From: Herbiconiux solani NBRC 106740
Lineage (GTDB): Bacteria; Actinomycetota; Actinomycetes; Actinomycetales; Microbacteriaceae
Length of the DNA: 64,000 nucleotides
Direction of reading: 5' to 3'
NCBI RefSeq assembly: GCF_001571005.1
Contig: NZ_BCST01000004.1
Span: forward strand, 248,001-312,000
Part shown: positions 1 to 64,000 of the stretch, piece after piece
Layout: each line of letters starts with the position of its first letter
How positions within the stretch are numbered: the stretch's first letter is position 1
Position numbers and translations under genes: made by a program
The notes under the pieces: model-generated
What the model saw: the letters and a program-made list of their open reading frames with translations, nothing else
What the model was told of the DNA's origin: nothing
Databases searched by the model: none

Positions 1-981
1 GGACTGAACCCCACGGTCAGCGGTCTCAGCGACCTCGGCGGCCTGTCACTGACCCCGGGTGTCTACTCCGGGGGCGAGCTCTCGCTGAACGGTCAGCTGA
101 CCCTGGCCGGCACGGCCGACTCGGTGTGGGTCTTCCAGGCCGACAGCACCTTCAAGACCGGCGCCGGGAGTTCCGTGATCCTGACCGGTGAGGCGTCGAT
201 CTGCAACGTCTACTGGCAGGTCGGCTCCGCGGCGACGCTCGGAGCATCCTCGACCCTCGTCGGCACGGTGATGGCCTCCGACGCGGTCACGGTGGGAAAC
301 GGCGTGACCGTCAGCGGACGCCTGATGGCGCTGACCGCCGAGGTGACGCTGATCAACGACCGGATCACCGCTCCGGAGGACTGCCCTCCGTCGGTCATCA
401 GCCCCGTGTTCACGGGGACCACGACACCCGGCGGCACGGTCGGCACGTCGTACGAGTACGACGTCACCTCGACGGGTTCGCCCTCACCGACCTACACCGT
501 GACCTCGGGCGCTCTGCCGGCCGGGCTCACGTTCGACGCCGACACCGGGAGCATCTCGGGCACGCCGACGGCGACCGGGAGCTCGACCTTCACGATCACC
601 GCGACGAACGGCACGGGCCCGGATGCGGTGCGCGAGTTCACGATCGACGTGCAGGCGGCTCCCGTGACACCGCCGACCGGTGGTGGATCGGGCGGTGACA
701 CCGGGAACGGGGGAACCGGTGGATCGGGTTCCGGTACCGGCGGCTCCGGCTCGGGTTCGGGTTCCGGCACCGGCACCACCGGGTCTGGCACCGGAACCGG
801 TGGCGGGAACGCGGCCGGTGGCTCGGGCAGCACGACCGTGGTCCGAGGATCGGGTTCGCTCGCGGCGACGGGCGCCGAGGCTCCCTCGCCCCTGCTGACG
901 GCGGGCCCGCTCGCGGCGATGCTCGCCGGCGCGTCCCTGCTGATCGTCCTCCGCCGCCGGACTCTCCGCCGCCGGGGCTGA
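1..981 (+). CDS. Ice-binding-like (DUF3494) wall-anchored protein, 5' end missing
   Basis: The frame is open from the first base, so the N-terminus and signal peptide lie outside the window. The first ~120 residues carry repeats of the DUF3494 type (SDLGGLSLTPGVYSGG near the start), the beta-solenoid fold of ice-binding and adhesion proteins. A putative Ig-like domain of the 'GLPAGLTFDADTGSISGTP' kind follows (about 390-655). Then comes a Gly/Ser/Thr-rich linker (about 665-840), and a sortase-like LAATG motif at 859-873, a hydrophobic segment and an Arg-rich tail. The protein is therefore probably exported and anchored to the cell wall. DUF3494 proteins are not all ice-active; an adhesive role is equally possible. 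Not in an obvious operon. Confidence 0.85.
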   Translation, partial: GLNPTVSGLSDLGGLSLTPGVYSGGELSLNGQLTLAGTADSVWVFQADSTFKTGAGSSVILTGEASICNVYWQVGSAATLGASSTLVGTVMASDAVTVGNGVTVSGRLMALTAEVTLINDRITAPEDCPPSVISPVFTGTTTPGGTVGTSYEYDVTSTGSPSPTYTVTSGALPAGLTFDADTGSISGTPTATGSSTFTITATNGTGPDAVREFTIDVQAAPVTPPTGGGSGGDTGNGGTGGSGSGTGGSGSGSGSGTGTTGSGTGTGGGNAAGGSGSTTVVRGSGSLAATGAEAPSPLLTAGPLAAMLAGASLLIVLRRRTLRRRG

Positions 982-1050
982 CGCTCGCGGGTTCCCTGCT
1001 GACTCTCTTCGGGAATGACCCGAGACTGACCCGCTCGGGATCCGGGCGGG

Positions 1051-1233
1051 TCAGTCCTGGTCCAGTGCCGGGTCCATGCCCGGGCGCACCGCGGCGTCGT
1101 CGCGCACGTCGATGCGCCTGACGCCGTCGGCCTTCTCGGTGACGTCGATCCTCGGCGCCGCATCCTCCTCGGTCGATTTCGGGGCGGTCGTCAGTTGGTC
1201 GTGCCGCTTCTCGTCGTGATCTCGATCATCCAT
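1051..1233 (-). CDS. Small acidic hypothetical protein
   Basis: A 60-residue highly charged protein with no membrane segment or signal peptide. It reads MDDRDHDEKR at the start and contains a VRRIDVRDDAAVRPGMDP block near the C-terminus. Short proteins of this type, sometimes mislabelled as multidrug transporters, occur in Microbacteriaceae from my recollection of the family; no function is known. It stands alone, in opposite orientation to both neighbours. The reading frame is preferred over overlapping frames because of its compact conserved-looking tail, but coding status is moderately certain only. Confidence 0.55.
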   Translation of the reverse strand: MDDRDHDEKRHDQLTTAPKSTEEDAAPRIDVTEKADGVRRIDVRDDAAVRPGMDPALDQD

Positions 1234-1349
1234 CCCCCCAGCCTGGCCCAGCGCGGCCGGTCCCGGGGGATGTCGGGCGGATGTCGGCGGCTCGGCCTAC
1301 GCTCGGCATGCGCGGGCCGGCGCGCTCCCTCTCAGAAAGGAGCCCCCGA

Positions 1350-1619
1350 GTGCCCGAATGGCATCCCGTCCAGGCCGTCATGCCGATCGAGTTCTACTAT
1401 CCGCGACCCGGCACGCCCGAGCCGTTCGCGATCATCCGCTGGGTCGACGTGCGTTTGCAGGGTGCGCCGGTGTCGCGGTGGCGCACCGTCACCTACGACG
1501 AGCCGCGGCGCCTGCTCGGCGACGGCTACTACGAAGAGCTCGCCGACGCCGCCCTGGCCTGTCACAAGCTCGCCATCGCGGCCGCCGTGCCGGCGGCGCT
1601 CAACGTCACCCGCCGCTAG
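1350..1619 (+). CDS. Hypothetical protein, first of a three-gene cluster
   Basis: Encodes about 89 residues with no signal peptide. The GTG at 1350 is preferred to the upstream ATG at 1281 because an AGAAAGGA ribosome-binding site sits at 1334-1341. The recognisable text begins after this GTG (PEWHPVQAVMPIEFYYPRPG). The protein is rich in aromatic and basic residues (IIRWVDVRLQG, WRTVTYDE), suggesting a small folded domain. I do not recognise the family. It precedes two other small uncharacterised genes in the same direction. Confidence 0.6.
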   Translation: MPEWHPVQAVMPIEFYYPRPGTPEPFAIIRWVDVRLQGAPVSRWRTVTYDEPRRLLGDGYYEELADAALACHKLAIAAAVPAALNVTRR

Positions 1620-1690
1620 CAGTCAGCTGCGGAACGTGACACTCTTACGACAGGTCCCCAGATCCCGGACCTTCGACGGGAGACCCCACC

Positions 1691-2020
1691 GTGGGCAAGC
1701 TCATCTACGACTCCACGATGACGATCGATTTCGACGACCGCATCCTGGCCCACCTGCACCTGGTCATCGGCGCGAAATTGAGACGGAACGAGTCGTTCTT
1801 CTTCGCGTGGAAGGACGACCCGCGAAACGGAGACGGGCGCAGCGTGATCTGGATCTATCCGATGGCGCCGCTGGTCTTCAAGTTCCACGGAGGTCGTGCG
1901 CCGCTGATCAATCGGCGCTGGGTCGACGAGCTCATGCTCACCGCGAACTCGTCGCAGGGGCTGCGCGTTGTCCCCGAACCGAGCGAGACCGGGTCGCGCG
2001 CGGTGGAGGACGGTTCATGA
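1691..2020 (+). CDS. DUF7882-type small protein
   Basis: A 109-residue protein starting at GTG (MGKLIYDSTMTIDFDDRILA), followed by HLHLVIGAKLRRNESFFFAW. This matches a small family common in Microbacteriaceae (DUF7882), whose members are often mislabelled as ATP-dependent DNA ligase. No ligase motif (KxDG) is present. The function is unknown. The stop codon overlaps the ATG of the next gene (ATGA at 2017-2020), so the two are probably translationally coupled. Confidence 0.75.
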   Translation: MGKLIYDSTMTIDFDDRILAHLHLVIGAKLRRNESFFFAWKDDPRNGDGRSVIWIYPMAPLVFKFHGGRAPLINRRWVDELMLTANSSQGLRVVPEPSETGSRAVEDGS

Positions 2021-2250
2021 AGCGGATCGACATCCTCTACGACGGCGCGCACTACTCCGTCGGAGAGCAGGACTACCAGGCGATGAAGGCAGCCATCACG
2101 GCGGCCGCGTCGGGGCCGGCGGCCTGGGTCTCGGTCAACCACGGCGAGGGTCAACTCCAGCCGGCCGAGCTGCTCGTCGGGCCCGGCATCCCCATCGCGC
2201 TCCTGCCCATCGCCCCGGACGACGACCCCGACGCCGACCCGCCGGCCTGA
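2017..2250 (+). CDS. Small hypothetical protein coupled to DUF7882 gene
   Basis: A 77-residue protein starting MKRIDILYDGAHYSVGEQDY and ending in an acidic, proline-rich tail (DDDPDADPPA). The ATG at 2017 overlaps the preceding stop by 4 nt, which fixes the start and suggests coupled translation. The middle (WVSVNHGEGQLQPAELLVGP) looks like a compact beta-rich domain. I have seen similar short proteins beside DUF7882 genes, but no function is known. A regulatory or nucleic-acid-binding role cannot be inferred from sequence alone. Confidence 0.7.
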   Translation: MKRIDILYDGAHYSVGEQDYQAMKAAITAAASGPAAWVSVNHGEGQLQPAELLVGPGIPIALLPIAPDDDPDADPPA

Positions 2251-2325
2251 CCGGCCGACCCTGGGTTCACGGTCCTGTCGAGCTCGCCCGGGGCGGGGAA
2301 TACCCGGCACCGTCCATGTAAGCAC

Positions 2326-2331
2326 TAGCCT
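2326..2331 (+). promoter_or_regulatory. Candidate -10 element for leaderless lipoprotein mRNA
   Basis: TAGCCT lies exactly 6 nt before the ATG at 2338 and there is no ribosome-binding site. This spacing places transcription start at or next to the start codon. The same TANNNT-N5/6-start layout recurs in at least seven other places in the window. Confidence 0.5.
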
Positions 2332-2337
2332 TCGAGC

Positions 2338-3081
2338 ATGCCCTACGCTGGCTCGCCCATCCGAACACTCACGGTCGTGACGCTCGCCTGCACCTTGGCA
2401 GCCGGCCTCGCGTCCTGTTCTGAGCGGGCTGATAGTAGCCCTGTCCAGGACTCCGGCGTGACCCAGACCGATCAGGCCTCGGCACCCGAAGAACACGAGC
2501 CAGCCCCAGCCACAGCCGACGGGGGCGCCCCGGACGAAGGTGGTTCGGCCAGCACGGGCGACGGAGCGTGGACCGGGTCGGAGTACTTCGCCAGCGAGGA
2601 CGACGCCGTGGAAGCCATGCTCGGCCCGCGCGTCTGCGAATTGTTCGACCAGCCGAGGGCGGAGGTGGTCGCACTGGCCCCACCCCTCGTGCTCGACGAG
2701 GGAGAGGTCACGACGTTTGCAAACGGTGCGGACTGCCGATTCGGGATCGATGATCCGACCGGCCCCGGCGGGTACGGACTCGTCACCATCCGCACCTTCG
2801 ATGGAGAGAACCGGGAGATCGACGAGGCGGACAGCACGATCGCGGGCCACACCTGCATGGATGTCCCCGGTGACAACTTCGGTGTCAGTGGGGGCGAGCT
2901 CACGTTCGCAGAGCTGTGCGAAGTCGGTTCTCGGCAGATCTCAGTGAGTTTCAGCGAGGTCGTCCCGGTGTCCGAGCAGCGGGAAGAGGGAATGCGTGCT
3001 CCCGTCGAGTACATCCTCCAGCAGATCCTCACCCGTCTCGACCGCACCGAGAACAGCCTCTACTCCAACACCCCGCCGTGA
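2338..3081 (+). CDS. Lipoprotein, DUF3558-like
   Basis: 247 residues. The N-terminus has a signal peptide ending in a lipobox LASC with the lipidated Cys at residue 27. An acidic, Ser/Glu-rich linker follows (about 28-75). The C-terminal domain (about 80-230) has four Cys residues arranged as two likely disulfides and the CELFD...CRFG...CMDV pattern seen in actinobacterial DUF3558 lipoproteins. It is probably tethered outside the cytoplasmic membrane. Its base composition looks less GC-rich than its neighbours (for example gatagtagc, tttgcaaac), and it sits next to a tRNA gene, so past transfer is possible. No function is assigned. Confidence 0.75.
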   Translation: MPYAGSPIRTLTVVTLACTLAAGLASCSERADSSPVQDSGVTQTDQASAPEEHEPAPATADGGAPDEGGSASTGDGAWTGSEYFASEDDAVEAMLGPRVCELFDQPRAEVVALAPPLVLDEGEVTTFANGADCRFGIDDPTGPGGYGLVTIRTFDGENREIDEADSTIAGHTCMDVPGDNFGVSGGELTFAELCEVGSRQISVSFSEVVPVSEQREEGMRAPVEYILQQILTRLDRTENSLYSNTPP

Positions 3082-3112
3082 CCCCATGCAGGACGACAGA
3101 GGGCCGCGCACG

Positions 3113-3189
3113 TGGTACCCCCAGAGGGACTCGAACCCTCACTGAAACGATTTTAAGTCGTCTGCCTCTGCCGATTGGGCTATGGGGGC
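3113..3189 (-). tRNA. tRNA-Leu (UAA) with short variable loop, CCA encoded
   Basis: The reverse strand folds into a full cloverleaf. The acceptor is GCCCCCA/TGGGGGT (G1:U72 wobble), followed by A73 and an encoded CCA. The D stem is 3 bp. The anticodon arm GACGA/TCGTT has loop CTTAAAA, giving anticodon UAA. The variable loop is 5 nt (TCAGT) and the T arm is GAGGG/CCCTC. UAA reads the leucine codon UUA and A73 fits leucine identity. Leucine tRNAs normally carry a long variable arm, which is absent here. A tRNA for another amino acid is unlikely given the anticodon. Confidence 0.9.
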
Positions 3190-3222
3190 CCGCCTTCATC
3201 ACCGTACGTTACGCGATGAACG

Positions 3223-3260
3223 GGAGAACGCCCCGAGCCTGAGGCTGCGGGGCGTTCTCC
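3223..3260. terminator. Strong hairpin between tRNA-Leu and ndh
   Basis: Arms GGAGAACGCCCCG (3223-3235) and CGGGGCGTTCTCC (3248-3260) pair perfectly, and the loop itself contains a small AGCC/GGCT stem. It lies 19 nt past the ndh stop and before the tRNA 5' end, both on the minus strand. It probably ends ndh transcription. There is no U-tract on either side, so it would act as a GC-rich, tail-less terminator. Confidence 0.6.
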
Positions 3261-3279
3261 GGTGACGCGAAACGCGGCG

Positions 3280-4800
3280 CTACTTGGCCTTCGCCTTCGT
3301 CTTCGGCTCGACCTTGGGCGCCTCGGGGGCGCTGTCGGTCGCGGTGACGCCGTTGACCTCGGCCGTGGCCGAGGGCTCCGAGCTGTGCGAACCGGGGAGC
3401 TGGGGGTTCTGGGCGCCGGCTGCCGGAGCCGACTCCGCGGGCGCCGCCGCTGCAGCGGGAGCAGCCGCCGGGGCCGCGGCACGCGGACGCGCCGCGAACT
3501 CCTCGAACGCGGCACGCGGGTGCTCGCGCGCCGCGAGCGAGACGTTGTCGCGGCCGAGGAAGAAGTTGTTCACCCAGCCCCAGACCACGCGGATCTTGCG
3601 CTCCCACGACGGCATCGCCAGGCCGTGGTAGCCGCGGTGCGCGAACCAGGCCGGGAGGCCCTTGATCGCGAGCTTGCCGGACTGGAAGACGCCGACGCCG
3701 ATGCCGAGGCCGGCGACCGCGCCCAAGTTCTTGTGGTAATAGTCCTTGACGCCCTCGCCGCGCAGGTCGGCGACGATGTTCTTCGCGAGCAGCTTGCCCT
3801 GACGCACGGCGTGCTGGGCGTTCGGCACGCAGTAGCCGCCGACGCCGCCACCGGTGAGGTCGGGCACGGCCGACACGTCGCCGGCGCCCCAGGCGCCCTC
3901 GACGATGCCGTCGTCGCCCTCGACCCGCAGGTCGGCGCGCACGCGGAGACGACCGCGCTCCTCGATCGGGAGGTCGGAGTTCTTGATGTCCGGCGTGGCC
4001 ATGACGCCCGCGGTCCAGATGATCGTGTCCGACTCGAACGACTCGCCGGTGGAGAGCTCGATGACGCCGCCGACCGCGGACTTCAGCTGCGTGTCGAGGT
4101 GGATCTGCGCACCGCGCTCGGCCAGGTTCTTGATCACCCAGAGCGAGGTCGGCAGGCTGACCTCGGGCATGATGCGGCCCATCGCCTCGATCAGGTGGAA
4201 GTGCGTGTCCTCGAAGCCGATCTCGGGGTAGCTGTCCAGCAGTGCCGAGACGAAGGAGCGCAGCTCGGCGAAGACCTCGATGCCCGCGAAGCCACCGCCG
4301 ACGACGACGACGGTCAGCAGACGGTCGCGCTCGGGGCAGGCCGGCAGGAGCGCCGCCTTGTCGAAGTTGGTGAGGATGCGGTCGCGGATCGCGGTCGCCT
4401 CCTCGATCGTCTTCAGGCCGATCGCCTCATCCGCGACACCCGGGATCGGGAAGGTGCGCGACACGGCGCCGGCGGTGACGACGATCTGGTCGTACGTCTC
4501 CTCCCACGGCTCGCCCGCACCCTCGACCGGCGTGATCGTCGCGGTCTTCGTGGCGTGGCTGATGTGCGTGACCTTCGCGGCGATGACGCGGGTCTTCTTG
4601 AGGTGGCGACGGATGCCGACGACCGCGTGACGCGGCTCGATCGATCCGGCGGCGACCTCGGGGAGGAAGGGCTGGTAGGTCATGTAGGGCAGCGGGTCGA
4701 CGACCGTGACCTCGGCCTCGCCGGCACGAAGCCACTTCTCCAGCTTCCAAGCGGTGTAGAAACCGGCGTAACCGCCGCCGACGATCAAAATCTTGGGCAC
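3280..4800 (-). CDS. ndh: Type II NADH dehydrogenase (NDH-2)
   Basis: Single-subunit, membrane-associated flavoprotein that passes electrons from NADH to menaquinone without pumping protons. The FAD-binding Rossmann motif GGGYAG is at residues 8-13, the NADH-binding motif GGGFAG at 168-173, and a quinone-dehydrogenase type C-terminal region (WFAHRGYHGLAMPSW) follows. The 506-residue length exceeds the family norm because of a C-terminal tail of ~75 residues rich in Ala, Pro, Glu and Lys, of unknown role. The start is GTG with a GAGGAG site 11 nt upstream. It is the last gene of a minus-strand run from enolase. Confidence 0.93.
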   Translation of the reverse strand: MPKILIVGGGYAGFYTAWKLEKWLRAGEAEVTVVDPLPYMTYQPFLPEVAAGSIEPRHAVVGIRRHLKKTRVIAAKVTHISHATKTATITPVEGAGEPWEETYDQIVVTAGAVSRTFPIPGVADEAIGLKTIEEATAIRDRILTNFDKAALLPACPERDRLLTVVVVGGGFAGIEVFAELRSFVSALLDSYPEIGFEDTHFHLIEAMGRIMPEVSLPTSLWVIKNLAERGAQIHLDTQLKSAVGGVIELSTGESFESDTIIWTAGVMATPDIKNSDLPIEERGRLRVRADLRVEGDDGIVEGAWGAGDVSAVPDLTGGGVGGYCVPNAQHAVRQGKLLAKNIVADLRGEGVKDYYHKNLGAVAGLGIGVGVFQSGKLAIKGLPAWFAHRGYHGLAMPSWERKIRVVWGWVNNFFLGRDNVSLAAREHPRAAFEEFAARPRAAAPAAAPAAAAAPAESAPAAGAQNPQLPGSHSSEPSATAEVNGVTATDSAPEAPKVEPKTKAKAK

Positions 4801-4842
4801 AGTGAAACGATCTCCTCAGTACAGGGGCCTGGTTACAGGCTA

Positions 4843-6129
4843 CTACCTCCGCAGCAGCCCCTTGAAATGCGCGACCGCTCCGAGGGCGAATGTCGCGACC
4901 AGGATGAGGAACCCGAGCAGGAGCCCCAGCGGCACCGCCCAGTGGATGAGACTGTACACCCCCGGGCTCGGCTCCACAGCGACCGGCGCCGGATCCTGCG
5001 AGTCCGCGACCGGCTGCCCGGTAGCGGGATCGGTCGGGGCCGGGATGGTCAGCGTGTCGATCGAGTCGGTGCTCGAGGACGGCCGATAGGTCGCGATCCA
5101 CGCCTTCAGATCGCCGATCGGGTTCGCCGTGACCGCGGGCACCTTCGCCGCGACCGCGCCGACCGCGTCGATCAGCCCGTAGCCGTAGATCGGCCCGGGG
5201 ACGGGCGTGCCCTTCGTGGTCGCCGTGGCGACGATGCGGTTGATGACGTTCGCCGCGTCGAGCTCCGGATGCGCGGCCTTCACGAGCGCGGCCAGCCCGC
5301 TGACCAGCGGCGCGGCGCCCGACGTGCCGTCCCAGATGACATAGCCCCCACCGGGCACCACACCGACGAGCTGCTCGCTGGGCGCGGCGACCGCGATCGT
5401 GATGCCCTGCGAGGACGCGTCGAAGCTGGCGTCACCGGCCTTGTCGACGCCCGCGACGGCGACGACCCCCGGGATCGTGGCGGGAGCCCCGACCTCGGTC
5501 GTGCCGCTCCCCCGGTTGCCGGCGGCCGCCACGACGACGACGTCGTGGTCGAAGGCGTAGGAGAACGCCTCGTCCCAGCTCTCGGGCCAGTCGAGGCTGT
5601 TGCGGGTCAACGACATGTTGATCACGTCGGCACCGTGGTCGACCGCCCAGCGCACGGCTTTGGCGATCTGGTCGTCCGAGTCGACCGAGCCCTCGCCGAG
5701 CGCGACCGACACGGAGAGGAGGGATGCCTCGGGTGCCACGCCGAGCACGCCGTTGCCCGAACCCGTGCCGCGTCCCGCGATCAGCGAGGCGACCATGGTG
5801 CCGTGCTCCGAGCTGTCGCCCACAGGCTTCTGCCCGTCCGGCGAACCGATGCCGGACATGTCGGTGCCGTCGACGACCGCATCACGGAGCTCCCGCACGC
5901 TCCCGTCGACCCCGGTGTCGATCACTGCGACCGTCGCGCCCTTGCCGCGGGTGGTGTCCCACGCATCCATGAACCCGTAGCCCGCGAGCCAGTACTCGGC
6001 CGAACGCACCTGGTCGGCGTGCGCGGAGGGCACCGGCGCGACCGTGGCGGAGGCCCCGAGGGGCAGCACGACGACCGCGCCGACCACCGCGACCGCGAGG
6101 GCGGCGCGTCGGACGGCACGGGCGGGCAT
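4843..6129 (-). CDS. Mycosin-like S8 serine protease with C-terminal membrane anchor
   Basis: 428-residue subtilisin-family protease. A signal peptide spans about residues 1-38. The catalytic triad is Asp71 (AVIDTGVDG), His109 (SSEHGTMVA) and Ser270 (WDGTSGAAP), with Asn205 in the oxyanion hole (AAAGNRG). A Pro/Ser/Thr-rich stalk and one transmembrane helix near residues 398-420 anchor it outside the cell. This layout resembles MycP proteases of type VII secretion, but no ESX genes are visible here, so 'mycosin-like' is a family statement only. The start ATG at 6129 overlaps the stop of the DUF501 gene by one base (TGATG), indicating coupling. A longer upstream reading frame is rejected because it runs through that gene. 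Confidence 0.88.
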   Translation of the reverse strand: MPARAVRRAALAVAVVGAVVVLPLGASATVAPVPSAHADQVRSAEYWLAGYGFMDAWDTTRGKGATVAVIDTGVDGSVRELRDAVVDGTDMSGIGSPDGQKPVGDSSEHGTMVASLIAGRGTGSGNGVLGVAPEASLLSVSVALGEGSVDSDDQIAKAVRWAVDHGADVINMSLTRNSLDWPESWDEAFSYAFDHDVVVVAAAGNRGSGTTEVGAPATIPGVVAVAGVDKAGDASFDASSQGITIAVAAPSEQLVGVVPGGGYVIWDGTSGAAPLVSGLAALVKAAHPELDAANVINRIVATATTKGTPVPGPIYGYGLIDAVGAVAAKVPAVTANPIGDLKAWIATYRPSSSTDSIDTLTIPAPTDPATGQPVADSQDPAPVAVEPSPGVYSLIHWAVPLGLLLGFLILVATFALGAVAHFKGLLRR

Positions 6130-6644
6130 CAGAGCTCGATCGCGTAGTCGACGCACTCGCAGACGAGGGGCGACCAGTCGCCGCGCTCGAGGGCGAGATC
6201 GCCGATCGGGTTGACGCCGGGGCCGGCCGCGAGGGCGTGGGCCGCGAGGGCGTGCAGGCACTTGACGCGGGAGGGCATCCCGCCCGCCGAGATGCCGGCG
6301 ATCTCGGGGACGTCGCCGAAGGTGGAGCGGTCGGCGAGGTAGGCCTGGTGGGCATCGGCGTACGCGGCGGCGAGCTCGTCGCCGGCCAGCGCATCCTGGA
6401 ACTCGACCATCACGTGCTCGGCCTCGAGGTCGCTCATCGCCGCGGTCGCCGCCGGGTGCGACAGGTAGTAGAGGGTGGGGAACGGGGTTCCGTCGGCCAG
6501 CCGCGGAGCGGTGGCGACGACGGTCGGGTTGCCGCAGACGCAGCGCGCGGCGATGCCGAGCACGTTGCGGACGGGCCGGCCCAGCTGCGCCGAGGCGACC
6601 GCGAGGTCGCGCTCGCTCGCGGGTTCGAAGGGCGGGGTGGTCAT
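6129..6644 (-). CDS. DUF501 family protein
   Basis: 171 residues matching the DUF501 family found downstream of enolase and FtsB in many actinobacteria. Several conserved Cys residues (CVCGNP near residue 36, CLHAL, CECVDY near the C-terminus) suggest a metal site. The sequence FPTLYYLSHP is typical of the family. It is cytoplasmic, with no signal peptide. Its function is unknown. It is coupled to the downstream protease and lies 14 nt after the FtsB-like gene, so all are probably one transcript with eno. Confidence 0.88.
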   Translation of the reverse strand: MTTPPFEPASERDLAVASAQLGRPVRNVLGIAARCVCGNPTVVATAPRLADGTPFPTLYYLSHPAATAAMSDLEAEHVMVEFQDALAGDELAAAYADAHQAYLADRSTFGDVPEIAGISAGGMPSRVKCLHALAAHALAAGPGVNPIGDLALERGDWSPLVCECVDYAIEL

Positions 6645-6658
6645 GGAACTCCTGGGTC

Positions 6659-7258
6659 TCAGCCGGTGGGCGCGGCGGGCTGCTGGCCATCGGCGGGCTG
6701 CTGTCCATCCGTGGGCTGGCCACTCGAGGGCTGGCCGTCGGCGGGCAGCTGGCCGTCACCCTGCAGCTCGGCGGGGGTCTGGGTCGACAGGCCCGCCGTC
6801 ATCCCGGAGGAGAACAGCGACGACAGCCAGTCGACGTCGGTGGTGCTGATCGTGTCGCTCACGCCGCTCGGCGCGTCGTCGGCCGCCGGGGGCAGGTCGT
6901 CGACGATCAGGAAGCTGGTCTCACCCGGCATCACGTAGTAGAGCCGGTCGCGCGCCTCGGCCTTGATGTAGGCCGGGTCGCTCCAGCGGGCGATCTCGTT
7001 CGTGAGGTCGTCGTTCGCGTTCGTCCGCGCATCCACCGCCGCGTGCAGCGCCGCGAGCTGCTGCCGCTGCTCGATGTAGACGCGGAGGCCCGGGGCGATG
7101 ATGACGACGAACATCACGATCACCACGAACATCAGCACCGTGAAACCCGAGAAGCGGATGCTGCGCAACCAGTTCGCCGGAGTGGCCGGAGACGCCGAAT
7201 GCGGCAGCGCCACCGGCACCCGCGCAGTGCTGCGGGATGTCGGGGGGCGCTGCCGCAT
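6659..7258 (-). CDS. FtsB/DivIC septum formation initiator family protein
   Basis: 199 residues. A basic cytoplasmic N-terminus (~35 residues) is followed by a single transmembrane helix (about 35-57) and a periplasm-side coiled coil (IEQRQQLAALHAAVDARTN). The conserved 'WSDPAYIKAEARDRLYYVMPGE' region of divisome proteins FtsB/DivIC comes next. The C-terminal ~60 residues are a low-complexity tail of Gln-Pro-Ala-Asp-Gly repeats. FtsB links FtsQ and FtsL in the septal complex. Its place immediately after enolase is the conserved actinobacterial order. Confidence 0.88.
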   Translation of the reverse strand: MRQRPPTSRSTARVPVALPHSASPATPANWLRSIRFSGFTVLMFVVIVMFVVIIAPGLRVYIEQRQQLAALHAAVDARTNANDDLTNEIARWSDPAYIKAEARDRLYYVMPGETSFLIVDDLPPAADDAPSGVSDTISTTDVDWLSSLFSSGMTAGLSTQTPAELQGDGQLPADGQPSSGQPTDGQQPADGQQPAAPTG

Positions 7259-7298
7259 CGGAAACCTCTGGCTCTGGCGCTCCTGGATGGAGCGGCTG

Positions 7299-8642
<1,344 letters not shown>

Positions 8643-9272
8643 CTAGTCTAACGAGTCGCGCCCGATGGCCTGCATGGCCGTGACCGTCTCGAACAACCAC
8701 TCGGTGAATTCCTCGTCCGCATCGGTTTCCAGCGGGCGGTGCAGCGCGCAGTCGACCGCCGACATCACAAGGGTCACGGCGAGCTGGGCCCGGTGCGGCG
8801 AGGTGCGGCCTTCGGCGAGCTCGACCACGTCGGCCCGCAGCTCGGTGGCGAACTTGATGATGTCCGGGGCGACCTCCGGCCGGCGGGCCAGCAGGTCGCG
8901 GATGGCCGCACGGTCGACGCCCTCGCGGGCGGTGTCGTCCATGATGCCCCCGACGAGGGTGCAGAGGTCGCGGACCAGGCCCCGCTCGCCGTCGCGGCCC
9001 AGGAACGACGCGCGCTGCGCATCCGTCACCTTGAAGGACGACAGACCCAGGATGGCCGAGACCTTCGATGGGAAGTAGTTGAAGAAGGTGCGGGTGGAGA
9101 CGCCCGCCTCGGAGCAGATCGCGTCGACCGAGGCCGCCGCCGCACCGTTGTCGGCGACCAGGCGGAGGGCGGCCTCGTGGATGGCGGTGCGGGTCTCCTC
9201 CTTCTTGCGTTCGCGGAGGCCGGGCTTGCAGTCGCGGAGGCCGGAGGAACTCGTTCCTGGAAGCGTCGTCAT
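8643..9272 (-). CDS. TetR-family transcriptional regulator
   Basis: 209 residues. The N-terminal helix-turn-helix region (about residues 20-66: REKKEETRTAIHEAALRLV ... ICSEAGVSTRTFFNYFPSK) is typical of TetR repressors. The C-terminal two thirds is the ligand-binding and dimer domain. Its ATG overlaps the stop of the MarR gene by 4 nt (ATGA), and MarR in turn overlaps the MFS exporter, so all three are one operon. It probably senses an export substrate and may bind the paired palindromes at 11416-11461, although the MarR protein is an equal candidate. Confidence 0.9.
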   Translation of the reverse strand: MTTLPGTSSSGLRDCKPGLRERKKEETRTAIHEAALRLVADNGAAAASVDAICSEAGVSTRTFFNYFPSKVSAILGLSSFKVTDAQRASFLGRDGERGLVRDLCTLVGGIMDDTAREGVDRAAIRDLLARRPEVAPDIIKFATELRADVVELAEGRTSPHRAQLAVTLVMSAVDCALHRPLETDADEEFTEWLFETVTAMQAIGRDSLD

Positions 9273-9745
9273 CGTCGCTCGATCCTGTCGTTGAAGGCGC
9301 CGAGGAGGCGGCCGAGCTGGGCGATGTCCTCATCGCTCCAGTCGTCGAACACCTCGGCGTACACGGTGTGGGTCTCGTCCCGGATCTCGGCCAGCCGGGC
9401 CAGGGTCTCCGGGGTGGGGGCGTAGAGGCTCGCCCTCCGGTCGTCGGGATCCGGGACGCTGGTGACGAACCCGAGATCCTTCAGGATGCGCAGCTGCCGG
9501 CTGACCGCGCTCTTGTCCATCCCCATCTGGGCGATGATCTCGCCCGGAGGGGCCGGGTGGCGCTTCGCGAGGAAGCCGAGCACGAGGTACCCCGAAGGCT
9601 GGAGCTCGGGCGAGAAGCGCTCCGCGTTCTGCTGCAGCGCCGCCCGCACGCCCCGGAGGACCCGCGTCATCTCGCTCTCCACGGAGAGCATGGCGTCGGA
9701 TCGGTCGGGCTGGCTCACAGCCTCCAGGGTAGCCGTTGCACTCAC
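9269..9745 (-). CDS. MarR-family transcriptional regulator
   Basis: 158 residues with a winged helix (PPGEIIAQMGMDKSAVSRQL ... DDRRASLYAPT), the hallmark D-x-R wing and flanking dimerisation helices. MarR proteins repress efflux or catabolic genes and release DNA on binding phenolic or other ligands. It overlaps both the upstream exporter (ATGA, 9742-9745) and the downstream TetR gene. Having both a MarR and a TetR regulator encoded behind one pump is unusual and suggests two inputs. Confidence 0.9.
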   Translation of the reverse strand: MSATATLEAVSQPDRSDAMLSVESEMTRVLRGVRAALQQNAERFSPELQPSGYLVLGFLAKRHPAPPGEIIAQMGMDKSAVSRQLRILKDLGFVTSVPDPDDRRASLYAPTPETLARLAEIRDETHTVYAEVFDDWSDEDIAQLGRLLGAFNDRIERR

Positions 9746-11397
9746 TTCCGTCGGGGCTCGTCCTCGGCCAGCTCGAGCGCGATGCCCTCGGTGTCGGCCG
9801 CGACCTCGGCGCCCGAGACGGCGACCACGGTCGACGCCTCCTCCTCGGCCAGCTGCTCGACCGAGGTCTTCGTGCCGAGCGAGCGGTTGGGCAGCAGGGC
9901 GATCGCGATGATCGAGATAACGGCCAGCGGCACCGCGATCAGGAACACGTCGGCGACGGCCTCACCGTAGGCCGACTCGACCAGGATGCGGATCGGGTCG
10001 GGCAGCGTCGACAGGTTCGGGATGCCCCCATCGCCGAGTCCCCCGGTCTGCGACGGGTCGACGCCCATCTTCACCAGGCCGTCGGTGACCAGCGTCGTGA
10101 TGCGGCTGCCGAGCACGGCGCCCATCACGCTCACGCCGATCGTGCCGCCGAGGCTGCGGAAGAACGCGACCGAGGCGCTGGCGACACCGATCTGCCGCGG
10201 GTCGACCGCGTTCTGCACGATCAGCACGAGGTTCTGCATGACCATGCCGACGCCGGCGCCCATCACGAACATGTAGAGGAAGACCAGGCCGAAGCTCGTG
10301 TCGTAGCGGATCGTGCTCATCAGGGCGAGGCCGATGGTGAGCAGGATCGAACCGGTCACCATGTACCGCTTCCACTTGCCGGTGCGGCTGATGACCTGAC
10401 CGATCACGATCGAGGAGACCAGCACGCCGGCGATCATCGGGATCGTGAACAGACCCGACTCGGTCGGGGTCTTGCCGCGGGCCAGCTGCATGTACTGGCT
10501 GAGGAAGACGCTCGTGCCGAACATCGCGACACCCACCGAGATCGAGGCGACGACCGCGAGCCAGAACGTGCGGTTCTTGAACAGGGTCATCGGGATGATG
10601 GGCTCCTTGACCTTGAACTCGGTCAGGACGGCGAGGCCCAGGAGCACGACGGCTCCGGCGACCATCAGGATGCTCGGGGCCGAGCCCCACTCGAACTGGT
10701 TGCCCGCGAGGGTCACCCAGATCAGCAGCAGGGAGACGCCACCGGCGATGAGGGCGGCACCGAGGTAGTCGATCCGCACCTTGCGGCGGATGGTCGGGAT
10801 GCGCAGGGTGCGCTGCAGCACGATGATCGCCGCGACGGCGAACGGCACCGCGATGTAGAAGTTCCAGCGCCAGCCGATCGAGTCGGTGATCACGCCGCCC
10901 AGGAGCGGCCCGCCGACGGTGGCGACGGCCATGACCGCGCCGAGCAGGCCCATGTACCGGCCACGTTCACGCGGCGGGATGATGTCGGCCATCGCGACCT
11001 GCACGAGGGCGGTGAGGCCACCCGCACCGAGGCCCTGCAGCACGCGGAAGAAGATGAGCATCTCGGTGGACTGGCTGAGGCCGGCGAGGCCGGAGCCCAC
11101 GACGAAGATGACGAGCGAGATCTGGATGAGCAGCTTGCGGTTGGTGAGGTCGGCGAGCTTGCCCCAGATGGGCGTGGACACGGTCGTGGCCAGGAGCGTC
11201 GCGGTCACGACCCAGGTGTACCCGGACTGCGTTCCACCCAGGTCGCCGATGATCTTCGGCAGGGAGCTCGAGACGACCGTGCTCGCGAGCATCGCCACGA
11301 ACAGGCCGAGCAGGAGCCCGGACAGCGGGACGAGGACACCGCGCCGGGAGGTCGCGTCGACGGTCTGCGCCGGCGCTTCAGAGGATTTCAGGGACAC
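9742..11397 (-). CDS. MFS multidrug exporter, DHA2 (14-TM, EmrB/QacA) family
   Basis: 551 residues with about 14 hydrophobic helices. The family motifs WVVTATLLATTVSTPIWGKL (TM2 and loop 2-3 region) and GLGAGGL...QVAMADIIPPRERGRY are present. These proteins exchange protons for drugs or other organic compounds across the cytoplasmic membrane. The C-terminal ~50 residues are an acidic Glu/Ala-rich cytoplasmic tail. The start is GTG with a GGAGAGA site. It is the first gene of an exporter-MarR-TetR operon driven by the promoter at 11431-11459. Confidence 0.93.
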   Translation of the reverse strand: MSLKSSEAPAQTVDATSRRGVLVPLSGLLLGLFVAMLASTVVSSSLPKIIGDLGGTQSGYTWVVTATLLATTVSTPIWGKLADLTNRKLLIQISLVIFVVGSGLAGLSQSTEMLIFFRVLQGLGAGGLTALVQVAMADIIPPRERGRYMGLLGAVMAVATVGGPLLGGVITDSIGWRWNFYIAVPFAVAAIIVLQRTLRIPTIRRKVRIDYLGAALIAGGVSLLLIWVTLAGNQFEWGSAPSILMVAGAVVLLGLAVLTEFKVKEPIIPMTLFKNRTFWLAVVASISVGVAMFGTSVFLSQYMQLARGKTPTESGLFTIPMIAGVLVSSIVIGQVISRTGKWKRYMVTGSILLTIGLALMSTIRYDTSFGLVFLYMFVMGAGVGMVMQNLVLIVQNAVDPRQIGVASASVAFFRSLGGTIGVSVMGAVLGSRITTLVTDGLVKMGVDPSQTGGLGDGGIPNLSTLPDPIRILVESAYGEAVADVFLIAVPLAVISIIAIALLPNRSLGTKTSVEQLAEEEASTVVAVSGAEVAADTEGIALELAEDEPRRK

Positions 11398-11415
11398 TTC
11401 TCTCCAAAAGTAAAA

Positions 11416-11461
11416 AGTTGATCTGCGTCAACTATAAACCAGTTGTTGACGCAAATCAACT
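11416..11461 (-). promoter_or_regulatory. Sigma-70-like promoter with two GTTGA-N6-TCAAC operator palindromes
   Basis: On the minus strand, -35 TTGATT (11454-11459) and -10 TATAGT (11431-11436) are separated by 17 nt. Two 16-bp palindromes of form GTTGA-N6-TCAAC (11417-11432 and 11445-11460) overlap the initiation region and the -35 box. The two copies also pair with each other as 17-nt arms with one mismatch. This is a textbook arrangement for repression of the exporter operon by its own MarR or TetR product. Confidence 0.75.
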
Positions 11462-11519
11462 AATTACTGCAGAAAGTGCAATCTTTCTCTTCGTGCACGT
11501 ATCGGCGTGTGCGGACTCG

Positions 11520-12767
11520 TCAGAGCTGCTCCCCCGCGGTGATCGCCTCGGCCTCGGCGAGCTCGCCCTCGTCCTCGTGATCGATGTGCGCGATCGCGCG
11601 GTGACCGAAGACGATGATCAGCGAGGCGACGACCACCGATCCGGCGGCGACGTAGAACGGGGTCGCGGCGGTGAAGGCCGCGGCGATCAGCGACGCCACG
11701 GGCGGGGCGACCGCTCCGCCGAGGAAGCGGACCGCGGAGTACGCGGAGGAGGCGACCGGGCGCGGCAGGTCGGTGGCCGACATCACGGATTCGGTGAGCA
11801 CCGTGTTCATGACACCGAGCAGGGCTCCGCCCACGACGACGCAGGTGATCAGGCCCGCGGTGTTCTCGACCAAGAGGCCCGCCCCGACCAGGTCGGCGCC
11901 GAGCAGGATGAGCACGGTCCAGAGCACCCGCGTGCGCGGGATCCGGCGGGTCAAGAGGGGCGCCACCCAGACCGAGGTGATCGCGACGGCCAGACCCCAG
12001 CCGAAGAAGGTCAGGCCGAGCCCGATCTCGTTCAGCCCCAGCGGGAAGGGCGTGTAAGCCAGCAGGATGAAGAACCCGATGTTGTAGAACAGCGCGGCGA
12101 CGGCCAGGATGGCGAGCGCCGGGCGGGTGAGGGCCTTGAACGGCGCCGACAGGGGCGTCGGGACGGGCTTCTCCGTCGGCTTCTTCATCAGGGTGAAGAT
12201 CGCGATGAAGCCGATCGCCATCAGCACGCTGGTGCCGAAGAACGGGCCGCGCCAGCTGATCGAGCCGAGGATCCCGCCGAGCAGCGGGCCGATCGCGATG
12301 CCGAGACCCAGGGCGGCCTCGTACAGGATGATGGCCGAGCTGGCACCGCCGGAGGCGGCACCCACGATCGTCGCGAGCGCCGTCGAGATGAACAGCGCGT
12401 TGCCGAGCCCCCAGCCGGCGCGGAAGCCGATGACCGACTCGACGTTGCCGGACAGGCCGGCCAGGAGGGCGAACACGACGATCAGCGCGAGCCCGATCAG
12501 CAGGGTGCGGCGGGCGCCGATCCTGGTCGAGATCCAGCTCGTGAAGAGCATCGCGAAGCCCGTGATCAGCAGGTAGCTCGTGAACAGGAGCGAGGTCTGG
12601 GTCTGCGTGGCGTCGAGGCTGTCGGCGATCGCCGGGAGGATGGGGTCGACCAGGCCGATCCCCATGAACGCGATGACGCAGGCGAAGGCCACGGCCCAGA
12701 CGGCTTTGGGCTGGTGCAGGATCGAGTTCTTCCCGCCGGTGCCGGTCCGTTCTGCCGTGGCCGTCAT
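11520..12767 (-). CDS. MFS transporter (12-TM, Bcr/SetA-like type)
   Basis: 415 residues with about 12 transmembrane helices. The N-terminal region (ACVIAFMGIGLVDPILPAIA) and GPLLGGILGSISWRGPFFG are typical of drug-H+ antiporters of the DHA1 class. The start ATG at 12767 shares its first base with the stop of the upstream MarR gene (TGATG). The longer reading frame through the MarR gene is rejected. It probably exports the compound sensed by that MarR regulator. The C-terminus is acidic (DHEDEGELAEAEAITAG). Confidence 0.9.
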   Translation of the reverse strand: MTATAERTGTGGKNSILHQPKAVWAVAFACVIAFMGIGLVDPILPAIADSLDATQTQTSLLFTSYLLITGFAMLFTSWISTRIGARRTLLIGLALIVVFALLAGLSGNVESVIGFRAGWGLGNALFISTALATIVGAASGGASSAIILYEAALGLGIAIGPLLGGILGSISWRGPFFGTSVLMAIGFIAIFTLMKKPTEKPVPTPLSAPFKALTRPALAILAVAALFYNIGFFILLAYTPFPLGLNEIGLGLTFFGWGLAVAITSVWVAPLLTRRIPRTRVLWTVLILLGADLVGAGLLVENTAGLITCVVVGGALLGVMNTVLTESVMSATDLPRPVASSAYSAVRFLGGAVAPPVASLIAAAFTAATPFYVAAGSVVVASLIIVFGHRAIAHIDHEDEGELAEAEAITAGEQL

Positions 12768-13234
12768 CAGGCGGCCCGCACGACGTCGGAGGCGCGCACG
12801 TCGGTGCACTCGTGCAGGAGGTCCACGGCACGGCTGATCGTCTCGATCTGGTCGTGGTCGAGGTCGTCGAACAGCGGCGCCAGAGCCTGGCCGAGGCGGG
12901 CACGCCACTCGCCGAGGGCCTTCACGCCCTTGGGGGCGAGGGCGATCTGCCAGGCGCGGGCGTCGTCGACGTCGGCGATCCGGCGGATCCACTCGAGCTC
13001 GTTGAGGTTGGCGACGATCTTGGTCATCGTGGGCTGGGTCACACGACTCTGCTTGGCGAGTTCGCCGAGTCGCATGGGACCGAAGGTGCTGAGCACGCTC
13101 AGCGTGCGCCAGGTGGCGGGCGAGGTGGTCTCGCCGGTGGCGCGGGCCGCGATCCGGGTGAGGCGGTGGGTGACCGACACGAGGTCGGAGAGGAGGTCGG
13201 AGAGCTCCTGAGTCGGAGCGGATTCGTTATTCAC
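12767..13234 (-). CDS. MarR-family transcriptional regulator
   Basis: 155 residues starting at GTG. The winged-helix domain (MRLGELAKQSRVTQPTMTKI ... DVDDARAWQIALAPKG) is typical of MarR. It precedes and overlaps an MFS exporter gene, giving a two-gene repressor-pump operon. A perfect 19-bp palindrome lies just upstream at 13247-13265. It is distinct in sequence from the GTTGA operators of the neighbouring exporter operon, so the two pumps are probably controlled separately. Confidence 0.92.
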   Translation of the reverse strand: MNNESAPTQELSDLLSDLVSVTHRLTRIAARATGETTSPATWRTLSVLSTFGPMRLGELAKQSRVTQPTMTKIVANLNELEWIRRIADVDDARAWQIALAPKGVKALGEWRARLGQALAPLFDDLDHDQIETISRAVDLLHECTDVRASDVVRAA

Positions 13235-13246
13235 AGTTAACTATCT

Positions 13247-13265
13247 TACATAGCTCAGCTATGTA
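13247..13265 (-). promoter_or_regulatory. Palindromic operator candidate upstream of MarR gene
   Basis: TACATAGCTCAGCTATGTA is a perfect inverted repeat around a single central base. It lies 13 nt upstream of the GTG start, with a GATAGT -10-like element between. The position suits auto-repression by the MarR protein. Confidence 0.7.
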
Positions 13266-13300
13266 TCGGTCACTGCGGGCGAAATCCGTTCGTGACCCGC

Positions 13301-14635
13301 TCAGCTGCCGAGCGGACGCACCTCGAGCTGGTCGGCATCCGTCGTCTCGCGTCCCACGATCGCGAAGCTCGTGAACCCGGCCGCGGCCGCACGATCCAGC
13401 AGCGGGGCCAGGTTCTTCGTGCGCCGCTCGAGCCGCACGCGGGCGCCGCGGGCGACCAGCTGCGCCTTGAGCGTGAGCAGGCGGGTGGGGCCGGCCTGCT
13501 TGTCGTGCACGAGCACGATCGACTCCCCCGCCGCATCGGCCGGGTCGGCGATCAGGTCGATGATGCGCTCGAAGCCGATCGAGAACCCACAGGCCGGGAC
13601 CTCCTCGCCGAGGAAGCGGCCGATCATGCCGTCGTACCGGCCACCGCCGCCGAGCGAGAAGCTGAAGTCCGGGTGCTCGATCTCGAAGATCGTGCCGGTG
13701 TAGTAGCCCATGCCGCGCACGAGGAACGGGTCGAAGACCAGCACCCCGTCGATGTCGGCCTCGCGGAGGGCGTCACCGATCGCGGCCAGCCCGGCCACCG
13801 CATCCGGAGCCACGCCCGCGGGCAGCACGGCCGCGATGGCCTCGCCCTCGAGCAGGGTCGACTCGACGGCCAGGGCGTCTCCCTCGGCCGTGCCGCCGCC
13901 GGCGATCGCGGGCGGGGTGGTCTCGAAGTAGGCGGCGAGGGCGTCGACGGCCGCGGCATCCGCACCTCTGTCTCGCAGCTCGGCGATCACGCCGGCGGTG
14001 CCGACCTTGTCGAGCTTGTCGATCGTGATCAGCACCTGTGCGTGCTCGGCCGCCTCGAAGCCGAAGGCCTCGAGCATCCCGATCAGGATGCGGCGGTCGT
14101 TGAGACGGATGCGGCAGCCGGTCAGCCCGAGGGTGTCGAGCGTGGCGAGGGTCGCGGTGAGCAGCTCGATCTCGGCCAGGATGCCGGGCTCGCCGATGAT
14201 GTCGATGTCGCACTGCACGAACTGGCGGTAGCGGCCCTTCTGCGGGCGCTCGGCGCGCCAGACCGGGGCGATCTGCACGCTCCGGAAGACCTGCGGCAGG
14301 TCGGCGCGGTGCGAGGCGTAGAAGCGGGCGAGCGGCACGGTGAGGTCGAAGCGGAGACCGAGGTCGGCGAGCGTGTCGGGGTCGTCGGCCTCGGCCGCGC
14401 GGGTCAGCGCCTCGGCGTCGAGGCCGCGTTTCATGACGTTGAAGGCGAGCTTCTCGTTGTCGCCGCCGAGGCCGGAGTGCAGGCGGGCGAAGTCCTCGAC
14501 CACGGGTGTCTCGATCTCGTCGAAGCCGTGGGCGGCGTAGGTCGCGCGGATGCGGCCGAGCACGCGCTCGCGCTTGGCCTTGTCGCCGGGCAGGAAGTCG
14601 CGCATGCCGCGCGGCGGGGAGACGGGGGAAGCCAT
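13301..14635 (-). CDS. hisS: Histidyl-tRNA synthetase
   Basis: Class II aminoacyl-tRNA synthetase charging tRNA-His. 444 residues. The N-terminus PVSPPRGMRDFLPGD is the family start. Motif 2 lies in FRSVQIAPVWRAERPQKGRY, the histidine motif is in the VRGMGYYTGTIFEIEH region, and motif 3 is ACGFSIGFERI. The ATG at 14635 is chosen because homology begins there and a GGAAGA site lies just upstream; the long upstream extension is antisense to the ABC gene. It is monocistronic and divergent from the exporter pair. Confidence 0.97.
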   Translation of the reverse strand: MASPVSPPRGMRDFLPGDKAKRERVLGRIRATYAAHGFDEIETPVVEDFARLHSGLGGDNEKLAFNVMKRGLDAEALTRAAEADDPDTLADLGLRFDLTVPLARFYASHRADLPQVFRSVQIAPVWRAERPQKGRYRQFVQCDIDIIGEPGILAEIELLTATLATLDTLGLTGCRIRLNDRRILIGMLEAFGFEAAEHAQVLITIDKLDKVGTAGVIAELRDRGADAAAVDALAAYFETTPPAIAGGGTAEGDALAVESTLLEGEAIAAVLPAGVAPDAVAGLAAIGDALREADIDGVLVFDPFLVRGMGYYTGTIFEIEHPDFSFSLGGGGRYDGMIGRFLGEEVPACGFSIGFERIIDLIADPADAAGESIVLVHDKQAGPTRLLTLKAQLVARGARVRLERRTKNLAPLLDRAAAAGFTSFAIVGRETTDADQLEVRPLGS

Positions 14636-14795
14636 GTCTTCCAGGTTACCGAAGGCGCCGGGTCGGTCTGGACGGATGCTCGGGGCGGGTGCCCGGGTGA
14701 GTGCTTGGAGCTCATGCTCCGGGCGGTTTCTGGAGGCCCGCGAAGCGACACCGGTAGGGTCGATGGGGACCGCCGCGATCGAACCGGAAGGCTCC

Positions 14796-15845
14796 ATGAG
14801 CGACCCGCAGCCCGACTTCTCCTCGTACGCCCCGCCGCCCTCGGGGCCGGTGCCTCCGGGGCAGCCGTCCGTCTGGCAGGCGCCCACGCGCGGCCCGGCC
14901 GGGCCTGCAGAGCCGGTCGGTCTCGTCGTCGACGACGTGCGACGCTCCTTCGGAGACGTGCACGCCGTGCGCTCGGTCAGCTTCCACGCCGAGCCCGGGT
15001 CGATCACGGCGCTGATCGGACCGAACGGCTCGGGCAAGACCACTCTGATGCTCATGCTGGCGACGCTGCTCCGGCCGGACGCCGGCCGCATCCGTCTCCG
15101 TATCGGCGGCGCCGAGCTCGACCCGGTCGCCGAGCCGCTGCGCGCGCGCCCGCTGATCGGCTGGATGCCCGACAGCCTCGGTTCCTGGGCCAACCTGACC
15201 GTGCGCCAAGCGCTGGAATCCACGGTGCGGATGTACGGGCATCCGCGGGCCGTCGCCGCGCAGAGCGCCGCGGCGCTCATCGCCACCGTCGGGCTCGAGT
15301 CGCTCGCCACGCGGCCCACCCGCGTGCTCTCGCGCGGGCAGAAGCAGAAGCTGAGCCTCGCCCGGGCGCTCGCGAACGAGCCGCGCCTGCTGCTGCTCGA
15401 CGAGCCTGCCTCGGGGCTCGACCCCGTGGCCCGCATCGAGCTGCGCGAACTGCTGCAGCGCCTGGCCGGCGAGGGGCGCACCGTGCTGATCTCGAGCCAC
15501 GTGCTCTCCGAGCTCGACGAGGTCGCGACGGATGCGGTCTACCTCGACCACGGCGTGACCGCGTCTCAGGATGCGGTGGCCGCGGTGCGTGCCTCGGCCA
15601 GACTCTGGCGCATCAAGACCCTCGACGGGTTCGCGCTGGGGCCGGCGCTGGAGTCGATCGGGGTGGATCCGCTGCGGATCGGCACCGACGGCCAGGGCTT
15701 CACGGTCTCGATGACCGACGAGGCGGATGCGGCGGCCGTGCTCGCGGCGCTGGTCGCGGCCGGGGTGCGGGTCAGCTGGTTCGCGCCGGCGAGCGGGGAG
15801 CTGGAACGGACGATGCAGGCGCTGCAGGGCGGGGGGATGGCATGA
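14796..15845 (+). CDS. ABC exporter ATP-binding protein
   Basis: 349 residues. A Pro-rich N-terminal extension (~40 residues) precedes the nucleotide-binding domain. The Walker A is GPNGSGKTT (75-83), the signature is a variant LSRGQ, and the Walker B is LLLLDEPASGLDP. The C-terminal ~80 residues resemble the regulatory extension of CcmA/DRA-type exporters. The ATG at 14796 has a GGAAGG site upstream. It overlaps the permease gene by 4 nt (ATGA), so they form one transporter. The substrate is unknown. Confidence 0.92.
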   Translation: MSDPQPDFSSYAPPPSGPVPPGQPSVWQAPTRGPAGPAEPVGLVVDDVRRSFGDVHAVRSVSFHAEPGSITALIGPNGSGKTTLMLMLATLLRPDAGRIRLRIGGAELDPVAEPLRARPLIGWMPDSLGSWANLTVRQALESTVRMYGHPRAVAAQSAAALIATVGLESLATRPTRVLSRGQKQKLSLARALANEPRLLLLDEPASGLDPVARIELRELLQRLAGEGRTVLISSHVLSELDEVATDAVYLDHGVTASQDAVAAVRASARLWRIKTLDGFALGPALESIGVDPLRIGTDGQGFTVSMTDEADAAAVLAALVAAGVRVSWFAPASGELERTMQALQGGGMA

Positions 15846-16969
15846 GCCGGGGCGGTTTCGGCGGCGGCGTCGCGGGCGGTTCCGGCGGTGCTCGCGCAGG
15901 CGGGTTCGCGGGCTTCGGGGGTTTCTGGCGGGGCGTCGGCCTGATCGTCGGGCTCGAGCTGAGGCAGCGCGTGCGCGGGGTGGCCTGGTACGTCATCCTC
16001 GGCGTCTTCTTCGCCCTGATCGCGCTCGTCACGATCGGGGTCGCCGTGCTCGCGGGCGGGCTGGGATCCAGCGGCGGCACGCTGTTCTCGTCGATCGTCT
16101 TCTTCGTGCTGCTGCTCGCGAGCCTCATCTCGCCGGCGCTCTCCGGCAACGCGATCAACGGGGAACGCGAGGGCGGAACGCTCGCGACGATCCAGGTCAC
16201 GAGCATCGCGACCGGCCAGATCGTGATCGGCAAGTGGCTGGCCGCGTGGATCGCGTCGTTGGCGCTCCTGGTCGTGACCGTCCCGTTCCTCCTCGTCGCG
16301 ATCGGGATCGGCGACGTCTCGGCCGCCACCGTGCTCTCGTCGCTCGGCATCCTGCTGGCCGAGCTCGGGGTGCTGGCGGCGCTCGGGGTCGGCCTGTCCG
16401 GCCTCATCCGGAAGCCCCTGTTCTCGGTCGTCGTCGGCTATCTCACGGTGGCCGCGCTCTGCCTCGGCACCCTGATCGGCTTCGGCCTGGGCGGGGCGGT
16501 CACGCAGACGCCGTACACGCAGACCACCGTGACCTCGGTCTACAACGCCGACGGCACGTACACCTGCTCCGACGTCACGACGTCGACCTACTCGGCCCCG
16601 CGCTTCGACTACTACTGGGGCCTGCTGGTCATCAACCCGTACGTGATCGTGGCCGATGCCTCGGCCGGCGACTTCGACTCGTCGGGCAACCCGACGAACG
16701 TGTTCGGGTGGATCGCCTCGGGAGTCCGTTCGGCGCAGCAGGCGCCCGAGACCGACCGGTACGTCGACTACTGCACCGACGGCAACGGCTTCGGCGACGG
16801 ATTCACCGACGACGGCCCCACCGCGGAGGAGCTGCTCCGCACCGGTGTGCCGAGCTGGTTCATCGGTCTGGCACTGCAGTCGGCGCTGGCTGCCCTGGCC
16901 CTCTTCGGCGCCTGGCACGCCACCCGCACCCCCGCCCGCCGCCTCGCCCGAGGCAGCCGCATCGCCTGA
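15842..16969 (+). CDS. ABC exporter permease (ABC-2 type)
   Basis: 375 residues with about six transmembrane helices. It has a Gly-rich N-terminus and the ABC-2 family text ALSGNAINGEREGGTLATIQ, typical of exporters in which the loop contacts the ATPase. A large extracytoplasmic loop (about residues 220-335) carries three Cys residues and many Tyr/Thr residues. It is translationally coupled to the ATP-binding gene. The loop suggests export or handling of a sizeable substrate, but none is identified. The gene ends 7 nt before the convergent mazG. Confidence 0.9.
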   Translation: MSRGGFGGGVAGGSGGARAGGFAGFGGFWRGVGLIVGLELRQRVRGVAWYVILGVFFALIALVTIGVAVLAGGLGSSGGTLFSSIVFFVLLLASLISPALSGNAINGEREGGTLATIQVTSIATGQIVIGKWLAAWIASLALLVVTVPFLLVAIGIGDVSAATVLSSLGILLAELGVLAALGVGLSGLIRKPLFSVVVGYLTVAALCLGTLIGFGLGGAVTQTPYTQTTVTSVYNADGTYTCSDVTTSTYSAPRFDYYWGLLVINPYVIVADASAGDFDSSGNPTNVFGWIASGVRSAQQAPETDRYVDYCTDGNGFGDGFTDDGPTAEELLRTGVPSWFIGLALQSALAALALFGAWHATRTPARRLARGSRIA

Positions 16970-16976
16970 CCCGGGC

Positions 16977-17684
16977 TCAGTCGCGCGTGGTGGACTCCGC
17001 CGATTCGGCGGGCGCGGACTCGGCGGCGGTGATGTCGGCGCGGAGGGTTCGGAGGGTGGTGCGGAGGGCGCGCTCGGCGTCGAGGCCCTGGGACTTCGCG
17101 GTGGCCACGAGGGAGAGGAGCTGGGCACCGAGCTCCTCCTCGGTGGCTGCCGCGGTGGAATTAATGGCAGTCGCCACCGCGGGGGCGACGTGCACACCGA
17201 CCTTGGCCGCCTTGCCGAGGAGCTTGTCGGCGAGGGCGAGGGACGGCATCCCGAACGGGATGCCGTCGAGCACGCTCGTGCGGGCGGGCTTCTCGGCCGC
17301 CTTGAAGGTGTCCCAGGCGTTCTCGACATCGCCTGCGGTCGAGAGGTCGAGGTCGCCGAAGACGTGCGGATGACGCCCCACCATCTTCGCCGTCATGTGC
17401 GCGGCGACATCCTGGATGTCGAAGTCCTCACCCGCGGTCTGCGAGGCGATGTCGGCGTGGAAGATCACCTGGTAGAGCACGTCGCCCAGCTCCTCGAGAA
17501 TCGCGTCCCGGTCGCCCGACTCGATCGCGTCGATCAGCTCGTGCGACTCCTCGACGAGGTACTGCACGAGCGACGCGTGGGTCTGCTCGGCGTCCCACGG
17601 GCACCCGCCCGGCGCCCGCAGCACCGCGGTCACCGCGACCAGCTTCTCGAGTTCGGTAGGAGCATCCGGGATCTCAATGGGCAT
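16977..17684 (-). CDS. mazG: MazG family nucleoside triphosphate pyrophosphohydrolase
   Basis: 235 residues. Hydrolyses (d)NTPs or other non-canonical nucleotides to monophosphates and pyrophosphate, cleaning the nucleotide pool. The family signature is GGCPWDAEQTHASL followed by the metal-binding EESHE...D and EELGDVLYQVIFHADIA motif. The ATG at 17684 is preferred to the GTG at 17705 because a GGGGGAGA site sits at 17693-17700. It follows mfd on the same strand but is separated from it by the inverted repeat at 17708-17769. Confidence 0.93.
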   Translation of the reverse strand: MPIEIPDAPTELEKLVAVTAVLRAPGGCPWDAEQTHASLVQYLVEESHELIDAIESGDRDAILEELGDVLYQVIFHADIASQTAGEDFDIQDVAAHMTAKMVGRHPHVFGDLDLSTAGDVENAWDTFKAAEKPARTSVLDGIPFGMPSLALADKLLGKAAKVGVHVAPAVATAINSTAAATEEELGAQLLSLVATAKSQGLDAERALRTTLRTLRADITAAESAPAESAESTTRD

Positions 17685-17707
17685 GGGGAAAGTCTCCCCC
17701 ACCACCC

Positions 17708-17769
17708 CGCCGAGAAGTCACTTTTACGTCTAAATCCCGGGATTCGGACGTGAAAGTGACTTCTCGGCG
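17708..17769. repeat. 62-bp inverted repeat, copy 1 of 2
   Basis: Left arm 17708-17730 and right arm 17747-17769 are 23 nt each and complementary at 22 of 23 positions. The arms read CGCCGAGAAGTCACTTTTAC plus GTC. A nearly identical element is at 62431-62489. It lies between mfd and mazG and could act as a terminator or a dispersed palindromic repeat. Confidence 0.85.
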
Positions 17770-17777
17770 AGGAGGGG

Positions 17778-20700
17778 TCAGGTTTGGGGAGTGGGGGTCT
17801 TGGCCGGGGCGAAGATCGTGTCGAGGAGCTGCGTCACCCACGCGATGAGCTCGGCATCGCCCAGGGGCTTGCCGTCGACGACGGGCATCGGCACCGAGAC
17901 GGCGTTGGTCTGGGCGAAGTACTTCGAGCCGGGGTACATCCGCTGCAGGCGCACCTGCAGCGAGTCGGGCAGGTCGGCCGGCGCGACACGGAGGTTCGAG
18001 CCCATCGTCACGACCTCGCCGAGCGACGCCTTCTGGGCCCGCCGACGCAGACGCGACACCGCGATCAGGCTCTGCACCTGGGGCGGCGGCGAGCCGTAGC
18101 GGTCGGTGAGCTCCTCGAGGACGCGATCGATCGCATCCTCGGACGCGGCCGGTGCCGACGCCGCCGAGAGCTTCTGGTAGGCCTCGAGCCGGAGCCGCTC
18201 GCTGTCGACGTAGTCGTCGGGGATGTGCGCATCCACCGGCAGCTCGAGCCGCAGCTCGGTCTGGCCCTCGGCGACGTCGCCGCGGAAGGCCGACACCGCC
18301 TCGCCGATCATCCGCAGGTAGAGGTCGAAGCCGACGCCCGCGATGTGCCCGGCCTGCTCGCCGCCGAGGAGGTTGCCAGCGCCGCGGATCTCGAGGTCCT
18401 TCAACGCCACCTGGATGCCCGAGCCGAGCTCGTTGTTGGCCGCCAGGGTGCTCAGCCGGTCGTTCGCGGTCTCGGAGAGCGGCTTGTGCTCGTCGAAGAG
18501 CAGGTACGCGTAGGCGCGCTCGCGCCCACGACCGACGCGCCCGCGCAGCTGATGCAGCTGCGAGAGTCCGTATTTGTCGGCCCGGTCGACGATCAGGGTG
18601 TTCGCGTTCGCGATGTCGATGCCGGTCTCGATGATCGTGGTCGAGACGAGCACGTCGAACTTGCGCTCCCAGAAGTCGACGATCACCTGCTCGAGCACGT
18701 GCTCGTTCATCTGCCCGTGCGCCACGGCGACCCGCGCCTCGGGCACCAGCTCGGCGATCTGCGCGGCCACCCGGTTGATCGACGAGACCCTGTTGTGCAC
18801 GAAGAAGATCTGGCCCTCACGCAGCAGTTCGCGGCGGATGGCGGCGGCCACCTGCTTGTCCGAGTACGGCCCGACGAAGGTCAGGATCGGATGCCGGTCC
18901 TCGGGCGGGGTCGCGAGCGTCGACATCTCGCGGATGCCGGTCACCGCCATCTCGAGCGTGCGCGGGATCGGCGTCGCGCTCATCGCGAGGATGTCGACGT
19001 TGGTCTTCAGCTTCTTCAGCTGATCCTTGTGCTCGACGCCGAAGCGCTGCTCCTCGTCGATGATCAGCAGGCCCAGGTCTTTGAAGGCGATGTTGTCGCT
19101 CAGGATGCGGTGGGTCGCGATCACGACATCCACCGTGCCGTCCGCGAGCCCCGCGATGGTCTCCTTCACCTCTTTGTCGGTCTGGAACCGGCTGAGGGCC
19201 TTGAGGTGCACGGGGAACCCGGCGAATCGCTCCTGGAAGGTCTCGAGGTGCTGGCGCACGAGGAGGGTCGTGGGCACGAGCATCGCGACCTGCTTGCCGT
19301 CCTGCACCGCCTTGAACGCGGCGCGGATGGCGATCTCGGTCTTGCCGAAGCCGACGTCGCCGGAGAGCAGGCGGTCCATCGGGATCGGCCGCTCCATGTC
19401 GGCCTTGACCTCGTCGATGACGGTGAGCTGGTCGGGGGTCTCCTGGAACGGGAACGACTCCTCCAGCTCGTGCTGCCAGGGGGTGTCGGGGCCGAAGGCG
19501 TGGCCCTTCGAGGCCATCCGCGCCGAGTAGAGCTTGACGAGCTCGACGGCGATGTCGCGGACGGCCTTCCGGGCCTTGCCCTTCGCGGCCGACCAGTCGC
19601 TGCCGCCCATCTTGCTGAGGCTCGGGGCCTCGCCACCGACGTAGCGGCTGAGCAGGTCGAGCTGGTCGGTGGGCACGTAGAGCTTGTCGCCCGGGTAGCC
19701 GCGCTTGCTCGGCGCGTACTCGATCACGAGGTACTCGCGGGTCGTCTTGACGGCGTTGCGGCCGCCGCTGGAGACCTCGCGCTGGGTCAGCTCGAGGAAC
19801 TTGCCGATGCCGTGCGTGGAGTGCACGACGAAGTCGCCCGTCTTCAGCTGCAGCGGGTCGACGACGTTCTTGCGGCGGCTCGCGAGCTTCTTGACCTGGC
19901 GGTTGTCGTAGCCGATCGTGCGGCCGTAGAACTCGGTCTCGCCGATCAGGGCGAGCTTGAGCTCGGGGATCTCGAAGCCGTGCTCGACCGGGGCCTTGAT
20001 CAGGTAGGCGACCCCCGCATCCGGTTTCTCGGGGAAGAGCTCGACGATGCGGGCCGGGATCTCGCGCTCGGAGAGCACGTCGTTCGCGCGCTCGACCAGG
20101 CCCTGGCCCTTGGCGGCGACCGCGACCACCCAGCCGTCGGCGAGGCGGCGGCCGACGTGCTCGATGGCGCCCTCGGCGTTGCCCTGGAAGCTCGGCACGG
20201 CATCGGCCTGGATGCGCAGGGTGAGGTGCTCTTCGAGCTCGCGGTGCTCGGGCAGGATCTCGTCGTCGGCGGGGCCCTGCTGGAACTCGCTCAGGGTCCA
20301 CCACGGGCGGTTAGTGCCGGCCGCGTGGCGGAGCTCGGTGAGACTGATGAACTCGCCCGAGGCCAGGTCGATCGGGGCCTCGGCTCCGGCGGTGGCGGCG
20401 GTCCAGGCGGCGGAGAGGAACTCGCGGTTCGTCTCGGAGAGGTTGACGGCGCGGGTGGCGACGCGCTCGGGGCTGACGACCGCGACGGCCGTGCCCTTCG
20501 GGAGGTAGTGGGCGACCGTGACGAGCTCGTCGAGCAGGGCGGGGGCGAGCGACTCCATGCCCTCGACGGGGATGCCGGCCGAGATCTTCTCGAGCATCCC
20601 GGCGAGGCTCGGGAACTCGTGCTGCATCTCGCGGGCGCGCTGGCGCACGGCGTCGGAGAGCAGGAGCTCGCGGCTCGGCGGGAGGCTCACCGTGTCGACC

Positions 20701-21401
20701 GTGAGCTCGAGCGAGCGCTGGTCGGCGACCGAGAAGGCGCGGATCTCCTCGACCTCGTCGCCGAAGAAGTCGACGCGGAAGGGGTGCTCGGCGATCGGCG
20801 GGAAGACGTCGAGGATGCCGCCGCGCACCGCGTACTCACCACGGCGCGTGACCATGTCGACGCGCGAGTAGGCGAGCTCGACCAGCTGGAGCGACAGGGC
20901 GGACAGGTCGAAGCCGCGGGCGCCGCGGGTCAGGGTGACGGGCTCGAGCTCGGTGAGGTTGGAGGCGATGGGCTGGAGGGCGGCGCGGACGGAGGCGACG
21001 ACGATGACGGGGGGCGTGGCCTTCGTGCTCGTCGCGTCGCCGGTCGCCCGCTCCCACTCGACCAGGCGGCGGAGGGCGTCGATGCGCTTGCCGACGATCT
21101 CGGCGCTGGGGCTGAGGCGTTCGTGCGGGAGGGTTTCCCAGGCCGGGAACTCGATGATCTGCGCCTCGGGCAGGAAGCAGGCGAGGCTCTCGCGGAGCTT
21201 CTCGGATTCGCGACCGGTCGCGGTGACGACGAGCATCGCCGCCGGAAGATCGCGCTCGATCCGGCGCCGCATCATCGCGGCGAGGAAGGGCGCACGGATG
21301 CCCTCGGGGAGCGAGAAGTCGCTGTCACGACCCGCGTTCGCCAGGGCCTTTTCGACGGAGGAGGCGCGCGAGAGTTCGTCGATAAGGGCCTGGAGGGTCA
21401 C
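17778..21401 (-). CDS. mfd: Transcription-repair coupling factor Mfd
   Basis: 1207-residue SF2 DNA translocase. It removes RNA polymerase stalled at lesions and recruits UvrA. Domains in order are the UvrB-like N-terminal region (about 1-470), an RNA polymerase-interaction domain (KTREYLVIEYA...KLYVPTDQLD, ~540-600), the helicase core with Walker A LLSGDVGFGKTE and DEEQRFGV box, and a TRCF C-terminal domain. The start is GTG without a ribosome-binding site, but TAAACT lies 6 nt upstream (21408-21413), pointing to a leaderless mRNA. Confidence 0.97.
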   Translation of the reverse strand: MTLQALIDELSRASSVEKALANAGRDSDFSLPEGIRAPFLAAMMRRRIERDLPAAMLVVTATGRESEKLRESLACFLPEAQIIEFPAWETLPHERLSPSAEIVGKRIDALRRLVEWERATGDATSTKATPPVIVVASVRAALQPIASNLTELEPVTLTRGARGFDLSALSLQLVELAYSRVDMVTRRGEYAVRGGILDVFPPIAEHPFRVDFFGDEVEEIRAFSVADQRSLELTVDTVSLPPSRELLLSDAVRQRAREMQHEFPSLAGMLEKISAGIPVEGMESLAPALLDELVTVAHYLPKGTAVAVVSPERVATRAVNLSETNREFLSAAWTAATAGAEAPIDLASGEFISLTELRHAAGTNRPWWTLSEFQQGPADDEILPEHRELEEHLTLRIQADAVPSFQGNAEGAIEHVGRRLADGWVVAVAAKGQGLVERANDVLSEREIPARIVELFPEKPDAGVAYLIKAPVEHGFEIPELKLALIGETEFYGRTIGYDNRQVKKLASRRKNVVDPLQLKTGDFVVHSTHGIGKFLELTQREVSSGGRNAVKTTREYLVIEYAPSKRGYPGDKLYVPTDQLDLLSRYVGGEAPSLSKMGGSDWSAAKGKARKAVRDIAVELVKLYSARMASKGHAFGPDTPWQHELEESFPFQETPDQLTVIDEVKADMERPIPMDRLLSGDVGFGKTEIAIRAAFKAVQDGKQVAMLVPTTLLVRQHLETFQERFAGFPVHLKALSRFQTDKEVKETIAGLADGTVDVVIATHRILSDNIAFKDLGLLIIDEEQRFGVEHKDQLKKLKTNVDILAMSATPIPRTLEMAVTGIREMSTLATPPEDRHPILTFVGPYSDKQVAAAIRRELLREGQIFFVHNRVSSINRVAAQIAELVPEARVAVAHGQMNEHVLEQVIVDFWERKFDVLVSTTIIETGIDIANANTLIVDRADKYGLSQLHQLRGRVGRGRERAYAYLLFDEHKPLSETANDRLSTLAANNELGSGIQVALKDLEIRGAGNLLGGEQAGHIAGVGFDLYLRMIGEAVSAFRGDVAEGQTELRLELPVDAHIPDDYVDSERLRLEAYQKLSAASAPAASEDAIDRVLEELTDRYGSPPPQVQSLIAVSRLRRRAQKASLGEVVTMGSNLRVAPADLPDSLQVRLQRMYPGSKYFAQTNAVSVPMPVVDGKPLGDAELIAWVTQLLDTIFAPAKTPTPQT

Positions 21402-21407
21402 TGGATT

Positions 21408-21413
21408 AGTTTA
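21408..21413 (-). promoter_or_regulatory. Candidate -10 element for leaderless mfd mRNA
   Basis: TAAACT on the minus strand ends exactly 6 nt before the GTG at 21401, with no Shine-Dalgarno sequence. It fits the TANNNT-N6-start layout repeated in the window. Confidence 0.5.
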
Positions 21414-21450
21414 CGCCGGTGCCCGCTGCCTTCGGCGGCGGGTACCGGCG

Positions 21451-21546
21451 CTCGCGCCGCCGCCTCTGCGGCGCGAGGCGACATGTTCGCGTGCGGTCGC
21501 TTCGCGGCCGCGCGCTCACCCTGGGTCGGCGAGTACGGCCGGCAGC
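21451..21546 (+). repeat. Dispersed GC-rich repeat, copy A
   Basis: Carries two blocks shared with copies B and C: GGCGACATGTTCGCGTGC (21477-21494) and GCGCTCACCCTGGGTCG (21512-21528), then CGAGTACGGCC. The spacer between the blocks is about 20 nt shorter than in the other copies. It is preceded by CGCCGCCTCTGCGGCGCG, a small palindrome also seen in copy C. It lies between mfd and a small membrane-protein gene. Confidence 0.85.
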
Positions 21547-21631
21547 TTTCCGCACCGTCGGTGGTTGTGGGAGGGGATAGTGTGATCTACAGGTGTTCGC
21601 GGGGGGCGCGGGCCGGGGATTAGGGGGACGT

Positions 21632-22087
21632 ATGAGTTATTCGGGGTATGCGTATCCGGGGTACGGGCAGCCGATGTACGAGGCGCCGGTGCCGGTGGTG
21701 CGGAAGAAGACGGCCGGCGTGATCGCGTTCGTCGTGGCCCTGGTCGTTCTGGTGGCCGGACCGATTGTGAGCGCGTTCGTCGCCCAGGGCATTGCGCCGT
21801 TCATGGTGCCGGCGATGGACGGGACGCTCGACCCGTCCTCGATCACGTCCGCCGACGAACGGGACCTCACCGCGATCAACAGCGGAATCAGCGGGGTCTT
21901 CATCCTCGGCACGCTCCTCGGCCTCTGGGCGATCGTGCAGGGCATCGTCGCCACGGTGCGCAAGGCGGGCCGCGCCTTCGGCATCGCCGCGATGGCGATC
22001 GCCGTCGCCGCTCCCCTCGCCTGCGGCTTCCTCTTCTACGTCACCCTCTTCGCGGCCCTCCCCCCAGACGCCTACCTCCGCCCCTGA
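21632..22087 (+). CDS. Small membrane protein with Tyr/Pro-rich N-terminus (DUF4190-like)
   Basis: 151 residues. The N-terminal ~22 residues are rich in Tyr, Pro and Gly (MSYSGYAYPGYGQPMYEAP). Three or four hydrophobic helices follow. This Tyr/Pro/Gly head plus helices is common in actinobacterial DUF4190-like proteins of unknown role. The ATG at 21632 has a TAGGGGGA site just upstream. It stands alone between two repeat elements. The function is not known. Confidence 0.8.
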   Translation: MSYSGYAYPGYGQPMYEAPVPVVRKKTAGVIAFVVALVVLVAGPIVSAFVAQGIAPFMVPAMDGTLDPSSITSADERDLTAINSGISGVFILGTLLGLWAIVQGIVATVRKAGRAFGIAAMAIAVAAPLACGFLFYVTLFAALPPDAYLRP

Positions 22088-22104
22088 CCCCGTAGAGGCT
22101 GACC

Positions 22105-22172
22105 AGTAACGTCCGAAATAACGGAGAGCGCTGCCCTATACGGCGTCACTCCTCGAAATTCCGGACGTTACT
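22105..22172. repeat. Intergenic inverted repeat (AGTAACGTCCG arms)
   Basis: Arms 22105-22119 and 22158-22172 pair at 14 of 15 positions around a 38-nt spacer. It lies just past the stop of the small membrane-protein gene, a position that suits a terminator. The size and layout resemble the elements at 17708 and 62431, but the arm sequence differs. Confidence 0.65.
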
Positions 22173-22197
22173 AGACACGGCCGGCACGGATGTGAAG

Positions 22198-22318
22198 GCT
22201 GCAGGCCGTACTCGCCGACCCAGGGTGAGCGCGTCGCCGGGGAGCGCGACCGCAGGCCGCGTTCTGCGACGGCACGCGAACATGTCGCCCGCGCCGGGCA
22301 GGGACCGGCGCGGCAACC
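22198..22318 (-). repeat. Dispersed GC-rich repeat, copy B (inverted)
   Basis: Same element as copies A and C, read on the minus strand. The shared blocks are at 22272-22289 and 22216-22232. The flanking text GCGCGGGCGACATG and CGAGTACGGCCTGCAGC matches copies C and A respectively. Confidence 0.85.
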
Positions 22319-22396
22319 AGCACAGCAAGACGTCCTGCCGCCCCCACCTGCCGGGACGGGCCGTTCGTCATGCCGCCCTCACCTGCCGGCACAGAA

Positions 22397-22981
22397 CTAC
22401 CCCGTATGAACTTTAAGCTGCGCCGCCGTCAGCCCCGCCCCCGCGATCAGCTCGACCGCGTCGGCCGCCTCGCCCACGAGGATCGGCAGCACCTCGCGCT
22501 CGGCGGCCGAGAAGTTCTGCAGCACGAAGTCAGCCGCCTGCTGGCGACCGGGGGGCCGGCCGATGCCGACGCGCACGCGGACGAAGTCGGCGCTGCCGGT
22601 CGCGGCGATGATGTCTCGCAGCCCGTTGTGGCCGCCGTGCCCGCCGCCCTGCTTGAGCTTGAGGGTGTCGAACGGGATGTCGAGCTCGTCGTGCACGACG
22701 ATCAGATTCTCGGGCGCGATCCCGTAGAACTTCAGCAACCCGTTCACCGGCCCGCCCGACACGTTCATGTACGTGTTCGGCTTCGCGAGCACGAACCGCG
22801 GCCCGCCGGGCACGATGCGCCCCTCGGCGACCACGGCGTTGGCCTTGTGCGTCTTGAACGAGGAGCGCATGCGGTTCGCGAGCTCGTCGACCACCATCTG
22901 GCCGACGTTGTGCCTGTTCGCCGCGTAGCCGGGCCCGGGGTTGCCGAGCCCGACCACGAGGCGCAGATCGGAATCGCTCAC
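22397..22981 (-). CDS. pth: Peptidyl-tRNA hydrolase
   Basis: Cleaves peptidyl-tRNA released by stalled ribosomes and recycles tRNA. 194 residues, standard length. The family motif [20 protein letters not shown] contains the catalytic His24, and [11 protein letters not shown] and HDELDIPFD (catalytic Asp) follow, with [10 protein letters not shown] as the substrate loop. The start is GTG. It follows rplY on the same strand with a 30-nt gap, the usual actinobacterial pairing. Confidence 0.97.
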
Positions 22982-23011
22982 GATCGTGACTCCGATGGTC
23001 AGACGGGGTGA

Positions 23012-23623
23012 CTACTCGCTGGCGGGAGCCGGGCTGATCGACTCGGCAGCGCCTTCGCCCTCGGCGGGCTCGTCGGTGGGCTCCTCCTCGGGGATGCTGA
23101 TGCCCACGATGACGGTCTCGCCGTCGGTGATGAGCTCGGCGCCCGCGGGCAGCTCGATGTCGGCGGCACGCACGACCGAGCCCTCTTCGAGGCCCTCGAC
23201 CGAGACGGTGACGCTCTCGGGGATGCTGGTCGCGAGGACCTCGAGCAGAACGGTCTGCGAGTCCTGCGTGGCCATGGTGCCGGGGGCCGACTCGCCCTCG
23301 AGGTGAACGTTGACCTCGACCTGGACCTTCTCACCCTTGCGGATGACGATGAGGTCGATGTGCTCGATGATCTGGAGCACCGGGTCCTTCTGCACATCCT
23401 TCACCAGCGCGAGCGACTCGACGCCGTCGATGGTGAGCTCGAGCACCTGGTTCGACTTGCGCAGGATGAGCGCGGTCTGGTGACCGGGCAGGATGATGTG
23501 CTGCGGCTCGGTGCCGTGGCCGTAGATCACGGCGGGGATCTTCCCGGCGGCGCGGGTGCGGCGGGCGAAGCCCTTGCCGAACTGGGTGCGGGTCTCGGCT
23601 GTGACCTTGGTGTCGTCGGCCAT
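23012..23623 (-). CDS. rplY: 50S ribosomal protein L25 (Ctc/TL5 type)
   Basis: 203 residues. Binds 5S rRNA in the large ribosomal subunit. It has the N-terminal L25 domain (RTQFGKGFARRTRAAGKIPA ... VIYG) and the long C-terminal beta domain of the Ctc/TL5 form, ending in an acidic Glu/Pro-rich tail. The ATG at 23623 is chosen over the upstream ATG because AAGGAG lies 7 nt before it. It is upstream of pth in the same direction. Confidence 0.95.
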   Translation of the reverse strand: MADDTKVTAETRTQFGKGFARRTRAAGKIPAVIYGHGTEPQHIILPGHQTALILRKSNQVLELTIDGVESLALVKDVQKDPVLQIIEHIDLIVIRKGEKVQVEVNVHLEGESAPGTMATQDSQTVLLEVLATSIPESVTVSVEGLEEGSVVRAADIELPAGAELITDGETVIVGISIPEEEPTDEPAEGEGAAESISPAPASE

Positions 23624-23844
23624 GATGATGCTCCTTGAATTCATGAGCGAGCTCTGGGCCCGCCTCGTCTATGTGGTGTCAACTCGACCGCATGAAGCGA
23701 GAGGAAAGAGGTTCTAGGCCCAGTCCACCGCGTCGATAACGGATGCTCGCGGTTGCGTTCGCATCCCTCGCCGAAGTTCAGTCAGCCACTCTACCGCATC
23801 CGCTCTACTACGCTGGAGTTCCACGTCTACAAGGAGCATCGCGC

Positions 23845-25302
23845 ATGTCAGAAGAGTCGGGAACCGCCAACATCGGAGTCGTCGGGATGGCGGTGATGGG
23901 CTCCAATCTGGCCCGCAACCTCGCCAGCCGTGAGGGCAACACGGTGGCCGTCTACAACCGCTCCCCCGAGCGCACGCGGAAGCTCGTCGCCGAGCATCCC
24001 GAAGCCGGGTTCGTGGCCTCGGAGTCGATCGACGACTTCGTCGCCTCGCTGCAGAAGCCCCGCACCGCGATCATCATGGTGCAGGCCGGGGCCGGTACGG
24101 ATGCCGTGATCTCCGAGCTCGCCGAGCGCTTCGAGCCGGGCGACATCATCGTCGACGGCGGCAACGCGAATTTCCACGACACCATCCGCCGGGAGAAGGA
24201 CATCTCGGCCACGGGCATCCACTTCGTCGGCACCGGCATCTCCGGCGGCGAGGAGGGCGCGCTGAACGGCCCCTCGATCATGCCGGGCGGAACGGCCGAG
24301 GCGTACAAGACCCTCGGCCCGATCCTCTCGTCGATCGCCGCCGTCGCCGAGGGCGAACCCTGCGTCACCCACATCGGCACCGACGGCGCCGGCCACTTCG
24401 TGAAGATGGTGCACAACGGCATCGAGTACGCCGACATGCAGCTGATCGCCGAGGCCTACGACCTGCTCCGCACGATCACCAAGCGCGAGCCGGCAGAACT
24501 CGCCGAGGTCTTCGAGACCTGGAACTCGGGCGACCTCGAGTCGTACCTGATCGAGATTACCGCCGAGGTGCTGAAGCAGGTGGATGCCGATACCGGCAAG
24601 CCGTTCATCGACGTCGTGCTCGACCAGGCCGGCGCGAAGGGCACCGGCGCCTGGACCGTACAGAACGCCCTCGACCTCGGCGTGCCCGTCGGCGGAATCG
24701 CGGAGGCCGTCTTCGCCCGCTCGGTCTCCTCGAAGCCCGCTCAGCGCGCCGCCGTGCAGGCGACGATCACCTCGCGACCCGACGTCGTCGAGGTGGATGT
24801 GGACTCGTTCGCGGACGACATCCGCGCCGCCCTCTACGCCTCGAAGGTCGTCGCCTACGCGCAGGGCTTCGACGAGATCATCGCCGGCGCCGCCCAGTAC
24901 GGCTGGGACATCGACAAGGGTGCGGTCGCGAAGATCTGGCGGGCGGGCTGCATCATCCGGGCGCAGTTCCTGAACCGGATCGTCGAGGCCTACGAGAACA
25001 ACCCGTCGCTCGCGACGCTGCTGGAGGACCCGTACTTCGCCTCGGCCGTCGCCGAGGGTGAGGCCGCCTGGCGCCGTGTGGTGTCGACTGCGGCCCTCTC
25101 CGGGGTGCCGGTGCCCGGCTTCGGGTCGGCGCTGTCGTACTACGACTCGCTCGCCTCGGTGCGGCTGCCGGCCGCGCTCGTGCAGGGCCAGCGCGACTTC
25201 TTCGGGGCGCACACCTACAAGCGCGTCGACCGCGACGGCACGTTCCACACCCTCTGGTCGGGCGACCGCACCGAGATCGAGACGGAGCCCTCGACGCACT
25301 AG
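23845..25302 (+). CDS. gnd: 6-phosphogluconate dehydrogenase, decarboxylating
   Basis: 485 residues. Oxidises 6-phosphogluconate to ribulose 5-phosphate and CO2 in the pentose phosphate pathway, reducing NADP+. The N-terminal Rossmann motif is GVVGMAVMGSNLARN. The substrate-binding signature is GTGISGGEEGALNGPSIMPG, with the catalytic Lys in GHFVKMVHNGIEY. The length fits the long, dimeric enzyme form. The ATG at 23845 has AAGGAG 8 nt upstream. It is monocistronic, divergent from rplY. Confidence 0.97.
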   Translation: MSEESGTANIGVVGMAVMGSNLARNLASREGNTVAVYNRSPERTRKLVAEHPEAGFVASESIDDFVASLQKPRTAIIMVQAGAGTDAVISELAERFEPGDIIVDGGNANFHDTIRREKDISATGIHFVGTGISGGEEGALNGPSIMPGGTAEAYKTLGPILSSIAAVAEGEPCVTHIGTDGAGHFVKMVHNGIEYADMQLIAEAYDLLRTITKREPAELAEVFETWNSGDLESYLIEITAEVLKQVDADTGKPFIDVVLDQAGAKGTGAWTVQNALDLGVPVGGIAEAVFARSVSSKPAQRAAVQATITSRPDVVEVDVDSFADDIRAALYASKVVAYAQGFDEIIAGAAQYGWDIDKGAVAKIWRAGCIIRAQFLNRIVEAYENNPSLATLLEDPYFASAVAEGEAAWRRVVSTAALSGVPVPGFGSALSYYDSLASVRLPAALVQGQRDFFGAHTYKRVDRDGTFHTLWSGDRTEIETEPSTH

Positions 25303-25304
25303 TT

Positions 25305-25421
25305 GCCACGCCGCCGCCTCTGCGGCGCGGGCGACATGTTCGCGTGCCGTCGCGGAGCCCGGCCTACGGTCGTGCTCCGCGGCGGCGCGCTCACCCTGGG
25401 TCGTCGAGAAGGGCCCGCGGC
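25305..25421 (+). repeat. Dispersed GC-rich repeat, copy C
   Basis: The most complete copy. Shared blocks at 25330-25347 and 25387-25403 flank a spacer with an internal palindrome (CGGAGCCCGG ... GTGCTCCGCGG). It lies between the convergent gnd and smc genes, starting 3 nt after the gnd stop. Confidence 0.85.
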
Positions 25422-25435
25422 TTGCGACTGGCGGG

Positions 25436-28400
25436 CTAGCTTTTCCCTACGCGCTGGCCCACGACAGCGCTGACGCCGTCCTGGCGCATGGAGACGCCGT
25501 AGAGGGCGTCGGCGATCTCCATGGTGCGCTTCTGGTGGGTGATGACGATGAGCTGGCTGGTCTCGCGGAGGTCCTCGAAGATCGTCAGGAGCCGGCCGAG
25601 GTTGGCGTCGTCGAGGGCGGCCTCGACCTCATCCATGATGTAGAACGGGCTGGGGCGCGCCTTGAAGATCGCGATCAGCAGCGCCACCGCCGCGAGCGAC
25701 CGCTCGCCGCCCGAGAGCAGCGACAACCGCTCGATCTTCTTGCCGGCCGGCTTCGCACTGACCTCGATGCCGGTCGTGAGCAGGTTCGTGGGGTCGGTCA
25801 GCGAGATCGACCCGGTCCCGCCCGGGAACAGCACCGGGAACACCTCGGTGAACGCCTGCCGGGTGTCTTCGAAGGCGCTCTCGAAGATGGTCTGCATCCG
25901 CTCGTCGATCTCCTCGATGATCGTGAGGAGGTCCTTGCGGGTGTTCGTGAGGTCGGTCAGCTGCTCGCTGAGGAACTTGTGCCGCTGCTCGAGCGCGTCG
26001 AACTCCTCGAGGGCGAGCGGGTTCACGCGGCCGAGCTCGGCGAGCTTGCGCTCGGCCTTCGCGAGGCGCTGCTGCTGCTCGGTGCGCACGAACGGTTTGC
26101 CGGTGAGCGGGGGCGCCGGATGCACGGGGCCGGGTCGGCCGGACCGGTCGCGGTCGTCGGCGGTGCTGTCCGCATCCGCATCTGCATCTGCATCTGCATC
26201 TGCATCTGCATTGTCGTCGGATGCGCGCTCCTCGACATCCTCGTCCGCGTCCGCATCCTTCTTGTCGTCAGAACCCACCGCAGCCGCCGCCTTCGCCACG
26301 GCCGCCGCACTCGTGTCGACGAGGGCGACGGCGTCGTCGTCCGGGATGCGCTGGTCGGGCCCGTACTCGGCCACGAGCACGTCCTCGACGAGTCCGAGTT
26401 CGGATCCCGCCCGCTCGAGCAGGCTCGACAGGTGCAGCTTCTTCTCGTAGATCTGCAGCTCGAGGCCGTGCATGTTCTCGGTGATCGACTGCAGGCGCTC
26501 GCGCAGGGCGGCCTCGTCGCGGCGGAGGGCGAGGAGCTCCTCGTTCTGCTCGGCCCGCTCGGCCTCGCGGCGGGCGAGCTCGACGGCGGCCTCGCGCGCC
26601 GAGCGGTCGACCGAGGAGAGCACAGGAGGAAGAGCCTCGGCGACCGCGGTGGCCGCCGCGATCTGCCGGCGCCGGATCACGGCACGGCGCGCCGCCGCCT
26701 CGGCCGCGGCACGGTCGGCCTCGAGCTGTCGTTCGAGCGCGACGGTGCGGGCCTGCTCGGCGCGCACGCGCTCCCGGGCGGTCTCGACTCCGAGCCTGGT
26801 CTCGATCTCGCGTTCGCGGGCGGCCTCGAGTTCGGCGAGCAGGCCCTCCCGCGAACTGACGTCGAGGATCGGCCGAGGCCGCTCGCGCACCGTCTCGAGC
26901 TCGCCCCGAGCGCGGTCGGCTGCCGACTCTGCCTGCCCGACCGAGTCGGCGGCGAGGGCGAGCGCCCGCGTCAGACGATCGAGCTCGCCGACGCTCGCGT
27001 CGACCTGCGCGCGCAGCCGGCTGAGCTTCTCGGTGCGCGCGGCCAGCACCGAGTCGTGCTCGCGGAGCGCGGTCAGCGCGGCCTGCGACTGCTCCTTCGC
27101 GACCTGCACGATCCCGCGCTGCTCGGCGAGCGCGAAGCGGGCCCGTTCGATCAGCGAGGCGATCTCGTCGAGGGCCGCGGCGGCCGCGTCGCGCTCGGCG
27201 ACCAGCTCGATGCGGGAGCGGGTGGCACCCGAGCCGCCGCGCAGCACGTAGCGCGTGAGCACCTCGCCCGCCTTGGTCACGACCGTGAGGCCGGGCAGAG
27301 CAGGCAGGCCGGGCAGCGCAGAACCGGCTGAATCGCCCTTCGCTTCCCCGTCCTCCAGCGACGCCCACAACTCCCGGGCGGTCGCGAGGTCGTCGGCCAC
27401 GATCATCGAGCCGAGTACTCCGAGCACCCCGTCCGGTCCGGTGACGACGGATGCGGCCGGCACCACGCCCTCCCGCCCGTCCGTCAGCGACTGCACCGAC
27501 GAAGACGACCCCGAAGCCCCTCCCGAGGCGCTCCCGGCCGGGTTCGCGATGACGAGCTCCACCCGCCCCATGTCGCCCTCCGCCGCCGCCGTCGCCGCAG
27601 CGACCGCCGACTCGACGTCGTCGGCGAGCACCGCATCCGCCAGCGTCCCGAGCGCCGCGGCGATCGCGGCCTCGTAGCCGGGATGCACCTTCACGTGCTC
27701 GGCGACCAGACCCCGGACACCTGCGATCCGGGCCTGCACGAGCTCGGCCGAGCCGTCCTTCTGGTCGAGCGCCATCGTGAGGGCGCTCGCGCGTGCGGCC
27801 AGGCCGTCGCGCTCACGTTCGTGGGTGTGCAGCTCCTCGCGCAGTCGCTCGATCTCGCCCTCGGCCTCGAAGACGCTCGACTGGGCGAACTCGTAGGCCT
27901 CGTCGAGATCCGTCTCGTCGATCTCGCCGGTGGCGGCCTCCGCCTCGGCGGCCTGCAGTTCAGCCTGGGCGCGGTCCCGGCGCCCCTCGGCGGCGTCGAG
28001 GGCGTTCTGCTGACGCAGCACCTCGCCGCGCACCGCGGCGAGCCGGGAGTTGGCCGACTCGAGCTGGCCGGTGAGCTTGGAGAGCTCGAGATCGTGCTTG
28101 GAGACGAGCGAGCTCTGATACGCGATCTGCTCGTCGAGGGCATCGAGCGAGGCGCGCGCCTTCGCGGTCCCCTGCTGCGCCGACTCCCACGCCTGCTGAG
28201 CGCCGGCCACCTCGCCCTGGAGCCGCACCACCTCGTCACGCGAGTCGGCGACCATGGTGGGGCTCACGCTCGGCGCCGCATCCGGGACCCCCTCCTCGCC
28301 GCCCAGCAGCGCGAGCCGCTGGTGAGCGAGGTTCGAGAGGTTGCGGAGTCGCTCCTGCACGGATTCGAGGCCGAAGGCGGTGCGACGGGCGAGGTCGACG

Positions 28401-29239
28401 GCGTCGCCGACCTGGGCCTGCTCGAGGCGGTTGATGCGCAGCTGGTTCTGCTCGAGGCGCTCCTGCAGCACGATGCGCTCGGTGTGCCGCTCGCTCTCGC
28501 TGCGGGCGGCGGCGTCGAGCGCGGTACGCAGCCCGACGACCTCGTCGGCCAGCAGCCGGGCCTTCGCGTCGCGCACGACGGCGGCGATCGACTGGGCCTC
28601 CTTCGCGATCTCGGCCTGGCGCCCGAGGGGCTTGAGCTGCCGCCGGATCTCGCCCGCGAGGTCGCTCAGCCGCGTGAGGTTCGCCTGCATGGCCTCGAGC
28701 TTTCGCTGCGTCTTCTCTTTGCGGCGACGGTGCTTCAGGATGCCCGCGGCCTCTTCGATGAAGCCGCGCCGGCCCTCGGGGGTCGCGTGCAGCACCGCAT
28801 CCAGTTGGCCCTGACCGACGATGACGTGCATCTCGCGGCCGAGGCCGGAGTCGCTGAGGAGCTCCTGCACGTCGAGCAGCCGGCAGCTCTCGCCGTTGAT
28901 GGCGTACTCGCTGCCGCCGTTGCGGAACAGCGTGCGACTGATCGTGACCTCGGAGTAGTCGATCGGCAGCGCACCGTCGGCGTTGTCGATCGTGAGCGTG
29001 ACCTCGGCGCGGCCGAGCGGCCCCTTGGTGGAGGTGCCGGCGAAGATGACGTCCTCCATCTTGCCGCCGCGGAGGGTCTTGGCGCCCTGCTCGCCCATCA
29101 CCCAGGCCAGCGCGTCCACCACGTTCGACTTGCCGGAACCGTTCGGGCCCACGACACAGGTCACCCCGGTCTCGAAGGCGAAGGTGGTGGGGTTGGCGAA
29201 GGACTTGAATCCCTTGAGGGTCAAGCTCTTCAGGTACAC
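25436..29239 (-). CDS. smc: Chromosome segregation ATPase SMC with low-complexity insert
   Basis: 1267 residues, longer than the usual ~1180-1200. The N-terminal head has Walker A GPNGSGKSN near residue 32, followed by coiled coil, a central hinge (about 510-660) and return coiled coil. The C-terminal head has signature LSGGERSLAAVAL and Walker B PFYIMDEVEAALDD. SMC with ScpAB condenses and resolves chromosomes. Residues ~986-1043 are an acidic Asp/Ala repeat insert encoded by GCATCT repeats. The start is GTG. The gene ends next to repeat copy C. Confidence 0.95.
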   Translation of the reverse strand: MYLKSLTLKGFKSFANPTTFAFETGVTCVVGPNGSGKSNVVDALAWVMGEQGAKTLRGGKMEDVIFAGTSTKGPLGRAEVTLTIDNADGALPIDYSEVTISRTLFRNGGSEYAINGESCRLLDVQELLSDSGLGREMHVIVGQGQLDAVLHATPEGRRGFIEEAAGILKHRRRKEKTQRKLEAMQANLTRLSDLAGEIRRQLKPLGRQAEIAKEAQSIAAVVRDAKARLLADEVVGLRTALDAAARSESERHTERIVLQERLEQNQLRINRLEQAQVGDAVDLARRTAFGLESVQERLRNLSNLAHQRLALLGGEEGVPDAAPSVSPTMVADSRDEVVRLQGEVAGAQQAWESAQQGTAKARASLDALDEQIAYQSSLVSKHDLELSKLTGQLESANSRLAAVRGEVLRQQNALDAAEGRRDRAQAELQAAEAEAATGEIDETDLDEAYEFAQSSVFEAEGEIERLREELHTHERERDGLAARASALTMALDQKDGSAELVQARIAGVRGLVAEHVKVHPGYEAAIAAALGTLADAVLADDVESAVAAATAAAEGDMGRVELVIANPAGSASGGASGSSSSVQSLTDGREGVVPAASVVTGPDGVLGVLGSMIVADDLATARELWASLEDGEAKGDSAGSALPGLPALPGLTVVTKAGEVLTRYVLRGGSGATRSRIELVAERDAAAAALDEIASLIERARFALAEQRGIVQVAKEQSQAALTALREHDSVLAARTEKLSRLRAQVDASVGELDRLTRALALAADSVGQAESAADRARGELETVRERPRPILDVSSREGLLAELEAAREREIETRLGVETARERVRAEQARTVALERQLEADRAAAEAAARRAVIRRRQIAAATAVAEALPPVLSSVDRSAREAAVELARREAERAEQNEELLALRRDEAALRERLQSITENMHGLELQIYEKKLHLSSLLERAGSELGLVEDVLVAEYGPDQRIPDDDAVALVDTSAAAVAKAAAAVGSDDKKDADADEDVEERASDDNADADADADADADADSTADDRDRSGRPGPVHPAPPLTGKPFVRTEQQQRLAKAERKLAELGRVNPLALEEFDALEQRHKFLSEQLTDLTNTRKDLLTIIEEIDERMQTIFESAFEDTRQAFTEVFPVLFPGGTGSISLTDPTNLLTTGIEVSAKPAGKKIERLSLLSGGERSLAAVALLIAIFKARPSPFYIMDEVEAALDDANLGRLLTIFEDLRETSQLIVITHQKRTMEIADALYGVSMRQDGVSAVVGQRVGKS
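26172..26212 (-). repeat. Hexanucleotide microsatellite inside smc
   Basis: About six in-frame units of GCATCT (first unit GCATCC) encode alternating Asp and Ala in SMC. Unit loss or gain would keep the frame and change only the insert length. Confidence 0.9.
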
Positions 29240-29269
29240 GGGCGCCTTTCGTGGGGTCAGGTGACCCTA

Positions 29270-29400
29270 CGGTACCGAATCGGCGGGCGGATCCGCGTCA
29301 GGCGGGCGCTGGGGCGTGCTATCGGGGGCTGGCGCGTGCTGGTCCTGGCTGTCGCGGGCTGTTGCGGGCAGGTGCGTGCCGGTGCGTGCTATCGCGCGCT
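29270..29400. repeat. Degenerate GCGTGCT/GGCTG repeats between smc and VOC gene
   Basis: The segment is built from imperfect short units such as GCGTGCTATCG (at the start and end), GGCGCGTGCTGG and GGTGCGTGCC. It lies upstream of smc and overlaps the stop region of the VOC gene. It may be decayed repeat DNA. Confidence 0.45.
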
Positions 29401-29757
29401 GAGCACGCAGAACTCGTTGCCCTCGGGGTCGGCGAGCACAACCCAGGTCACGTCCTTCTGTCCGACGTCGGCCCGGGTGGCGCCGTGGGCGAGCAGGCGG
29501 TCGACCTCGACGGCCTGATCGTCGGGCACGAAGTCGAAGTGCAGCCGGTTCTTCAGCGTCTTCGCCTCGGGCACCGGGACGAAGAGCAGGCTCGGGTGCG
29601 TCTCGCCGTCGGGCGCGATCTCGACCTCGATCTCCTCGGTCGGGGCATCCGCCGGCGACTCGTAGGTGGTCTGCCAGTCGAGCGCCTCGCGCCACCAGGC
29701 GGCCAGCGCGCGCGGGTCGATGCTGTCGATCACGATCTGTTCGAAACGGAGCGTCAT
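29389..29757 (-). CDS. VOC/glyoxalase-like domain protein
   Basis: 122 residues forming one vicinal-oxygen-chelate module. Typical features are MTLRFEQIVIDSIDPRALAA at the start, the WWREALDW helix, LHFDFVPDD in the middle and DPEGNEFCVLSAR at the end. VOC proteins include glyoxalases, dioxygenases and drug-binding resistance proteins, so the reaction cannot be stated. It is alone on the minus strand, just upstream of smc, and divergent from the molybdenum-cofactor genes. Confidence 0.85.
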   Translation of the reverse strand: MTLRFEQIVIDSIDPRALAAWWREALDWQTTYESPADAPTEEIEVEIAPDGETHPSLLFVPVPEAKTLKNRLHFDFVPDDQAVEVDRLLAHGATRADVGQKDVTWVVLADPEGNEFCVLSAR

Positions 29758-29829
29758 GGGCGCGAGAGTACTCCTGGGCCGGGACGCGCACCATCCCGGC
29801 CGTCTGCGAACGCTCCTGGCGGGTGTGCG

Positions 29830-29904
29830 TGCACAAACGGGCTGAAGATCGCGTCCAGACGTGCCATATGCACGTAAGAGGGCGATCCTCAGCCCGTTCG
29901 TGCA
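29830..29904. repeat. Intergenic inverted repeat with nested palindrome
   Basis: Arms 29830-29852 and 29882-29904 are 23 nt each and pair at 21 positions. The spacer holds a second palindrome, ACGTGC-CATAT-GCACGT type. Unlike the other inverted repeats it lies between divergent genes, so termination is not the obvious role. Confidence 0.75.
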
Positions 29905-29929
29905 GCGCCCTCACCCGCCGGGCAGACCG

Positions 29930-29935
29930 TACGCT
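29930..29935 (+). promoter_or_regulatory. Candidate -10 element for leaderless moeZ-like mRNA
   Basis: TACGCT is followed by 6 nt (GGAACC) and the ATG at 29942. There is no separate ribosome-binding site of adequate spacing. Confidence 0.5.
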
Positions 29936-29941
29936 GGAACC

Positions 29942-31213
29942 ATGACCCTGCAGGCCCTCGTCTCCCCCGGCCCCGAGCTTACCCGGGCCGAACTGCTGCG
30001 GTACTCCCGCCAGATCGCGCTGCCGCAGATCGGCCTCGAGGGCCAGCGCCGGCTGAAGGACGCACGGGTGCTCGTGATCGGCGCCGGCGGCCTCGGCTCC
30101 CCCGTGCTTCAGTACCTCGCGGCGGCGGGAGTCGGCGTGATCGGCATCGCCGACCACGACACGGTCGAGACCTCGAACCTGCAGCGTCAGACCATCCACC
30201 CGGATGCCTCGGTGGGCCTCCGCAAGACCGCATCGGCCGCCGCCGCGGTGCGGGCCCAGAACCCGCTGGTCGAGGTGATCGAGCACGATGCGCTGGTTGA
30301 TCCGTCGAACGTGCTCGAGCTCGTCTCGGAGTACGACGTCGTCGTCGACGGCACCGACGACTTCGGGGTGCAGTACGTGATCGACGCCGCCTGCACCCTC
30401 GTGGGCAAGCCGCTGGTGTGGGGCTCGGTGCTGCGTTTCGACGGACAGGTCACCGTGTTCTGGGCGACGGCGCCCGACGGACTCGACCGCACCCTCGACG
30501 ACCTCTACCCCGAGCAGCCCGATGCCGATCCGGCCGCCACCTGCTCGGTCGCCGGCGTGCTCGGCCCGGTCTGCGCCGCCATCGGTGCGGTCATGGCCGC
30601 CGAGACGCTCAAGCTGATCGGCGGGTACGGCGAGCCGCTCCTCGGCCGGATGCTCGTGCTCGACGCCCTCGACGGCACCTGGCGCGACGTGCCGTTCGGC
30701 CCCGGGCCGTCCCGTGGGTCGACCATGGCCCGCTCGGGCAAGGGGGCCAAGAACGTGGGCGAGCCGTACAGCTTCGCCCAGCAGGGCGCCGGATCCGCCG
30801 GGCCCGCCACCAAGCTCTTCGAAAGGGAGACCATGAACGACTCGATTACCGGGGCTGCTGGCGCTGCTGGCGCCTCGTCCGACTCGATCTCGGTGACCGA
30901 GCTGCAGCAACTGCTCGCCGCCCGGGAGGCCGGGGAGGCCGACTTCGTGCTCGTGGATGTGCGCGAGCCGCACGAGCACGCGCTGGTCTCGATCGACGGC
31001 GCCGAACTGGTGCCGCTCGGGCAGATCCTGACGGATGCGGCCCGCGAGATCCTCCCCCCGCAGGAGAAGGTCATCGTGCACTGTCACCACGACGGACGCT
31101 CGCAGCACGCCGCCGCCACGCTGAAGCGGGCCGGCTGGGAGGACGTCGTCTTCGTGCGCGGCGGCATCGACGCCTGGGTGCAGGACGTGGAGCCGGACAA
31201 GCCGCGGTACTGA
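29942..31213 (+). CDS. moeZ: MoeZ-like adenylyltransferase/sulfurtransferase (ThiF-rhodanese fusion)
   Basis: 423 residues. The N-terminal E1-like domain (about 15-260) activates the C-terminal glycine of a sulfur carrier such as MoaD by adenylation. It has the nucleotide motif VIGAGGLGSPVLQYLAAAG and the family DHDTVETSNLQRQ segment. The C-terminal rhodanese domain (about 320-423) has the persulfide cysteine Cys381 in CHHDGRS. The paired CxxC zinc motifs of E. coli MoeB are not visible, as in some MoeZ proteins. It lies beside moaD and moaA and probably charges MoaD; other carrier proteins are possible. Confidence 0.9.
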   Translation: MTLQALVSPGPELTRAELLRYSRQIALPQIGLEGQRRLKDARVLVIGAGGLGSPVLQYLAAAGVGVIGIADHDTVETSNLQRQTIHPDASVGLRKTASAAAAVRAQNPLVEVIEHDALVDPSNVLELVSEYDVVVDGTDDFGVQYVIDAACTLVGKPLVWGSVLRFDGQVTVFWATAPDGLDRTLDDLYPEQPDADPAATCSVAGVLGPVCAAIGAVMAAETLKLIGGYGEPLLGRMLVLDALDGTWRDVPFGPGPSRGSTMARSGKGAKNVGEPYSFAQQGAGSAGPATKLFERETMNDSITGAAGAAGASSDSISVTELQQLLAAREAGEADFVLVDVREPHEHALVSIDGAELVPLGQILTDAAREILPPQEKVIVHCHHDGRSQHAAATLKRAGWEDVVFVRGGIDAWVQDVEPDKPRY

Positions 31214-31270
31214 GCGGCCGCGCCGGGCCGCCGGCAGCCCGCGCTCTCCCGTGAAGCCGCTGCCTGCGGG

Positions 31271-31525
31271 TCAGCCGCCCGCGAAGGGCGGCAGCACGTC
31301 GAGCTCGTCGCCGTCGGTGAGCACGATCGAGCGGTCCGTCGTGGCCTGACGGTTCAGGATGAAGGAGCAACGGGCGATGACCGCCCCCGCACCCGACGCA
31401 TCCTGAGCTGTCGTCGCACGGTCGTCGAGCACGTCGCCCACGGTGGAACCGGCGGCGTCGAGGGTCTCCTCGCCCACGCCGAGGGCGGCCTTCGCCGCGG
31501 CGAAATAGCGGATGCGTACGGTCAC
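31271..31525 (-). CDS. moaD: Molybdopterin synthase sulfur carrier subunit MoaD
   Basis: 84 residues of beta-grasp fold. It starts MTVRIRYFAAAKAALGVGEE (GTG start) and ends with the obligatory diglycine PPFAGG, which becomes a thiocarboxylate. It donates sulfur to precursor Z together with MoaE. Its gene starts one base after the moaA stop, so the two are one transcript on the minus strand, convergent with moeZ. Confidence 0.95.
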   Translation of the reverse strand: MTVRIRYFAAAKAALGVGEETLDAAGSTVGDVLDDRATTAQDASGAGAVIARCSFILNRQATTDRSIVLTDGDELDVLPPFAGG

Positions 31526-31526
31526 C

Positions 31527-32729
31527 TCAGCCGCCGATCGCGCTCATGGGGCGGTCGGGCTGGGCGAATCCGAGTTCGTTCATCTGGTGGCCGGCGGGCT
31601 TCGCCCACATCGCCGCACGCCAGAGGTCGGCGAGCTCGCGGTCGTCGGCACCCTCGCGGAGCGGACCGAGCAGGTCGGTCTCGGTGTGCGAGAACAGGCA
31701 GCTCCGCACTCCTCCTTCGGCGGTCAGGCGGGTGCGGCGGCAGTCGGCGCAGAAGGGTTCGCTGACCGACGCGATCACGCCGACGAGCCCGAGAACTGGG
31801 CCGTCGGGGCCATCCGAACGCTCGCGTACCTGGTACAGCTCGGCCGGGGCGCCGTCGCGCGGCGCTTCGTCGGGGCTCAGGAGGTAGCGCTCGGCGAGAC
31901 GGGCGCGGATGCCGTCGGCGGTGATCATCTCGTCGCGGTTCCAGGTGTGGTCGGCGTCGAGGGCCATCTGTTCGATGAACCGCAGCTGGTGGCCGCCGGC
32001 GAGCGCCCACTCGAGCAGTTCGACGGCCTGGTCGTCGTTGATGCCGGGCATGAGCACGGCGTTGATCTTGGTCGAGACGAGGCCGGCGGCGCCGACGGCG
32101 TCGATCCCCGCGAGCACGCGCGCGAGGAAAGGGCGCCGGGTGATCTTCGCGAAGGTCTCGGGTTCGATCGAGTCGAGCGAGACGTTGATGCGGTCCAGGC
32201 CCGCCTCGGCGAGCGCCGTGGCACGGCTGGACAAGCCGATCGCGTTGGTGGTGAGCGAGATCTCGGGGCGCGGCTCGAGGCTCGCGACGTCGCGGATGAT
32301 CTCGACGAGGTCTTTGCGGAGCAGCGGCTCTCCCCCGGTGAAGCGGATCTGCCGCACCCCGAAGTCCGTGACCGCGATGCGGGCCAGGCGCGTGATCTCC
32401 TCGCGGGACATCAGCGCCGGCGGCGGGAGGAAGGGCAGCCCCTCGGCGGGCATGCAGTAGGTGCAGCGGAGGTTGCAGCGGTCGGTGAGCGAGATGCGCA
32501 GGTCGGTGGCCTGCCGGGCGAAGCGGTCGAGCAGTCCGGCGGCTTCGGGGCGCTCGGGCGGGAGGACCACGGGCGGGCGGGGGGCGGTCGCCGTCACCAT
32601 GGCGGCTCCCCTGTCGGCGCCGACGCCGTTCGTGTCAGCTGCGGGGTTGCCCGCGCGCGGGCGCGTCGCCACGATCCGTCCACCGGTGGGGGCGGGCGGG
32701 ACGTCGGGCATACCGAGAGCAACGCTCAT
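31527..32729 (-). CDS. moaA: GTP 3',8-cyclase MoaA
   Basis: Radical-SAM enzyme that starts molybdenum-cofactor synthesis by converting GTP to 3',8-cyclo-GTP. The radical-SAM cysteines are Cys85, Cys89 and Cys92 (CNLRCTYC). A second cluster site lies in FCADCRRTRL with a further Cys in RSC, and the C-terminal GG needed for activity is present (SAIGG). The 400-residue length includes a ~65-residue N-terminal extension; a start at Met44 is possible. It is upstream of moaD and divergent from moeA. Confidence 0.95.
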   Translation of the reverse strand: MSVALGMPDVPPAPTGGRIVATRPRAGNPAADTNGVGADRGAAMVTATAPRPPVVLPPERPEAAGLLDRFARQATDLRISLTDRCNLRCTYCMPAEGLPFLPPPALMSREEITRLARIAVTDFGVRQIRFTGGEPLLRKDLVEIIRDVASLEPRPEISLTTNAIGLSSRATALAEAGLDRINVSLDSIEPETFAKITRRPFLARVLAGIDAVGAAGLVSTKINAVLMPGINDDQAVELLEWALAGGHQLRFIEQMALDADHTWNRDEMITADGIRARLAERYLLSPDEAPRDGAPAELYQVRERSDGPDGPVLGLVGVIASVSEPFCADCRRTRLTAEGGVRSCLFSHTETDLLGPLREGADDRELADLWRAAMWAKPAGHQMNELGFAQPDRPMSAIGG

Positions 32730-32831
32730 GCCATCAGCCTACGCGCGACGGAGACCGGCTCGGCAGGCCCCCGTGGGTGCACCCGGCTGAGAGATGGGTC
32801 GGCGGCGTAGGGCATGCGGCAGACTGGGGGT

Positions 32832-34115
32832 ATGCGAACGATCGACGATCACCGCCGCGACGTCACGGCGCTGCTGTCCGATCTTCCTTCTCAGGGCGAA
32901 CCCGAGACTCTCGAGGTCGTCGCCGCGGCGATCGCGGCCGATCCGGCCCGGTACGCCCGCCGCGTCCTCGCCGCCGACCTCATCTCCCCTTCGAGCCTGC
33001 CCTCCTTCGACAACTCGCAGATGGACGGCTACGCGGTCAGGGCGGACGATCTCGCGGAGGCCGACCCCGCGCATCCGGTGACCCTGCCCACCGCACGGCG
33101 GATCGCGGCCGGCGACCCCTTCGCCACCCACCTCCCCGGTACGGCGACACCCATCATGACCGGCGCACCCGTACCGGCCGGTGCGGATGCGGTGGTGCAG
33201 ATCGAGCGCGCCGACCCGCCGGTCTTCTTCGACGATCGCGTGGCCGAAAGCGCGGCCGCCGCACCGGTCGTCGGGTTCACCTCGCCGATCGCGGTCGGGA
33301 CGTTCGTGCGGGCGGCCGGCAGCGACGTGACCGCCGGACAGGTGCTGCTGACCGGCGGAACCGTGCTCGGCGCCTCCCAGTACGGCGTGATCGCGGGAAC
33401 GGGAGCGACCTCGGTCGAGGTGCGCCGCCAGCCTCGCGTGCTCCTCGTCTCGACCGGGCACGAGATCCGCGAACCCGGCTCGCAGCTCGCCCCGGGCCAG
33501 ATCTTCGACTCCAACAGCGTCGCCCTCACGGTCGCGCTGCAGCAGATCGGCTGCCAAGTCGATCCGCGCCCCTGCCGTTCTGACGACGCGGACGACCTGC
33601 TCGCGCTGCTGCTCGGCCACGCGTCCCACGCGGATGTGATCGTGACGGTCGGAGGGGTGAGCGCCGGAGCGCGCGAGGTCGTTCGCGACGCCCTCGAGCC
33701 CCGCGGAGTGCGGTTCGAGAAGGTCGCGATGCAGCCGGGCGGCCCGCAGGGTCACGGTCTCGCCGACCTCGACGGCATGAGCCGGCCGGTGGTGTCTCTG
33801 CCCGGAAACCCGGTGAGTGCTCTCGTCTCCTTCGAGGCGTTCCTGCGCCCGGCACTGCTCGCCGCCCAGGGCGCGGCGGCACCGGATCGCGAACTGCGCC
33901 GCGGGATCGCCGGAGAGTCGTTCGACTCCCCGCCTCACCATCACCAACTGCGGCGCGGAGTGGTCGACGCCGACGGGGTCCTGAGCCTCGTCGGGGGCCC
34001 CTCGAGCCATCTGCTTCACTCCTACGCCCAGTCGACCGCGCTCGTGCACGTGCCGGTCGGCGTCTCGGCCGTGGCGGCCGGCGACCCACTCGACTACTGG
34101 AGGATCGATGGCTGA
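32832..34115 (+). CDS. moeA: Molybdopterin molybdotransferase MoeA
   Basis: 427 residues. Inserts molybdate into adenylylated molybdopterin. Conserved motifs include DNSQMDGYAV, MTGAPVPAGADAVVQIE and the MPT-binding TVGGVSAGAREVV, plus SLPGNPVSALVSFEAF near the C-terminus. The ATG at 32832 is preferred because the conserved text MRTIDDHRRDV starts there; CAGACT lies 6 nt upstream. It overlaps moaC by 8 nt and heads the run moeA, moaC, mogA-like, moaE. Confidence 0.95.
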   Translation: MRTIDDHRRDVTALLSDLPSQGEPETLEVVAAAIAADPARYARRVLAADLISPSSLPSFDNSQMDGYAVRADDLAEADPAHPVTLPTARRIAAGDPFATHLPGTATPIMTGAPVPAGADAVVQIERADPPVFFDDRVAESAAAAPVVGFTSPIAVGTFVRAAGSDVTAGQVLLTGGTVLGASQYGVIAGTGATSVEVRRQPRVLLVSTGHEIREPGSQLAPGQIFDSNSVALTVALQQIGCQVDPRPCRSDDADDLLALLLGHASHADVIVTVGGVSAGAREVVRDALEPRGVRFEKVAMQPGGPQGHGLADLDGMSRPVVSLPGNPVSALVSFEAFLRPALLAAQGAAAPDRELRRGIAGESFDSPPHHHQLRRGVVDADGVLSLVGGPSSHLLHSYAQSTALVHVPVGVSAVAAGDPLDYWRIDG

Positions 34116-34587
34116 GAGCGACTCCCTCACCCATGTCACCCCCGACGGCTCCGCCCACATGGTGGATGTCTCGGACAAAGCCGTCACCAAGCGGATCGCC
34201 TCGGCCCAGGCGGTGCTCCACACCCGGGCCGACGTCATCGCTTTGCTCGCGGCCGGGCAGCTCCCCAAGGGCGAGGCCCTCGCGGTGGCTCGGGTCGCGG
34301 GGATCATGGCGGCCAAGCAGACGTCGACCCTCATCCCGCTATGCCATCCCCTGCCGATCTCGGGCGTGACGATCGACTTCACCGTCGGCGAGACGACCGT
34401 GCGGATCACCGCCACCGTGAAGACGACCGGCGTCACCGGGGTCGAGATGGAGGCTCTCACCGCCGCCTCGGTGGCGGCGCTGACGGTGTACGACATGATC
34501 AAGGCCGTCGACCGCGCCGCACGGGTGACCGACATCGAAGTGCTCTCGAAATCCGGTGGCGCGAGCGGCGACTGGAGCCGCGAATGA
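34108..34587 (+). CDS. moaC: Cyclic pyranopterin monophosphate synthase MoaC
   Basis: 159 residues. Converts the MoaA product to cyclic pyranopterin monophosphate. Motifs include MVDVSDKAVTKRIA, KQTSTLIPLCHPLPI (active-site His), GVEMEALTAASVAALTVYDM and KAVDRAA with catalytic Lys and Asp. It overlaps moeA upstream and the next gene downstream (ATGA at 34584-34587), so translation is coupled. Confidence 0.97.
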   Translation: MAESDSLTHVTPDGSAHMVDVSDKAVTKRIASAQAVLHTRADVIALLAAGQLPKGEALAVARVAGIMAAKQTSTLIPLCHPLPISGVTIDFTVGETTVRITATVKTTGVTGVEMEALTAASVAALTVYDMIKAVDRAARVTDIEVLSKSGGASGDWSRE

Positions 34588-35297
34588 CCGGCCACACCGA
34601 CGACGGCACGACGGCCGCCCGCGTGAACGAAGGCGCGGGCCACGACCTTGGCCATGACACCGCTGCTGACGCCGAGCGCGAGGCCGGCCAGGAGCGCAGC
34701 CACCACCACGGCATCCGTGACGCCCTCCATCACCGGGACCACGATGCACACGCTGACCACGACGCCCAGGCGCACCACCACCGCGACGCGGACCGAGCCC
34801 GGCTCGGCGAGGGCGTCCCGCGTACCGCGGTAGTCGTCGTCGCCTCGAACCGGGCCGCCGCCGGGATCTACGAGGACGAGACCGGCCCGGACATCCGCGA
34901 CTGGCTCCACGCGCGCGGCTGGGCGGCGACGGTCGTCGTCGTCCCGGACGGCGACCCGGTGGGAGCGGCGTTGCGCGAGGCGATCGACGGAGGTGCGGAC
35001 GCCGTGATCACCACGGGTGGTACCGGCGTCTCGCCCACCGACCGCACACCCGAGCAGACCCGGCCCCACCTCGACCTCGAACTGCCCGGCATCGCCGAGG
35101 AGATGCGCCGCGTCGGAGGCGACTCCACTCCGTTCGCCCTCGTCTCGCGAGGGATCGCGGGTGTGGCCGGCCAGACCCTGGTCGTCAATCTTCCCGGCTC
35201 GCGCGGGGGCGTGCAGGACGGGCTCTCGGTTCTCGGCCCGTTGCTCGGGCACCTGATGGATCAGATTCATGGAGGTGACCATGCCAGACCCCTCTGA
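34584..35297 (+). CDS. MogA/MoaB-type molybdopterin adenylyltransferase with His-rich extension
   Basis: 237 residues. The C-terminal domain (about 82-235) is the MoCF-binding fold: TAVVVVASNRAAAGIYEDET, ITTGGTGVSPTDRTPE and LPGSRGGVQDGLSVLGP. It adenylylates molybdopterin before MoeA adds molybdate. The N-terminal ~80 residues are not part of the family. They are rich in His and Asp (HHH, HHRDHDAHADHD, QAHHHRDAD) and could bind metal ions. It is coupled to moaC and overlaps the region before moaE. Confidence 0.9.
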   Translation: MTGHTDDGTTAARVNEGAGHDLGHDTAADAEREAGQERSHHHGIRDALHHRDHDAHADHDAQAHHHRDADRARLGEGVPRTAVVVVASNRAAAGIYEDETGPDIRDWLHARGWAATVVVVPDGDPVGAALREAIDGGADAVITTGGTGVSPTDRTPEQTRPHLDLELPGIAEEMRRVGGDSTPFALVSRGIAGVAGQTLVVNLPGSRGGVQDGLSVLGPLLGHLMDQIHGGDHARPL

Positions 35298-35751
35298 CAT
35301 CGGAACTGAGGAGTCCTCAGTCGATCGGTCCGCGGTGCGCATCGCGCGGATCGCGGATACCGCGATCACGCTCGACGAGTGCACGGCGGCCGTCGAGGAC
35401 GCCGCCGCCGGTGCGGTCGTGACCTTCGCCGGCGTCGTGCGCGACCACGACGAGGGGCGAGGCGTCGACGCCCTGTCGTACTCCGCGCATCCGGCGGCCG
35501 AGGAGGCGATCCGCGCGTCTGCCGAGAGGATCGTGGCCGCGCACCCCGAGGTCCTGGTTGCGATCGTGCACCGCACCGGCGACCTCGTCGTCGGAGACCT
35601 CGCGCTCGCCTGCGCCGTGTCGTCCGCTCACCGGGGGGCCGCGTTCGCCGCCTGCTCCGAGTTGGTTGACGACGTCAAGGCGACCGTGCCGATCTGGAAG
35701 GAGCAGCGGTTCGACGACGGCTCCACGGAGTGGGTCGCCGCGCTGGGCTGA
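35281..35751 (+). CDS. moaE: Molybdopterin synthase catalytic subunit MoaE
   Basis: 156 residues. With MoaD it makes the dithiolene of molybdopterin. Recognisable segments are TFAGVVRDHDEGR, LSYSAHPAAEEAI, IVHRTGDLVVGD and the catalytic Lys region KATVPIWKEQ. The ATG at 35281 is chosen over 35269 because GGAGGTG precedes it at the right distance; it therefore overlaps the mogA-like gene by 17 nt. Confidence 0.95.
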   Translation: MPDPSDIGTEESSVDRSAVRIARIADTAITLDECTAAVEDAAAGAVVTFAGVVRDHDEGRGVDALSYSAHPAAEEAIRASAERIVAAHPEVLVAIVHRTGDLVVGDLALACAVSSAHRGAAFAACSELVDDVKATVPIWKEQRFDDGSTEWVAALG

Positions 35752-35882
35752 GCACCCGAGAACCCCATCGCCTCCTCCACAGGCGGGCTGCCCGGACGAG
35801 TTGTGCCCAGAACGGGGCCGTCGTTACACAGCAGACACATTGTTACGGTCTACTGAGTGCACAGCACCGATCGGAGCACCAC

Positions 35883-36716
35883 GTGGATCTCAACACCCTC
35901 ACCACCCTCGTTCCGGCCCGCCATCGCGACGACCTGAGGGCGCTCGACGAGCGGGTCGTCCCTCTGGCCGGGGGTTCGTGGCTCTTCTCCGAGGTGCAAG
36001 ACCACCTGACCGGGCTGGTCGACCTGATGACGCTGCACTGGCCGAGCCTCACCGTGACCGACGAGGGCCTCGAGGTCGCGGCCACGTGCACGCTCGCAGA
36101 GCTCGCCGCGCTGCCGGATGATCGGGGCTGGGCGGCGCATCCACTCTTCTTTCAGTGCTGCACGGCACTCCTCGGCTCGTTCAAGGTCTGGAACGTCGCG
36201 ACCGTCGGCGGCAACATCTGCGCCTCGCTCCCGGCCGGCCCGATGACCTCGTTGTTCTCCTCACTCGACGCCGAGGCGCTCGTCTGGCGCGCCGACGGCA
36301 CGGATGAACGGATGCCGGTGGCGCGGCTGGTGACCGGCAACGGCGAGAACGCGCTCAACCCGGGCGACGTACTGAGGTCGCTCCTCGTGCCGCAGTCGTC
36401 GCTGCTCGCCCGCACCGCCTATCGCAAGATCGCGCTCTCGCCGATCGGTCGCTCCGGCACGGTCGTGGTGGGCCGCGTCGACCCCGACGGGTCGTTCGTG
36501 CTGACGGTCTCGGGGTCGACGGTTCACCCCGAGCAACTCCGGTACGAATCGGTGGAAGCTGCGACGAGCCTCCGCGACGACGTTCTCGCCCTGACGACCT
36601 GGTTCACCGACCCGCACGGCGCGGCCGACTGGCGGAGGTCGGTGTCGGCTCTGCTGGCGGAGGAGATCCGCTCGGAGCTCGGCGATCGTGACGACGAAGG
36701 GGCGGTGGCGCGATGA
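35883..36716 (+). CDS. Xanthine dehydrogenase FAD-binding subunit (CoxM/PucC-like)
   Basis: 277 residues. The FAD-binding PCMH-type domain covers the N-terminal two thirds. The typical flavin motifs appear as [10 protein letters not shown] and [17 protein letters not shown]. The C-terminal part is the CO-dehydrogenase flavoprotein C-terminal domain. The GTG at 35883 is the probable start, with GGAGC upstream; no better ATG is in frame. Its stop overlaps the next gene (ATGA at 36713-36716). It supplies the NAD-reducing or electron-exit flavin to the molybdenum subunit. Confidence 0.9.
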
Positions 36717-39508
36717 GATTCGTGATGAACGGCGAGCAGATCGAGGCCGAGCCCGCGGTGGGGCAGTGCCTTCGCACCTTCATCCGCGACCAGGGGCACT
36801 TCGAGGTCAAGAAGGGCTGCGACTCCGGCGACTGCGGAGCCTGCTCGGTGATCGTCGACGGCCTGCCGGTGCACTCGTGCGTCTACCCGGCCTACCGGGT
36901 CGAAGACCGGATCGTGACGACCGTCGCCGGCCTCGGCGACCCCGACGACCTGAGCGCCGTGCAGCAGAGCTTCGTCGACAATGCCGGATTCCAGTGCGGG
37001 TTCTGCACCGCGGGCATGGTCGTCACGGCGACCACGCTGAAGCCCGAGCAGCTCGACGACCTCCCGCGGCTGCTCAAGGGCAACCTCTGCCGGTGCACGG
37101 GCTACCGGTCGGTCGACGCGGCCATCCGCCAGGGCGTGTGCGACCACCACGGGGTCGAGCTGCCTGAGGATGCGAGCACCAGTGTGGTCGAACCGGTGCG
37201 GGAGTCGTTCTCGACGCCGGTGCGGGCAACGGGTACCCGCGAAGGACGTGCACCGCGAACGATCGGCACCTCGGTGAAGGCACCGGCGGGCCCCCGGATC
37301 GTGTCCGGGCGGGAGCCGTACACGCTCGACGTCGCGGTTCCGGGCGTCGTCCACCTGAAGCTCCTGCAGAGCCCGCATGCCCACGCGCGCATCCTCTCGA
37401 TGGACACGTCGGCTGCTGAGGCGCTTCCCGGCGTCCACGCCGTGCTGACCGCGGCCGACTCCCCCGCCCGCCTGTACTCCACGGCGCGGCACCAGTTCCG
37501 CACCGACGACCCCGACGACATGGCGCTCTTTGACACCGTCGTCCGGTATCGAGGTCAGCGCGTCGCCGCGGTCGTCGCCGACTCGATCCGGATCGCCGAG
37601 GCCGCGTGCCGACTGATCGAGGTGGAGTACGAGCTGCTGCCGGCGGTCTTCGATCCCGAGGAGGCGAGGAGCCCGGGTGCCCCGCGCATCCACGGCGACA
37701 AGGATCCCGTGGCGTCGCGAATCGGCGAACCCGACCGCAACGTGATCGCCTCGGTCCACACCGAGATCGGTTCGATGGCCGAGGCCGTCGCGGGCGCGGC
37801 GGCGCACGTCCAAGGAACCTGGCAGACGCACCGCGTCTCGCACGCGGCACTCGAAACCCACGGCACCGTGGGCTGGGTCGATGACGACGGGCGGATCGCG
37901 CTCCGCACTAGCACGCAGGTCCCGTTCCTCGTGCGCGACGAGCTCGCCCACATCTTCGCCCTCCCGCCCGAGCAGGTCCGGGTGTTCACGGCCCGCGTCG
38001 GCGGCGGGTTCGGCGGCAAGCAGGAGATCCTGACCGAAGACGTCGTGATGGCGGCCGTGCTCAAGACCGGGCGGCCGGTGCAGTTCGAGTTCACCCGGAC
38101 GGATGAGTTCACGATCGCTCCGTGCCGGCACCCGATGCGGGTCTCGGTCGAGCTGGCGGCCGAGAGCGACGGCACCCTCCGCGGCCTCGCCGTCGACGTC
38201 CTGAGCGACACGGGGGCGTACGGCAACCACGGTCCGGGCACGATGTTCCACAGTGTCGGCGAGAGCGTCGCCCTCTACCGGGCCGAGGCCAAGAAGGTGG
38301 ATGCGGAGGTCGTCTACACGAACAACATCCCGTCGGGTGCCTTCCGCGGCTATGGCCTGGGCCAGGTGGTGTTCGCGATCGAGTCGGCGATGGACCAGCT
38401 GGCGATCGACCTCGGCATCGATCCGTTCGAGCTGCGGCGCCGCAACGCGGTGCGGCCCGGGGATCCGCTGGTCGCCTCGCACGTCGAGGGCGATGATCTG
38501 ATCTTCGGCAGCTACGGGCTCGACCAGTGCCTCGACCTCGTGCAGCAGGCCCTCGAGCAGGGCAACGGCGTCGAGGCGCCCGTCGGGCCGCAGTGGTCGG
38601 TGGGTGTCGGGATGGCGCCGGCGATGATCGCCACGATGCCGCCGCGCGGCCACTTCTCGACGGTCACGATGACCCTCGATGCCGAGGGCCGGTACATCGC
38701 GGGCGTCGGCACCTCGGAGTTCGGCAACGGTACGACGACCGTGCACCAGCAGATCGCGTCGACGGTGCTCGAGACGACCGCGGACCGGATCGTGATCCGG
38801 CAGTCGGACACGGATGCCGCACCCTTCGACACGGGCGCGTTCGGTTCGGCGGGCAGCGTGGTCGCGGGTAAGGCGCTCTACTCGGCGGCCCTCTCGCTGC
38901 GCGGCGCCATCCTTCGTCAGGCGTCGCAGCTCGCCGGCGCCTGGAGCGAGGGCGTACTCGAGCCCGAGGGCGTGCGGATCGGCGAGGTCTTCGTGCCGCT
39001 GGCCGAGATCGCGGCCTCGGCGGGCGGGTCGATCACGCTCGAAGGGAGCGAGGACGGAGCACTCCGGTCGCTCGCGTTCAATGTGCAGGCGTTCCGGGTG
39101 GCGGTCGACTCGACGACCGGGGAGGTGCGCATCCTGCAGTCGGTGCATGCGGCCGATCCCGGGTTCATCCTGAACCCCGAGCAGCTCCGAGGGCAGATCG
39201 AAGGCGGGGTCGCTCAGGCGATCGGGTCGGCGCTGTACGAGGAGATGATCATGGACCAGGGCGAAGTGACCACGCAGGTGTTCCGGAGCTACCACCTTCC
39301 GCAGCTGGCCGACATCCCGCCGACGGAGGTGCTGTTCGCCGCGACCGACGACTCGGTCGGGCCTTTCGGCGCGAAGTCGATGAGCGAGGCCCCCTACAAC
39401 CCGATCGCGGCGGCTCTTGCGGCGGCCGTGACGGATGCGACGGGTGTGCGCCCCCACGAGCTCCCGCTCTCCCGCGACCGCGTCTGGAGGATGCTCAACC
39501 CGGCCTGA
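36713..39508 (+). CDS. Xanthine dehydrogenase, fused 2Fe-2S and molybdopterin subunit
   Basis: 931 residues combining two normally separate subunits. The N-terminal part has a plant-type 2Fe-2S cluster (Cys36, 41, 44, 56) and a second cluster (Cys95, 98, 126, 128). From about residue 185 the molybdenum-binding domains follow. They include [19 protein letters not shown] and GAKSMSEAP, whose Glu is the likely catalytic base. The protein oxidises hypoxanthine and xanthine in PucDE-type enzymes; close relatives oxidise nicotinate or related rings, so substrate is inferred from the purine genes nearby. It is coupled to the FAD subunit and downstream of Moco genes. Confidence 0.9.
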
Positions 39509-39518
39509 ACGGGCACGT

Positions 39519-40532
39519 CTAGCTGCGAGGCATGGGTCTCAGAGCGGCATCCGCGGCGAGTCGGACCTGCTCGGCGACGCGCGCGAGCGTGGGAGTGTGG
39601 AGCTGCCACTGCTGCCAGTACAGCGGCACGTCGACTACATAGCCCGGGTCAATTCGCACAAGGGCTCGCTGGTCATCGGCCGCGGTCGTGGCCTCGGCTC
39701 GCGGGTGCTGCGGCTGTCGCTGGTCCTGCTGCTGCTCCGGGACCATGCCCCACCCGTACCCGAGGCGCACCGCCTCGGTGAAGTCGACCGACCCCGGGAC
39801 GAAATGGCGGGGAGGATCAATCGGCCGTTCCTCGGCGCCACTGCCCAGGGCGGCGCGAGAGCGCAGGTAGACGTCCTGCAGCTGATCGCGGCGATCGAAG
39901 ATGACCACGGGGGCCCGATCGAGCGCCTCGGCCGTGACACCATCCGGAAACCAGCGGGCCATGAACTCAAGGCTCGCCATCGGCTCGTACCGCATCACCC
40001 CGAGCGGCGTCGAGGAGCAGCCCTGAACGGGGTGGGCGGTGGCGGTGACGGCGGCCGTCACGGTTCCCTCGCGGAGGAGTGCGGTCGTGTGGCCCTCGTC
40101 CTCACGGAAGAACTCGAACGCCACCTCGGCGGCCAGCCCCGCGAGCCCGGGCAGCAGCCAGGTGGCGAGTGAGTCCGCGTTCACGGCGATCGGCATCCGC
40201 ACAGGCACGAAACCGGGCGAACCTGGGCCGGCGCCCGAACCTGAATCCCCCGCCGATCCATCGCTCGAGCCTCCGGATTCTCCGAGACTCCGCGAGACGT
40301 CGTCAGCCAATGTTCCGATCTGCCGGGCCAGCCGGAGCAGCGCGACCCCCGATTCGGTGGGCCTGATCGGTTTGGTGCGGGTCAGGAGCACGCGTCCGAC
40401 CGACGATTCAAGTGCCTTGATCCGCTGGCTCACTGCCGAGGGCGTCACCCGCAGCGCCCGTGCCGCCGCCTCGAACGTGCCCTCGTCGACGGCGCTGCGG
40501 AGCGCAGCGAGTTGCAGGAGATCGAAGTCCAT
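39519..40532 (-). CDS. argP: LysR-family regulator, ArgP/LysG type
   Basis: 337 residues, longer than the usual ~300. The N-terminal HTH (LLQLAALRSAVDEGTFEAAA ... SAVSQRIKALE) is typical of ArgP/LysG, which senses lysine and arginine and activates their exporter. The linker after the HTH (~84-112) is a Gly/Ser/Pro-rich insert, and a second low-complexity segment (EQQQDQRQPQHPRAE) lies in the effector domain near residue 275. It is divergent from the LysE/ArgO gene, the standard regulator-target pairing. It ends 10 nt from the XDH gene, convergently. Confidence 0.9.
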   Translation of the reverse strand: MDFDLLQLAALRSAVDEGTFEAAARALRVTPSAVSQRIKALESSVGRVLLTRTKPIRPTESGVALLRLARQIGTLADDVSRSLGESGGSSDGSAGDSGSGAGPGSPGFVPVRMPIAVNADSLATWLLPGLAGLAAEVAFEFFREDEGHTTALLREGTVTAAVTATAHPVQGCSSTPLGVMRYEPMASLEFMARWFPDGVTAEALDRAPVVIFDRRDQLQDVYLRSRAALGSGAEERPIDPPRHFVPGSVDFTEAVRLGYGWGMVPEQQQDQRQPQHPRAEATTAADDQRALVRIDPGYVVDVPLYWQQWQLHTPTLARVAEQVRLAADAALRPMPRS

Positions 40533-40591
40533 GATCAGCCAGTCTAATGATTCGTAAGGAAGACAAGCTGGGCTATTGAGAGCATCCGCTC

Positions 40592-40597
40592 TACCGT
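40592..40597 (+). promoter_or_regulatory. Candidate -10 element for leaderless exporter mRNA
   Basis: TACCGT lies 6 nt before the GTG at 40604. It sits in the 71-nt divergent region shared with the LysR-type gene, where the regulator would be expected to bind. Confidence 0.5.
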
Positions 40598-40603
40598 CAG
40601 AGG

Positions 40604-41218
40604 GTGCCCTTCGACTTCCTCGCCATCCTCGCCGGTCTCGGCTTCGGCCTCTCGCTGATCGTCGCGATCGGCGCGCAGAATGCCTTCGTGCTCCGCCAGG
40701 GTCTCCTCCGAAGCCACGTGCTCGTCGTCGTGGCGATCTGCGCGCTCTCCGACGCCGTGCTGATCGGCCTCGGGATCAGCGGGGTGGGCCTGATCTTCCA
40801 GCAGGTGCCCTGGCTCATGGTCGTCACCCGTATCGGTGGGGCGGCGTTTCTGCTGGTCTACGGGTTCCTCGCCGCTCGGCGGGCTCTCCGGCCCGCGACG
40901 CTCGAGGCGTCCGAGCCGCGCTCGCTCCCTGGACTCGCCGCGACGATCACGACCTGCCTCGCCCTGACCTGGCTGAACCCGCACGTGTACCTCGACACGG
41001 TCGTACTCCTCGGCTCGGTCGCGAACACCCACGGCGACTCCCGATGGCTCTTCGGCGCGGGTGCCGTGGTCGGCAGCATCGTCTGGTTCACCGCACTCGG
41101 CTTCGGCGCGCGTCTGCTGCAGCCGGTGTTCGCGCGCCCGGTGGCCTGGCGCATCCTCGACGGCGTCATCGCGGTGGTCATGGTCGCCATCGCCGCGTCC
41201 CTCCTCGTCGGCCTCTGA
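40604..41218 (+). CDS. LysE/ArgO family amino-acid exporter
   Basis: 204 residues with about six transmembrane helices. The family start [20 protein letters not shown] is intact, with [17 protein letters not shown] in the middle. It exports lysine and/or arginine by secondary transport, protecting against excess basic amino acids. GTG start, no ribosome-binding site, TACCGT at -10 position. Regulation by the divergent ArgP/LysG-type gene is expected. Confidence 0.93.
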
Positions 41219-41248
41219 CTCCCAGCGCGCTGCCCCGCCCCCGAACCC

Positions 41249-42748
41249 CTACCGCCCGAGCAACTCCCCCACCGCCCGCTCGACGCCCGCCGCCACGGCC
41301 CGCTCGTCGGCGCGCACGAGCCGGCCGTCGCGCACGACCTCCTCGCCGTTCACGAGCAGCAGTGCGAGCGGCGGCTGCGACCCGAGGGTCAGCGCGGCCA
41401 CGGGGTCGACGATCCCGGCGTGCGCGACCCCGTCGATCCGCCAGAGCGCCAGGTCGGCGAGCTTGCCCACCTCGATCGACCCGATCTCCGACGCCCGCCC
41501 GAGAACGCGCGCGCCGCCCATGGTCGCGACGCGCAGCGCATCCCGCCCGCTCATCGCGGCCGCGCCCCCGCGCAGCCTGTTCATGAGCACCGCCATCCGG
41601 ATCTCCGTGCCGAGCTCCCCGGACTCGTTCGACGCCGATCCGTCGACGCCGAGCCCGACCGGCACGCCGGCGGCCAGCAGCTGCGGCACGGGCGCGATGC
41701 CGGCCGCGAGGCGCGCGTTCGAGCTCGGACAGTGCGCCACCCCGGTCCCGGTCGCCGCAAACCGGCCGATCGCCCTGTCGTCGAGGTGAACGCAGTGCGC
41801 CATCCAGACGTCGTCGCCGAGCCAACCCAGCTCCTCCAGGTACTCGGTCGGCGTGCGGCCGAACCGCTCGAGGCAGAACGCGTCCTCCTCGACGGTTTCC
41901 GAGCCGTGCGTGTGCAGGCGCACCGCCCCGGGGAGCGACCGCGCGAGCACCGCCGCCTCGCGGAGCAGGTCGGCCGTGACCGAGAACGGCGAGCACGGGG
42001 CGATTGCGATGCGGGTCATCGAAGCGCGCGACGGATCGTGGAACCGCGCCACCGCATCCGCACTCGCCTCCAGTGCCGCGTCGGTGGTCTCGACCGCGAA
42101 ATCCGGCGGCAGACCGCCCTGCGAGGCGCCGAGATCCATCGAGCCGCGGGTGCCGTGCAGCCGAACACCGAGCGTCGCTGCGGCGTCGACGATCGAGCCG
42201 AGGATGTCGCCACCCCCGCGCGGGAACACGTAGTGGTGGTCGCCCATCGTGCTGCAGCCCGAGAGCGCGCCGACCGCGAGCCCGCCGAGGGCGCCGGGCC
42301 CGACGGTACCGGCGGTGATTCGCGACCAGGTCGGGTAGAGCGCGGTCAGCCAGTCGAACAGGATCGCATCCTGCGCGATCCCCCGCGTCAGCCACTGGTA
42401 CAGGTGGTGGTGGGTGTTCACGAGCCCCGGCGTCAGCAGGTGCCCGCTGCCGTCGACCCGCCGAACGGATGCAAGGGGCCGGCCCGCGCCGACCACGTCA
42501 CCGGATGCGCATGGCTGGTCCGCGAGCAGGTCACCGGATGCACCGGGCTGGTTCGCGAGCAGGTCACCGGATGCACCGGCCTGTTTCGGCACGGGCTCGC
42601 CGTCGAGAGCCCAGCGCGGTGCCGGGCCGGAGCCCACGGCGACGATCGTGTCGCCGTCGACCACGACGTGGCCGCGGTCGTGCTCGGTGCCGGCGGCGTC
42701 GACCGTGGCGACGTAGGCGTTCTCGATCACGGTGCGCATCCCGCTCAC
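41249..42748 (-). CDS. 8-oxoguanine/guanine deaminase-like amidohydrolase
   Basis: 499 residues. Zn-dependent deaminase of the 8-oxoguanine deaminase group. Ligand motifs are complete: NTHHHLYQ (strand 1), LHTHGSE (strand 5 His and Glu), AHCVH (strand 6) and GLGVDGSASNESG (strand 8 Asp). LFDWLTALYPTW is typical of 8-oxoguanine deaminase. It may deaminate 8-oxoguanine to urate, or guanine to xanthine, feeding XDH and urate oxidase. The GTG at 42748 has GGGAGGAG upstream and overlaps the xdhC stop (GTGA). Residues ~52-89 hold an in-frame 33-nt tandem repeat, absent from homologues I know. Confidence 0.85.
   Translation of the reverse strand: MSGMRTVIENAYVATVDAAGTEHDRGHVVVDGDTIVAVGSGPAPRWALDGEPVPKQAGASGDLLANQPGASGDLLADQPCASGDVVGAGRPLASVRRVDGSGHLLTPGLVNTHHHLYQWLTRGIAQDAILFDWLTALYPTWSRITAGTVGPGALGGLAVGALSGCSTMGDHHYVFPRGGGDILGSIVDAAATLGVRLHGTRGSMDLGASQGGLPPDFAVETTDAALEASADAVARFHDPSRASMTRIAIAPCSPFSVTADLLREAAVLARSLPGAVRLHTHGSETVEEDAFCLERFGRTPTEYLEELGWLGDDVWMAHCVHLDDRAIGRFAATGTGVAHCPSSNARLAAGIAPVPQLLAAGVPVGLGVDGSASNESGELGTEIRMAVLMNRLRGGAAAMSGRDALRVATMGGARVLGRASEIGSIEVGKLADLALWRIDGVAHAGIVDPVAALTLGSQPPLALLLVNGEEVVRDGRLVRADERAVAAGVERAVGELLGR
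42498..42596 (-). repeat. 33-nt tandem repeat inside deaminase gene
   Basis: TCACCGGATGC recurs at 42498, 42531 and 42564, exactly 33 nt apart. The units encode near-repeats of the type ASGDLLANQPG. The array is in frame and lies in the N-terminal part of the deaminase, before the first metal motif. Confidence 0.9.
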
Positions 42749-44088
42749 CGCGACTCCTCCCGCGTGGACGCGGCCGTCATGGGCACGGCCGTCGAGGCAG
42801 CCGCACTCGCGGGCGCAGTGTCGGTGGCAGCCGCCGTCGCGGACAACGTCGCCGAGGGCGCGGGGGGTGCAGCCGCCGCGGGTGTTGCTGCCGCAGCAGC
42901 CGCACGGGGGTGGATCGCGCCCGACGTCGCACGGAGGGGCGCGGCGGAGGCGGCGTTCCGCGCCATGAGCACCTCGGCGAGGATCGATACCGCGGTCTCC
43001 TCGGGCGTGGAAGCGCCGAGGTCGAGGCCGATCGGCGAGTGGAGCGACGCGAGGGCGGCCTCGTCGATCCCCCGTTCGCGGAGCGCCGCAAGCCGACGCT
43101 CGTGCGTGGTGCGCGAACCCATCGCGCCGACATACGCCACCGGCAGGGCCAGCGCCGTCTCGAGCAGCGGGATGTCGAACTTGTCGTCGTGGGTGAGGAT
43201 GCAGACGACCGTGCGCTCGTCGACCTCGGTCTCGGCGAGGTAGTCGCTCGGCCATCGGTTGACGACCTCGGCGTCGGGGAAGCGATCGGCCGTCGCGAAC
43301 ACCGGCCGCGCGTCGCAGACCGTCACGCGGTAGCCGAGGACGGCTCCGGCGCGGGAGAGGGCGGCCGAGAAGTCGACGGCGCCGAACACGATCAGGCGCG
43401 GCGGCGGCGCCGACACCAGCATGACCGCCTCGACCACCCGGCCGTCGCAGTCGACGCGACGGTGCACCGAGCGGCCGGCATGGATGCTCGCGCGCAGCTC
43501 CTCCGAGACCCGCCGCCCCACGGCGTCCGGCTCACCCGTCGCGTCCCGCGCGTTCACCGCGTCCGGCCCGCCCGCGGCACCCTGCTCAACCGCAGTGTCG
43601 GGTTCACCGATGGCACCCTGCTCGCCCGCGGCATCCGCGTGAGCGGTGACCAGCCGGAGTCCGGCCGCGCCCCCCGCATCCGCCCCGAGCACCACCGCGA
43701 TCCCGGCCGCGCGACCGTCGCGGGCACGGCGAAGTTCTTCGAGCACGCCCTGAGCGACCTCCGATCGCGCACCGGGGAGGCCGAGCTCCTGCACGAAGAC
43801 CCGCAGGCGCCCGCCGCACGCGAGACCCACCTCGAAGGCGTCGGCATCCGTGAAACCGAACTCGCAGACCTCGCCCACCCCGGTGTCAAGAACCCGGGTG
43901 CAGGCGTCGTAGACCGCGCCCTCGACACAGCCGCCGGAGATGCTCCCGATCACGCGGCCCTGGTCGTCGACCGCCATCGACGTGCCGAGCGCCCGAGGGG
44001 CGCTGCCGTCGACGGCCACGACCGTGGCGACGGCCAGCCTCCGCCCGGACGCCAGCGAGCCGAGCAGCGCATCCGCGAGTTCGAGCAT
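42745..44088 (-). CDS. XdhC/CoxI family molybdoenzyme maturation factor
   Basis: 447 residues. The N-terminal XdhC/CoxI domain includes AVDGSAPRALGTSMAV, GSISGGCVEGAVYDAC and GLACGGRLRVFVQEL. The C-terminal Rossmann domain includes LIVFGAVDFSAAL, DDKFDIPLLETAL and YVGAMGSRTTHERRL. XdhC binds and sulfurates the Moco and delivers it to xanthine dehydrogenase. Residues ~146-190 are a repeat-rich insert (GEPDAV-type units) and the last ~65 residues are Ala/Pro/Thr-rich. The ATG at 44088 is chosen over 44106 because GGAGGGAG precedes it. Confidence 0.9.
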   Translation of the reverse strand: MLELADALLGSLASGRRLAVATVVAVDGSAPRALGTSMAVDDQGRVIGSISGGCVEGAVYDACTRVLDTGVGEVCEFGFTDADAFEVGLACGGRLRVFVQELGLPGARSEVAQGVLEELRRARDGRAAGIAVVLGADAGGAAGLRLVTAHADAAGEQGAIGEPDTAVEQGAAGGPDAVNARDATGEPDAVGRRVSEELRASIHAGRSVHRRVDCDGRVVEAVMLVSAPPPRLIVFGAVDFSAALSRAGAVLGYRVTVCDARPVFATADRFPDAEVVNRWPSDYLAETEVDERTVVCILTHDDKFDIPLLETALALPVAYVGAMGSRTTHERRLAALRERGIDEAALASLHSPIGLDLGASTPEETAVSILAEVLMARNAASAAPLRATSGAIHPRAAAAAATPAAAAPPAPSATLSATAAATDTAPASAAASTAVPMTAASTREESR

Positions 44089-44119
44089 CGGGCCGGCTCC
44101 CTCCATCCGTGCAATCAGC

Positions 44120-44139
44120 CTGACACATGATCGTGTTAG
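44120..44139. promoter_or_regulatory. Inverted repeat in divergent xdhC/amidohydrolase region
   Basis: CTGACACATGATCGTGTTAG fits CTNACAC-N6-GTGTNAG. It fills much of the 60-nt gap between the two divergent genes, so one bound regulator could control both. Confidence 0.5.
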
Positions 44140-44148
44140 AACTTCACC

Positions 44149-45552
44149 ATGCTGATCATCCGCGACGCCTTCCGCACCGTGATCGACGCCGGAACCGAGT
44201 TGGGCGAGGGCACGCCCACCGGCCCGCGCGACCTCCGGCTCACCGACGTCGTCCTGCCCGACGGCGACGCCGCCACCGACAGCGCCGGCCGCCGAGACGC
44301 CGTCCGACGCGACGCCGCCGACGACGAACGAACCGACGACGAGCAAAGCGACGACGCCCCCACCACCCTCGACGCCTCCGGCTGCATCGTCACCCCCGGC
44401 CTCGTCAACGCCCACCACCACCTCCTGCAGAGCGCCTTCCGCACCCTCCCCGGTACCCGTGGCGTCGCGATGCACGAATGGCTCCCGCGCATGGCCGCCG
44501 AATATGCCGCGATCGGCATCGACCCCGAACTCGCCCGCGCCTCCGCCCTGGTCGGGGTCGCCGAGGGCCTGCTCGACGGTGTCACGACCGTCGCCGACCA
44601 CCACCTGACCTGGCCCGCCGGAAGCGACGATGTCGGCATCGCCCGCGCGACCGCGGCCGCCGCCCGTGAGCTCGGAGGGCGGCTCGCCTTCGTGCGCGGC
44701 TCGGCCCGCGACGACCCCGAGCAGGCCGCCGCCTCGGCCGACGCGATCGCCGACGCGCTGGTTCCGGATGGTCCGAACGGCATCACCGCCGACGGCCTCC
44801 TCCAGCTCGCGGTCGGCCCCGCCGGCGTGCACAGCGACTCGGCCGAGACCTTCCGGCTGCTCGGCGAGGTGGCGTCCCGCCGCGGACTCCGCCGCCGCAC
44901 CCAGGCCAACGAGCAGGTCGACGTCGCGATCGCCCTCGAGAAGTACGGCCGCCGCCCGATCGAGCTGCTCGACGAGTGGGGCTGGCTCGCCGACGACGTC
45001 ACGCTCGCCCACCTCTGCGCCGTCACCGACGCCGAAATCGCGCTGCTCGCCGAGCGCGGCGTGACCGCGACCCACGCCCCCGGCTGCGACCTGCCGATGG
45101 GCTGGGGCATCGCGCCGGTCGCCGCGCTGCTCGCCGCCGGCGTGGTGGTCGGCCTCGGCACGAGCGGCGGCGGCAGCAACGACGCCGGTCACCTGCTCGC
45201 GGATGCGCGCCTCGCCATGCAGGTCGCCCCGCTCGTCGGGCCGCCCATCGAGGCCCGCCGCATCCTGTCGATGGCGACCGAAGGGTCGTCCCTCGGCCTC
45301 GGCCGGCCCGAGCTCGGCACGCTTCGGCCCGGGTCCGGGGCCGACCTCTGCGTCTGGGACGTGAGCGGCGTCGCGGATGCGGGGGTCGCCGACCCCGTCG
45401 CCGGCCTGCTCTGGGCGTCGCCGGGCCGGCGCCCGAAGCATGTGGTCGTTGGCGGCCGCGTGGTCGTGCGCGACTACCGCCTGGTCGACCACGACGAGCA
45501 CGCCCTGGCCGCTGACCTCACGACCCTCCTGGCGTCCCGCCGAGCCGCCTGA
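44149..45552 (+). CDS. Amidohydrolase paralogue with degenerate metal site
   Basis: 467 residues, clearly related to the 8-oxoguanine deaminase-like protein on the other side of xdhC. Strand-1 ligands His89-His91 (NAHHHLLQ) and strand-6 His288 (LAHLC) are present. The strand-5 metal His is Gln252 (RTQANEQ against LHTHGSE), although Glu255 remains. The strand-8 catalytic Asp is Ser339 (GLGTSGGGSND against GLGVDGSASNE). A charged insert (RRDAVRRDAADDERTDDEQ) lies near residue 50. It may be a pseudoenzyme, a regulatory partner or a different hydrolase. The frame is intact, so it is not a pseudogene in the simple sense. Confidence 0.85.
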   Translation: MLIIRDAFRTVIDAGTELGEGTPTGPRDLRLTDVVLPDGDAATDSAGRRDAVRRDAADDERTDDEQSDDAPTTLDASGCIVTPGLVNAHHHLLQSAFRTLPGTRGVAMHEWLPRMAAEYAAIGIDPELARASALVGVAEGLLDGVTTVADHHLTWPAGSDDVGIARATAAAARELGGRLAFVRGSARDDPEQAAASADAIADALVPDGPNGITADGLLQLAVGPAGVHSDSAETFRLLGEVASRRGLRRRTQANEQVDVAIALEKYGRRPIELLDEWGWLADDVTLAHLCAVTDAEIALLAERGVTATHAPGCDLPMGWGIAPVAALLAAGVVVGLGTSGGGSNDAGHLLADARLAMQVAPLVGPPIEARRILSMATEGSSLGLGRPELGTLRPGSGADLCVWDVSGVADAGVADPVAGLLWASPGRRPKHVVVGGRVVVRDYRLVDHDEHALAADLTTLLASRRAA

Positions 45553-45602
45553 CCCGCTGACCGGCTGACGCAACCCGCTGTCCGCGGCCCGCTGTCCGCG
45601 AC

Positions 45603-45651
45603 CCGTCACTCGTTGTCGCCATCCGAGCGATCGAGCGACAACAACTGACGG
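45603..45651. repeat. Intergenic inverted repeat between convergent genes
   Basis: Arms 45603-45619 and 45635-45651 are 17 nt and pair at 15 positions around a 15-nt spacer. It lies between the convergent amidohydrolase and ferredoxin-reductase genes and probably acts as a two-way terminator. An AGAGCTC-type short repeat follows at about 45680-45710. Confidence 0.65.
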
Positions 45652-45697
45652 CTCGAGGACAGTCAGGGGCCGCCAGGAAGAGCTCAGAGCCCAGAGC

Positions 45698-46693
45698 TCA
45701 GAGCTCGAGCACCAACCGCGGGCACGCCGCGCGGGACACGCAGATCATCATGACCTCGTTCGACTCCTGCTCGGCCGGGGTCAGCACCGAGTCGCGGTGA
45801 TCCACCTCGCCCGAGACGACCGGGGTCTCGCAGGTTCCGCAGGTGCCCTCGCGGCACGACGAGAGCACGAGCACACCCGCCTCCTCGACCACGTCGAGGA
45901 TCGTCCTGTCCGGCGGCACCTCGAGGGTCATCCCCGAGAGCTCGAGCTCGACCTCGAACGACTCGTGCCGCACCGGCTCGGTCGCCTCGCGCGCCTCGAA
46001 GCGCTCCAGGTGCAGAGCGGATGCGGGCCAGCCCGCCGAGACCGCGACCGCTTCGAGCTCGGCCAGCATCCGCGCCGGCCCGCAGCAGTACACGAAGCCC
46101 GGCGCCGCCGAATCCGGCACCCCCGCCAGCTCCCGCCCGAACGCCCCCAGATCCAGCCGCCGCCCCGCATCCGCCGCGTACACCGACACCGCGTCGCCGT
46201 ACCGCTCGACCAGCTCGTCGACGAACGGCATCCGCTCGAGCGACCGCCCGGCGTAGTGCAGCACGAACTCGGCGCCGGCCCGCGAGACCGCGTCGAGCAT
46301 CGGCAGCAGCGGCGTGATCCCGATCCCTCCGGCCACGAACTCGTACCGCGCACCGGCGACCGGCGGCACCAGGGCGAAGTGGTTGAGCGGCCCGCGGGCG
46401 GTGAGCACCGTGCCCGCCGCCGCGTGGGCGTGCAGGTGCTCCGACCCGCCCCGGCCGTCGGGCTCCCGCAGCACCGCGATGCGGTAGTGCTCGCGGTCGG
46501 CCGGGTCGCCGCAGAGCGAGTACTGCCGCTCGACGCCGGGCTGCACGCGCACGTCGAGGTGCGCTCCCGGCAGCCACTCCGGCAGCGGCCCCGCCGAGGG
46601 GTCGGCGGCCCGCAGCGTCAGCATCAGCACGTCGACCGCGACCGATCGCGCCTCGGTGACGACGAGTTCGAACTCGGGAAGAGCTCCGCTCAC
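45698..46693 (-). CDS. PDR/VanB-type ferredoxin reductase with C-terminal 2Fe-2S domain
   Basis: 331 residues. Domains in order are flavin binding (ERQYSLCGDPADREHY), NAD(P)H binding (FVAGGIGITPLLPMLDA ... YCCGPARM) and a plant-type ferredoxin domain whose cluster cysteines are in SSCREGTCGTC plus a later MMICVSRA. Such reductases pass electrons from NAD(P)H to a Rieske oxygenase. No oxygenase gene is visible in the window, so its partner is elsewhere or it serves the FAD oxidase operon opposite. Its ATG overlaps the XRE-cupin stop (ATGA), so both are one transcript. Confidence 0.9.
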   Translation of the reverse strand: MSGALPEFELVVTEARSVAVDVLMLTLRAADPSAGPLPEWLPGAHLDVRVQPGVERQYSLCGDPADREHYRIAVLREPDGRGGSEHLHAHAAAGTVLTARGPLNHFALVPPVAGARYEFVAGGIGITPLLPMLDAVSRAGAEFVLHYAGRSLERMPFVDELVERYGDAVSVYAADAGRRLDLGAFGRELAGVPDSAAPGFVYCCGPARMLAELEAVAVSAGWPASALHLERFEAREATEPVRHESFEVELELSGMTLEVPPDRTILDVVEEAGVLVLSSCREGTCGTCETPVVSGEVDHRDSVLTPAEQESNEVMMICVSRAACPRLVLEL

Positions 46694-47247
46694 GATCCCG
46701 CCCTCCGCTCTTTGACGATGAACAGGTGGTACTCGCCGCCGGCCGGGGTGTGCCAGCGGTGCAGCGTGCCCCCGGCGTAGTGGATGGAGTCGCCCGGCTC
46801 GAGCGCGTAACTGCCCTCGTCGGCCAGGTCGACGAGCACGCTGCCGTCGACCACGTGCAGGAACTCGTCCTCGTCGTGCCGGTAGAACTCGCCCGGGGTG
46901 CGGTTCGACCCGCGGAACTCCATCGGGATGAACGTCACGTCGCCGTGCACCAGGATGCGCGCCTCCCCTCCGCCGAACGGCCCCTGCGGCCCCTCGCGGC
47001 GGCGCACGAGCGAGACCCGGTCGCCCGTGCCGCTCGGCACGAGGTCGTCGGTCGCCGCGGCGATGAGCTCGATCTGGCTCGAGCCGAGTGCCCGGGCGAT
47101 GCGCTCGAGCGAGACCATGCTCGGGCGGGCCTGGCCGCGTTCGAGCTGGCTGAGGAACGGATGCGACAGCTCCGCGAGCCGCGCCAGCTCGACGAGCGTC
47201 AGCCCGCGGGCCTGACGGACCGAGCGGATGCGCGCACCCAGGCGCAC
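46690..47247 (-). CDS. XRE-family regulator with C-terminal cupin domain
   Basis: About 185 residues. The N-terminal HTH (RLGARIRSVRQARGLTLVEL ... HPFLSQLERGQARPS) is followed by a cupin sensor domain (FYRHDEDEFLHVVDGSVLVD ... GDSIHYAGGTLHRWHTP). Such proteins often repress catabolic operons and respond to the pathway substrate. The start is uncertain: GTG at 47247 is the first acceptable codon, but an ATC at 47283 with AAAGGA upstream is also in frame. It is divergent from the cytosine-deaminase-like operon and is its likely regulator. Confidence 0.85.
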   Translation of the reverse strand: MRLGARIRSVRQARGLTLVELARLAELSHPFLSQLERGQARPSMVSLERIARALGSSQIELIAAATDDLVPSGTGDRVSLVRRREGPQGPFGGGEARILVHGDVTFIPMEFRGSNRTPGEFYRHDEDEFLHVVDGSVLVDLADEGSYALEPGDSIHYAGGTLHRWHTPAGGEYHLFIVKERRAGS

Positions 47248-47430
47248 GGTCTGCTCGTCGAGGGCGACGCTTCCGGAGGTGATGGGGGATCCTTTCGCTG
47301 CGCAGCCGATCGAGGGATCGGCGGCGGGTCTAGGAGACAGTAACCACGAAACCCGGCCGCGGCGAAATCGCCCACGGCGGCAATTTACATTCGGAAATGC
47401 TCGCGTTACGTGACCGAAACGAGGCGTCCG

Positions 47431-47436
47431 TAGCGT
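47431..47436 (+). promoter_or_regulatory. Candidate -10 element for catabolic operon
   Basis: TAGCGT lies 5 nt before the ATG at 47442, with no ribosome-binding site. The region between this and the XRE gene is relatively AT-rich (CAATTTACATTCGGAAATG), unlike its surroundings, and probably holds the operator. Confidence 0.5.
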
Positions 47437-47441
47437 GGCCC

Positions 47442-48887
47442 ATGTTGAAGCCATCAACATCCGAGCCCGCTGTCGCGAGCCGGTTCGACGACCGAGAACA
47501 GAAGCGGGAGATCGCCCCGGTGCATGCTCTCCCCCAGACTCTCACCCGCCTCGTGAACGCCACGCTGGCGACCGGAGAGAAGGTGGATGTCGAACTCTCC
47601 GGCGACACCGTCATCGCGGTGACCCCGGCGGGGACGCGGCCCGCCACCGCCGCGACCGCCCCCGACCCCGACCCCGAGACCACCCTCGACCTCGACGGCT
47701 TCCTCCTGCTCACCGCCCCCGCCGAACCGCACGCGCACCTGGACAAGGCCCTCTCCTGGGACCTGATCGACCCGCCGATGGGCGACCTGGTGCTCGCGAT
47801 CGAGTCGTGGAAGCGCTTCTCCGCCACCCAGACCGTCGAGAGCATCGCCGACCGCGCGAGGCGGCAGGCCCTGCTCATGCTGCAGAACGGCACGACCGCC
47901 ATCCGCTGCCACGTCGACGTGCTGCACGGCGACGACCCGATGCGCGGGGTGCGGGCACTGGTGCAGGTGCGCGACGAACTCCGTGGTCTCGTCGACCTCC
48001 AGCTCGTCGCCCTCGCCGGGCCCAGCGTGCCCGACGCCCACGTGCACGAGGCGATCAAGCTCGGCGTCGACCTCGTCGGCGGCGCTCCGCATCTGGCCGA
48101 CGACCCCGACGCCGACCTGCGCCGCCTGCTCGCGGTCGCGAGCATCCACGGCACCGGCGCCGACCTGCACACCGACGAGAGCCTGGCCGGCGCGATCACC
48201 CTCGGCACCCTCGCCGAGGAGGTGCGCGACTGGCCGGCCGACCGGCCCGTGACCGCGGGTCACTGCGTACGCCTCGGCACCCTCGAGCCCGGCGACCTCG
48301 ACCCGCTCGTCGACGCCGTCGTGGCCAGCCGCATCGGGATCGTCGCCCTCCCGATCACGAACCTCTACCTGCAGGGCTGGGAGCATCCGGTCTCCACGCC
48401 CCGCGGCCTCACCGCGGTGCGAGCGCTCCTGGATGCGGGGGTCCGGCTGGGTGCGGGCGCCGACAACGTGCGCGACCCGTTCAACCCGGTCGGCCGGAGC
48501 GACGCGCTCGAGACCGCCTCCCTCCTGGTGACCGCCGGGCACCTCACGCTCGACGAGGCGTATCGCGCGGTCAGCGACGGCGCACGGGACGTGATGGGGC
48601 TGCCGGATGCCGGCGTCGTCGTCGGGGCGCAGGCCGAACTGCTCGCCGTGCGCGGTGTCAGCCTCTCGGACGTCGTCGCGAACGCCTCCGCCGACCGGTA
48701 CGTCATCCACGCCGGACGCCTCGTAGCCCAGAGCGAGGTGCACAGCCGCATCGCCGCGCCGGCAGCCGCGGCCCCCGCCGCCGCCCGCGCAGCCGGCGCT
48801 ACCTCCGCCGCCGCAGCGACCCCCGCCAACCCCGAATCCACCCAGCCGACGACCACGCCCACCCAGCCCATTCTCGAAACGAGGTGA
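47442..48887 (+). CDS. Cytosine-deaminase-like amidohydrolase
   Basis: 481 residues. It belongs to the cytosine deaminase/CodA group of amidohydrolases: EPHAHLDKALSW (strand-1 ligands), ADLHTDE (strand 5), TAGHCVRL (strand 6) and GADNVRDPFNPVG (strand 8 Asp). Known members deaminate cytosine, isocytosine or creatinine, or dechlorinate triazines. The exact substrate cannot be read from sequence. The C-terminal ~50 residues are an Ala/Pro/Thr-rich tail. It is the first gene of an operon with an ABC importer, SDR, FAD oxidase, creatininase and PNPOx-like genes. Confidence 0.85.
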   Translation: MLKPSTSEPAVASRFDDREQKREIAPVHALPQTLTRLVNATLATGEKVDVELSGDTVIAVTPAGTRPATAATAPDPDPETTLDLDGFLLLTAPAEPHAHLDKALSWDLIDPPMGDLVLAIESWKRFSATQTVESIADRARRQALLMLQNGTTAIRCHVDVLHGDDPMRGVRALVQVRDELRGLVDLQLVALAGPSVPDAHVHEAIKLGVDLVGGAPHLADDPDADLRRLLAVASIHGTGADLHTDESLAGAITLGTLAEEVRDWPADRPVTAGHCVRLGTLEPGDLDPLVDAVVASRIGIVALPITNLYLQGWEHPVSTPRGLTAVRALLDAGVRLGAGADNVRDPFNPVGRSDALETASLLVTAGHLTLDEAYRAVSDGARDVMGLPDAGVVVGAQAELLAVRGVSLSDVVANASADRYVIHAGRLVAQSEVHSRIAAPAAAAPAAARAAGATSAAAATPANPESTQPTTTPTQPILETR

Positions 48888-48895
48888 GAAGCCCC

Positions 48896-49668
<773 letters not shown>

Positions 49669-49669
<1 letters not shown>

Positions 49670-50520
49670 TGACGACCACCCCTCCGGCCCCGCCGAAGAA
49701 CCGCACGCTGATGCGGCCGGCCACCGTCAAGAAGAGCCGCCGCGCCTCGACCACCTGGATCCCGCCGGTGCTCGTCGCCCTCGGCATCGTCGCGATCTGG
49801 TACGTCGTCAGCTACGTCGTGCTGGATGAGAAGCGCCGGTTCCTGCTGCCCCCTCCGCACGAGGTCTTCACCAAGGCCTTCTTCGACCCGACCGTGTTCG
49901 GCGACATCATGGTTGCCCTCGGCCGCACCGCGATCGTGGCGCTGGTCGGGCTCGCGATCGCGATCATCATCGGCGTCGCCTGGGCCGTCGCGATGAGCCA
50001 GGCGCGCTGGATCGAGCGTTCGACCTTCCCGTACGCCGTCATCCTCCAGTGCATCCCGATCCTCGCGCTCGTGCCGCTGATCGGCTTCTGGTTCGGCTTC
50101 GACTACCCGGCCCGCATCATCGTCTGCGTGATGATCGCGCTCTTCCCGATGGTCTCGAACACCCTCTTCGGCCTGCAATCGGTCGACAAGGGGCAGCGCG
50201 AGCTGTTCCAGCTGCAGAAGGCCTCGCGCTGGACCGTGCTGACCAAGCTCGAGTTCCCGGCCGCCCTCCCGGCGATCTTCGCGGGCATGCGGATCTCCGC
50301 GGGGCTCGCGGTGGTCGGCGCGATCGTCGGCGACTACTTCTTCCGTCGCGGCGAGCCGGGCCTGGGGTCGCTGATCTCGAACTACCAGTCCCGCGTGCAG
50401 TCGGCCGAGCTGTTCGCCGCGATCATCACCGCGTCGCTGTTCGGAGTCGTGATCTTCATCCTGTTCGGCTGGCTCGGCAAGCGCGTCGTCGGCAAGTGGT
50501 ACGACTTCTCGGCCAACTAG
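49669..50520 (+). CDS. ABC importer permease, NitT/TauT type
   Basis: 283 residues with about six transmembrane helices. It contains the coupling-loop text KASRWTVLTKLEFPAALPAI, which contacts the ATPase (EAA motif), and AGLAVVGAIVGDYFFRRGEP. It carries the solute through the membrane for the system encoded here. The start overlaps the ATP-binding gene by one base. Confidence 0.95.
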
Positions 50521-50588
50521 CACCCACTCCCAGCTGCACCACCCGCACCATGCACCATCCGTCCTGTTCCACAGCCCAAGGAGATGTC

Positions 50589-51785
50589 ATGCGCAGCACC
50601 CGAACCCGAACCCGAACCCGAACCCGAACCAGGCTCATCCTCGCCGTGGGCCTCGCCGCGACCACCGCGGCGGCGCTCTCGGCCTGCTCGAGCGGAGCAT
50701 CCGCCGGCGACGCACCCCCCGCATCCGATGTCGCGATCGGCGCCACCGACCTCTCGGGCGTCTGCCCCGCGAACGTCGTGATCCAGACCGACTGGAACCC
50801 CGAGTCCGAGCACGGGCACCTCTACCAGCTGCTCGGCCCCGACCCCGTGATCGACTCCCAGAACAAGTCCGTCTCCGGGCCGCTCTACGCGTCCGGCGAG
50901 TACACGGGCGTGAACGTCGAGATCCGCTCGGGTGGGCCGGCGATCGGCTTCCAGACCGTGACCAGCCAGATGTACACCGACCCCGACATCATGCTCGGGT
51001 ACGTCACGACCGACGAGGCCATCCAGCTCTCGGCCGACATGCCCACCACCGCGGTGTTCGCACCCCTGGACAAGAGCCCGCTGATGGTGATGTGGGATCC
51101 GGAGACCTACTCCAGCGCCAAGACCATCCAGGACGTCGTCGGAGCCGGTGCGGTCGTGCGCTACTTCGGCGGCTCGGCGTACATGGAGTACCTCACCTCG
51201 GCCGGCATCATCCCGCCGGCCCAGGCCGACGGCAGCTACGACGGCACGCCCGCGAGCTTCATCGCCTCGGGCGGCAAGGACGCGCAGCAGGGCTTCGCCT
51301 CGGCCGAGCCCTACATCTACGCCAACGAGGTCGCCGACTGGATGAAGCCGGTCGACTACGAGCTCATCCACGACACCGGGTACGAGCCCTACCAGTCGGC
51401 GATGGCGGTGCGCACCGGCGACCTCGCCGCCGACAGCGACTGCCTGAAGGCCCTCGTGCCCGTGCTGCAGCAGGCCGAGGTCGACTACTTCGCCGACCCC
51501 GCGCCGGTCAACACCCTGGTGCTCGACCTGGTCGACAAGTTCGACACCGGCTGGGTCTACTCGCAGGGCGTCGCCGACTACTCGGTGAAGACGATGATCG
51601 ACGAGGGGATCGTCGGCAACGGTCCGAACTCCACCCTGGGTGACTTCGACGACGACCGGCTGTCGAGCTTCTTCGACACCGTCGTGCCGATCTTCGACGG
51701 CCTCGGCACCCCGCCCGCCGACGGCCTCGCCGTGTCGGACATCTACACGAACGAGTTCATCGACAGCTCCATCGGGCTGAAGTAA
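50589..51785 (+). CDS. ABC importer substrate-binding lipoprotein (NMT1/Thi5-like)
   Basis: 398 residues. The signal peptide has an unusual n-region of repeated Arg-Thr pairs (residues 4-13) encoded by CGAACC repeats, and the lipobox is LSAC with Cys31. The mature protein is a periplasmic-binding-type fold related to the NMT1/Thi5 group that binds pyrimidine, riboflavin or sulfonate ligands. It delivers the ligand to the coupled permease. The gene lies 68 nt after the permease, in the same direction. Confidence 0.88.
   Translation: MRSTRTRTRTRTRTRLILAVGLAATTAAALSACSSGASAGDAPPASDVAIGATDLSGVCPANVVIQTDWNPESEHGHLYQLLGPDPVIDSQNKSVSGPLYASGEYTGVNVEIRSGGPAIGFQTVTSQMYTDPDIMLGYVTTDEAIQLSADMPTTAVFAPLDKSPLMVMWDPETYSSAKTIQDVVGAGAVVRYFGGSAYMEYLTSAGIIPPAQADGSYDGTPASFIASGGKDAQQGFASAEPYIYANEVADWMKPVDYELIHDTGYEPYQSAMAVRTGDLAADSDCLKALVPVLQQAEVDYFADPAPVNTLVLDLVDKFDTGWVYSQGVADYSVKTMIDEGIVGNGPNSTLGDFDDDRLSSFFDTVVPIFDGLGTPPADGLAVSDIYTNEFIDSSIGLK
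50601..50630 (+). repeat. CGAACC microsatellite in signal peptide
   Basis: Five perfect CGAACC units encode Arg-Thr repeats in the n-region of the lipoprotein. Changes in unit number would keep the reading frame and change the positive charge of the signal peptide. Confidence 0.95.
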
Positions 51786-51821
51786 CCCTCTCCCCCACCC
51801 GCACCGATCGAGGCCCCTCCC

Positions 51822-52592
51822 ATGACGCTCCCCACCGTGACCGACCGCCCCACGATCTCCCGGCTCGTCGGCAAGCGCATCGTCGTCACGGGGGGAGCGC
51901 GTGGGATCGGGGCCGAGATCGCGCGGCGCTTCGCCTCGGAGGGCGCCGAGGTCGCCGTCCTCGACCTGCTCGCCGAGCAGGGCTCCGCCCTCGCCGGCGA
52001 ACTCGGCTGCCACTTCGTGCCCGTCGACCTCACCGACACGGCGGGCACCACGGATGCGCTGGGTCGCGCGATCGAGACCCTCGGCGGCATCGACGTGCTC
52101 GTCAACAACGCCGGCATCCTCCGGTTCTCGCCCCTCCTCGAGATCACGGTCGACGAGTGGGAGCGGATGTTCGCGATCAACACCACCGCGATGCTCGTCA
52201 CCACCCAGCTCGCCGCCCGCTCGATGATCGCCGCCGGCACCGGCGGCACGATCATCAACCTCGCGAGCATGGCCGGGAAGACCGGCGGAGCGGGCCAGGG
52301 GCATTACGCCGCCTCCAAGGCCGCCGTCATCGCCCTGACCCGGGTGACCGCGCTGGAACTCGGCGCATCCGGGATCACGGCCAACTGCATCTGCCCGGGC
52401 TACGTGCTCACCGAGATGGGGGCCGCCACCCGCACCGAGGCCGATGTCGCCGAGTGGTCGAGCTACTCGCCGCTCGGCCGGCTCGCCGAACCCGCCGACG
52501 TGGCGGGGGTGGCCGCGTTCCTCGCCTCGGCGGATGCGGCGTACCTCACCGGGCAGGCCCTCAACGTCACCGGCGGCATGATCATGCACTGA
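51822..52592 (+). CDS. Short-chain dehydrogenase/reductase
   Basis: 256 residues, classical SDR. NAD(P)-binding TGGARGIG at 23-30, NNAG at 95-98, and catalytic Ser149, Tyr162 and Lys166. The Asp in VLDLL after strand 2 favours NAD over NADP. It oxidises or reduces a hydroxyl/carbonyl group on the pathway intermediate; the substrate is unknown. It follows the importer genes by 36 nt, so it is probably co-transcribed. Confidence 0.92.
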   Translation: MTLPTVTDRPTISRLVGKRIVVTGGARGIGAEIARRFASEGAEVAVLDLLAEQGSALAGELGCHFVPVDLTDTAGTTDALGRAIETLGGIDVLVNNAGILRFSPLLEITVDEWERMFAINTTAMLVTTQLAARSMIAAGTGGTIINLASMAGKTGGAGQGHYAASKAAVIALTRVTALELGASGITANCICPGYVLTEMGAATRTEADVAEWSSYSPLGRLAEPADVAGVAAFLASADAAYLTGQALNVTGGMIMH

Positions 52593-52682
52593 GCGGGCCG
52601 CACGCTGACCCCGCTCGCCTCCCTTCTTAACCCGACCCTCTTCCCCGACTCCCCCGATCGACCACGCACCAGAGGAACCACC

Positions 52683-54119
52683 ATGACAGCGTCACCCGAC
52701 CAGATCGCCGCCCTCGCCGAGGAGCTCACCGCCCTGCTGGGCGAGCGGGGCGTCACCACCGAGCTGCGGGGCCGCGAGAAGGCCTCCGTCGACGGCGCGA
52801 AGATGTCGCCCATCCTGTCGGAGCAGCTGCCGCTCGGCCTCGCCGACATCGTGGCCTTCCCCACGAGCGCCGAACAGATCGCCGAGATCGTGGCGGCGGC
52901 TGTGCGCCATGGCGTCTCAGTGACCCCGCGCGGCAAGGGCACGGGCAACTACGGCCAGGCCATCCCGCTCGAGGGCGGCCTCGTGCTCGACATGTCCAAG
53001 GCGCGCGCGGTCGTCGAGGTCGCCGACGGCCGGCTCACCGCCGAGGCCGGCGCCACGATGGTCGCGATCGAGCAGGCGGCCCGCGAGACGGGCCAGCAGA
53101 TCCTGATGTACCCGTCGACCGCGCAGTCCTCGATCGGCGGCTTCCTCTCGGGTGGATCCGGCGGAACCGGGTCGATCAAGCACGGCTCGAACATGAGCGG
53201 CGACTACGTGCTCGCGCTCGACGTCGTCTACGCCGGACCGGAGGCCGCGCTCGTGCACGTCGAGGGCGAGGCCGCGCAGCCCTACGTGCACACCTACGGG
53301 ACCGCCGGCATCATCGCCCGCGCAACGATCGCGCTCGAGCCGATGCAGGAGTGGGTCGGCTTCTACGCCAGCTTCCCCGCGTTCTCGGACGCCACCTCGG
53401 TGCTGCAGCAGATCGGCTGGCTCGAGCCGACGCCCCGGCTGGTCTCGGCCGACCTGCCCACGATCGCCGACGTCCTGCCGGACGACCCGGCGATCCCGAA
53501 GGGGCGCGCCTCGCTGCGCGCCATCCTCGACGCCTCGACCGTCGAGGGCGCCACCGCTCTCGTCGAGGGCGCAGGCGGCCGGGTCGAAGAGGTCCGCGAG
53601 GGGCCGCAGGCGACCGTCAAGATCTCGATGCTGAGCTACAACCACCCGATCGAGTGGTTGCAGAAGTCGTCCGACGAGAGCTACTTCCACGTCGAGGTCT
53701 CGGGTTCGGCCCTGGTCGACCGGCTCGACGAGGTGCACCAGGTCTACCCGGGCGCGATGCTGCACATCGAGGCCCAGCGCGACCACCCGATCGGCATGCT
53801 CGCCGCGCCCTACATCAGCCCCGAGGCGGTCTACGCGGGATACGACCGGCTCACCGCGCTGGGCGTGGGCTTCCACAGCCCGCACCAGTGGTTCGTCGAC
53901 CACCAGGTCGAGCGCACCAAGGCTCTCGCGGCAGAGACCGACCCGGAGGGGCTGCTCAACCCGGGCAAGCTGCCGACGGGCGAGACGGTGCCGACGGGGA
54001 CGAAATGGGCCGGGGCGAGCCGGGCCGGTGCCGCGGCGGATGAGGCGGTCGGCGAGGCGGCCCACGCTGCGGCCGACACGGCGGCCGGTGCTGCGGCCGA
54101 CGAGGCGGTGCGCGCGTGA
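52683..54119 (+). CDS. FAD-binding oxidoreductase, VAO/GlcD type
   Basis: 478 residues. The N-terminal PCMH-type FAD domain has TPRGKGTGNYGQAIPLEGGL and STAQSSIGGFLSGGSGGTGS, which bind the pyrophosphate. The family includes glycolate oxidase, lactate dehydrogenases and alditol oxidases, so it oxidises a C-H next to OH or N. The C-terminal ~45 residues are an Ala/Asp/Glu repeat tail (AADEAVGEAAH type). Its stop overlaps the creatininase GTG (GTGA at 54116-54119), so they are coupled. Confidence 0.9.
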   Translation: MTASPDQIAALAEELTALLGERGVTTELRGREKASVDGAKMSPILSEQLPLGLADIVAFPTSAEQIAEIVAAAVRHGVSVTPRGKGTGNYGQAIPLEGGLVLDMSKARAVVEVADGRLTAEAGATMVAIEQAARETGQQILMYPSTAQSSIGGFLSGGSGGTGSIKHGSNMSGDYVLALDVVYAGPEAALVHVEGEAAQPYVHTYGTAGIIARATIALEPMQEWVGFYASFPAFSDATSVLQQIGWLEPTPRLVSADLPTIADVLPDDPAIPKGRASLRAILDASTVEGATALVEGAGGRVEEVREGPQATVKISMLSYNHPIEWLQKSSDESYFHVEVSGSALVDRLDEVHQVYPGAMLHIEAQRDHPIGMLAAPYISPEAVYAGYDRLTALGVGFHSPHQWFVDHQVERTKALAAETDPEGLLNPGKLPTGETVPTGTKWAGASRAGAAADEAVGEAAHAAADTAAGAAADEAVRA

Positions 54120-54907
54120 GCGGCCCCGCGAGCCGCAAGCTCGTCGAGCTCTCGGGCGACGGCCTCGCCCGCGCCCTGTCGGCCGACTCGGTCGTCGTGC
54201 TGCCGACCGGTGCGATCGAGTACCACGGGCCGCACCTCCCCCTCGTGACCGACTACCTGATCGCCGACAGCGTCGCCAACGCGTCGGTCGCCGCGGCCGC
54301 CGCGGCCGGGCAGGACGTCTGGATCCTCCCGACGCTCGCGTACACCAAGTCCGACGAGCACCACTGGGCCCCCGGCACGATGTGGATCAGCTGGGACACG
54401 CTCATGCAGACCGTGGTCGAGCTCGGCAACTCGATCGCGGCGACCCCGGCGAAGAAGCTCGTCTTCTTCAACGGCCACGGCGGAAACCTGGCGCTGCTGC
54501 AGGTGGCGAGCCGGGAGTTGCGACGCCGGTTCGGGCTGCAGACCTTCTTGATGGGCGCGACCGTGCCGCCCGGTGACCACGACGGCCCTGAGGAGCTGGG
54601 CCTCGGCATCCACGCCGGTCACTCCGAGACCTCGCTCGTGCTGCACCTGCGCCCCGACCTGGTCGACCTCTCGGTCGCCGAGCGGAGCGTGCCCGAGCAT
54701 CTCGCCGACTTCGAGCACATCGGTTTCCGCAAGCGCGTGAGCTTCGGCTGGCTCTCGAACGACTTCGGCACCAACGGCACCCTCGGCGACCCGACGGGTG
54801 CGACGGCGGCCTACGGCGCCCGGCTCTTCGACCGCTCGGTCGAGGATGCGGTGGCCGCGTTCGCCGAGATCGCCCGCTTCGACGCGGCGGGCGGGGCGTC
54901 GGCGTGA
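54116..54907 (+). CDS. Creatininase-family amidohydrolase
   Basis: 263 residues. Metal-binding and catalytic positions of the family are present: Glu35 and His37 in GAIEYHGPHLPL, Asp46 in VTDYL, FFNGHGGN and HAGHSETS. Members include creatinine amidohydrolase, the mycofactocin peptidase MftE and a flavin-pathway deformylase. They open cyclic or linear amides using two metals. Mycofactocin genes are absent, so hydrolysis of a cyclic amide intermediate fits the operon better. It is coupled on both sides by GTGA overlaps. Confidence 0.9.
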   Translation: MSGPASRKLVELSGDGLARALSADSVVVLPTGAIEYHGPHLPLVTDYLIADSVANASVAAAAAAGQDVWILPTLAYTKSDEHHWAPGTMWISWDTLMQTVVELGNSIAATPAKKLVFFNGHGGNLALLQVASRELRRRFGLQTFLMGATVPPGDHDGPEELGLGIHAGHSETSLVLHLRPDLVDLSVAERSVPEHLADFEHIGFRKRVSFGWLSNDFGTNGTLGDPTGATAAYGARLFDRSVEDAVAAFAEIARFDAAGGASA

Positions 54908-55518
54908 CGAGCGAGGTGCAGGCCGACGCCTCCCCCGAGCACTTCCCCGAGCACCTCCCCGAGGCGCCGGAGACCCTCCTCGCCGCCTGGCTCCCGGCCA
55001 ACGACGACCCCGTGCGCCCGCTGATGACCCTCAGCACCCTGACGGCGAGCGGGTATCCGGATGCGCGCACGGTCCTGCTCTCCGAGTACGACGACAGCGG
55101 CTTCTATTTCCACACCGACTCGCGGTCGCGCAAGGTGGCCGACGTCACGCGCGACCCCCGGGTGGCGCTCACGCTGGTCTGGCCGGGCCGGCAGCTGACG
55201 GTGCAGGGCGAGGCACACCGGTCGTCGATGGATGAACGGGGCTGGGCCTACGAGCACCGCAGCCGCTACCTGCAGCAGCTCGCCTGGCTCAACACCCCCG
55301 ACTTCGCCGAGCTCCCGCTCGCCGAGCGCCTGACGCGTTGGGCCGACTTCGACGCCGAGCATCCGGCCCTCACCCCGCCGGACACCTGGGACGGCTTCCT
55401 CGTCCGTCCCGTCCGCCTCACCTTCTGGCAGGGCCGCCCCGACACCGCCTCCCGCCGCACCGAGTACCGCCGCCCCACCCCCTCCACCCCCTGGACCCGC
55501 CACCACCTCCCCGGCTGA
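54904..55518 (+). CDS. Pyridoxamine 5'-phosphate oxidase-like flavoprotein
   Basis: 204 residues. The FMN-binding split-barrel is complete, with MTLSTLTASGYPDARTVLLS, FYFHTDSRSRKVADV and RLTFWQGRPDTASRRTEYR at the C-terminus. This resembles PdxH, which makes pyridoxal phosphate. Its position as the last gene of the catabolic operon suggests a flavin-dependent step on a pathway intermediate, but true PdxH activity is possible. It starts at GTG overlapping the creatininase stop. Confidence 0.85.
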   Translation: MTSEVQADASPEHFPEHLPEAPETLLAAWLPANDDPVRPLMTLSTLTASGYPDARTVLLSEYDDSGFYFHTDSRSRKVADVTRDPRVALTLVWPGRQLTVQGEAHRSSMDERGWAYEHRSRYLQQLAWLNTPDFAELPLAERLTRWADFDAEHPALTPPDTWDGFLVRPVRLTFWQGRPDTASRRTEYRRPTPSTPWTRHHLPG

Positions 55519-55556
55519 TCGCGGGCAGGTTGAGGCGGACGGGCCCGGGCAGGAGG

Positions 55557-57290
55557 CTAGTGCTTGGCGGCCGCCGCCGCGATCGCCTCCGTCAGCACGG
55601 TCAACAGCCGCGGCGAATCCAGCGCCGGCAGCACGACCTCGATCAGCACCGCCTTCTCCGTCGTCGCCCGCGCCAGCTCGAGCGCTGCCGCAAGTTCATC
55701 CTCGGTCCGTGCCGTCGCCGTCACGACCTTGTCCGCCGCCCCGAACGCCGCCGGGATGAGCGTCCAGTCCCAGGGCGTGATGTCCTGGTACACCGCGGCC
55801 GGGCTCTGGATCTTGCGCTCGACCGTGTACCCGTCGTTGTTGAGCAGGAACACGACCGGCGTGTACCCCCGATGCAGGATGGTGGCGAGCTCCTGCACCG
55901 TCAGCTGAGCGGCCCCGTCGCCCACGAAGAGCACCGACCGGCGCCCCGGGGCAGCGACGCAGGCGCCGAGCGTGGCGGGGATCGTGTACCCGATGGCCGA
56001 CCAGACCGGCTGGCCGAGGAGGTCGGACTCGTCGGGGAGCACGAGGTCGAGGGCGCCGTAGAAGCTGGTGCCCGCATCCGCGATCACGGTCGTGCCGGGC
56101 TGCAGCCAGTTCTGCACCGAGCCCCAGAAGTGCTCCTGGCTGAGCGGCCGGCCCGCGGCGGGAGCCGCGGCATCCGGAACCGCGGGGTGACCCACGGGCT
56201 GCACGGGCTCGCGCGCCGACTCGCCGAGCACGGAATGCAGCGCCCGCAGCGAATCCTCCAGGCGCACCCCGTAGAACGTGGTGTCGGCGATGCGGGCCGC
56301 CGTCAGCGCGAGCTCGACGGCCGCATCCTCGTCGAACTCCTGCGTGAAGAACCCGGTCAGGAAGTCGCTCATCACGGTGCCCGCCAGCACGAGCAGCGGC
56401 GACCGGTCGACCGCGGCGCGCGCCTCGGCCACGCGCGTGAAAGCGCCCATGTAGGTGCCGAGCGATGCGGGGTGCGACTCGTCGAGCACGGCCTTGGACA
56501 TGTTCTGCGAGGCGACGTAGACGCCGTCGTGGTCGGCGATCTGGCGCACGAGCGGCTCGAGGCTGCGGCGGTGCACCTGGGGCCCGACGAGCAGGGTGAC
56601 CTGCGGATGCGCCGACACCGCCTCGGCCAGCGCGGCCGTGAAGCGCGCGAGCTCGGAGGCGTCGCTCGAGGCGGCCAGCAGAGGGGTGCGGAGGTTCGCC
56701 GCGTGCACCGGAGCGATCGCCACGTCGGCGGGAATGCCGAGGTACACGGGCTTCGACTCCCGCAGCGCCGTCATGAGCGCGGCGTCGATGTCGCGGGTGG
56801 CGGTGGCGGTGCGCACGATGGTGGCCGAGGCGGTGACCTCGCGGTAGGCGCGGTAGAAGTGCTCGTAATCGCCGTCGATCAGGGTGTGGTGGAGGTGGAG
56901 GCCGGCCGCACGGGCGGAGGTCGAGGGCATGCCGGTGATCTGCACCACGGGCACGTCCTCGGAGAAGCTGCCGGCGACGCCGTTGATGGCCGAGAGCTCC
57001 CCGACTCCGAAGGTGGTGACGAGGGCGCCGATGCCGCGGCGGATGCGGGCGTAGCCGTCGGCCGCATAGGCGGCGTTCAGCTCGTTGGTCGAGCCCACCC
57101 AGTGGAAACCGGGAACGGTCACCATCTGGTCGAGCAGGCTGAGGTTGAAGTCTCCGGGGAGCCCGAAGACGTGGTCGGCGCCGAGCTGCACGAGGCGGGT
57201 GGCGAGGTACTGGCCGACGGTGACGGTGGTCACGCGGGGGGCCGGCGGGGCGGATGCGGAGGTTGTTCCGGATTGTGTCTGGTCACTCAT
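55557..57290 (-). CDS. Thiamine-diphosphate-dependent 2-keto acid decarboxylase
   Basis: 577 residues, standard for pyruvate/indolepyruvate/branched-chain keto acid decarboxylases. The catalytic Glu is in STNELNAAYAADGYAR, the paired active-site His in GLHLHHTLIDGDYEHF, and ThDP-Mg binding in FVGDGAAQLTVQEL...LLNNDGYTVE. It converts a 2-keto acid to the aldehyde. Its location beside kynureninase makes indolepyruvate a reasonable but unproven substrate. It is downstream of kynU on the same strand (43-nt gap). Confidence 0.9.
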   Translation of the reverse strand: MSDQTQSGTTSASAPPAPRVTTVTVGQYLATRLVQLGADHVFGLPGDFNLSLLDQMVTVPGFHWVGSTNELNAAYAADGYARIRRGIGALVTTFGVGELSAINGVAGSFSEDVPVVQITGMPSTSARAAGLHLHHTLIDGDYEHFYRAYREVTASATIVRTATATRDIDAALMTALRESKPVYLGIPADVAIAPVHAANLRTPLLAASSDASELARFTAALAEAVSAHPQVTLLVGPQVHRRSLEPLVRQIADHDGVYVASQNMSKAVLDESHPASLGTYMGAFTRVAEARAAVDRSPLLVLAGTVMSDFLTGFFTQEFDEDAAVELALTAARIADTTFYGVRLEDSLRALHSVLGESAREPVQPVGHPAVPDAAAPAAGRPLSQEHFWGSVQNWLQPGTTVIADAGTSFYGALDLVLPDESDLLGQPVWSAIGYTIPATLGACVAAPGRRSVLFVGDGAAQLTVQELATILHRGYTPVVFLLNNDGYTVERKIQSPAAVYQDITPWDWTLIPAAFGAADKVVTATARTEDELAAALELARATTEKAVLIEVVLPALDSPRLLTVLTEAIAAAAAKH

Positions 57291-57333
57291 GCAGACAGCT
57301 TCTCATCCGGTCGTGTCCGGCGGGTTTCCCGGG

Positions 57334-58611
57334 TCAGCTGTGTTGCAGCCGCTCCTCGATCGCGCCGATCCCCAGCGCCACCTCGGCGAACGAGGTCGAC
57401 AGAGGCGAGAAGCCGAGGCGGATGCCGGTGGGCCGCCGGAAGTCGGGGATCACCCCCTGCTCCCACAGCTCGGGCACCATCGCAGGGAAGGCCGGATGGT
57501 CGATCGTCACGTGGCTGCCGCGGGCCGCGGGGTTGCGCGGAGAGGTCAGTTCGACGCCGAGCGGCACGAGCTGCTCGTCGATCCGCCGCACGGCGAAGGC
57601 AGTGAGCGCCTCCGACTTCGCGCGGATCGCCGGCATGCCCGCCTCCTCGATCAGCTCGAGCATCGCCTCGATCGCAATCATCCCGGTGATCGGCGGGGTG
57701 CCGCTGAGGAAGCGGCGGATGCCGTCGGCGGGCCGGTAGTCCTGGCCCATCTCGAACGGCGTGCGCTCCCCCATCCAGCCCTGGATGGGCTGCCGCAGCC
57801 CATCGAGGAGAGCCCGGTTCACGTAGACGAAGGCCGGGGAGCCGGGGCCGCCGTTGAGGTACTTGTAGGTGCAGCCCGTGGCGAGGTCGACCTCCCAGGC
57901 ATCGAGCTCGATCGGCACGGCGCCGGCGGAGTGGCAGAGGTCCCAGAGCACGAGGGCGCCGTGCTCGTGCGCGAGCCGGGTGATGCCCGGCACATCGGCG
58001 AGGTGCCCGGACCGGTAGGCGACCTGGCTGAGCACCAGCACCGCGGTCTCGGGGCCGAGCACCGCGCGCACGTCGTCGGCGGTCACCCCGCCCGCAGCAT
58101 CCGGTTCGAGCCAGCGCACGGTGGATCCGGTCTCGGCGGCCACACCCTCGACGACGTAGCGGTCGGTCGGGAAGTTGCTGCGGTCGATGACGATCTCGTG
58201 GCGACCGGGCCGGGCGTCCAACGCAGCCCGGAGGAGCTTGTAGAGCGAGACCGTCGTCGAGTCGGCGACGACGGTCTGGCCCGGCGCGGCACCGAGCGTG
58301 GCCGCGCCGATGCGGTCGCCGAGCGCGAAGGGCTTCCGGAGCCAGGTCTCGTCCCAGCCGCGGATGAGCCGGCCGCCCCACTCGTCGTCGACGAAGCGGC
58401 GGTAGCGTTCGGCGAGCGCCTTCACCGGACGGCCGAGGGAGTTGCCGTCGAGGTAGGCGGGGAGGGCGGGGTCGTCGGCGCCGACGAAGAGGTCGCGGTA
58501 CCGGCGGAGCGGGTCGCGAGCGTCGAGGTCGGCGGCGGAGGGCTGCGCCTCCGGCCCGGGCGCGGGCTGCGTCTCGAGGTCTGTGGCGGTCGTCATCGCT
58601 TCGTCGGGCAT
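57334..58611 (-). CDS. kynU: Kynureninase
   Basis: 425 residues. PLP enzyme that cleaves kynurenine to anthranilate and alanine. The PLP lysine is in GCTYKYLNGGPGSPAF; LDGNSLGR and LCHSAGAVPIELDAW are also typical. The start ATG at 58611 is supported by TAGGGT exactly 6 nt upstream (58618-58623), a leaderless layout. No tryptophan dioxygenase or kynurenine formamidase gene is in this window. Confidence 0.95.
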   Translation of the reverse strand: MPDEAMTTATDLETQPAPGPEAQPSAADLDARDPLRRYRDLFVGADDPALPAYLDGNSLGRPVKALAERYRRFVDDEWGGRLIRGWDETWLRKPFALGDRIGAATLGAAPGQTVVADSTTVSLYKLLRAALDARPGRHEIVIDRSNFPTDRYVVEGVAAETGSTVRWLEPDAAGGVTADDVRAVLGPETAVLVLSQVAYRSGHLADVPGITRLAHEHGALVLWDLCHSAGAVPIELDAWEVDLATGCTYKYLNGGPGSPAFVYVNRALLDGLRQPIQGWMGERTPFEMGQDYRPADGIRRFLSGTPPITGMIAIEAMLELIEEAGMPAIRAKSEALTAFAVRRIDEQLVPLGVELTSPRNPAARGSHVTIDHPAFPAMVPELWEQGVIPDFRRPTGIRLGFSPLSTSFAEVALGIGAIEERLQHS

Positions 58612-58617
58612 GGGGTC

Positions 58618-58623
58618 ACCCTA
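58618..58623 (-). promoter_or_regulatory. Candidate -10 element for leaderless kynU mRNA
   Basis: TAGGGT on the minus strand ends 6 nt before the kynU ATG. It gives kynU its own promoter, independent of the upstream gene. Confidence 0.5.
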
Positions 58624-58663
58624 ACCCGAGCGGGGCGGGTGGCGGCGGGGTCAGGGGCCTCCG

Positions 58664-59857
58664 CTACCCGGCTAGGCCGAGCCGATCCGCGACCAGCCCC
58701 ATGGCTTCCGCGAAAGCGACCTCGGTGCCGGCCGATGCCCCGCCCGAGAGGTTGACGCCGACGACCCCGTCGAGGGCGAGCATCTCCTCGGCGAGCCGGG
58801 TCACCTCATCCAGCCCGGCCTGCCGTGGATCGGCCGCGTCGAGGATGCCGTCGAGAAAGCCCTCGGGCAGCACGAGCGTCGTGAACGACTTGAGCAGGGT
58901 CGCGCTGCCGCGGTCGATCACCATCGGCACGCACGGGATGAACCCGGGCGCCACCCCGGTCGCGTGCACCTCGGCGATGAACCGGCGCACGGGTCCGGCC
59001 CCGCCCGCGTGGTTGACGAAGCAGAGGTCGGCCCCCGCGAGCACCTTCTCGCGCAGGCGGCTCGCCCGCCGGGCGACGGGAGGGGTCGCGGGCGACTCCC
59101 CCACCGAGACCAGGTGCCCGGCCGCGCGGGCGAGGGCGGCCACGCGGGTGGAGTCGAGGTCGAAGACGGGCTGCGCATCCGGCCGGTCGCCGGTCAGCGT
59201 GTGGTCGCCGGTGACGCAGTGCACGCCGGCGACCCCCACCTCGGCGAGCGCCGCGATCTCGCCCTCGAGGGCCACGCGGTTGCGGTCACGGCAGTTGAGG
59301 CCCGTCCAGACCGGCAGGCCGGCCTCCTGGATGAGGTGGGCCCGGTAGGCGGGCGGGAACTGCACCCGGCTGGGTCCGGAATCGCCGGCCAGCGCGGCAT
59401 CCACCCGCCCGGCGAGCGCCTCGGCGCAGTCGGCGAGGGAGCGGCGGTCGAGCGCGCGGGCGGGGAAGTCGGCGACGACGATCTGGCGGGTCAGGAGCTT
59501 CTGGCGCGCTGTGTGGCCGGGGGACCTGTCACGCTGTCGTCGCTCTCGCGGCGACGGCGCGACGCTGGGTGCTGTCGCGCCGTCCACCTCCTGATCGAGT
59601 CGGCCGGGTTCTTCTGCTGAAGACGCGGCTGGCGCCGCGTTGGGGTCCGCCCCCACCCGGTCGCGGTCGAAGGCCTCGAGGGGCTGGTCGCGGGGGGCGC
59701 CGTGCCAGCGGATGGTGGGGGTGTCGAGGAAGACGCAGCGGAAGTCCCCCACCTCGCACGAGCCGTCGAACTCGACCCCACCGCACGGCCCGTACTCCAT
59801 GTGCTTCGGGCAGCCGGCGCGCTGTTCGGCGGTGGCGGTGGGCGTCGGGCCGGTCAT
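58664..59857 (-). CDS. MTHFR-like protein with N-terminal cysteine-rich domain
   Basis: 397 residues. The N-terminal ~45 residues hold CPKHMEYGPCGGVEFDGSCE and C41 (Cys16, 25, 34, 41), the cysteine motif of the methylenetetrahydrofolate reductase C-terminal (MetV-like) domain. A low-complexity linker (about 70-120) leads to a TIM barrel resembling MetF-type methylenetetrahydrofolate reductase (GVAGVHCVTGDHTLTGDRPD, FVNHAGGAGPVRRF). Both modules are in one chain, in reversed order from what I would expect. A C1-transfer role is likely; the redox partner is unknown. TAGCAT 6 nt upstream (59864-59869) suggests leaderless expression. Confidence 0.8.
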   Translation of the reverse strand: MTGPTPTATAEQRAGCPKHMEYGPCGGVEFDGSCEVGDFRCVFLDTPTIRWHGAPRDQPLEAFDRDRVGADPNAAPAASSAEEPGRLDQEVDGATAPSVAPSPRERRQRDRSPGHTARQKLLTRQIVVADFPARALDRRSLADCAEALAGRVDAALAGDSGPSRVQFPPAYRAHLIQEAGLPVWTGLNCRDRNRVALEGEIAALAEVGVAGVHCVTGDHTLTGDRPDAQPVFDLDSTRVAALARAAGHLVSVGESPATPPVARRASRLREKVLAGADLCFVNHAGGAGPVRRFIAEVHATGVAPGFIPCVPMVIDRGSATLLKSFTTLVLPEGFLDGILDAADPRQAGLDEVTRLAEEMLALDGVVGVNLSGGASAGTEVAFAEAMGLVADRLGLAG

Positions 59858-59863
59858 CGGCTC

Positions 59864-59869
59864 ATGCTA
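59864..59869 (-). promoter_or_regulatory. Candidate -10 element for leaderless MTHFR-like mRNA
   Basis: TAGCAT on the minus strand lies 6 nt before the ATG at 59857. It is in the 91-nt divergent region shared with allantoinase. Confidence 0.5.
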
Positions 59870-59936
59870 GCCACGGCGTGTGACGGGGGCGTTTCAGAAC
59901 GACACCGCATCCGGTTCCAGTGTCGGGCGGTCCACC

Positions 59937-59942
59937 TAGGCT
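59937..59942 (+). promoter_or_regulatory. Candidate -10 element for leaderless allantoinase mRNA
   Basis: TAGGCT is followed by TGGCCC and the ATG at 59949. No ribosome-binding site is present. Confidence 0.5.
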
Positions 59943-59948
59943 TGGCCC

Positions 59949-61334
59949 ATGAGCAGCCCGTACGACCTCGTCATCCGCGCCGACTCCGTCTTCACCGGCG
60001 GAAAGTGGCGCCCCGCCGTCGTCGCCGTGCGCGACGGGGTCGTCGCCGCGATCGCCGAACTCGACGAAGAGGTGCCCGCGCACGAGGTCATCACGCTGCC
60101 GGAGGGGCAGGTGCTCGTTCCCGGCATCGTCGACACGCACGTGCACGTCAACGAACCGGGCCGCACCGAGTGGGAGGGCTTCACCACCGCCACGCTCGCG
60201 GCGGCGGCCGGGGGCGTGACGACGATCATCGACATGCCGCTCAACAGCATCCCGCCGACCACCACCGTCGAGGGCCTCGCGGTCAAGCGCGAGGCGGCCG
60301 CCCCCCAGGCGAGCGTCGACGTCGGCTTCTGGGGCGGGGCGATCCCCGCGAGCCTCGGCTCGCTGCGTTCGATGTGGAACGAGGGGGTCTTCGGCTTCAA
60401 GGCCTTCCTCTCCCCCTCGGGCGTCGACGAGTTCCCACACCTCTCCGGTGCCGAACTGCGGGCCGCGCTCGAAGAGGTCGCCGCCTTCGAGGGCCTGCTG
60501 ATCGTGCACGCCGAAGACCCCGAGGTGCTCGACCGGGCGGCACTCGATCCGGCTGCGGTCGACGGTGGCCCCGACTACCGCGCCTTCGTGGCCTCGCGGC
60601 CCGAGCTGGCCGAGGAGGATGCGATCGCGAGCGTGATCGCCGGCGTCCGCGCCACCGGGGCACGCGCCCACATCCTGCACCTCTCCAGCGGTCGCGCCCT
60701 GAGGCTCATCCGCGGGGCGAAGGCCGAGGGGCTCCCGATCACGGTCGAGACCTGCCCGCACTACCTGAGCTTTGCCGCCGAGCACATCCCGGATGGCGCG
60801 ACCCAGTTCAAGTGCTGCCCGCCGATCCGCGACGAGGCGAACCGCGACCTCCTGTGGGAGGCGCTGCTCGACGGCACGATCGACCTGATCGCCTCGGACC
60901 ACTCGCCCTCGACCGCCGAGCTGAAGTTCGCCGGAGACGGCGACTTCCAGGAGGCCTGGGGCGGCATCTCGGGGCTGCAACTGTCGTTCCCGGCGGTCTG
61001 GACGGCGGCACGCGAGCGCGGCATCCCGCTCGAGCGCGTTCTCGGCTGGATGGCCGTGAACACGGCGGCCCTGGTCGGCCTCGACGGCCGGAAGGGCGGC
61101 ATCGAGGTGGGTGCCGACGCCGACCTCGTCGCCTTCGCGCCCGAGGAGAGCTTCGCGGTGCAGGCCGCGGCTCTCGAGCACAAGAATCCCGTCTCGGCCT
61201 ACGACGAACGCACCCTCCACGGCGTCGTGCACACGACCTGGCTCGCCGGCCGCGTCGTGCACCAGGCGGGCGACGAGCGGGGTGCGCCGGGGCGGGTGCC
61301 GTCCGGGCGGCTGCTCACGCGTTCCACGGAGTGA
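59949..61334 (+). CDS. allB: Allantoinase
   Basis: 461 residues. Hydrolyses allantoin to allantoate. Dinuclear-zinc ligands are in DTHVHVNEPGRTEWEGF, the carboxylated Lys in GFKAFLSPSG, and further ligands in LIVHAEDPEV, VETCPHYLSF and IASDHSPS. This separates it from dihydropyrimidinases. It follows urate oxidase chemistry in the pathway, and the urate oxidase gene lies 151 nt downstream in the same direction. Confidence 0.95.
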   Translation: MSSPYDLVIRADSVFTGGKWRPAVVAVRDGVVAAIAELDEEVPAHEVITLPEGQVLVPGIVDTHVHVNEPGRTEWEGFTTATLAAAAGGVTTIIDMPLNSIPPTTTVEGLAVKREAAAPQASVDVGFWGGAIPASLGSLRSMWNEGVFGFKAFLSPSGVDEFPHLSGAELRAALEEVAAFEGLLIVHAEDPEVLDRAALDPAAVDGGPDYRAFVASRPELAEEDAIASVIAGVRATGARAHILHLSSGRALRLIRGAKAEGLPITVETCPHYLSFAAEHIPDGATQFKCCPPIRDEANRDLLWEALLDGTIDLIASDHSPSTAELKFAGDGDFQEAWGGISGLQLSFPAVWTAARERGIPLERVLGWMAVNTAALVGLDGRKGGIEVGADADLVAFAPEESFAVQAAALEHKNPVSAYDERTLHGVVHTTWLAGRVVHQAGDERGAPGRVPSGRLLTRSTE

Positions 61335-61485
61335 CCCGCCACGTAAATTGGGCGTAAATTCCGGAGCCGCGGGCGCGCATCCGTTCACCGGCGCCGACGT
61401 CACCCGACAGACTGGAGGCGCGCGGACACGCGATCGACCCCGGCACCTCGTCGACCGGCAGCCGCCGCGCAGGGAGTAGGGAAAC
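61335..61485 (+). promoter_or_regulatory. Urate oxidase upstream region with direct repeat
   Basis: A 151-nt gap. CGTAAATT occurs twice (CGTAAATTGGGCGTAAATT, about 61341-61359), an AT-rich patch in GC-rich DNA that may be a promoter or regulator site. The urate oxidase start has an AGGGAG site at 61470-61475. Confidence 0.4.
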
Positions 61486-62409
61486 ATGGCCATCGTCCTC
61501 GGCCCGCACCAGTACGGCAAGGCGGAGAACCGCATCGTCCGGGTGTATCGCGAGAGCCCGCGGCACGAGATCCACGACGTGAACGTCTCGACCGCCCTGC
61601 GCGGAGACTTCGACGCCGCCCACCTGGTCGGCGACCAGAGTGCGGTGCTCCCCACCGACACGCAGAAGCAGACCGCCTACTCCTACGCCAAGGAGAAGGG
61701 GCTGACCTCGATCGAGTCCTACGGCCTCACCCTCGGCACCCACTTCGTCGACGACGTCGAGCCGGTCTCGGGCGCCCGGATCGAGATCGAGGAGTACGCC
61801 TGGGAGCGCGCGGTCGTCGACGGCACCGAGCACGACTTCACCTTCGTGCGGAAGGGCCAGGAGGTGCGCACGGCCGCCATCACTGTCGAGGGCAAGGGCG
61901 CCTCGCAGTCGTTCTGGATCGTCGGCGGCTTGAAAGACCTGGTCCTGCTGAAGACGACCGGGTCGGAGTTCCACCACTTCCTCTCCGATTCGTACACCGT
62001 GCTCGAGCCGACCAGCGACCGCATCATGGCGACGTCGCTGGTGGCGAAGTGGCGCTTCATCAGCGAAGAGCTCGGCGACCCGCAGGCCTTCGACTGGGAG
62101 GGCGTCTACCTCGGCATCAAGCAGACCATGGTCGAGGTCTTCGCCACCCTGCACTCGCTCGCGCTGCAGCAGACGCTGTACGAGATGGGCAAGGCCGTGC
62201 TCGAACGCTACCCCTTCCTCGCCGAGATCAGGATGTCGGCACCCAACAAGCACCACTTCCTCTACGACCTCACGCCCTTCGGTGTCACGAACGACAACGA
62301 GGTCTTCAACGCCGCCGACCGCCCCTACGGCCTCATCCAGGCCTCGGTCCTCCGCGACGACGCTCCCGCCCCCGGCCCCGCCTGGACCCCCGCCGCCGGC
62401 TTCGCCTGA
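61486..62409 (+). CDS. pucL: Urate oxidase
   Basis: 307 residues. Cofactor-free enzyme oxidising urate to 5-hydroxyisourate. It has tandem T-fold modules with the family text LPTDTQKQTAYSYAKEKG, TTGSEFHHFLSDSYTVLEP and IRMSAPNKHHFLYDL. Unlike Bacillus PucL it is not fused to an OHCU decarboxylase; that activity is encoded separately at the right edge of the window. It ends just before inverted repeat copy 2. Confidence 0.97.
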   Translation: MAIVLGPHQYGKAENRIVRVYRESPRHEIHDVNVSTALRGDFDAAHLVGDQSAVLPTDTQKQTAYSYAKEKGLTSIESYGLTLGTHFVDDVEPVSGARIEIEEYAWERAVVDGTEHDFTFVRKGQEVRTAAITVEGKGASQSFWIVGGLKDLVLLKTTGSEFHHFLSDSYTVLEPTSDRIMATSLVAKWRFISEELGDPQAFDWEGVYLGIKQTMVEVFATLHSLALQQTLYEMGKAVLERYPFLAEIRMSAPNKHHFLYDLTPFGVTNDNEVFNAADRPYGLIQASVLRDDAPAPGPAWTPAAGFA

Positions 62410-62430
62410 TCCCCCGCCCCATCCCACCTC

Positions 62431-62489
62431 CGCCGAGAAGTCACTTTTACGTCCAAGACGCGAGGTTTTGACGTGAAAGTGACTTCTCG
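62431..62489. repeat. Inverted repeat, copy 2 of 2
   Basis: Arms 62431-62453 and 62470-62489, the left one identical to the left arm at 17708-17730. Spacer sequence differs from copy 1. It lies between the convergent urate oxidase and membrane-protein genes, a position suited to two-way termination. Confidence 0.85.
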
Positions 62490-62496
62490 ACGACGG

Positions 62497-63162
62497 TCAG
62501 CGGAGGATCGAAGGGAGAAGCAGCCCTGCCGAGGCGGCCGAGTACGCCACCCACATCAGCGGTGATGCGATCCACCCGACGACGATCCACCGCCAGGACC
62601 CCGTGCGCGTGGCCACCGCGTGCCGCTCGAGCGCCATGATCCGCCCGGAGTACAGCTGAGGCATGTTGACCGCGATCGTGACGATCGCGCCGGCGGTGAT
62701 CGAGCCGGCGAGCACCCACACCGGGAATGCCGGGCCGCTCGAGACGATCAAGCTGGTCCCGATCGATCCGAGACCGACGAGCACCAGCAGGCCGAGGAGC
62801 ACGACAGCCAGCACGAGCGATGCGCGTTGGGAGAAGAGCCCGAACGCCTGCACCTTCCGGTCGTACGCCGCTTGATCGGCGAGGGCGTCTCGGTCGGACT
62901 GCGCATCCGTAACGCCGTCAGCAGCGCCATCGGCAGCTTCATCCGCGGGCGCGAGCGGGGTGATGAGCGCACGTCGAAGCACCCAGAGCACCAAAGCGAC
63001 AGCCGTGTACGGGATGCCGATGCACGCGATCCCGACACCGATCGGCAGGACGACGACGCCGGCGAAGACACTGGCGACCGCGCCGAGCACCATCGTCCCG
63101 GCGACCAGGAGCGCCGGCACTCTCAGAGTGGGACTCTCGAGGCGGGCCGAGATCGCCGTCAC
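62497..63162 (-). CDS. Uncharacterised membrane protein beside uraH
   Basis: 221 residues with four to five hydrophobic helices (about 15-37, 40-62, 115-137, 145-165, 190-215) and a charged loop rich in Asp/Ala between helices 2 and 3. No recognised domain. It starts at GTG 2 nt after the stop of hydroxyisourate hydrolase, so it is probably expressed with the purine genes. A role in transport is possible but unsupported by any motif. Confidence 0.8.
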   Translation of the reverse strand: MTAISARLESPTLRVPALLVAGTMVLGAVASVFAGVVVLPIGVGIACIGIPYTAVALVLWVLRRALITPLAPADEAADGAADGVTDAQSDRDALADQAAYDRKVQAFGLFSQRASLVLAVVLLGLLVLVGLGSIGTSLIVSSGPAFPVWVLAGSITAGAIVTIAVNMPQLYSGRIMALERHAVATRTGSWRWIVVGWIASPLMWVAYSAASAGLLLPSILR

Positions 63163-63164
63163 GG

Positions 63165-63509
63165 TCAGCTGCCTCGGTAGGTGGAGTAGGCGAAGGGGCT
63201 GAGGAGGAGGGGCACGTGGTAGTGCGCGTTCGCGTCGGCGAGCTCGAAGATGATCTGCACCTCGGGGTAGAAGGCCTTGACCTCCTGCTCGGCGAAGTAG
63301 ACGCCGGTGTCGAAGCTCACGCGGTAGCGGCCGGGATGCAGCTGCGCCGGCCCGAGCGCGTTGACCCGCCCGTCGGCGTCGGTCTCGGCCGAGGCGATCA
63401 TGACCCAGTTGCCCACCTCGTCACGCTCGAGGATGACGGGGACACCCGCCGCCGGCCGCCCGATCGTCGAGTCGAGGACGTGGGTGGTGACGTGACTGCG
63501 GTCGGTCAT
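63165..63509 (-). CDS. uraH: 5-Hydroxyisourate hydrolase
   Basis: 114 residues, transthyretin-like fold. Converts 5-hydroxyisourate to OHCU. The N-terminal motif HVLDSTIGRPAAGVPV, an Arg in RYRVSFDTG, and the C-terminal signature tetrapeptide YRGS are all present. The last distinguishes the enzyme from vertebrate transthyretin. It lies between uraD and the membrane protein on the minus strand. Confidence 0.97.
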   Translation of the reverse strand: MTDRSHVTTHVLDSTIGRPAAGVPVILERDEVGNWVMIASAETDADGRVNALGPAQLHPGRYRVSFDTGVYFAEQEVKAFYPEVQIIFELADANAHYHVPLLLSPFAYSTYRGS

Positions 63510-63575
63510 GCGAGCTCCTGTCGGTCGGGGTGGTGGATGCGGCGGGTCGGGGCGGTAGCGGCCGGCCCGGGCAGG

Positions 63576-64000
63576 TCAGGCGGGGTAGAGGGAGCGGAGG
63601 CGGAGCATCGTGATGTCGTGCAGCTCACTCGCGACCGTGGCGGCCTCGGCGGCGTCTGAGAGGGTGAGGCGGCGCTCCAGCTCGGCGAGGATCTCGGCCC
63701 GGCCCCGCCCGGCGGCCCGGATGAGGAAGACCCGATCGAACCGCTCCTCGTAGGCCTGATTGCCGCGGGTGATCGCGTCGGCGAGGGCCTCGTCGCTCGC
63801 CTCGGCGGCCGACTGCTCGGACGCACTGAACCGCTGGGCCTGACCGTCGCCCACCGCACGCTCGCCAATGCGGGGGTGGTGGGCGAGCGCGGCATCCACC
63901 TCGGCCGGGGTCAAGGTCGCCGCCACACGATCGGCGACCGCCAGCAGCTCGGCCGCCGACGCGAACGGCGCCGCCGCCGCGACCTCCTCGACGAACCGCT
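63576..64000 (-). CDS. uraD: OHCU decarboxylase, 5' end outside window
   Basis: The frame is open to the window edge. Upstream of the GTG at 63926 the translated text FVEEVAAAAPFASAAELL continues the family, so that GTG is not the start and about 141 C-terminal residues are visible. HPRIGE carries the catalytic His and SASEQSAAE the conserved EQ. The enzyme makes S-allantoin from OHCU. It is the first gene of a minus-strand run uraD, uraH, membrane protein. Confidence 0.93.
   Translation of the reverse strand, partial: RFVEEVAAAAPFASAAELLAVADRVAATLTPAEVDAALAHHPRIGERAVGDGQAQRFSASEQSAAEASDEALADAITRGNQAYEERFDRVFLIRAAGRGRAEILAELERRLTLSDAAEAATVASELHDITMLRLRSLYPA

What the first reader, a model, noticed from the sequence alone, without database searches (positions are those of the whole stretch)
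46690..55518. Unassigned catabolic system: deaminase-like amidohydrolase, ABC importer, SDR, FAD oxidase, creatininase and PNPOx-like operon
Seen: eight same-direction genes from 47442 to 55518 with short gaps or ATGA/GTGA overlaps, facing an XRE-cupin regulator coupled to a PDR-type ferredoxin reductase. Established: cytosine-deaminase-like enzymes deaminate small N-rings, NMT1-type importers bind pyrimidine-like ligands, and creatininase-family enzymes hydrolyse cyclic amides. Inference: the operon imports and degrades one small nitrogen heterocycle by deamination, oxidation and ring opening. I know no pathway with this exact set. Creatinine, a methylated pyrimidine or a vitamin fragment are candidates.
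Basis: partly seen in the sequence, partly recalled or inferred. Interest (0 to 1): 0.75.

Follow-up and report, generated by a model that had tools for sequence, protein, structure and literature searches.

The report
Probable pterin-breakdown operon with nitrogen control
A soil bacterium carries a switch-controlled set of genes that probably imports and takes apart pterin, the ring part of the vitamin folate, as a nitrogen source; the same set recurs in very different bacteria, and one of its enzymes is a distant relative of a crystallised enzyme described as part of folate breakdown.

The parts
44149..45552 (+). AH2, amidohydrolase of the 8-oxoguanine deaminase / TrzN branch, frequent partner of the operon
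   Evidence: PF01979; 8-oxoguanine deaminase cut-off not met, 255.1 of 532 bits; best solved relative TrzN 3ls9; altered metal site in 30 of 30 orthologs, window included
45698..46693 (-). PDR-type flavin/2Fe-2S reductase
   Evidence: PF00111, PF00175; within 10 kb in 34 of 43 actinobacterial loci; no VanA-type Rieske oxygenase over cut-off in the own genome
46690..47283 (-). XRE-cupin regulator; probable AUC start at 47283 (ORF as listed runs to 47460)
   Evidence: HTH and cupin domains; start analysis
47336..47347 (.). conserved block GACAGTAACCAC in the divergent promoter region
   Evidence: near-invariant in 14 aligned genus sequences
47405..47420 (+). GlnR-type box GTTAC-n6-GAAAC
   Evidence: only match in the window, 0.18 expected; 14 genome matches against 1 for the reversed control
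47443..47459 (.). palindromic operator TGTTGA-N5-TCAACA
   Evidence: once in the whole genome with up to 1 mismatch; in 26 of 45 upstream regions of related operons
47520..48887 (+).
   Evidence: Amidohydro_3; metal/catalytic residues kept
48896..49669 (+). ABC importer ATPase
   Evidence: PF00005; nearest NCBIfam taurine/nitrate type, below cut-offs
49669..50520 (+). ABC importer permease
   Evidence: PF00528
50589..51785 (+). substrate-binding lipoprotein (NMT1-like by clustering)
   Evidence: no Pfam/NCBIfam hit; clusters with NMT1 proteins
51822..52592 (+). SDR oxidoreductase, optional part
   Evidence: PF13561/PF00106; no SDR match in 4 of 14 fetched genus loci that cover this stretch at least in part (L032, L033, L035, L037) nor in the outgroup L023
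52683..54119 (+). FAD, VAO-fold flavin enzyme of the 6V42 folate-catabolism flavin oxygenase branch
54116..54907 (+). CRN, creatininase-family amidohydrolase
   Evidence: PF02633 214.5 bits; E35, D46, H121, E171 in 68 of 68 and H37 in 67 of 68 aligned relatives
54904..55518 (+). PNPOx-like flavoprotein, proposed flavin reductase/electron donor
   Evidence: PF01243, PF10590; PdxH cut-off not met, 94.5 of 180 bits
58664..59857 (-). MTHFR-like protein with DUF5981, frequent neighbour
   Evidence: PF12225 over its cut-off, PF02219 just under; 14 of 43 actinobacterial loci, next to CD in Klenkia

Best explanation
It is a nitrogen-scavenging operon for a pterin-type heterocycle, most likely derived from folate. 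An ABC importer brings the ring in. The cytosine-deaminase-like enzyme removes its exocyclic amino group (pterin to lumazine type). The VAO-fold flavin enzyme, fed by a flavin/2Fe-2S reductase (PDR) and perhaps the PNPOx-like protein, oxidatively attacks the ring, in the manner of a two-component flavin oxygenase (an analogy with the Rut system, not a membership). The creatininase-family enzyme hydrolyses the resulting cyclic or acyclic amide. Freed ring parts may enter the xanthine-urate-allantoin genes that surround the operon. GlnR turns it on under nitrogen limitation and the XRE-cupin protein controls it through its own palindrome. Shown: gene content, conservation, fold, active-site residues, promoter sites. 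Inferred: substrate, order of steps, regulator-site pairing.
Against: The folate link is a PDB title; no paper or assay was seen. The window FAD protein is only 27% identical to 6v42, so the substrate may have shifted. No folate-specific gene such as a p-aminobenzoylglutamate hydrolase was recognised among the operon proteins scanned. Purine-type genes near the operon, and a xanthine riboswitch in 1 of 14 scanned proteobacterial loci, fit a purine just as well. No oxygen-using activity is shown. amtB has no exact GlnR box in this genome, and no GlnR gene was sought.
Confidence: 0.6

Rival explanations
1. The operon degrades an oxidised or modified purine, or a purine-derived hydantoin/ureide, and hands products to the surrounding xanthine-allantoin genes; the folate title applies only to the proteobacterial branch.
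For: Island with 8-oxoguanine deaminase, allantoinase and urate oxidase over their cut-offs and an XDH-like gene below its cut-off; purine-type genes in 13 of 43 genus labels, in three phyla; the Klebsiella locus has a xanthine riboswitch beside it; the Rieske oxygenase directly behind such riboswitches in one genome is 64% and 47% identical to Rieskes in two FAD loci, though only about 30% identical to those of Paenibacillus; a second FAD+SBP pair lies beside Ureidogly_lyase and a PnrA-like protein.
Against: The host already has a complete-looking urate route; I recall no purine step that needs this FAD + creatininase pair; riboswitch in only 1 of 14 loci.
Confidence: 0.25
2. Creatinine or a pyrimidine (cytosine, thymine, HMP) is the substrate.
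For: Creatininase and cytosine-deaminase families; nitrogen-controlled creatinine transport and metabolism by crnT and codA is known in Corynebacterium (passage in PMC4222082).
Against: Creatininase equivalog 82.4 of 235 bits; recalled cytosine contacts replaced in 61 of 66; no creatinase, sarcosine oxidase or hydantoinase was recognised among the operon proteins scanned; flavin enzyme unexplained.
Confidence: 0.07
3. A xenobiotic s-triazine route: AH2 resembles TrzN and CD resembles AtzC.
For: AH2 best solved match TrzN 213 bits; CD matches AtzC-type entries at 61.5-84.3 bits.
Against: FAD gene in 15 of 16 genus genomes, own included, and across phyla, unlike a recent xenobiotic island; AH2 lacks the TrzN metal histidine; CodA scores higher than AtzC with CD.
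Confidence: 0.03

Closest known systems
Flavin oxygenase of folate catabolism, PDB 6V42/6V43 (title seen; no paper seen)
   Different: 27% identity; different phylum; with the Rhizobium and Klebsiella queries no FMN_red or RidA gene was found in 43 actinobacterial loci, where PDR and PNPOx are common instead
Rut pyrimidine pathway (recalled)
   Same: Works alike: flavin enzyme plus flavin reductase plus amide hydrolase, with a RidA protein in proteobacterial versions
   Different: RutA is a luciferase-fold enzyme and RutB an isochorismatase-type hydrolase (recalled); neither family is among the operon proteins
E. coli CodA cytosine/isoguanine deaminase
   Same: Metal and catalytic residues
   Different: Gln157 kept in 5 and Asp315 in 5 of 66 relatives (precursor numbering); 27% identity
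Mycofactocin creatininase MftE
   Same: Best NCBIfam match of CRN, 145.5 bits
   Different: Cut-off 172 not met
Xanthine-riboswitch (NMT1 motif) gene sets, PMC7373994
   Same: NMT1 proteins, tauA-type ABC, PDR, PRK12393-type amidohydrolases, tadA-type deaminases, dioxygenases (passages)
   Different: No riboswitch in the window; FAD and creatininase genes are not in the passages seen

Membership tests
6V42-type folate-catabolism flavin oxygenase | full-length fold | tested here: met
6V42-type folate-catabolism flavin oxygenase | same operon partners as the close relative of 6V42 | tested here: met
   CD, ABC and creatininase shared by Rhizobium and window loci
6V42-type folate-catabolism flavin oxygenase | oxygenation of a folate-derived pterin | not testable with these tools
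   no assay
Cytosine deaminase (CodA) | metal and catalytic residues | tested here: met
   HxH, E, H, D in 66 of 66; the further His in 61 of 66
Cytosine deaminase (CodA) | substrate contacts Gln157/Asp315 (role recalled) and equivalog cut-off | tested here: not met
   Gln kept in 5 of 66, Asp in 5 of 66; 170.8 of 403 bits
Creatininase | Pfam family and metal-ligand positions (roles recalled) | tested here: met
   PF02633 over cut-off; positions conserved
Creatininase | creatininase equivalog TIGR04448 | tested here: not met
   82.4 of 235 bits
Mycofactocin MftE | equivalog TIGR03964 | tested here: not met
   145.5 of 172 bits
PdxH | equivalog cut-off TIGR00558 | tested here: not met
   94.5 of 180 bits
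8-oxoguanine deaminase (for AH2) | equivalog cut-off and metal ligands | tested here: not met
   255.1 of 532 bits; His to Gln and Asp to Ser in 30 of 30
GlnR regulon | gTnAc-n6-GaAAc box (PMC10704036, passages) | tested here: met
   47405-47420; read in 14 of 14 aligned genus promoters
GlnR regulon | GlnR binding and nitrogen response | not testable with these tools
   no assay; GlnR gene not sought
Xanthine riboswitch regulon | RF03054 upstream | tested here: not met
   window has no RF03054 at gathering score
Rut pathway | RutA-type luciferase-fold enzyme and RutB-type hydrolase | tested here: not met
   none among the ten proteins scanned; an isochorismatase-type gene does lie near the set in one Streptomyces locus (L086)

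The most novel reading that the evidence does not exclude
A GlnR-controlled pathway that dismantles the pteridine ring of folate and feeds it into the purine route (pterin to lumazine, oxidised lumazine, then xanthine or urate), encoded as one island with XDH-like, urate oxidase and allantoinase genes. It would explain why deaminases, a flavin oxygenase, a creatininase relative, an MTHFR relative, xanthine-riboswitch genes and purine genes keep meeting, and would make this gene set a candidate home for the old tetrahydroxypteridine-to-xanthine-8-carboxylate step (recalled).
Probability: 0.3. Interest if true: 0.8.

Novelty: new variant of a known kind. Interest (0 to 1): 0.55.

Why it matters
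If true, it gives a gene-level, testable route for breakdown of the pterin half of a vitamin in many bacteria, with its own operator and nitrogen switch, and it offers a reason why NMT1-type importers, deaminases and oxygenases occur next to purine genes and, in places, next to xanthine riboswitches. It also gives many 'cytosine deaminase', 'creatininase family' and 'FAD-binding oxidoreductase' annotations (at least 591 relatives of the FAD protein) a shared function to test.

Tried and rejected

Limits of the counts: the 80 loci are the best of at least 591 relatives and lean to Actinomycetota; 11 of 80 were dropped for less than 4 kb on a side; many loci are close relatives, and the 43 genus labels are mine from record titles, some at family level. 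Presence was called by tblastn at E<=1e-10 and 30% coverage, so an 'XDH' or 'allantoinase' hit may be another member of those families. CDA-type genes also occur beside CD in several actinobacterial loci. The 40 control windows come from seven actinobacterial genomes only. Background windows were drawn from the same loci and may contain the true sites. Genus promoter counts (14 of 14, window included) were read from the alignment. Counts of AH2, CD and CRN residues include the window protein.
Full report
What is there. The window lies in a 3.85-Mb genome whose nearest named relatives in the scan are Herbiconiux (89% identical FAD protein). From 44149 to 55518 run AH2 (+), PDR (-), XRE-cupin (-) and then eight + strand genes CD, ATP, PERM, SBP, SDR, FAD, CRN, PNPOx. 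The surroundings are a purine island. Over their curated cut-offs are 8-oxoguanine deaminase (595.3 bits, cut-off 532), allantoinase (545.4, cut-off 357.85) and urate oxidase (334.3, cut-off 168.4); below theirs are a fused xanthine-dehydrogenase-like protein (500.9 of 780), an XdhC-like protein and several molybdenum-cofactor-type proteins. ORFs at 63165-63509 and 63576-64000 look like HIU hydrolase and OHCU decarboxylase (sequence reading only).

Is it more than chance? In the genus 15 of 16 genomes, own included, carry the FAD gene at E<=1e-20, with the same partners around it as far as the fetched loci reach. In an even draw from the phylum only 2 of 396 genomes have it at E<=1e-40, the own genome being one. 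A scan of the collection of 84,980 species genomes found at least 591 relatives of the FAD protein, of which the best 80 were kept. Of these, 69 have at least 4 kb on both sides; 58 have the creatininase, 63 a CD or CDA-type deaminase, 62 all three ABC parts, and 56 all of these, spread over Actinomycetota 39, Bacillota 6, Pseudomonadota 6, Acidobacteriota 5. The 13 that lack some part include three Klenkia loci and all five cyanobacterial ones counted. Variable companions: PDR 34, XRE 36, PNPOx 32, AH2 29, SDR 15, MTHFR-like 14, FMN reductase 8, RidA 7, Rieske/2OG oxygenase 6 of 69. Annotated plasmid records show the core set in Klebsiella, Pantoea, Comamonadaceae, Roseateles, Rhizobium, Pseudooceanicola and Paroceanicella and reduced versions in Agrobacterium F2 (no deaminase listed) and Ruegeria (no ATPase or permease listed).

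What the other enzymes can do. CD keeps the amidohydrolase residues (HxH, E, H and D in 66 of 66 aligned relatives, a further His in 61), but CodA's Gln157 and Asp315 are kept in only 5 of 66 each; that these contact cytosine is recalled. So it should act on another ring. In the five acidobacterial loci counted, a CDA-type deaminase is present and CD is not, which supports deamination as a step; such genes also occur beside CD in several actinobacterial loci. CRN keeps its recalled metal-ligand positions in 67-68 of 68 relatives and should be an active amide hydrolase; its best NCBIfam match is MftE at 145.5 bits, under the cut-off of 172. PDR, PNPOx and FMN reductase genes alternate by phylum, and RidA genes join in Pseudomonadota; this resembles the two-component flavin oxygenase logic of the Rut pathway (recalled), by other protein families.

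Control. The 236-bp divergent region of 14 genus members holds short conserved blocks in otherwise variable DNA. One is GTTAC-n6-GAAAC, which fits the published GlnR box gTnAc-n6-GaAAc (passages of PMC10704036). GTnAC-n6-GAAAC occurs 14 times in the genome against 1 for the reversed pattern; one copy lies about 100 bp before glnA (647.5 bits, cut-off 429.15), though amtB has none; the other twelve sites were not all identified. The second block is the palindrome TGTTGA-N5-TCAACA at 47443-47459. It occurs once in the whole genome with up to one mismatch. Forty-three of 197 loci in hand have exactly one copy each (two are pieces of the own genome, and L028 and L039 look like one contig fetched twice); none is among the 40 control windows or the loci from outside Actinomycetota. 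Upstream of CD it is in 26 of 45 actinobacterial loci against 2.3% of random windows; the GlnR-type box in 15 of 45 against 2.6%. Box and palindrome are 38 bp apart in 24 of 25 cases and 37 in one, many of them close relatives. The palindrome is present in 27 of 37 loci with the XRE-cupin gene and 0 of 9 without it (Fisher p 8e-5; relatedness not corrected); the ten exceptions include the Streptomyces and Nocardioides loci. So it is probably the XRE-cupin operator, with GlnR as activator.

Purine link. XDH-, urate oxidase-, HIU hydrolase-, OHCU decarboxylase- or allantoinase-like genes lie within 10 kb in 15 of 69 loci (13 of 43 genus labels; Actinomycetota, Bacillota and Acidobacteriota) against 1 of 40 control windows. 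Rhizobium leguminosarum pRL12 has genes annotated as XDH family next door. In Klebsiella a xanthine riboswitch (63.4 bits, threshold 36) precedes an adjacent operon of binding protein, amidohydrolase and 2OG-Fe(II) oxygenase, and 2OG-type oxygenases lie inside the FAD gene sets of Agrobacterium F2 and Paroceanicella. The Rieske oxygenase directly behind xanthine riboswitches in another genome is 64% and 47% identical to Rieskes beside FAD genes in a Burkholderiales and a Reyranella locus, but only about 30% identical to the Paenibacillus ones. And riboswitches were absent from 13 of 14 proteobacterial loci. Pterins resemble purines and xanthine dehydrogenase oxidises pterins (recalled), so a pterin route that ends in purine-type products would unite both sets of evidence; a plain purine substrate is the main rival.

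Verdict. What seems new here is the breadth of the set, its embedding in a purine island, the GlnR-type box plus dedicated operator, and the odd AH2 and AUC-start features.

Noticed in passing
46690-47283, start codon 47281-47283: The XRE-cupin gene probably starts with AUC: the codon is ATC in 12 of 14 genus members and ATG (one codon on) in 2; L033 and L034 have no in-frame ATG, GTG or TTG between the upstream stop and the HTH; L027 and L029 have a GTG right after the ATC, and several have a GTG at the edge of the HTH.
   Followed up: partly
44149-45552: AH2, a frequent neighbour, has Gln for the metal His of HxxE and Ser for the metal Asp in 30 of 30 orthologs; TrzN keeps the His and has Thr at the second site (metal roles recalled). 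It may have a changed reaction.
   Followed up: partly
L004:1330-1383 (Klebsiella plasmid record): Xanthine riboswitch beside the gene set, in front of a neighbouring binding protein, amidohydrolase and 2OG oxygenase.
   Followed up: yes
L024 9170-11690 (second paralogue in one genus member): A second FAD + binding-protein pair (64%/63%) lies next to a Ureidogly_lyase gene, two luciferase-like monooxygenases and a PnrA-like protein.
   Followed up: partly
L108: An Opitutales contig has three tandem FAD genes and several binding-protein genes with one ABC transporter.
   Followed up: no
50589-50640: The signal region of the lipoprotein is a run of CGAACC-type repeats coding for Arg-Thr repeats.
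   Followed up: no
48740-48887 and 54010-54119: Ala-rich low-complexity C-terminal tails on CD and FAD; the FAD tail is modelled at pLDDT about 51-69.
   Followed up: no
own genome C2 and C13: Two further creatininase-family genes besides the one in the operon.
   Followed up: no
L124:4600-4675: TwoAYGGAY RNA (46.8 bits, threshold 43) near the gene set in Pantoea.
   Followed up: no
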